This document shows positions 1 to 20,699 of a DNA stretch of 20,699 bases, piece after piece. Both the position numbers and the translations under genes were made by a program. Source of the stretch: a virus; the IMG/VR virus record IMGVR_UViG_3300036846_001584, positions 1 through 20,699 of that record, one strand, 5' to 3'. The notes under the pieces are model-generated. The model did no database searches. It was not told the DNA's origin and saw only the letters and a program-made list of their open reading frames with translations. How positions within the stretch are numbered: the first letter of the stretch is position 1; every line of letters starts with the position of its first letter.

Positions 1-2
1 GG

Positions 3-320
3 GACTGGGGTCCAGAGGGACTGGGCTCGTGCTCCTCCGACGCAAACACCGGCTGGGCAGCAAATTACGCCGGGAGCATTGGCTACTGCAGGCCCGAGCC
101 CGAACATCTTGGCGGAGGGTACTCCTGCACCGAGTACTCGCACACGTTTGGTGGTCAAACGTACACGGGAGCAATTCCGGCAACGTGTACCGTGCCTGGG
201 ACCTATGCCATCAGCTACATGCGGCGCGCAGAGCTTGTGTATTCCGGTAACGGAAACATGCCCAATGACTATTATGACCGGGTCAACGAAGTCTCAGCCG
301 AGTTCTACTGCCAGCAGTAG
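3..320 (+). CDS. C-terminal part of unknown Cys-rich protein (partial, start outside window)
   Basis: Frame 3 is open from the left edge to a TAG stop, giving 105 residues. I chose this frame over the ATG-started shadows in frames 1 and 2 because its composition is protein-like: Tyr, Gly and Asn rich, with six cysteines (residues about 9, 29, 42, 62 and onward to the last line) and a C-terminus ending in FYCQQ. Paired cysteines and many aromatic residues suggest a disulphide-bonded extracytoplasmic protein or a virion surface protein, but I recognise no family. It is followed within 40 bp by an intrinsic terminator, so it ends a plus-strand transcription unit that converges on the minus-strand gene at 403-1017. 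Reality of the frame is fairly secure; function is unknown. Confidence 0.65.
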   Translation, partial: DWGPEGLGSCSSDANTGWAANYAGSIGYCRPEPEHLGGGYSCTEYSHTFGGQTYTGAIPATCTVPGTYAISYMRRAELVYSGNGNMPNDYYDRVNEVSAEFYCQQ

Positions 321-357
321 GCTGACGCAGGACGCCTGACCGTTTCAGAAGCAACAG

Positions 358-385
358 TCCCCGCGCAAGCGGGGATATTTTCTTA
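358..385 (+). terminator. Intrinsic terminator after the Cys-rich gene
   Basis: TCCCCGC (358-364), loop GCAA, GCGGGGA (369-375) is a perfect 7-bp GC-rich stem with a GNRA loop, followed by the T-rich run TATTTTCTTA. The T tract is on the plus side, so it best serves the plus-strand gene ending at 320. It lies between two convergent genes. Confidence 0.8.
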
Positions 386-402
386 TAGCTCCCCCGCCAA
401 TT

Positions 403-1017
403 TCATATCGCCCCAAGGTCCTTCACGACGGCTTGGCTCTTCTGCAGGAAACCAACCAGCAGCCGTCCACCAGCCACCTGCCGCCCCATCCGCTCGTTGA
501 GGTAGCCGGCCTGCAACCGCGCGTGGGCCATCAGATCCACCTGCACCATGCTCGGAGTCGTGGCCCGCAGGGGCTCGCCAGGCGATGCCAGCTGCCCCAC
601 GATCGGCTGGACCACAGTTAAGCGCTGGCTGTCGCTCTTGGCATACGCCGTGGCCATCATCCGGCCGCTCTTGGGCGACCACCCCCCAAGCACCAACTCG
701 GTCCCGAGCTGCTCGCGCGGAAGACCCGCCTCGGCTACCGCCTTCTCGTAGTTCGGCCACAGCTGGTCAATGACGAGACCCAGCTCGTTGGAGAGTTGCT
801 CCATCGTGAAGTCCGCGCGGAAGCTGGCCTGCAGGGCCAACTCGTAGATGCGGAGGAAGAACTGGGCAGATCCGCGCGTCGCCAGCACCAGGTTGTGCTG
901 GGGGATCAGCAGCAGCTTAGCGCCGGCAGAATGGGCACCTGTGTGGGCATCTTCCGCCAGGGTATCGACCGCCACGACTAGGTGGTCAGGGCTAAGCAAA
1001 ACGTTGAGGATGCTCAT
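403..1017 (-). CDS. HslV/proteasome beta-like Ntn-hydrolase-fold protein
   Basis: This 204-residue protein starts MSILNV. If the initiator Met is removed, as expected before Ser, the N-terminus aligns without gaps to mature HslV/proteasome beta chains over about 52 residues. Ser1 sits at the Thr nucleophile position, Asp17 (in VAVDT) and Lys33 (in SAGAKLL) fall at the two conserved catalytic positions, and Gly48 (in TRGSAQ) matches the conserved Gly. A later segment, ELVLGGWSPKSGR (about residues 107-119), resembles the beta-strand and turn of proteasomal subunits. HslV is also about 175 aa and matures without a long propeptide. Seen: motif register. Known: proteasome-type Ntn hydrolases use the N-terminal residue as nucleophile. 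Inferred: peptidase or amidase activity with Ser instead of Thr. Stop is TGA at 403-405. No partner ATPase is visible nearby. It diverges from the small gene at 1081. Confidence 0.85.
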   Translation of the reverse strand: MSILNVLLSPDHLVVAVDTLAEDAHTGAHSAGAKLLLIPQHNLVLATRGSAQFFLRIYELALQASFRADFTMEQLSNELGLVIDQLWPNYEKAVAEAGLPREQLGTELVLGGWSPKSGRMMATAYAKSDSQRLTVVQPIVGQLASPGEPLRATTPSMVQVDLMAHARLQAGYLNERMGRQVAGGRLLVGFLQKSQAVVKDLGAI

Positions 1018-1080
1018 AGCGCGAATCCGTGGGCCCGCGCCGACTATCTCCGCTCCGCAACCACCTGTCTAGAGATGCCA

Positions 1081-1356
1081 ATGTCAGAAGGAATCGCCGA
1101 AATACTGCAGCGCCTGGAAGCCTGCGAGACCTCCTTGGAGGCGCATCGCGGCTACCTGAAGGCGTTCGAGTACGGACTTCGTGCAGCGGTAATCACCCAT
1201 TCCAAACCGGAAGAGCTTTGCCGAGTCTGGACGCAGTTGCTTCCCGGGATTGCAGAGAAGCACTCCGGGGATGGTGGCGCCATCTACACGGCGGCCCTGC
1301 AGCAGGCGCTCGCGCTGCTCACAGATCAGATCGGGGCGCCGAGCCGGGTGCCTTAG
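1081..1356 (+). CDS. Small hypothetical protein (91 aa)
   Basis: Starting MSEGIAEILQRLEACE, this frame has strongly coding-like codon use (GC-rich third positions, no rare-codon runs) through TAG at 1354-1356. An ATG two codons upstream (1075) is an equally possible start; the longer extension to 982 is unlikely because it would run into the divergent gene at 1017. The predicted protein is largely helical, with two Cys and a short basic tail, and has no motif I recognise. It is divergent from the Ntn-hydrolase-like gene and shares a 63-bp intergenic region with it. A perfect hairpin downstream at 1473-1494 separates it from the convergent DUF4325 gene. Function unknown. Confidence 0.7.
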   Translation: MSEGIAEILQRLEACETSLEAHRGYLKAFEYGLRAAVITHSKPEELCRVWTQLLPGIAEKHSGDGGAIYTAALQQALALLTDQIGAPSRVP

Positions 1357-1472
1357 TACCTCAGCCGGAAGACAACACGATTCCGCAACGGATGCAGGAG
1401 ACCTATCTGCCAAGGCAGAACAGCACCAAGCTCCGAATTAGGCCGATCCACAGAGTCAGAAGCGCTCTCGAT

Positions 1473-1494
1473 CACCGGCGATCCATCGCCGGTG
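1473..1494. terminator. Perfect 9-bp hairpin between convergent genes
   Basis: CACCGGCGA (1473-1481), loop TCCA, TCGCCGGTG (1486-1494). It lies between the plus gene ending at 1356 and the minus gene ending at 1508. Neither side has a proper T tract, so it is either a weak bidirectional terminator or an RNA-stabilising 3' hairpin. Confidence 0.45.
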
Positions 1495-1507
1495 TGCCAG
1501 TTCCGCT

Positions 1508-2581
1508 TTATTTCAGCAAAGGCAACTGACCGCCCTGCTCATCCCTAAGGACTTCAGCCCGCCGAATCATTTGCTGGACCTCGGGCGATGCGTTCATGTG
1601 CAGGATCTCCACCTCTGGGTGAGAGTTGGAGAACACCCGGAAAATCTCATCTGCGAATGCTTGGCCGATGCTCGAAACACCGGAAAAATCCAACACTACG
1701 CTTCGGAAACGATCCACGCGCTGCATCAGCCGCTTTGCTTGAGATCTTGATACCAAGTTCTCATCACCAACTTTTGTCAATCGAACAGGGACAATCGTCT
1801 TTGCAAAATTGTAGTCGTCTGGACCACTCGAGAACTCATCGAATACGTCCTTGATTAGCCGTGTACTGTCTCGCTTGATGTCCATGTACACAAATGTTCC
1901 ATCGCGCACTTCCGCTTCATCCAGTTCTTCAAGCTCATCAAGCACATCAAGCTCTTTCCCGTCCAAGTGATCAAAAAAAAGACCTCGGGAACGGATCTGG
2001 AAGCGATCAAAAACTCGAGACGTAAAGAAGATGCCCTCTCCAGAATGAAGTGAAGGCGCAGTCGTGAGCTTTCCTTTCGAAAGTTCTAACAATGCAAGCC
2101 GATCATCGGGAAGATTCAAGGCAGTAGATATCTTCCGGAAGATGCCCACTCCTTCATCTGCAATCGCAATCGAGAGTCGATCAGCGCTCAGGTTCATGTA
2201 GACGAACACAGTCTCGGAGTCGGAATGGTCCAGAGCGTTGTTGATGATCTCAGTAACCCCGTAGTTCGCGATATCTAAGATGTTGCGAGGTAGACCTTCC
2301 AGGAGCGGTGCGAGTTCAAAGGACCACACCCTATCTTCCGACAGCCCTTTCGTCTTAAAGCTGCGGATGAAGCGTCGGTTGGGCCCCAGCTCGTAGTGCG
2401 GCCGGGTAGTCCCATTTTTCAGAAGGTAGCCTTCCTCAACTAGTTGGCGGACCTGAGCAGAGATGTGGGCCCGGGAAAAACCAAGTTGGGCCGATACGAC
2501 TTTGACCAACTTCTCAGGGAACAAAGGAGCTGCCCTCAGAAGGGCCGTCTGGATTTCTTGGGAGCGGTTTGGTCTGGCCAT
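1508..2581 (-). CDS. wHTH + GHKL ATPase + DUF4325 (STAS-like) regulator
   Basis: The 357-residue protein has three visible parts. Residues 1-65 look like a winged helix (LVKVVSAQLGFSRAHISAQVRQLVEEGYL, here described in two overlapping pieces). Residues about 85-200 carry GHKL ATP-binding motifs: the N-box EIINNALDHS (111-120), the G1 box DEGVGIF (142-148) and the G2 box HSGEGIFF (179-186). Residues about 262-345 match the DUF4325 STAS-like region, including VVLDFSGVSSIGQAFADEIF. There is no H-box for phosphorylation, so it resembles an anti-sigma or anti-anti-sigma-type switch joined to a DNA-binding domain rather than a sensor kinase. Base composition is more AT-rich than that of the phage genes to the right, suggesting separate acquisition. 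ATG at 2579-2581 is the natural start. A cluster of repeat motifs upstream may be its operators. Domain assignment is secure; the signal and target are unknown. Confidence 0.88.
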   Translation of the reverse strand: MARPNRSQEIQTALLRAAPLFPEKLVKVVSAQLGFSRAHISAQVRQLVEEGYLLKNGTTRPHYELGPNRRFIRSFKTKGLSEDRVWSFELAPLLEGLPRNILDIANYGVTEIINNALDHSDSETVFVYMNLSADRLSIAIADEGVGIFRKISTALNLPDDRLALLELSKGKLTTAPSLHSGEGIFFTSRVFDRFQIRSRGLFFDHLDGKELDVLDELEELDEAEVRDGTFVYMDIKRDSTRLIKDVFDEFSSGPDDYNFAKTIVPVRLTKVGDENLVSRSQAKRLMQRVDRFRSVVLDFSGVSSIGQAFADEIFRVFSNSHPEVEILHMNASPEVQQMIRRAEVLRDEQGGQLPLLK

Positions 2582-2679
2582 CAGAGGATTGTATAGCTAA
2601 AAGCAAAAACTTGCTACTAAAGAAGCCTTCACTTGCTACTTATGCAAAGCCAATGCATCAACAGATCCATCACAAACAT

Positions 2680-2783
2680 GAACGCATCACCCTTTTTCTG
2701 TGTCTTACGCCGAACAGCGAGCAACATCTGCTTAGGCGATGCGAACGCATTGCGAACGCATCGGTCAAGCATGGCGAACGCAT
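2680..2783. repeat. Cluster of GCGAACGCAT repeats (candidate operators)
   Basis: GAACGCAT occurs at 2680-2687, 2743-2750, 2754-2761 and 2776-2783. Three of these are the longer GCGAACGCAT (2741-2750, 2752-2761, 2774-2783), and the first of those extends to ATGCGAACGCAT, a dyad with a 2-bp centre. Spacing between the two central copies is 11 bp, about one helical turn. The cluster is 100-200 bp upstream of the wHTH-GHKL-DUF4325 gene, so autoregulatory binding sites are a reasonable inference. Confidence 0.55.
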
Positions 2784-2855
2784 TGGATGCCAGTCGAGCA
2801 TGTGATCGAGGCGGTAGCTCGATCCATCGGTGGCCTTCCGCCTTCAGCGGCACGA

Positions 2856-2914
2856 GTGACGTCACCGTTACGTCACGGTCCGGAAGGGCTTGAGCCCCCC
2901 CAACCGTTCCGGCT
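2856..2914. promoter_or_regulatory. Stacked palindromes downstream of small HTH gene
   Basis: GTGACGTCAC (2856-2865) is a perfect 10-bp palindrome. It overlaps a second dyad, ACCGT-TACGTC-ACGGT (2864-2879). Immediately after, CCGGAA ... TTCCGG (about 2880-2912) encloses GGGCT-TG-AGCCC. This may be a protein-binding site, a structured 3' end for the HTH gene at 2927-3157, or both; there is no clear T tract for a classic terminator. Confidence 0.4.
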
Positions 2915-2926
2915 GCGCAACCTGAC

Positions 2927-3157
2927 TTAAGGCTTGCGACGCCGACGAGCTCGCTGACCGTATCGGTTAGTCTCTCGCCACTTCAGAACCTCCCCGGCGA
3001 CCCATGTGGCCGGGCGCATGGTCAGGCGGATCGGGAAGTCTGGGCGGCATGCCACTGTTTCAAGAACAGCGCGCGGGGACAGTCCCAAAAGAACTCCAAC
3101 GTCGGCAGCTCCAATTGCACGCAGCTCCCAAGGAACGCAGCTACCTTCATCGGACAT
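2927..3157 (-). CDS. AlpA/excisionase-like HTH protein (76 aa)
   Basis: The core IGAADVGVLLGLSPRAVLE is a MerR/AlpA-type helix-turn-helix. It is followed by DFPIRLTMRPATWVAGEVL and a W-x-x-x-NR end, the usual layout of Phage_AlpA proteins, where the wing contacts DNA and the W/G/E segment follows. The C-terminus is very basic (RARRRRKP). A strong ribosome-binding site, AGGAGGT, precedes ATG at 3155-3157. AlpA-type proteins act as excision factors or activators in prophages and satellites; this is inferred here from family resemblance. It lies 22 bp downstream of the secreted-protein gene (3180-3833) and may be cotranscribed with it. Confidence 0.78.
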   Translation of the reverse strand: MSDEGSCVPWELRAIGAADVGVLLGLSPRAVLETVACRPDFPIRLTMRPATWVAGEVLKWRETNRYGQRARRRRKP

Positions 3158-3179
3158 GGTGACCTCCTATTTCGTCTTA

Positions 3180-3833
3180 CTACGGCCTGCGGCAGTAGCT
3201 TTGTGCCTTGCTGGCACTGACTTGGTATCGAATTGATGACTGCATGGCGTCGTCGGCCTCGACTGCGCAGGTCTGCATGGGGTCCATTCGCGAAGCACAA
3301 TTTGCCAACGTCTCCGCCGACCTAGCCATTTCATCAGCTGCTAGCAGGAACTCGTTGCAGAGGCTGCCAGACGAAGCCGTAAGATGGGTGGCGCTCTCTA
3401 CGCCGTAGCGGTCAGCGCTACTAGCGCCTTCCACGCTACTAGGAGCAGTAGTGGCAGGCGTATTGAACCGAGGCCAAGCATTGCCAGACTCAGCTAGGCG
3501 GTATCTTGCGGCGCCCGAGTGAACCGGGTGGCCCTGGTAAGCCGGTTGAGCGTAGGTTGAAGTCGGGACGCTGGGCGCGTATCCAGATCCATATCCGCCT
3601 GGGAACGCGGGCAACGCGTAGGGGTCCTTCTTGCCGGCTTGGCCGGTGTAGGGGTTGTAGTTCCCCCGGGTTGAGTAGTTGTCCACCGTCGACCGATTTG
3701 GAGCGCTTCTATAGTGGGGAGCGACGTAGGTCCCATCCTTCTTGACGTAGCCGCTGACCCGAACGCCCCGCGCGTCAGCCTGGATTGCCCACACCAACGA
3801 CAGCCCCACAAAGAGCATCAGAATTCCTTTCAT
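3180..3833 (-). CDS. Secreted protein with KKDGTYVAPHYRSAP motif (217 aa)
   Basis: I place the start at MKGILMLF (ATG 3831-3833): it gives a clean signal peptide (K2, hydrophobic 4-16, likely cleavage after ADA near residue 21) and has AGGGGAG upstream. The frame is open further upstream to 4106, but that extension has no coding character. After the signal, GYVKKDGTYVAPHYRSAP, then NYNPYTGQAGKKDPY, is a segment I know from many short exported proteins of proteobacteria. The middle is low-complexity, rich in Pro, Ser, Tyr and Ala. The C-terminal 75 residues contain four Cys (CNEF, NCAS, TCAV, SYCRRP) and may be a disulphide-stabilised helical domain. Role unknown; probably periplasmic or secreted cargo rather than virion. 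Confidence 0.75.
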   Translation of the reverse strand: MKGILMLFVGLSLVWAIQADARGVRVSGYVKKDGTYVAPHYRSAPNRSTVDNYSTRGNYNPYTGQAGKKDPYALPAFPGGYGSGYAPSVPTSTYAQPAYQGHPVHSGAARYRLAESGNAWPRFNTPATTAPSSVEGASSADRYGVESATHLTASSGSLCNEFLLAADEMARSAETLANCASRMDPMQTCAVEADDAMQSSIRYQVSASKAQSYCRRP

Positions 3834-4106
3834 CGTGCCCACTCCCCTGCCTCTGGGGTAGCCCCAAGAGGGCGTCCTGCAGCCGGCATGGCTGCCTGGG
3901 CGGATGCTACCCCTCATTGGCTGCGGAGCCAATTCGTAGGCTGTGCAGTCGAATAGAGTAGACCCGGCGGCTATCGGGGGAATGATCACAGCCTTGAGAA
4001 ATCGGCCTTGTTGGCCCCCCCAGACGGCCAAATCAGGCTGCGCCAGCACTACATCAATTGAATTGCGATTAGCAGTTGAGGCAAATGTCAGCGGGCTGCA
4101 ATGCAC
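3834..4106. other. 273-bp spacer with a perfect hairpin
   Basis: No gene is seen. ATTGGCT (3916-3922), loop GCGG, AGCCAAT (3927-3933) forms a perfect 7-bp stem, possibly the 3' end of the transcript from 4107-5323, though no T tract follows on the minus strand. The promoter of the secreted-protein gene probably lies here, but I see no convincing -35/-10 pair. Confidence 0.45.
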
Positions 4107-4541
4107 TCAGCGGGCTCTAGAAACCTTCCATAGATCACTATCACTGAGGTTCAATGCACGCGAAGCAATCATCGCATTGGAAACCAAAGCATTGGAACTA
4201 GTGAGCTCGGCGGCCACCTCTTCTCTCGCGGTCGCAGCGGAGCCGTCTCCCTTCGATGCTTGGTACAACGCATCATTGAAGATGATTTCAAAGAGTCGGT
4301 GAGTCTTTTTGCCTATTTTTACGTTCACGAACTCCCCGATCCGCTTACTCGTCAACTCTTCCTCAGTGATGTACTTGAACTGCATGACAAGCACTCCTGC
4401 TTCCTTGTCAAGCTTCGTTCTCACATGGGTCGGAACATCGTACGGAGAGGCTGTATGTCTCGCCCACGCTGCGGTGGAAGGCGCTTGTGAAGGCGCAATG
4501 CTCTCAAAGTCTAGAACCATCCAGTCCCCGAAAGATGACAT
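4107..4541 (-). CDS. Unknown 144-aa partner of the TM-GAF protein
   Basis: This starts MSSFGDWMVLDFES with ATG at 4539-4541, only 2 bp after the TAG stop of the TM-GAF gene, so the two are very probably translationally coupled. A beta-rich segment runs through residues about 37-90 (VRTKLDKEAGVLVMQFKY, then IGEFVNVKIGKKTHRLFEI). The C-terminal 50 residues are Ala/Ser-rich and helical. There is no signal peptide or membrane segment, so it is probably cytoplasmic. I do not recognise the family. Tight coupling to a membrane-anchored GAF sensor suggests that the pair works together, perhaps with this protein as the effector or regulated partner. That is inference from context only. Confidence 0.75.
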   Translation of the reverse strand: MSSFGDWMVLDFESIAPSQAPSTAAWARHTASPYDVPTHVRTKLDKEAGVLVMQFKYITEEELTSKRIGEFVNVKIGKKTHRLFEIIFNDALYQASKGDGSAATAREEVAAELTSSNALVSNAMIASRALNLSDSDLWKVSRAR

Positions 4542-4543
4542 AT

Positions 4544-5323
4544 CTATAGACCCTTAAGTTGAGCGGACAATGCCTTAGCCACTGCCGAGAACTGCTCTCG
4601 CGCCTTCCGCTCGTTAAATTTCGGATGGACACAGTCAATCACAAGGACACCCCACTTCTTATTGCCAACGTGGACCGGTATTCCCATCAGAGACTGCGCA
4701 GTCGGCTTTTTTTTGAGCTTTGCGAGCATTGCCCTAGGATAGAACGTCTTGGTTGCGTACTCGTTTAGAGTTTCTTCCGTGCACCTGGTCACAATGTCCG
4801 GAAGTCCTCCAACGTAGATATTCTCGTTTGCCGACCAAACACGACCAGCCACGCCCTCACTTTGTTCTCCATTGTCGAAGACCTTAAATATGGAGCTAGT
4901 CTTGCGAGTATCCGATCCAGAGCGCTCAAGCGGAACGAGAAATCCGTTAGAAAAAAGTAAAATCCACGGAAACCGCCAAATGCAAAATCGTCTGTATTTA
5001 AAAAGCGTCACTCGCCGATGCTGAGGCAGCTCGAAATTCACCTTAAAAAACGTCCTCTCGCACACCTGATCGAGAAGATCATGCACGTGCTCCAATCGTC
5101 CGCTATCGAACCGGCGTCGCATGAAGGCCACCGCAGGGGCGATAAGTAGTAGGGCTGGTATAACCCAACCCGACTGAAATTGGCGTAAAGGCGCCTGAAG
5201 GGGCTCAAAAAGATCCTCCGCCTTCACCTTCGAGACAGCACCTGCGAATAGGCTTCCGATGCCTAGTCCTCTTTCCATCCAACGAAGAACGGGACCTAAG
5301 AAGATCCCTCGACCAATCCACAC
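4544..5323 (-). CDS. Membrane-anchored GAF-domain protein (259 aa, GTG start)
   Basis: The start is GTG at 5321-5323, preceded by AAGGGG at good spacing. The N-terminus is hydrophobic (residues 5-30) and a clear transmembrane helix lies at about 53-68 (VIPALLLIAPAVAFM), followed by RRR as a cytoplasmic anchor. Residues about 78-257 are a GAF domain: an HDLLDQVCERTF helix, strand RVTLFKYR, EGVAGRVWSANENIYVGGLPD, then SLMGIPVHVGNKKWGVLVID and a final helix, QFSAVAKALSAQL. GAF domains bind small ligands or cyclic nucleotides. No output domain (kinase, GGDEF or nuclease) is fused, so output must come from oligomerisation or from the coupled 144-aa protein. The gene is visibly AT-richer than the phage genes. 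The domain call is secure; ligand and role are unknown. Confidence 0.85.
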   Translation of the reverse strand: MWIGRGIFLGPVLRWMERGLGIGSLFAGAVSKVKAEDLFEPLQAPLRQFQSGWVIPALLLIAPAVAFMRRRFDSGRLEHVHDLLDQVCERTFFKVNFELPQHRRVTLFKYRRFCIWRFPWILLFSNGFLVPLERSGSDTRKTSSIFKVFDNGEQSEGVAGRVWSANENIYVGGLPDIVTRCTEETLNEYATKTFYPRAMLAKLKKKPTAQSLMGIPVHVGNKKWGVLVIDCVHPKFNERKAREQFSAVAKALSAQLKGL

Positions 5324-5519
5324 TACACTGCCCCTTCGCAGCCATTCAGGTTAAGTATAGGTAACGCCGAAGGATAGCGCTGTAGGAATTTCCCTACACA
5401 TCAGCCCATCCATCAATCTAGGGACTACCGCGACTGATGCGTCCCAGTCACATCGATAGTGTTGACTAGCGGATCCCTTAATCGCACAGCCGGGACGACA
5501 AATTTGGGCCTGACAAAAC
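5324..5519. promoter_or_regulatory. Spacer with possible promoter for the GAF pair
   Basis: Upstream of the GTG start on the minus strand, TATACTTAA (near 5350-5358) is a good -10-like element about 30 bp before the start; no matching -35 is obvious. A 65-codon minus frame (5351-5548) crosses the spacer but I do not support it as a gene. Confidence 0.35.
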
Positions 5520-5771
5520 TCAGTTGATGGGGTCAGTTTGGTAGGCATATTGACTGTCCACCATGACCATCGCGGAGGGCCCTACGAAGGCCACGACAAG
5601 GCCGCAGGTGCAAGCCTCACCGACCTCTCCCGGGCACCCGTCCTCATGTAGGAGGTAGTGCCAGTCGATCTTGCCGATCAGGTCCTTGGCCAGGCCGGCG
5701 CGCGTGATCAGGTCTACGTAGTCCACCTCCCCCTCTGCCGAAAGGACTTGGGGAGCATCACAAAGCAACAT
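5520..5771 (-). CDS. Small acidic Cys-containing protein (83 aa)
   Basis: ATG at 5769-5771 is preceded by a very strong ribosome-binding region (AAGGAGGAGGAG), which fixes the start. The protein is acidic in its first half (AEGEVDYVDLI). It carries a CPGEVGEACTCG segment (about residues 46-57) with three closely spaced Cys that could bind a metal, followed by a hydrophobic beta-like stretch, LVVAFVGPSAMVMVD. Stop is TGA at 5520-5522. No family is recognised. It stands alone between the GAF pair and the membrane protein at 5943, on the same strand. The ribosome-binding site is the main support for a real gene. Confidence 0.7.
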   Translation of the reverse strand: MLLCDAPQVLSAEGEVDYVDLITRAGLAKDLIGKIDWHYLLHEDGCPGEVGEACTCGLVVAFVGPSAMVMVDSQYAYQTDPIN

Positions 5772-5942
5772 GGGAACTCCTCCTCCTTAGGGACACCAGA
5801 AACTGGGCATTGGCGCGACTTGGACTGCGCCACTCGCCCCGTGCGAGCGATGGCGGCGGATACCCCCAAATACCGAACCGGCCTCGCGCGCGTTCGCGTA
5901 CCGGTCTCGAAACTCAGGGGGGCTGTGCTCGCGCACGTGCTG

Positions 5943-6512
5943 CTATTGCGGGCTAGGGCACAGAAGCCTCAGGTCGCCCTCAGCAACCCTGTCATCAAGG
6001 CTACTGGCTCCGCCCCCAGTACTCTCCGCGTCTGAAGTGGAGGCAGGTGCTAGCGCCGGAGCGACCACTGGGCGGTCCGAGCTATTTAGAAACGTTAGGA
6101 AGGCCCCAACGAGGGCAAGCAAACGGTACAGTGCTGAAAACCATCCCTTGCGTACCGCTGAAGGCCACGGAGCAACATCGATGACGCATTGAACTGCCAC
6201 CACGAAGCACGCCGCCGCGAACACGAACCAGCTCTTGAATTCGAAGAAAGCTACTACGAGAAACACCAACATTGTTAGTGATACATACACAGCAATACAG
6301 AACCAAATCTCGTTTTTTGCTGCATCCTTTCGCTTGGAGGCTCGTACCAACTTGCTGGCAGCGTCATGATCCTTAAAAAGTAGATGGTACAGCGCATCTT
6401 CCCGCCAACCGCGCCAAGGTTTCTGCGCATACAGTTGCTTAGGAAGTAGCCTCCTACACTCTTTGTAACTTACAGTCTTCAGCGCCCACTGCAGCTCTTC
6501 CGTGGTATGCAT
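5943..6512 (-). CDS. Unknown membrane protein with two or three TM helices (189 aa)
   Basis: I prefer the internal start MHTTEELQ (ATG 6510-6512), preceded by AAGAGGG at 7 bp, over the upstream ATG at 6548, which lacks a ribosome-binding site. The first about 75 residues are soluble, basic and helical. Two adjacent transmembrane helices (IWFCIAVYVSLTMLVFLVV, then WFVFAAACFVVAVQCVI) follow, and a probable third (LYRLLALVGAFLTFL). The C-terminal 45 residues are Ala/Ser/Pro/Asp-rich and probably disordered. The paired-helix layout with a soluble domain resembles small membrane effectors found beside nucleotide-signalling systems, but no sequence motif proves this. Composition is AT-richer than the phage core. 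Confidence 0.72.
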   Translation of the reverse strand: MHTTEELQWALKTVSYKECRRLLPKQLYAQKPWRGWREDALYHLLFKDHDAASKLVRASKRKDAAKNEIWFCIAVYVSLTMLVFLVVAFFEFKSWFVFAAACFVVAVQCVIDVAPWPSAVRKGWFSALYRLLALVGAFLTFLNSSDRPVVAPALAPASTSDAESTGGGASSLDDRVAEGDLRLLCPSPQ

Positions 6513-6869
6513 CACCGGCCCTCTTACGTGTATTGGTAAGAACGGCAATTTTCGTAAGATCTTTAAACTCTCAGCGTTCCAATCGCCTTCGCCTAACTGA
6601 GCGCATCGAGCACTGCTGCTGTCGATTCACCCCTTCGCGGTGCCCGCAGCCTGAGAAGGGAGCCAGCAAGTCCCATTGCAAGGCCACCTTTCGCTGCGCC
6701 GCAGACCACCTCGGCCTTGAAGAAGCGGTCGTAGGCCTACGGGCTGAAACTCGCGAGATGCCATAGCCCCAATCCATCCGATTCATAGCATCACAGCTCC
6801 AGCATCACGGCCCCGAGTGCAGAAGGGAGCGTCCCGGCGTTCGCTACTGGGGTTCGTCTTGGCCGCCGC
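6513..6869. other. 357-bp spacer, no gene supported
   Basis: Between the membrane protein and the phage gene block I see no frame with coding character. The frames present lack ribosome-binding sites and have shadow-like composition. The spacer probably contains the promoter of the membrane-protein gene and the 3' end of the late operon. No hairpin with a T tract was found. This is the border between AT-richer cargo on the left and GC-rich phage genes on the right. Confidence 0.5.
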
Positions 6870-7061
6870 TTACTGGCTTAGCTCTGCTAACACTTGGGCA
6901 AGCTGACGGAGCGCCTTCCGCTCCCCACCCTTCCAGGCGTTCCTAGCCGCCCTGGCCTTTCCTTCGATGCTGCGCGGGCCGGTCGCCTGCTCCCAGGGTC
7001 GCCACTTCCGGATTGCCTGCGCCTGTTGCCGGCGCCGCTCTGTGGTCCAGCCATTGCGCAT
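6870..7061 (-). CDS. Small conserved phage-type basic protein (63 aa)
   Basis: The protein starts MRNGWTTERRRQQAQAIRKWRPWEQATGPRS (split here for length: W-T-E-R-R, then WRPWEQATGP, then GKARAARNAWKGGERK). The pattern PWE-x-TGP-x-x-x-x-GKA-x-x-x-RNA-x-KGG is one I recognise from many prophage-borne small proteins of unknown function. The start is supported by GGAGG 9 bp upstream of ATG 7059-7061. Strongly basic, so nucleic-acid binding is possible. Its first 119 bp overlap the 3' end of the upstream gene in another frame, an arrangement I believe recurs with this gene pair elsewhere. Function unknown. Confidence 0.82.
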   Translation of the reverse strand: MRNGWTTERRRQQAQAIRKWRPWEQATGPRSIEGKARAARNAWKGGERKALRQLAQVLAELSQ

Positions 7062-7644
7062 CTGGGATCTCCTCCAATAGTTCGTTCGGCCGCCTTTTTG
7101 TTCCCGCGCGCCCGGCCTCTACCGGGACCGGCCCGGGAATTTCCGGGGCAAGGTTGTTCACCTGCTGGTGACCACCGGCAATGTTGGCCTGCTTCACGAA
7201 CGCCACGGCCCTGGGGTTCTTGATCTCGGCCAAGGTCTCCAGAGTCGTCCGGCACTGGGACTGTGCCTTCAGGGCCAGCCGCATGTAGGTCTCCATGGCG
7301 CCCATGTGCTGCCCCATGTTTAGTGCCGCTCGGCGGCTCATCTCCAGGAAGACCGCATTCAGGGCAATGGCTTGGCTGGTCAGCAGCCCATCGGCCTGGT
7401 CGGTCCCGCCCTTGGCGGCCCGCCCTACTGCCGCCCGGGTCGACTTCACGAGTTCGTTTAGCTCGGTCCCGCCCGCTACCCCAGAGTGCTGCGCAAACAG
7501 CAGGCTGACGAAGGCATTGCTGGCAATGCCCTCAGCAATCAGCCTGGCCGACTTCTCCTCTAGGGTCTGGCCGTTCTCCAGAGGCACATCCAGCTGCGCC
7601 GCACGCTGGTTGGCGCCGCCTGCTGATTGGTTTTCTTTCCTCAT
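6943..7644 (-). CDS. Conserved prophage protein with RLALKAQSQCR motif (233 aa)
   Basis: The central region, QAIALNAVFLEMSRRA ... MGAMETYMRLALKAQSQCR ... TLETLAEIKNP ... VAFVKQANIAGGHQQVNN (residues about 90-165), is a conserved block found in prophage and island genes of many proteobacteria, function unknown. The N-terminus is Gln/Ala-rich. Residues about 185-233 change character, being Ala/Gly/Arg-rich, because this part shares DNA with the following gene in another frame. The start is ATG 7642-7644, with GAGG rather far upstream (about 12 bp). It is divergent from the plus-strand membrane gene at 7727. It is probably a late or packaging-linked protein; that is inference from location only. 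Confidence 0.8.
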   Translation of the reverse strand: MRKENQSAGGANQRAAQLDVPLENGQTLEEKSARLIAEGIASNAFVSLLFAQHSGVAGGTELNELVKSTRAAVGRAAKGGTDQADGLLTSQAIALNAVFLEMSRRAALNMGQHMGAMETYMRLALKAQSQCRTTLETLAEIKNPRAVAFVKQANIAGGHQQVNNLAPEIPGPVPVEAGRAGTKRRPNELLEEIPDAQWLDHRAAPATGAGNPEVATLGAGDRPAQHRRKGQGG

Positions 7645-7726
7645 GGGGGATCAATTCCTCTACGCAGGGCTCCCACCCTCAGTGGGTGCTACGATTCAGT
7701 CGGCTGATACCGATCAAGGCAGTGCC

Positions 7727-7918
7727 ATGGACTGGAAGACCAACAACTACGCTCCCCAGAAGAGCTGGAACGCCATGAAGAGCGAGGCCTTCAACCAGCG
7801 CTACCCGGAGGGGAAGGCTGGCGGTAGATCCATCGCCTTGGCCATCGTTGCCGTCCCCCTAGGCCTCGCCGCAGTCGCTGGGCTGGTGTACTCGGTTCTG
7901 ACCTTCTTCGGCAGCTAA
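7727..7918 (+). CDS. Small single-pass membrane protein on the opposite strand (63 aa)
   Basis: The start MDWKTNNYAPQKSW has AAGG 7 bp upstream of ATG 7727. The upstream open frame back to 7295 is a shadow of the 233-aa gene and is not coding. Residues about 36-60 form a strong transmembrane helix (ALAIVAVPLGLAAVAGLVYSV, given in part), preceded by an N-terminal hydrophilic domain rich in Asn, Lys and Gln. Its TAA (7916-7918) overlaps the TAG of the convergent 784-aa gene (7915-7917), so the stops share bases. It is the only clear plus-strand gene inside the phage core. A small inner-membrane moron or lysis-related protein is possible; function not established. Confidence 0.72.
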   Translation: MDWKTNNYAPQKSWNAMKSEAFNQRYPEGKAGGRSIALAIVAVPLGLAAVAGLVYSVLTFFGS

Positions 7919-10269
7919 CGGCCTCCGGCCGTCTCAGCCTTCAGGCGCTGAGCCAGCTCAACCAGCTCGTCGTCGTCCTCTTCCCTACCGATCTGCAGCA
8001 GTGTGTTGATCTGGCCTGCAATGTCGCCGCTATCCCGCTCGGTGTTCCGGGCAAGCCAGCGAACCGCCTTGGGGTTGGTCATCATTCTGGCCAGCAGATT
8101 GTTGGCGCCAGCCAGCGCCATGGTTGATGCAACAGCGATCGCTGCGTCTTTGAGATTTCCCTGCATCGCGCTCTGCCCGGCGATAAGTCCGGTGCCACCC
8201 AGGGTTACCCCGAGGGCAGTCTGCTTGGCTGTGCCTGGCGGGTTGCCGAACACCTTGCTGCCGCTGCGGATGGAATCAGCCATCCTCGCCAGCTTGTTCA
8301 CGTTCTGGACGTAGTCCGTCCCGAAGCGCGCATTGCTGAACAGCTGCTTCTTAGCCTCGGGGCTGATATCCGCCCAGTTGCTCAAGAACGTCTCCATCGA
8401 GAAGGCATCGCCAGCAGCGTTCTGGTTGGCCTTGCTAGCGCGCCCCATCCGCTGCAGGAAGGATGCGCTTACGTCAGCACGTACTTGGGCAGGAAGCGAG
8501 TCCATTACGCGCCTCAGAGGAGTCGCGCCATTGCGGGCTCCAGTGAACATGGCTTGGTAGGCGGCCTCCGGGCCTCCTTCCTTTTGGACAATCTTGGCGA
8601 TGCTGTCCAAACGTTGCTCTCGGAGCCGGTAGTAGTTGTTCGCTCGGGCAAACGCCTGCTTGGCCTCCGGGGTTGTGGCAGCAGCTTCCATATCGCGAGA
8701 CAAGGCCGAGTACAGCTTCTTCCACTCAGCATGGGCGGCATCCCGGGTAAGGAACGTGGCGCCCACCTGCTTACCGACCTTTGAACGCAGCTCCTTGAGC
8801 GCCTGATAAGGCAGCGTTCCATCCGCCATGTTTCCCAAGGTGCTGCTCAGGTTCTGCTCGATGTCGGCCCGACTCGGCACGGGTTCCATCACGGTCATTC
8901 CCAGCGACTGTCTACGGGCATTCCTCTCTGCCGCTTCCTGAGCTTGCCGTTCCAAGTACTGCCTGTAGGCGGCTGCATTCTCACGCATCCCAGGACGACT
9001 GAGGACCGACGCTCCCCCAGTGGTGTCGCTCACTAGGGCCCCCTCGATCTGCTTGAGGGCCGCTTGATCGAATAGATGCGAGAGATCTGGTGCGCCACTG
9101 ATCGTAGCGTTGATTTCCCGAAGCGCGCCGCGGGCGTTGGAGACCGGAACCATTTCACCCGAGGGGAGATGGCGATCCAGTTCGCTATACAAGCGGTCCG
9201 AAACCGACTGGGTTCGATCCACAAACCCACCAGGCCCATAGATGCCTTGTTGCACGTTCGTCCCGACCTGAGTCGGAGTGAGATCCGCCCCACCGGCCGA
9301 TATCCTGTTGGACAGGTTATCGGTAGCGTTACGCGCGGCGGCGGCCTGATCAGCAGCGCGCTGAGCAATCTGGCCCGAGCCACCTGGGGTATTGCCGAGG
9401 TAGGTTTCAAGGGCACTAGCGGTACGACCACCGGTAGCTTGGCCGACACTCGGTGAGGTGCCCGCAGCGGCAAAGTCATCGACCATTCCCTGAACACCCG
9501 AGACGTCAGTTCCTCTCGCCGCCCGGCGCGCGACACCTGCCGCAGCCGTTGGCACTGCGCCTGCGGCGCTCACCCGACCAGCTGTGGCGAGACTGGCGAG
9601 TCCGCTCAAGGTGCCCGGTGCAAAACCGCCACCGAGGCCTGCCAAAAGCTGCATCCCCTGGGATCCACCCGACTCTTTAGTCCCGGACGCCGCCGCACTA
9701 CCTGCGGCGGCTGATGCAGTCTGCAGCCCAGGCTGGGCGGTCAAGAAGTTGGCCAAGCGATTCTGCGCCACAGGTGCCGCACTACGCAGGGCAGGAGCAA
9801 CTCCAGCTTGGGCAGCGCGCGGCGCCGTCGCGGCCAAAGCATTGAGACCGGCGCCCGTACCAAGGGTAAAGCCTGTCCCGGCCAAGGCCTCACCTACATC
9901 TCCGAGAACGCGATCGCCGGCAGTCTGCGCCTTGGGCAGGTTGAGCCGGTCGGCCAAGGCTGCGGCCTCCTCCCGGTACGGGCGAGCCTCCTGCATACCT
10001 ACAGCGCGCGCGACAGGGTTGACGACGTAGTTGTTGAATGCGTCGCCGCCGATGGCACCTAGAAGACCGCCAGCGCTCTGTAAGACCGAGCGAGCGCCGA
10101 AGGCCGCATCTCGCGCGGCCCCGTACTGCCACCCATCAGGGGCAACTTGGCTGCGCGGGCCTGGAGAAGTGGCAGTCGCACTGGGTGCGCTTGGTTGCAC
10201 GAGCTCCCCGGAGAATCGCGGCTTGCTCTTGACCGGCTGATCCACCGGGATTCCGTCGAAACGCGCCAT
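7915..10269 (-). CDS. Large virion/DNA-ejection-type protein (784 aa)
   Basis: The protein is very Ala/Gly-rich with long stretches of small hydrophobic residues (GSAAASG, LLAGLGGGFAPGTLSGLASLATAG, TLGGTGLIAGQSAMQG, in parts), alternating with long helical charged segments (about 290-650). There is no signal peptide. Glycine/alanine-rich amphipathic sections in a protein of this size, placed next to a second structural protein, match the internal or ejection proteins of podoviruses that cross the cell envelope with the DNA. I see no lytic transglycosylase Glu motif. GAGGT 5 bp before ATG 10267-10269, and only 3 bp after the stop of the upstream gene, indicate coupling. Family assignment is by size, composition and context, so moderately sure. 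Confidence 0.75.
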   Translation of the reverse strand: MARFDGIPVDQPVKSKPRFSGELVQPSAPSATATSPGPRSQVAPDGWQYGAARDAAFGARSVLQSAGGLLGAIGGDAFNNYVVNPVARAVGMQEARPYREEAAALADRLNLPKAQTAGDRVLGDVGEALAGTGFTLGTGAGLNALAATAPRAAQAGVAPALRSAAPVAQNRLANFLTAQPGLQTASAAAGSAAASGTKESGGSQGMQLLAGLGGGFAPGTLSGLASLATAGRVSAAGAVPTAAAGVARRAARGTDVSGVQGMVDDFAAAGTSPSVGQATGGRTASALETYLGNTPGGSGQIAQRAADQAAAARNATDNLSNRISAGGADLTPTQVGTNVQQGIYGPGGFVDRTQSVSDRLYSELDRHLPSGEMVPVSNARGALREINATISGAPDLSHLFDQAALKQIEGALVSDTTGGASVLSRPGMRENAAAYRQYLERQAQEAAERNARRQSLGMTVMEPVPSRADIEQNLSSTLGNMADGTLPYQALKELRSKVGKQVGATFLTRDAAHAEWKKLYSALSRDMEAAATTPEAKQAFARANNYYRLREQRLDSIAKIVQKEGGPEAAYQAMFTGARNGATPLRRVMDSLPAQVRADVSASFLQRMGRASKANQNAAGDAFSMETFLSNWADISPEAKKQLFSNARFGTDYVQNVNKLARMADSIRSGSKVFGNPPGTAKQTALGVTLGGTGLIAGQSAMQGNLKDAAIAVASTMALAGANNLLARMMTNPKAVRWLARNTERDSGDIAGQINTLLQIGREEDDDELVELAQRLKAETAGGR

Positions 10270-10272
10270 TGC

Positions 10273-11745
10273 TTACCTCTTTCGGTAGGTTCGACCATCG
10301 TCCGGGTCGATGTAGAGAGACCCGCTGGGTAGAGCGTTGAAGTCCGCTTCGGTTTGAGGCCGAGCAGGACCAGTGGCTGCCTGTGGACCACCGCTTACGC
10401 TGCTTGTGACTCCGGAGAAGTCCGCCATGCCCGTGCCACGTACGGGGTCGTAGCCGTACTGGCGCGCAATCTCCTGATACTTGCGGGTCGTCCCGGTGAT
10501 CCGCCCCTCAGCGTTTGTCGCAAGCTGGGCCGCTTGGTTCATGAAGTCCTGCCGCTGAGCAGGATTAAGTCGCTGACCGCTGATTGCCTTGTTGTAGGCA
10601 TTGCGTACTTGGTCCGGAACACCGGCAGCGTTCTGAGCATTTGCGAACTCCTGCTCGCGTACCACCGAGCCGGGATCGAGCATCTTCATAAACGCGAAGA
10701 TCATGCTGAGGTCGCCCGCAGCACTTGGCTGGCGGGCGGCGGCCTGCACGTTGCGATACATGGAAAGAACGCCTTGGTCGTCCTTGAGGTTCTGCGTCAC
10801 CTCCTTCCGCAGGCTCTGCTCACCACTTGCCACTGCTTGCGGGGATGAGTTATCCGCAGGACCACCCGGGATCGGCGTTAGGCTGTCCCCTTGGTACGTA
10901 TAGCCGCTAGGGGCCTCTCGTTGCTTGGGAGGTGTATAACCGAGCCCGCCCGGCGGAGCGATGTTCCGATCCGGAAGCTGTGCTCTCCCACCGTCCGGCA
11001 CCAATCCCCATTCTTCCGGATTCTGCAAGATCGACTCGCGCAGCCCAGGCTCGGTGACCTTAGACATGTCTATGATCTCGCCGTTGGGAGCCCGGAATAC
11101 TGTTGCCGCTGCGGCCGCCCCGGAAGTTGCCATCGATGTGGGTGTCCCTGCCGTACCTGCCATCGCTCCAGGCAACGGCGCAAGCTGGCGCATTACCGGA
11201 TCCCACACCATCTTCATAGACCCATTGCGCCCATCAGGGACATCGATCACGTTGGCGCTGGCCGGCGCGAACGGCGCTTCAGCAACCACTTTTCCAGTTG
11301 CGTCAAAGCGCTTCGAGCCTGGCGAGAGCGTGAACTGATCACCCTGAGCGGTGGGCTGGCCTGCGGCAACAGCGAGAACCTGATCGACAATCGGCATCAC
11401 CGATTCCGCGTCGAACTGGTCAGGAATTTCCGCTCCAAAGCTTCGCTTGAGGTAGGGAACCGCGCTGCGATAAATGCCCGCCTGCATCTGAGGGCTGCTT
11501 GCGTACTGCTTCAGGGACTTGGCCAAGCCAATCAGCTTCTCGTGCTGACGGTTGCCCTCGGCCTGATAGGACTGGGCCGTTTTCGGGTCCAGTGCGAATG
11601 CACGATCAGTTGCCGCCAGATCGCCAGAGATGACCTTGGGACCGAGATCCTGCAGTTCGGCCAGCCGGTTCCGCTCAGTGACGGCCTTCTGGCGCTCAAG
11701 CCCGTTCTGCATGCCCTGCGCGAACGATTCATAGAAGGTGGCCAT
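10273..11745 (-). CDS. Podovirus virion-associated protein (490 aa)
   Basis: I set the start at MATFYESFAQGMQNGLERQK (ATG 11743-11745). The longer frame to 11940 runs through a terminator hairpin and is not coding. The helical N-terminus (1-130) is followed by a Pro/Gly/Ala-rich linker (about 130-340). Residues about 345-405 hold the most telling block: DLSMIFAFMKMLDPGSVVRE, then EFANAQNAAGVPD, then GQRLNPAQRQDF. I recognise this block from structural and ejection proteins of many tailed phages, mainly podoviruses. The C-terminus, GSLYIDPDDGRTYRKR, is a typical short capping motif of such proteins. Together with the 784-aa gene it forms a two-gene late unit. The weak ribosome-binding site (GGAG, 12 bp away) is the only doubt on the start. 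Confidence 0.8.
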   Translation of the reverse strand: MATFYESFAQGMQNGLERQKAVTERNRLAELQDLGPKVISGDLAATDRAFALDPKTAQSYQAEGNRQHEKLIGLAKSLKQYASSPQMQAGIYRSAVPYLKRSFGAEIPDQFDAESVMPIVDQVLAVAAGQPTAQGDQFTLSPGSKRFDATGKVVAEAPFAPASANVIDVPDGRNGSMKMVWDPVMRQLAPLPGAMAGTAGTPTSMATSGAAAAATVFRAPNGEIIDMSKVTEPGLRESILQNPEEWGLVPDGGRAQLPDRNIAPPGGLGYTPPKQREAPSGYTYQGDSLTPIPGGPADNSSPQAVASGEQSLRKEVTQNLKDDQGVLSMYRNVQAAARQPSAAGDLSMIFAFMKMLDPGSVVREQEFANAQNAAGVPDQVRNAYNKAISGQRLNPAQRQDFMNQAAQLATNAEGRITGTTRKYQEIARQYGYDPVRGTGMADFSGVTSSVSGGPQAATGPARPQTEADFNALPSGSLYIDPDDGRTYRKR

Positions 11746-11819
11746 TGGATTCAATTGCTCCGTTGGTAGTTGCCGGATTGGCTGCACCAAGAGGGCACAC
11801 CTCGCGCACCTCTCTCGAC

Positions 11820-11857
11820 AAAAAAAGAGGGCGGCAGCTCTTCGGGGGCTGCCGCCC
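11820..11857 (-). terminator. Strong intrinsic terminator between early and late blocks
   Basis: On the minus strand, GGGCGGCAGC (11857-11848), an 9-nt loop, GCTGCCGCCC (11838-11829), then TC and seven T (to 11820): a perfect 10-bp stem with a good U tract. It lies 75 bp before the start of the 490-aa gene and ends the early operon, so the late genes need their own promoter or antitermination. Confidence 0.88.
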
Positions 11858-11949
11858 GGGCCCGCCCTTGGGGGATGTAGGGCCCTACTAGATAGGTCGG
11901 GATTTGGGTGTTTCTGACTCCCGCGTCCACTGGCGTCCATGTGGATCTA

Positions 11950-12693
11950 CTAGTCGCAGGCAGAGCCCATTGCAGCGGCGACTCTCCGGCTGGCGCGGCT
12001 CAGCCATTCAAGCAGACGCCTCTCAGCCGACTGCACCTCGCCGCGAAACCGTTGCTCTTGCCGGGCATGGCTCTTGGCCGATTCTCGATAAGACCGCTGG
12101 GGTCGACCAACTAGCAATCTCCGCACCGCTTCCAACGAGGCCCACTCCGGATGGCCGCATGCGGTCATGTGCCGGCAGACCGACGGCCAGCCTCTCTCGT
12201 CACCCGTGGCGTACAGCATCAGCCAAGCGCCAAGTGGACCGTCCAATTGCGCATCTGCCATTGCATGCAGCACCAGCCTATTCGGCCCCCTGGCAGGGAT
12301 TGCTGTCAGCGAGCCTTGCATCTTCCACGTCCGTAATTGGCGAGTGCGATCAGCCGCAGCGGATGAGCGCATCAGCGCCATCTGGTCGAAATCCAGCACC
12401 TCTTGGCGATCCTTCGGGCTGAACCTTTCCAGGGCTTGCTTACGGGCCGCCGGCTGCGTCGGCAGGTACTTGGATGCCGCCTGCTCAATCGAATGCTCTC
12501 TGTGGATGGGCAGGTGCGCGCCCTCGTCCGAACAAGGTTCGTCACTGGAGCAACGCCTCGGCGTGTGCCGGAGGACAGGCTGTGTGGTCGCCCCGTACCC
12601 AAACGCGCCAGCGATGCCCCTCACAACCAAGTCGACTGCCTCGTCCGCCAGCAGCACCATCTCCACGTACCGCTCATGGTCTCGAGCTGCCAT
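11950..12693 (-). CDS. Unknown early-operon protein (247 aa)
   Basis: ATG at 12691-12693 has GGGAGG 7 bp upstream, and the first codons overlap the last 20 bp of the preceding 108-aa frame. The first 60 residues include GIAGAFGYGATTQPVLRHTP. There are two Cys in CSSDEPCSDE (about 48-57), and the centre has HAMADAQLDGPLGAWLMLYATGD. The C-terminal 60 residues are basic and helical with many Arg (ESAKSHARQEQRFRGE ... RRLLEWLSRASRRVA). The basic C-terminal helix could bind nucleic acid. No catalytic motif is recognised. It is the last gene before the early-block terminator. It could be a replication accessory or packaging-related protein; unknown. Confidence 0.68.
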   Translation of the reverse strand: MAARDHERYVEMVLLADEAVDLVVRGIAGAFGYGATTQPVLRHTPRRCSSDEPCSDEGAHLPIHREHSIEQAASKYLPTQPAARKQALERFSPKDRQEVLDFDQMALMRSSAAADRTRQLRTWKMQGSLTAIPARGPNRLVLHAMADAQLDGPLGAWLMLYATGDERGWPSVCRHMTACGHPEWASLEAVRRLLVGRPQRSYRESAKSHARQEQRFRGEVQSAERRLLEWLSRASRRVAAAMGSACD

Positions 12694-13000
12694 AGACGGC
12701 CTCCCAGCGCGACCCGTCCGGCAGACGGACTACTCCGCCTGGCGAACCGGTTCGCGCTTCTCCATGGAGGCGTCCAGAAACGACCGCCGTGATCTGAAGC
12801 CCTAAGGCCAATGCCTTGGAGCAAGAAGAGCGCGCTCCGCTTGGTATATATCTAGAAGGGTGTACACATAGCGACCTCGAAGGGGTGTGGATAACCGCCT
12901 GACTGGCCTGCATTGCGACCTCGTAGGTCTCTATGCGGGCCAACTCAAAGCGGGATTGGCCTACATAGCGACCTAGTTGGCCTACATAGCGACTAGCCAT
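12674..13000 (-). CDS. Small gene overlapping the iteron cluster (108 aa)
   Basis: The start codon is fixed by GGAGG exactly 7 bp before ATG 12998-13000; the ATG overlaps the stop of the winged-helix gene (ATGGCTAG). The protein begins MASRYVGQLGRYVGQSRFEL. The internal repeat GRYVGQ comes from two 17-bp iterons in the DNA. The middle is Ser/Ala/Thr-rich and poorly protein-like, but the last 25 residues (GGVVRLPDGSRWEAVYGSS) look like a genuine short beta domain, and the stop overlaps the next gene by 20 bp. So either a real coupled gene with an origin inside it, or a frame kept open by chance over an origin with only its end used. I think the former is somewhat more likely. Confidence 0.55.
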   Translation of the reverse strand: MASRYVGQLGRYVGQSRFELARIETYEVAMQASQAVIHTPSRSLCVHPSRYIPSGARSSCSKALALGLQITAVVSGRLHGEARTGSPGGVVRLPDGSRWEAVYGSSRP

Positions 13001-13007
13001 TGCGACT
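12844..13007. other. Candidate replication origin (AT-rich run, DnaA box, iterons)
   Basis: From left: AT-rich GGTATATATCTAG (12843-12855); iteron CATAGCGACCT (12867-12877); DnaA box TGTGGATAA (12886-12894), the exact complement of the consensus TTATCCACA; iteron CATTGCGACCT (12911-12921) facing an inverted copy, AGGTCTCTATG (12925-12935); iterons at 12964-12974, 12985-12994 and 12998-13007. The combination of iterons, a DnaA box and an AT-rich stretch directly beside a winged-helix Rep-like gene is the classical layout of an iteron origin, or of a lambda-like origin lying within coding DNA. Confidence 0.6.
12956..12993. repeat. Tandem 17-bp iterons with 21-bp period
   Basis: TTGGCCTACATAGCGAC occurs perfectly at 12956-12972 and 12977-12993, a 21-bp period (two helical turns). 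A diverged third copy, TGGCCTGCATTGCGACC, lies at 12904-12920. Identical face-of-helix spacing is typical of Rep-binding iterons. Confidence 0.8.
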
Positions 13008-13493
13008 CCTCCAAAGATTCGGTGGAGTTACAGTCGCCGGCTCGAGATGCTTCTCGGACTCATCAACGGCGTAGTACGTCAACGCATAAAGGCTGCACAT
13101 GTTCTTGCCGCCCTTGCGCGTCTCGATGATCCATCCAGCAGCCAGAAGCTCCAGCTTGGCACCGTGCACCGTCGCCTTGCTCTTCCATCCACGGGTAGAG
13201 AGCATTGACCAAGGGATGCTCAGATCGCCGTTCTTGCCCGGTCGATACTGCCGAGCCATTTCCAGCAGCAGCTTCACGGCATTGCCGGACAGTCGGCCGA
13301 ACTCCGGCGAGTCAGAGATTCTGTGCTCGATCATCAGGAATGGCGCGCCCTTTGACCGCCCTGTGAGCTTCTGGCGCCGCCTGTCGGTGTTCTTCTTGGG
13401 TTGTGCCGGCGAATAGCTGACATCGCCTGCTGCGGACCGCTGGGCGCGGTCCTGGCTTGTACTGTGCATGTGCCCCCCAAGGGCAAGGAACAC
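12993..13493 (-). CDS. Winged-helix replication-initiator-like protein (166 aa)
   Basis: The core (about residues 50-140) reads PFLMIEHRISDSPEFGRLSGNAVKLLLEMARQY, PGKNGDLSIPWSMLSTRGW, then TVHGAKLELLAAGWIIETRKGG (given in parts): a winged helix of the type found in phage O-like and plasmid replication proteins, with the recognition helix near W(K)SKATVHGAKLELL. The N-terminal 45 residues are basic and probably disordered. The start is uncertain: GTG 13491-13493 lies 4 bp after the HNH gene stop with TGAGG before it, while ATG 13467-13469 gives a 158-aa form. The iterons and DnaA box immediately downstream, partly in its last codons, support a role in origin binding. The family call is inference from fold pattern and context. 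Confidence 0.7.
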   Translation of the reverse strand: MFLALGGHMHSTSQDRAQRSAAGDVSYSPAQPKKNTDRRRQKLTGRSKGAPFLMIEHRISDSPEFGRLSGNAVKLLLEMARQYRPGKNGDLSIPWSMLSTRGWKSKATVHGAKLELLAAGWIIETRKGGKNMCSLYALTYYAVDESEKHLEPATVTPPNLWRSRNG

Positions 13494-13497
13494 GGCC

Positions 13498-14031
13498 TCA
13501 GCCGCGTTTTGAACGTTTGGCCCTGCAGGTCGTCCCTGCTTCGATGTGCCGCCAGGTCTTCCGCTTTCGAATGCACCTGATGGTTGAAGTGGTGACGCCG
13601 TATCGACGCGCCCAAACCTTGGAGGGAACCGTTCCGACAGTTCGTAATACCGCTTTCACCTCTACAACGCTGAGCTTGCAGCGGGGAGAGGGGCTGCCGT
13701 ACTTAGCCATGCTCCGCGCACGCTGTAGACGGCGATTCTCTGGTCCAGTCACCAGCTGGAGGTTGTCCAGCCTGCTGTTCGAGGGATTCCCGTCGAGGTG
13801 ATCCACCTCCATGTCCTTTGGAACAGGGCCATGCACGACCTCCCACACAAGCCTATGGGCGTACCAAGTCGCGCAGGAGCCACCCGCGCGGCGGTCTATG
13901 ACACGGATGTACCCATCGCGGCTCCTACGGCCCATAGCGCGCCCACAGGCGCTCCAGAGCTCTCCTGTCGCGGGTGACACTAGGAGGCCACTCGGCCCGT
14001 GCAGCAGTCTTTGAGTCGCACTAGTGGCCAT
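13498..14031 (-). CDS. HNH endonuclease with C-terminal HTH (177 aa)
   Basis: The start ATG 14029-14031 has GGGAGG 6 bp upstream and overlaps the stop of the preceding gene by 11 bp. The segment WYAHRLVWEVVHGPVPKDMEVDHLDG (about residues 56-81, given here as a region), then NPSNSRLDNLQLV and PENRR, is the HNH_3 type: His59-Arg60, Asp77-His78, Asn82 and Asn90 are at the expected metal- and catalysis-linked positions. Residues about 117-160 (KLSVVEVKAVLRTVG ... WARRYGVTTSTIRCIR) form an HTH/NUMOD-like DNA-binding part. Such standalone HNH proteins are usually homing (selfish) nucleases inserted in phage operons. Here it is translationally coupled on both sides, so it was inserted without breaking the operon, or it has a phage role. 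Confidence 0.9.
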   Translation of the reverse strand: MATSATQRLLHGPSGLLVSPATGELWSACGRAMGRRSRDGYIRVIDRRAGGSCATWYAHRLVWEVVHGPVPKDMEVDHLDGNPSNSRLDNLQLVTGPENRRLQRARSMAKYGSPSPRCKLSVVEVKAVLRTVGTVPSKVWARRYGVTTSTIRCIRKRKTWRHIEAGTTCRAKRSKRG

Positions 14032-14716
14032 TGGGAGCCTCCCAACCAATCTGCTGAGTGCGGCCCCATGTGGCGGCATGTTGTTCGAGAAGCGCCTTAC
14101 GATCTCGATAAGGCATGCCCTGTCCGATCCAGACAGCGTTCTGCATCCTCAGCTCCTGCTGGAGCTTCAGCTGGTCCGTAGAGAGCGAGCCCTCGCAGAC
14201 GCCACCAAAGACACCAGTGATGCAGTGATTCACGAGTCGATGTTCGGTGGCGTAGTCATAACCCTTTGGATCCTTGCCCAGCCCAACTAGGGTGTCGTGC
14301 AGAATCCGGCACATCACGGTTCCCGCGACGCGCTTTGCCATTGCCACATCCTGCCGCGTGTCGTTCGAGAGGAATGCCGCCGCGAGGACGTCAGCCGCCT
14401 GCTCTTGGAACAGAATCACTCGTTCCTTGATCGCGGCTTTCACCTTGTTAGGGTTCACTGTGGCCAGCCAGAACGGGAGGCGCGAGAGTGAGAGCGACTG
14501 CATTGAGTAGCTCTTGCCATCTGCTCCAGTCATACCCCTTAAGGTATACAACTGACTTCGGAGAACCGGATGGGACTGCATCCTCTCCAGCTGCTTCTGC
14601 CAGACGAGCCCCATGCCCTCCACAACTGGCCGCATTGCCACAAAGGGCTGTCCTTGATACATCCGTCCAATCAGCTCGGCGCCATGGAACTCCACTTGGA
14701 CAATTCCAGTAGCCAT
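14021..14716 (-). CDS. Phage antirepressor N-terminal-domain protein (P22_AR_N type, 231 aa)
   Basis: Residues about 6-110 match the P22 antirepressor N-terminal domain: VEFHGAELIGRMYQGQPFVAMRPVVEGMGLVWQKQ (region) and QSHPVLRSQ, followed by LSLSRLPFWLATVNPNKVK, the usual end of this domain. The C-terminal half (about 120-231) is helical with no KilA-C or other known partner domain. P22-type antirepressors bind and inactivate phage repressors; many relatives have unknown roles. The start is ATG 14714-14716 with AGGGAGGG at 7-8 bp; the A of ATG is shared with the TGA of the AlpA-like gene (TGATG). The stop overlaps the HNH start. No CI-like repressor is visible in the window, so its target would lie outside it. 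Confidence 0.85.
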   Translation of the reverse strand: MATGIVQVEFHGAELIGRMYQGQPFVAMRPVVEGMGLVWQKQLERMQSHPVLRSQLYTLRGMTGADGKSYSMQSLSLSRLPFWLATVNPNKVKAAIKERVILFQEQAADVLAAAFLSNDTRQDVAMAKRVAGTVMCRILHDTLVGLGKDPKGYDYATEHRLVNHCITGVFGGVCEGSLSTDQLKLQQELRMQNAVWIGQGMPYRDRKALLEQHAATWGRTQQIGWEAPNGH

Positions 14717-14946
14717 CAGGCCGCCCTCCCTTCTTCGCAACGGGAGTCGATCCAGCTCTGCACCGCCTCCGAATCCCAGGCAGACAGACGGGCAGCTATT
14801 CGGATGGGCGCGGGGAACCGGCCTTCCTTCGCCATCTTGTAGATGAGGGAGCGGGAAATACCGCAGGCCGCGATTACCTCGGGCAGGCGCATCAAGGTCC
14901 GCCCCTTGGCTGCCACTCGGCCAGACCGGATAGCATCGGAAGTCAT
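14716..14946 (-). CDS. AlpA-family HTH regulator (76 aa)
   Basis: The start is MTSDAIRSG (ATG 14944-14946), whose first bases overlap the TGA of the upstream gene (ATGA). The block LMRLPEVIAACGISRSLIYKMAKEG, RFPAPIRIAARLSAWDSEAVQSWI (regions) is the standard Phage_AlpA layout: helix-turn-helix, then FP-x-P wing, then a W-x-x-x-x-V-x-x-WI end. AlpA proteins bind DNA as excisionase or activator in P4- and CP4-57-type elements, and this fits the P4-type integrase at the right. Note that it is one of three AlpA/excisionase-like proteins in this window. Position inside the early operon suggests an early regulator. Confidence 0.9.
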   Translation of the reverse strand: MTSDAIRSGRVAAKGRTLMRLPEVIAACGISRSLIYKMAKEGRFPAPIRIAARLSAWDSEAVQSWIDSRCEEGRAA

Positions 14947-15197
14947 GGCGTGGCCTCCTTGTGCAGTGCCCATGCTCGGCGAGCGGTGTCGGGCACCCGG
15001 TACTCGGTCAGGGAGTAGGAACCGTAGCTGTCACGCCTGCGAACGTTCACGGCCAGAAGAAGCCCACGCTCAATCAGCCCCACGGCGTCCTTGCGGGCCG
15101 GCTTGGTCTCGGCGTGAGGGTGATCGGCGGTCCAACCACCGAAGTCCAGCAGACGCCGCTGGTCGGCGCTCAGGTCGGAGAAGTCGAATCCGCTCAT
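14943..15197 (-). CDS. Small unknown protein between two HTH genes (84 aa)
   Basis: The protein reads MSGFDFSDLSADQRRLLDFGGW at the start and has a middle segment AVGLIERGLLLAVNVRRRDS followed by YSLTEYRVPDTARRAWALHKEA, which looks like a helix, a beta-hairpin wing, then a helix. A degenerate winged helix is possible. Both ends are coupled: ATG 15195-15197 overlaps the upstream TGA, and its own TGA overlaps the next ATG. The tight coupling is strong support for a real gene even without homology. Function unknown; probably acts with the HTH proteins on either side. Confidence 0.78.
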   Translation of the reverse strand: MSGFDFSDLSADQRRLLDFGGWTADHPHAETKPARKDAVGLIERGLLLAVNVRRRDSYGSYSLTEYRVPDTARRAWALHKEATP

Positions 15198-15406
15198 TGA
15201 ACGACCTCCCGGACTTCGCTCGCCAGGCGCGCGGGAAGCGTGTACAGGCTATCTAGGTATACGAAACGGCGACGGCCAATGCTGACCGTCTCAAGAAGGC
15301 CTGCATTCGCCAGTTCGTAGGCCTTGGAGCGGCCAATGCCGACTTTTGCGCATTCCGGAATGAAGGGCCGGAAGTCCCGTTGTCCATGTGTATCCACTGA
15401 CTGCAC
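15194..15406 (-). CDS. Excisionase-like HTH protein (70 aa, GTG start)
   Basis: Start GTG 15404-15406; no in-frame ATG is available upstream of the HTH. RPFIPECAKVGIGRSKAYELANAGLLETVSIGRRRFVYLDSL (given as a region, residues about 13-54) is a MerR-like helix-turn-helix with the I-G-R-R-R-F-V-Y wing seen in excisionase-family proteins. The TGA stop overlaps the next start (ATGA). It heads the coupled regulatory cluster 15406-14021. Likely a DNA-binding regulator or directionality factor; which one is not shown by sequence. Confidence 0.8.
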   Translation of the reverse strand: MQSVDTHGQRDFRPFIPECAKVGIGRSKAYELANAGLLETVSIGRRRFVYLDSLYTLPARLASEVREVVQ

Positions 15407-15474
15407 CGTGTGGCCGCTGTGCGGCGGGTGCAGCTATTAATGAGCAGTTTCCTCTGGCGTTGGTCACGCTGCTA

Positions 15475-16299
15475 CTAGCGTGACACTCTGCCTGCATCGT
15501 TACGGAACTGGCGCTCCCAAAGAGACATCTTGTTCTTGAGAGTGCCGTCGACGAGATCTGGGAAACGAAGCTGCATTGCTCTTCGAAAGTCTGCTGGTTT
15601 AGGCATAGAACTACGATCATCTCGCCACGTCGACCACTCAGCAAAGACTGCAGCCCACATATCTCGACTCGGATCTTTGGACCACCGAAGAGACGCGGAT
15701 GCTCGGGCGCTATCGCTCTTCGCTTCCTGAACCACGATCTGACGCACAGAATCCGTCCCCGTACTTTCCAGGACAGACAGGTAGCCATAGGCGGCCGATG
15801 CCTGCATCAGATAGCAGATGGGAAGATCATCGATACCGTCGTCATAGCCGAAGTCGATAGCTGAGAACGTCGATCTCAGCACGTAGGCGGCACAGAACCT
15901 AGTCGGGGTCACCTGAAAGTTCTGAATGCCCAGCTCTGCATCCCCGAGTAGGAACGTGTCCTTACCAAGGAACTCCAGCACATGCGGCAGCAAGGCAAGG
16001 TGGCTCACCTTCAGCGCCGTTTCTGGCGTCCATGCCAGCGGATGCCCGCGCGTATCCCTGAACAGCCCCCCCTGTGCTAGCGCGTGCAGCACTGCATCGG
16101 CGAATTGAAGAATCGCTCGGACACACTCGGGCCGCACTCCCTCTAGCGCGGACCTAGCGTCCTCCACCATCGTCTTAAGCACACCGAACGCCAACCCGTG
16201 GTCATACTCACGAGTGAGGAGGTCGCCTGGATCCCAGGACCCTTCGTCGAAAAAATCCACAGGGCTATCTTTGAGGAAGTCAAAGGGCTCACGGTTCAC
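15475..16299 (-). CDS. Unknown early-region protein (274 aa, GTG start)
   Basis: Start GTG 16297-16299 with GGAGG 10 bp upstream, 20 bp after the stop of the 189-aa gene, so in the same transcript. The protein is mainly helical: DHGLAFGVLKTMVEDARSALEG, LQFADAVLHALAQGG, LKVSHLALLPHVLEFLGK (regions). It has a hydrophobic ICYLMQASAAYGYLSVLES segment around 180-200 that is too interrupted to be a sure membrane helix. The C-terminal 45 residues (ADFRRAMQLRFPDLVDGTL, NKMSLWERQF) look like a helix-turn-helix end. I recognise no family. A DNA-binding C-terminus is possible; unknown. Confidence 0.75.
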   Translation of the reverse strand: MNREPFDFLKDSPVDFFDEGSWDPGDLLTREYDHGLAFGVLKTMVEDARSALEGVRPECVRAILQFADAVLHALAQGGLFRDTRGHPLAWTPETALKVSHLALLPHVLEFLGKDTFLLGDAELGIQNFQVTPTRFCAAYVLRSTFSAIDFGYDDGIDDLPICYLMQASAAYGYLSVLESTGTDSVRQIVVQEAKSDSARASASLRWSKDPSRDMWAAVFAEWSTWRDDRSSMPKPADFRRAMQLRFPDLVDGTLKNKMSLWERQFRNDAGRVSR

Positions 16300-16319
16300 T
16301 ACTACTATCCTCCACGGGA

Positions 16320-16889
16320 CTAATCCGGCTTGCGGGATTTGCTCGCTGGCGGAGCTGCCTGGGGACTCTCCAGCACCAGTCGGGGCTTGCTTCTCGATTC
16401 TGGAATAAGACTGGCCACAGTGGAATCTCGCAGCAGGCCGTAGCTGTCCGATGTCAGGCTTGATAGATGGGTAAGTGCTTCTTCCAGTTGAGATTCCTCG
16501 TAGTCCTTCCCGTTAGTCCTTGCACCGGCTCCGAGCTTCATCAATTCCACCAAGGGTGACTCAGCTCCAAAGAACCCGTTGAGAATTCCCCGCTGCTCCT
16601 CAGAGACTGAGCCGCCATGGGCCTCAATGGCTGAAAGAACCAAGTTGGCCAAGTGAGCTTCCTGCAGGAACTCGTGGCTAGTCAGAGCGCCGCAGAAGGC
16701 CTGCAGAAATGCGAGCGAACACACCCTGCCAACCTCACGGCCCATGAGGTAGCCATGGACCTCTGGCATACGCCAGTAGTCCCCCGTCTTGGCGTGGCTC
16801 TGGCGGTAGAAGGGCAAGCGCTGGATTGGATTCGCGCGGGTTCGATTGAATCGGATCGGTCTCCTGAACCTGCTTGTGTTACTGGCCAT
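16320..16889 (-). CDS. Unknown early-region protein (189 aa)
   Basis: ATG 16887-16889 overlaps the end of the preceding gene by 11 bp. The N-terminal 30 residues are strongly basic (SRFRRPIRFNRTRANPIQRL). The middle has VGRVCSLAFLQAFCGALTSHEFLQEAHLANLVLSAIE, probably helical, and the C-terminal 40 residues are Ser/Pro/Lys-rich and disordered. The basic N-terminal arm suggests nucleic-acid or phosphate binding. No family is recognised. The gene is co-linear and coupled with its neighbours on both sides, in a row of unknown genes transcribed from near 18000. Confidence 0.75.
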   Translation of the reverse strand: MASNTSRFRRPIRFNRTRANPIQRLPFYRQSHAKTGDYWRMPEVHGYLMGREVGRVCSLAFLQAFCGALTSHEFLQEAHLANLVLSAIEAHGGSVSEEQRGILNGFFGAESPLVELMKLGAGARTNGKDYEESQLEEALTHLSSLTSDSYGLLRDSTVASLIPESRSKPRLVLESPQAAPPASKSRKPD

Positions 16890-17565
16890 GGTTGCCCTCC
16901 TGGCTATCCGTGAAACGCTTCATGACAGTGGCGACGTCCTTCTCCCACTGGCGAATCCAAGCCTGCGCCCTTCGCCTCGCCGTAGCAACGGAGATTGGCT
17001 TTCCTGCTTCAGCTGCCTCTCGCTGCTGGGTCTTGGTGGCGCGTTCGATGTTGCGCTGAGCAACGGCCTTGGCTTCGGCAGCAGCTTTCCTAGCCTCTGC
17101 TTGCTGCACCCGCTTTAGGCGCCCCTGCGCCTTCTTCGCCTTAGCTTCCGATGCCCTGCGGTCGGCCTCAATGACTGACTTCGGCAGACCCAAAGGAAGC
17201 ATTCCGTCCGTGTCAGAGACTGCGGTCGAGTACCAATGGACGCCGCCGCGCTCATGGTGCATGGTCTCCTCGAAGAGCTCCGGCCAGCCCAGTTCGGTCG
17301 GCTCATCTTCCAGTGGGTGCCAGCCCAGTTCCTTGGCTCTGGTGAGCAAAGAGACTGCAGATACCGCCTCAGTCACTACTTCACCATCCTCACCGTAGTA
17401 GCAGAGCCGGAACTTCTGATCGAGTCGGGCAGCGAGCCAGTCGATGCTGCAGAGGTAATGTCCGAGCAATGTCCGAATCGGAACCCCGCCACGGATGAGA
17501 GCTTCGATGGGATCCTCATCCAGATCGGCCGCATCAGACGCCGTGATTACGGTTGAGGGCCTCAT
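16879..17565 (-). CDS. Unknown protein with charged C-terminal coiled coil (228 aa)
   Basis: ATG 17563-17565 shares its A with the TGA of the upstream gene (TGATG), and AGGAGGT lies 6-7 bp upstream, so I prefer it to GTG 17566-17568. Residues 1-130 look globular: PIRTLLGHYLCSIDWLAARL, KFRLCYYGEDGEVVTEAVS, GGVHWYSTAVSDTDG (regions). Residues about 135-195 are Ala/Lys/Arg/Glu-rich and very likely coiled coil (RRASEAKAKKAQGRLKRVQQ). The C-terminus ends in another helix, ARRRAQAWIRQWEKDVATVM. No family is recognised. Possibly a structural or nucleic-acid-binding phage protein. Confidence 0.78.
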   Translation of the reverse strand: MRPSTVITASDAADLDEDPIEALIRGGVPIRTLLGHYLCSIDWLAARLDQKFRLCYYGEDGEVVTEAVSAVSLLTRAKELGWHPLEDEPTELGWPELFEETMHHERGGVHWYSTAVSDTDGMLPLGLPKSVIEADRRASEAKAKKAQGRLKRVQQAEARKAAAEAKAVAQRNIERATKTQQREAAEAGKPISVATARRRAQAWIRQWEKDVATVMKRFTDSQEGNHGQ

Positions 17566-17795
17566 CACAGCACCTCCTGCATTGCGTTCCCTGCAGCAGA
17601 AGCACGCTGGTGGATCATGCTGATGGCTGCGGCTATCGGGGCTGGAAAGTCAGCCTCGAACATCGACTGCTCGTTGAAGAGCAGCTGGCAGATTCCCTCA
17701 ATGTCACCCATGGCAAGGCTTGCTGAGTTCAGTGCCTGGAAAAGTGCATCTTCCTTGCTTAGGGCCGGCGACTCGCCTTGATTGCGCTTAGCCAT
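17565..17795 (-). CDS. Small unknown protein (76 aa)
   Basis: I set the start at MAKRNQGESPALSKEDALFQ (ATG 17793-17795); the longer upstream frame to 18011 is a shadow of the 69-aa gene. ATG overlaps the preceding gene stop (ATGGCTAA), with a GGGGGCGAG purine-rich site upstream. The protein is helical with hydrophobic faces: FQALNSASLAMGDIEGICQLLF and AAISMIHQRASAAGNAMQEVL (given in part). A small dimerising helical protein is likely. Function unknown. Confidence 0.78.
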   Translation of the reverse strand: MAKRNQGESPALSKEDALFQALNSASLAMGDIEGICQLLFNEQSMFEADFPAPIAAAISMIHQRASAAGNAMQEVL

Positions 17796-17997
17796 TGGCT
17801 CGCCCCCAGAATTCGAGAGCCAGTGCGGCGGCGAAAATTGCGAGGCAGACCCGGTAGGTATTGAGGTCGTCGTTGGCGCTGAGCCAGCTGTGGCAAGCGC
17901 GGACGATCTTGCTGCTGGCCAGTACGGCCTGAAGTGTGTGCCGTATTTCGGCCGAGCGCGCCCGTTCAGGCGCAACAAGTACAATGCTGCAATCCAT
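17788..17997 (-). CDS. Small single-TM protein at head of the early operon (69 aa)
   Basis: ATG 17995-17997 has GGAGAG 6 bp upstream. The first 45 residues are soluble and basic with two Cys (DCSIVLVAPERARS, VRACHSWLSAND). Residues about 48-63 (YRVCLAIFAAALALEFW) form a membrane helix, and the protein ends shortly after (GRANG). The stop overlaps the next ATG. It is the first gene of the early operon, about 105 bp downstream of the integrase. No family is recognised. A small inner-membrane phage protein, for example superinfection control, would fit but is not shown. Confidence 0.72.
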   Translation of the reverse strand: MDCSIVLVAPERARSAEIRHTLQAVLASSKIVRACHSWLSANDDLNTYRVCLAIFAAALALEFWGRANG

Positions 17998-18026
17998 GAT
18001 CGACTCTCCAATAGTCGGTTGTGGTA

Positions 18027-18060
18027 GGCCGAGCTAGGGGTTCCAGCCCCTTTCTCGGCC
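18027..18060. other. Long hairpin between integrase and early operon
   Basis: GGCCGAG (18027-18033) pairs with CTCGGCC (18054-18060), and an inner GGGG (18037-18040) pairs with CCCC (18047-18050): a long two-part stem. On the minus strand no U tract follows, so it is not a clear terminator for the integrase. On the plus strand GCTTTGTTTA follows. It could be an operator-bearing leader of the early operon or a weak terminator. Confidence 0.5.
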
Positions 18061-18116
18061 GCTTTGTTTATGCGGTTCTACTGCCTTGATGGCCCTCCTT
18101 AAGGCCTCTCTGAGGT

Positions 18117-19331
18117 TTAGGCGCGCTTGGCCTTGAAGGCCAGCACGTTCGGTTCTGCAACCCGCAGTTGGTCGAGGTAGTCGGACCAGGCCTGCATCAT
18201 CTTCCTGCGTTCCGGCAGGTGGGTCGCTCGGTTGTAGGCACGCCCAAGTGGATCTTTCACGGCATGCGCCAACTGATGCTCGATGTAGTCCGGACGGTAG
18301 CCAAGCACTTCGTCCAGTACCGTTCTTGCCATCGCTCGGAAGCCATGGCCAACCATCGTGTCCGAGTCGAAGCCAAGGTTTCGGAGCGCCGCGTTCATCG
18401 TGTTCTCGCTCATTGGCTTCAGGGCGCTGCGGACGCCAGGGAAGACAAATTCGCTCCGCTTCGTATACGGGTACAGCTCCCGCAGAACCTCAACGGCCTG
18501 ATCGGACAGAGGGACGATGTGCGGCGTTTTGGTCTTGCTGGTGACGTAGCGCCACTCTGCCGCATCGAGGTCGATGTCAGCCCACTTAGCCTGCCTAAGC
18601 TCACCCGGGCGGACAAACACCATTGGGGCCAGCTTTAGAGCGGCTTGCGTGACTAATGCCCCCTGATAGCCCCACAGCGCGCGCAGGAGGCCTGCTATAA
18701 CGGCAGGATCAGTCACGCTAGCGAAGTGCTTAGTCTGAGGCTGCTCAAGCGCTCCTGTGAGGTCCTGAGCGGGGTTTCGGTCTGCGCGACCCGTAGCGAT
18801 GGCGTAGCGGAATACTCGCCCAGCGTGCGCCCGGGCACGATGTGCGGTTTCTACGACACCGCGATGTTCCAACTTCCGCAGTGCAGCCAGTAGCACGGGG
18901 GCGGTGATGTCCCCAATAGGCAAATCAGCTAGCCCAGCCAGATCCTTCTCGATCAGCCGACGCTCACGCACAACCGATCCAGCGGAAAGGCCTTCCTTCG
19001 TTCGCTTGGCGAGCAACTCCAAGCCAATGGCACCAAAGGTGTTTGCGGCCCGCTCTCCCTGCACCGCCTTCTCGACCCTCGCCACCTGAGCGGGATTGGC
19101 TCCGCCGCGCAGCAATGAGCGCAGACGGTCGCGCTCGACGCGAGCAGCCTGCAGCGACATTGAGGGGTACTCATCGAGCGTGACGATGCTGGCCTTTCCC
19201 AGGTAGCGATAGCGGTAGCGCCACACCTTTGCTCCCGAGGGGCGCACTTCAATGCACAAACCGTTGGCATCAGCCACACGGAAGGGGCTGGCCTTCGGCT
19301 TGAGCGAGCGCAACTTAGTGTCGGTCAGCAT
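18117..19331 (-). CDS. int: P4-type tyrosine integrase (404 aa)
   Basis: I set the start at MLTDTKLRSLKPK (ATG 19329-19331); the upstream extension to 19394 has no coding character. Residues 1-90 are the arm-binding DUF4102-type domain (ADANGLCIEVRPSGAKVWRY region). The core-binding helices follow, then the catalytic domain: Arg241 (VRPGEL), Lys about 268 (SKTKTPHIVPLS), His329-x-x-Arg332 (GHGFRAM), His352/356 (IEHQLAH) and Tyr366 (AYNRATHL). All catalytic residues are present and length is normal (about 400 aa), so it should be active. It reads away from the tRNA whose 3' end it presumably uses as attachment site. Integrase mediates site-specific integration and, with an AlpA-type factor, excision. 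Confidence 0.97.
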   Translation of the reverse strand: MLTDTKLRSLKPKASPFRVADANGLCIEVRPSGAKVWRYRYRYLGKASIVTLDEYPSMSLQAARVERDRLRSLLRGGANPAQVARVEKAVQGERAANTFGAIGLELLAKRTKEGLSAGSVVRERRLIEKDLAGLADLPIGDITAPVLLAALRKLEHRGVVETAHRARAHAGRVFRYAIATGRADRNPAQDLTGALEQPQTKHFASVTDPAVIAGLLRALWGYQGALVTQAALKLAPMVFVRPGELRQAKWADIDLDAAEWRYVTSKTKTPHIVPLSDQAVEVLRELYPYTKRSEFVFPGVRSALKPMSENTMNAALRNLGFDSDTMVGHGFRAMARTVLDEVLGYRPDYIEHQLAHAVKDPLGRAYNRATHLPERRKMMQAWSDYLDQLRVAEPNVLAFKAKRA

Positions 19332-19402
19332 GTGAGTCGAGCGCCTGTGAGTCGGCCAAGGGCGTCTAGCCCGCTGACACACAGCCTGACTCACTTTTTT
19401 TG

Positions 19403-19500
19403 TGGATGCAAGTGGATGCCGCTGGACGGCTATGGACGCCTCGCAGGGCTTAAATCAAGCAACTCAAGGGCTTTGCGGACATCTCTGGACTTCGCTGGAC
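19403..19500. repeat. 10-bp-phased TGGA(C/T) repeats, probable integrase arm sites
   Basis: TGGA begins at 19403, 19413, 19423 and 19433 (exactly 10 bp apart), then CGGAC at 19476 and TGGAC at 19486 and 19496, again 10 bp apart. All lie between the integrase start and the tRNA 3' end, in the arm of the attachment region. Regular helical phasing suggests integrase arm-type binding or bending sites. Confidence 0.6.
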
Positions 19501-19507
19501 GTCAATG

Positions 19508-19583
<76 letters not shown>

Positions 19584-19627
19584 TGCGCAGCGTCACAGTG
19601 TAGTGGAGCACGACCGGAATCGGCTAC

Positions 19628-19957
19628 TCAGTCGGCATTCGCGAGTGCCTCAGCAACATGCTGCAACCGCTTCTCGGCTATCCCAGCGAACCGCTCCATC
19701 TCCTGCAGATGCGCCTGGAACAGCGCCACCGCCCTCATGGCCCCCTCCAGCCCCTTCTGATTGCCGCTACCGAAGCCCTCGACCAATCCCGCGCCCGACT
19801 GCGTCAGCAGCGCGAACATCGCGCGTCTGGCGAACCCCAGGCGATCCTGACGTTCGTCCTCCATCACTTCATTCCAATCCAGCAGGGGCGGGAAGTCACA
19901 CGTATCTGCGCTAACCCGGTCGCCAGCACTCTTGCCGGCTATCGTCTTCAGTCTCAT
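19628..19957 (-). CDS. Conserved hypothetical protein, probably host side (109 aa)
   Basis: ATG 19955-19957 is preceded by GGAG 7 bp upstream. Motifs CDFPPLLDWNEVMEDERQDRL, FARRAMFALLTQSGAGLVEGFG and GLEGAMRAVALFQAHLQEMERF (regions) make a compact helical protein. I have the impression that this is a small family present in several copies per genome in Xanthomonadaceae, but cannot confirm it here. It lies right of the tRNA 5' end, so outside the integrated element unless a second element is present. Function unknown. The sequence just upstream (19958-20320) may belong to the same repeated locus. Confidence 0.78.
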   Translation of the reverse strand: MRLKTIAGKSAGDRVSADTCDFPPLLDWNEVMEDERQDRLGFARRAMFALLTQSGAGLVEGFGSGNQKGLEGAMRAVALFQAHLQEMERFAGIAEKRLQHVAEALANAD

Positions 19958-20438
19958 CTTGGATCTCCTACGATTCGTCGAACCTCCTACGCCTCCTGTT
20001 GAGAGAGGCGGCCGGGTGCTTCAACACGGTCGTAGGGCCGCCCGCAGCTTTTCCCCTTGCGGGGTCTTGCATGGCTGCGCGCCACCCGGCCAAAAACCTT
20101 TGAACTCGTTGGGGTAACGAGTGATGCGGTTTGACCCTGGATTGCCTGCTGTTGCTGTTGCGGCAGACAGCCCCTCCTACGACGGTGTGTTGAGCACCTG
20201 CGGGGACTGTGTGGAAGAAAAGGTAGTGGCTTCAATTGTTGATTGCGACAGGGCTTGCGGGAGCCCTGGCGGCTCAAACAACTCGACGCACTGGGGCAAT
20301 TGAGGATTGAGCTGGCCAACTCCTACCCGTCGCACGGAGTCGCGCTTTATTGCTCAACAATGCTCAAGCCGGTTGCGTCAAAAGGCGCAAATTTTGGCGG
20401 TTGGAGACGACGAAGAATTGGCCAAAGCGTCATCGCGG
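19958..20438. other. 480-bp spacer, possible repeated-locus leader
   Basis: No gene is firmly supported. A minus frame (19987-20319) ends with GRPYDRVEAPGRLSQQEA and contains a five-Gln run from CTGTTG repeats. I have a weak memory of similar ends preceding the small gene family at 19628-19957, so this may be a conserved non-coding or leader sequence that travels with it. A hairpin, GGCCGCCTCTC / AGGCGG-like (19992-20012), lies at its end. Otherwise nothing recognised. Confidence 0.35.
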
Positions 20439-20444
20439 GAGAGC

Positions 20445-20468
20445 AGCCGAGCACGGGCTCGGCTCTAC
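20445..20468 (-). repeat. SMAG-type REP hairpin (GTAG motif)
   Basis: On the minus strand GTAG (20468-20465) is followed by AGCCGAGC, loop CCGT, GCTCGGCT (to 20445): an 8-bp perfect stem preceded by the GTAG tetranucleotide. This is the layout of the SMAG repetitive extragenic palindromes described in Stenotrophomonas maltophilia, normally mobilised by RAYT transposases. It lies just downstream of the rpoD terminator. Confidence 0.7.
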
Positions 20469-20500
20469 AGAAAGCACCCACGCCATCCCGCCCCACCCCA

Positions 20501-20527
20501 AAGAAAAACCCCGCCGAAGCGGGGTTT
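20501..20527 (-). terminator. rpoD intrinsic terminator
   Basis: Minus strand: AAACCCCGC (20527-20519), TTCG loop, GCGGGGTTT (20514-20506), then TTCTT. A 9-bp stem with a stable UUCG tetraloop and a U-rich tail, 28 bp after the rpoD stop. Confidence 0.93.
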
Positions 20528-20555
20528 CTCTCAACACATCAGCACTCGCTTGAGA

Positions 20556-20699
<144 letters not shown>

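Follow-up and report, generated by a model that had tools for sequence, protein, structure and literature searches.

A predicted proteasome-like Ntn-hydrolase carried at the edge of Stenotrophomonas prophages

The locus and its catalytic register

We analyzed a 20.7-kb virus record from IMG/VR (IMGVR_UViG_3300036846_001584, positions 1 to 20,699; the whole stretch is called the window), which shows the context of a Stenotrophomonas prophage. Besides integrase, AlpA, P22_AR, and HNH genes, the window encodes a protein of 204 amino acids at positions 403 to 1017 of the minus strand, with the start codon on the side of position 1017. The open reading frame call, conservation, predicted fold, and purifying selection point to a proteasome-like Ntn-hydrolase gene, hereafter the Ntn gene. 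The first-pass annotation had already listed this reading frame without naming a strand, and the frame is real, though it lies on the minus strand. A Shine-Dalgarno sequence is not evident upstream of its start codon.

In the translation, numbered after removal of Met1 (mature numbering), we found Ser1, Asp17, Lys33, and Arg47-Gly48. As noticed at first reading, these residues are in ungapped register with the T1, D17, and K33 of HslV, which we confirmed with Xanthomonadaceae HslV sequences read from genomes. Positions 1, 17, 33, 47, and 48 are occupied by S, D, K, R, and G, respectively, in all 77 distinct full-length relatives, and the residues of the catalytic register remain invariant when the alignment is extended to relatives of 25-29% identity. 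In full-length numbering, the invariant positions of the extended alignment are M1, S2, N5, D18, T19, K34, R48, and G49, together with a GWS and a GG motif. We additionally collected 12 far relatives, which are distant members identified by profile search in other bacteria of the same phylum. Their position 1 is occupied by Ser or Thr only, and all of them have D17 and a spacing of 15 between Lys and Gly. As a control for chance, the [ST]1-D17-K33 register was sought among 1060 other distinct open reading frames of the same loci and occurred in none. The Ntn gene is under purifying selection, with a dN/dS of 0.146 overall (0.113 for residues 1-128 and 0.205 for the remainder); the C-terminal half of the protein has diversified, as has the protein encoded by the divergent neighbouring gene described below.

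About 25 nt ahead of the Ntn start codon, at positions 1043 to 1069 of the minus strand, lies a sigma70-like promoter core, GACAG-N17-ATAGT. It is the single such site in the window, compared to 0.10 expected by chance. The core precedes the Ntn gene at the same place in more than 100 locus records and is found almost nowhere else. The wider form reads TnGACA-N17-nATAGT; of 83 distinct upstream regions, 58 contain it exactly and most of the others carry recognisable variants. The remaining upstream sequence is divergent among loci. Judged from this sequence conservation, the element is probably a sigma70-type promoter that belongs to the Ntn gene itself.

Beyond the promoter, a divergently oriented partner gene (positions 1081 to 1356, plus strand) encodes a protein of 91 amino acids with three predicted helices (3-39, 43-60, and 62-89; model pLDDT 88). 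Relatives of the partner were found by tblastn in 67 of 95 loci and by profile search in 69 of 96, that is, in approximately 70%. Family searches did not assign it to a family, and Foldseek gave no significant match to its model. The promoter is retained with or without the partner gene. We considered the partner as an obligate component of a common system and rejected this, as about one quarter of the loci either lack it or have it in another place.

On the other side, a gene convergent with the Ntn gene (positions 3 to 320, plus strand) encodes the C-terminal part of a protein that is rich in Cys, probably secreted, and without a match in family searches. It belongs to cluster 12, which is present in 23 of 96 loci, and is a frequent neighbour in other prophages. 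Between the two convergent genes, positions 360 to 382 hold a G+C-rich inverted repeat (ccccgc-gcaa-gcgggg), followed on the plus strand by a T-rich stretch, which may act as a terminator. Farther along the window, positions 1508 to 2581 of the minus strand encode a 357-amino-acid protein that combines a HATPase_c_2 domain and a STAS-like DUF4325 domain with an N-terminus resembling a helix-turn-helix. This protein weakly matches the PADLOC model of DrmA (E 1e-4), and the GC3 of its gene, 0.57, is far below the 0.82 of the neighbouring Ntn gene.

Predicted fold and relation to known families

An AlphaFold2 model built from an alignment of 40 members (pLDDT 81, pTM 0.74) shows an alpha-beta-beta-alpha architecture in which strands and helices follow the order of a proteasome subunit, including helix H1 (51-65) and a long helix H2 (72-96). 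The GGWSPKSGR segment, previously described as a strand and turn, is predicted as a beta-hairpin with strands 106-114 and 119-127. Foldseek placed 20S proteasome beta subunits (E 2e-5) and Anbu (E 1.3e-4) at the top of the matches, and the best VIA alignment was that to Anbu (Z 13.4, 185 residues, rmsd 3.4). In it, residue 3 of the model is aligned to residue 2 of Anbu, and thus Ser2, the mature Ser1, occupies the catalytic position. HslV was missing among the 50 VIA matches listed, which says nothing about a differing fold. At the level of a model and its comparison to 20S beta and Anbu structures, the proposed Ntn-hydrolase fold with an N-terminal serine is corroborated. The residues that characterize the superfamily, Thr or Ser at position 1, Asp17, Lys33, and the oxyanion Gly, recur across the 77 sequences and the 12 far relatives.

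Sequence searches did not recover this kinship. The Pfam proteasome model finds the HslV and Anbu proteins of the hosts, yet does not match the Ntn protein, and searches of PDB sequences by phmmer and hmmsearch yielded only chance matches to nitrile hydratase; the lineage therefore lies outside the curated families. HHalign found no match to HslV or Anbu profiles, which were so shallow that HslV and Anbu missed each other as well. Since no sequence-profile match to HslV or Anbu is significant, the kinship rests on fold and register. PHROG 13702, labelled "terminase large subunit", has matches in each of the 40 members of the Stenotrophomonas set (best E 2.8e-6) and in several of the far relatives located in tail modules. 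This label is very probably a mis-annotation, given that the model has no terminase fold and that a TerL gene merely adjoins one relative; it may have spread via annotation pipelines. The Ntn proteins hence form a coherent phage-borne proteasome-like lineage that lacks Pfam and NCBIfam coverage and whose PHROGs label is very probably wrong.

A survey by Fuchs et al. in 2021 described 22 proteasome-like families with Thr1 or Ser1, D17, and K33 and with neither AAA+ partners nor a known function, some of which (PPH, AAH) are phage-borne (PMC8665760). In view of these families, neither Ser1 nor carriage by a phage is new in kind, and the suggestion that the serine and the mobile setting amount to a new use of the fold is not supported in that form. 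PPH and AAH resemble the Ntn protein in being phage-borne, in the residues Thr1/Ser1, D17, and K33, and in the lack of an AAA+ partner (PMC8665760). PPH comprises approximately 140 residues and lacks helix H2 (PMC8665760), whereas the Ntn protein has 204 residues and a predicted H2 at 72-96, and is thus not PPH. The Stenotrophomonas set reduces to six sequences at 70% identity and would by itself fall below the threshold of 10 representatives per cluster applied in 2021. The lineage, its own promoter, and its suggested ancestry in tail genes look new, with the lineage set apart, by description, from PPH alone among the 2021 families.

Compared to housekeeping relatives, Anbu (PDB 5nyw, 5lox) is the best structural match to the model. 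It likewise has no propeptide, and its nucleophile is exposed by removal of Met (PMC5666114), as would be the case for the Ntn protein. In contrast, identity to Anbu is only about 15%, the Ntn model ends at the last strand while Anbu has a longer C-terminal helix, and Anbu is a host gene and not prophage cargo. HslV shares the ungapped D17/K33/Gly register from residue 1. It differs in its catalytic Thr1, as opposed to Ser in 77 of 77 members of the Ntn family, and in its partner HslU. Neither HslU nor any other AAA_2 gene was detected in 28 phage records with the Ntn gene (the window and 27 others), all of which are possibly incomplete and many of which are fragments, while the control search was positive in 14 of 14 genomes. 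For this one ATPase family, the observation that no ATPase is encoded nearby extends from the window to all of these records.

Distribution and mobility in Stenotrophomonas

Relatives in named genomes belong without exception (18 of 18) to Stenotrophomonas or to the related [Pseudomonas] hibiscicola. We found 75 loci in IMG/VR by search with the single protein and at least 80 by search with the alignment. The gene is patchily distributed: it is present in 43 of 91 Stenotrophomonas genomes, about half of the Stenotrophomonas species genomes sampled, and in 8 of 198 genomes of the bacterial family. It often occurs in multiple copies or as remnants, with up to seven matching fragments per Stenotrophomonas genome. 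A search of 50,697 phage records retrieved no relatives, and plasmids gave weak matches only. Among 39 viral contigs of at least 30 kb, there are 34 in which the Ntn gene is no more than 6 kb away from the downstream end, to which it points, compared to 5.5 expected. The viral contigs, the Stenotrophomonas genomes, the location at the edge, and the patchy, multi-copy occurrence together support the reading that the gene is prophage cargo. Cassettes encoding SRAP, BLUF, and Zn-ribbon proteins recur near it in varying order; SRAP, an SOS-response peptidase, and the blue-light sensor BLUF share the prophage accessory region in L078, L098, L121, L135, and other loci.

In five genomes (G075, locus L269 on contig 86; G603; G605; G619; G632), a copy of the Ntn gene is split at codon 54/55 by an insertion of 8.4 or 19 kb. 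We discarded the idea of site-specific integration at this codon, as the one split copy examined shows GGGGG-type inverted repeats (..TACGCTAAG) and a 5-bp target duplication, TTCCT, which resembles a transposon of the Tn3 family. The interruption by a transposon-like insert indicates that the gene is dispensable, at least in that copy. A MerR-like gene is located near the insertion.

The carrier phages have differing sets of tail genes. Of the 28 records, nine contain a lambda-type J gene and three an NlpC gene, and both accompany the Ntn gene in G1304, G1306, and G1314; the window contains neither. We therefore rejected the Ntn gene as a substitute for the lambda NlpC/K gene in Stenotrophomonas phages, since phages with NlpC carry it too. 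In the lambda-type prophages, the Ntn gene is located just downstream of the tail genes and outside the tail operon.

Far relatives in tail modules and candidate functions

The far relatives show a recurrent link to tail genes. Four are located at the end of a tape-measure gene or close to it (L278/L281, L290, L292, and, within 170 nt, L291), two of these being the weakest homologs (L291, E 6e-8; L292, E 2e-5). Four more (L230, L231/L223, L279, and L289) adjoin an open reading frame that resembles the beta-grasp N-terminus of the lambda tail I/J proteins, and such neighbours match PF06805, Lambda_tail_I, with E-values of 4.5e-5 and 5.6e-4. In several cases, start and stop codons overlap with those of the tail neighbour. 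Two other far relatives are located in integrative elements, and a further one in a chromosomal setting. The loci L278, L289, L290, and L292 are in prophages of another bacterial class, with tape-measure, TerL, or tail-I/J-like neighbours; L278 holds two full proteasome-like copies, of which one immediately follows the tape-measure gene. The genomes G1198 and G957 probably belong to the Alphaproteobacteria. Searches of viral contigs with the far relatives L185, L187, and L230 as queries gave no matches; A5 could not serve as a query on account of its divergence.

The tape-measure proteins of lambda and T5 are cleaved during tail morphogenesis (PMC10038345), and JAB/NlpC peptidases were proposed by Iyer et al. 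in 2006 to process tail protein I (PMC1779556). Together with these known and proposed events, the setting of the far relatives makes an origin as a tail-module peptidase plausible. The arrangement resembles that of lambda tail protein I and the JAB/NlpC tail protein K, where a ubiquitin-like tail gene likewise adjoins a peptidase gene (PMC1779556). However, the peptidase of the far relatives is proteasome-like and not of the JAB/NlpC type, and the pair was not seen in the window. The data thus suggest a tail-module origin of the Ntn gene, and less so a tail function in the Stenotrophomonas phages. In addition, the repeated link to tape-measure and tail-I/J-like genes provides orphan proteasome homologs of phages with a substrate hypothesis, which is tail-protein processing or a derived function in the lysogen.

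On balance, we favour the reading that the Ntn gene is an accessory cassette of the "moron" type in temperate Stenotrophomonas phages, which encodes a proteasome-like Ser Ntn-hydrolase, descends from tail modules, and is expressed in the lysogen. Morons, which are acquired and independently transcribed genes, are common in phages of S. maltophilia (PMC6469090), and the conserved promoter-like element and the location at the prophage edge would fit this definition at the sequence level. The gene would have descended from peptidases of tail-assembly modules and later become cargo carried at the end of the prophage. Its own sigma70-like promoter probably drives its transcription in the lysogen. 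Host methionine aminopeptidase would remove Met1 and expose Ser1, which Lys33 and Asp17 may activate, with the Arg47-Gly48 loop as the putative oxyanion site. As neither a propeptide nor a phage-encoded AAA unfoldase was found, the enzyme probably works by itself or as a homo-oligomer, with small, unfolded, or specific proteins as its substrates; a host unfoldase could also be its partner. Against an accessory gene stand its position downstream of the tail genes in lambda-type prophages, the far relatives inside tail modules, and the lack of an evident Shine-Dalgarno sequence.

The strongest competing explanation is a peptidase of tail morphogenesis whose substrate during assembly, in Stenotrophomonas phages as well, would be either the tape-measure protein or tail protein I/J, which is ubiquitin-like. 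The adjoining tail genes with their codon overlaps, the PF06805 matches, and the precedents of tail-protein cleavage (PMC10038345) and proposed tail protein I processing (PMC1779556) argue for it. We nevertheless regard it as clearly less probable, as the Stenotrophomonas gene has its own promoter outside the tail operon, accompanies J and NlpC in some phages and occurs without J in others, including the window with neither, and as two far relatives reside in integrative elements and another in a chromosomal setting. A related and somewhat less probable scenario concerns a part of the family, in which the peptidase would form a co-translated tail-processing pair with either the tape-measure protein or the ubiquitin-like (beta-grasp) tail protein, with the Stenotrophomonas branch as an escaped copy reused in the lysogen. 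If true, such a peptidase would perform a tail-protein cleavage akin to that in lambda and T5.

An anti-phage or superinfection-exclusion effector retained by the lysogen would likewise account for the prophage edge and the own promoter, and also for the diversified C-terminal half and partner protein. This seems unlikely, given that PADLOC defence models match neither the gene nor its partner and that the partner is not constant among the loci. Slightly less likely still is a non-degradative enzyme of the proteasome fold, such as a specific amidase or a connectase-like transpeptidase or ligase. Connectase is a monomeric and highly specific ligase of the same fold (PMC8665760), no AAA_2 unfoldase was found in the 28 records, and the invariant non-catalytic N4, T18, W112, and GGR (mature numbering) suggest a defined substrate site. 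However, connectase lacks H1 and H2, both of which are present in the Ntn model, and the Stenotrophomonas members are without the long S3/S4 insertion. Finally, HslV and Anbu are present in the host genomes, but a decayed, inactive housekeeping copy acquired by the phage is highly improbable in light of the differing response to the Pfam model, the invariant catalytic residues, the low dN/dS, and the existence of a large separate family.
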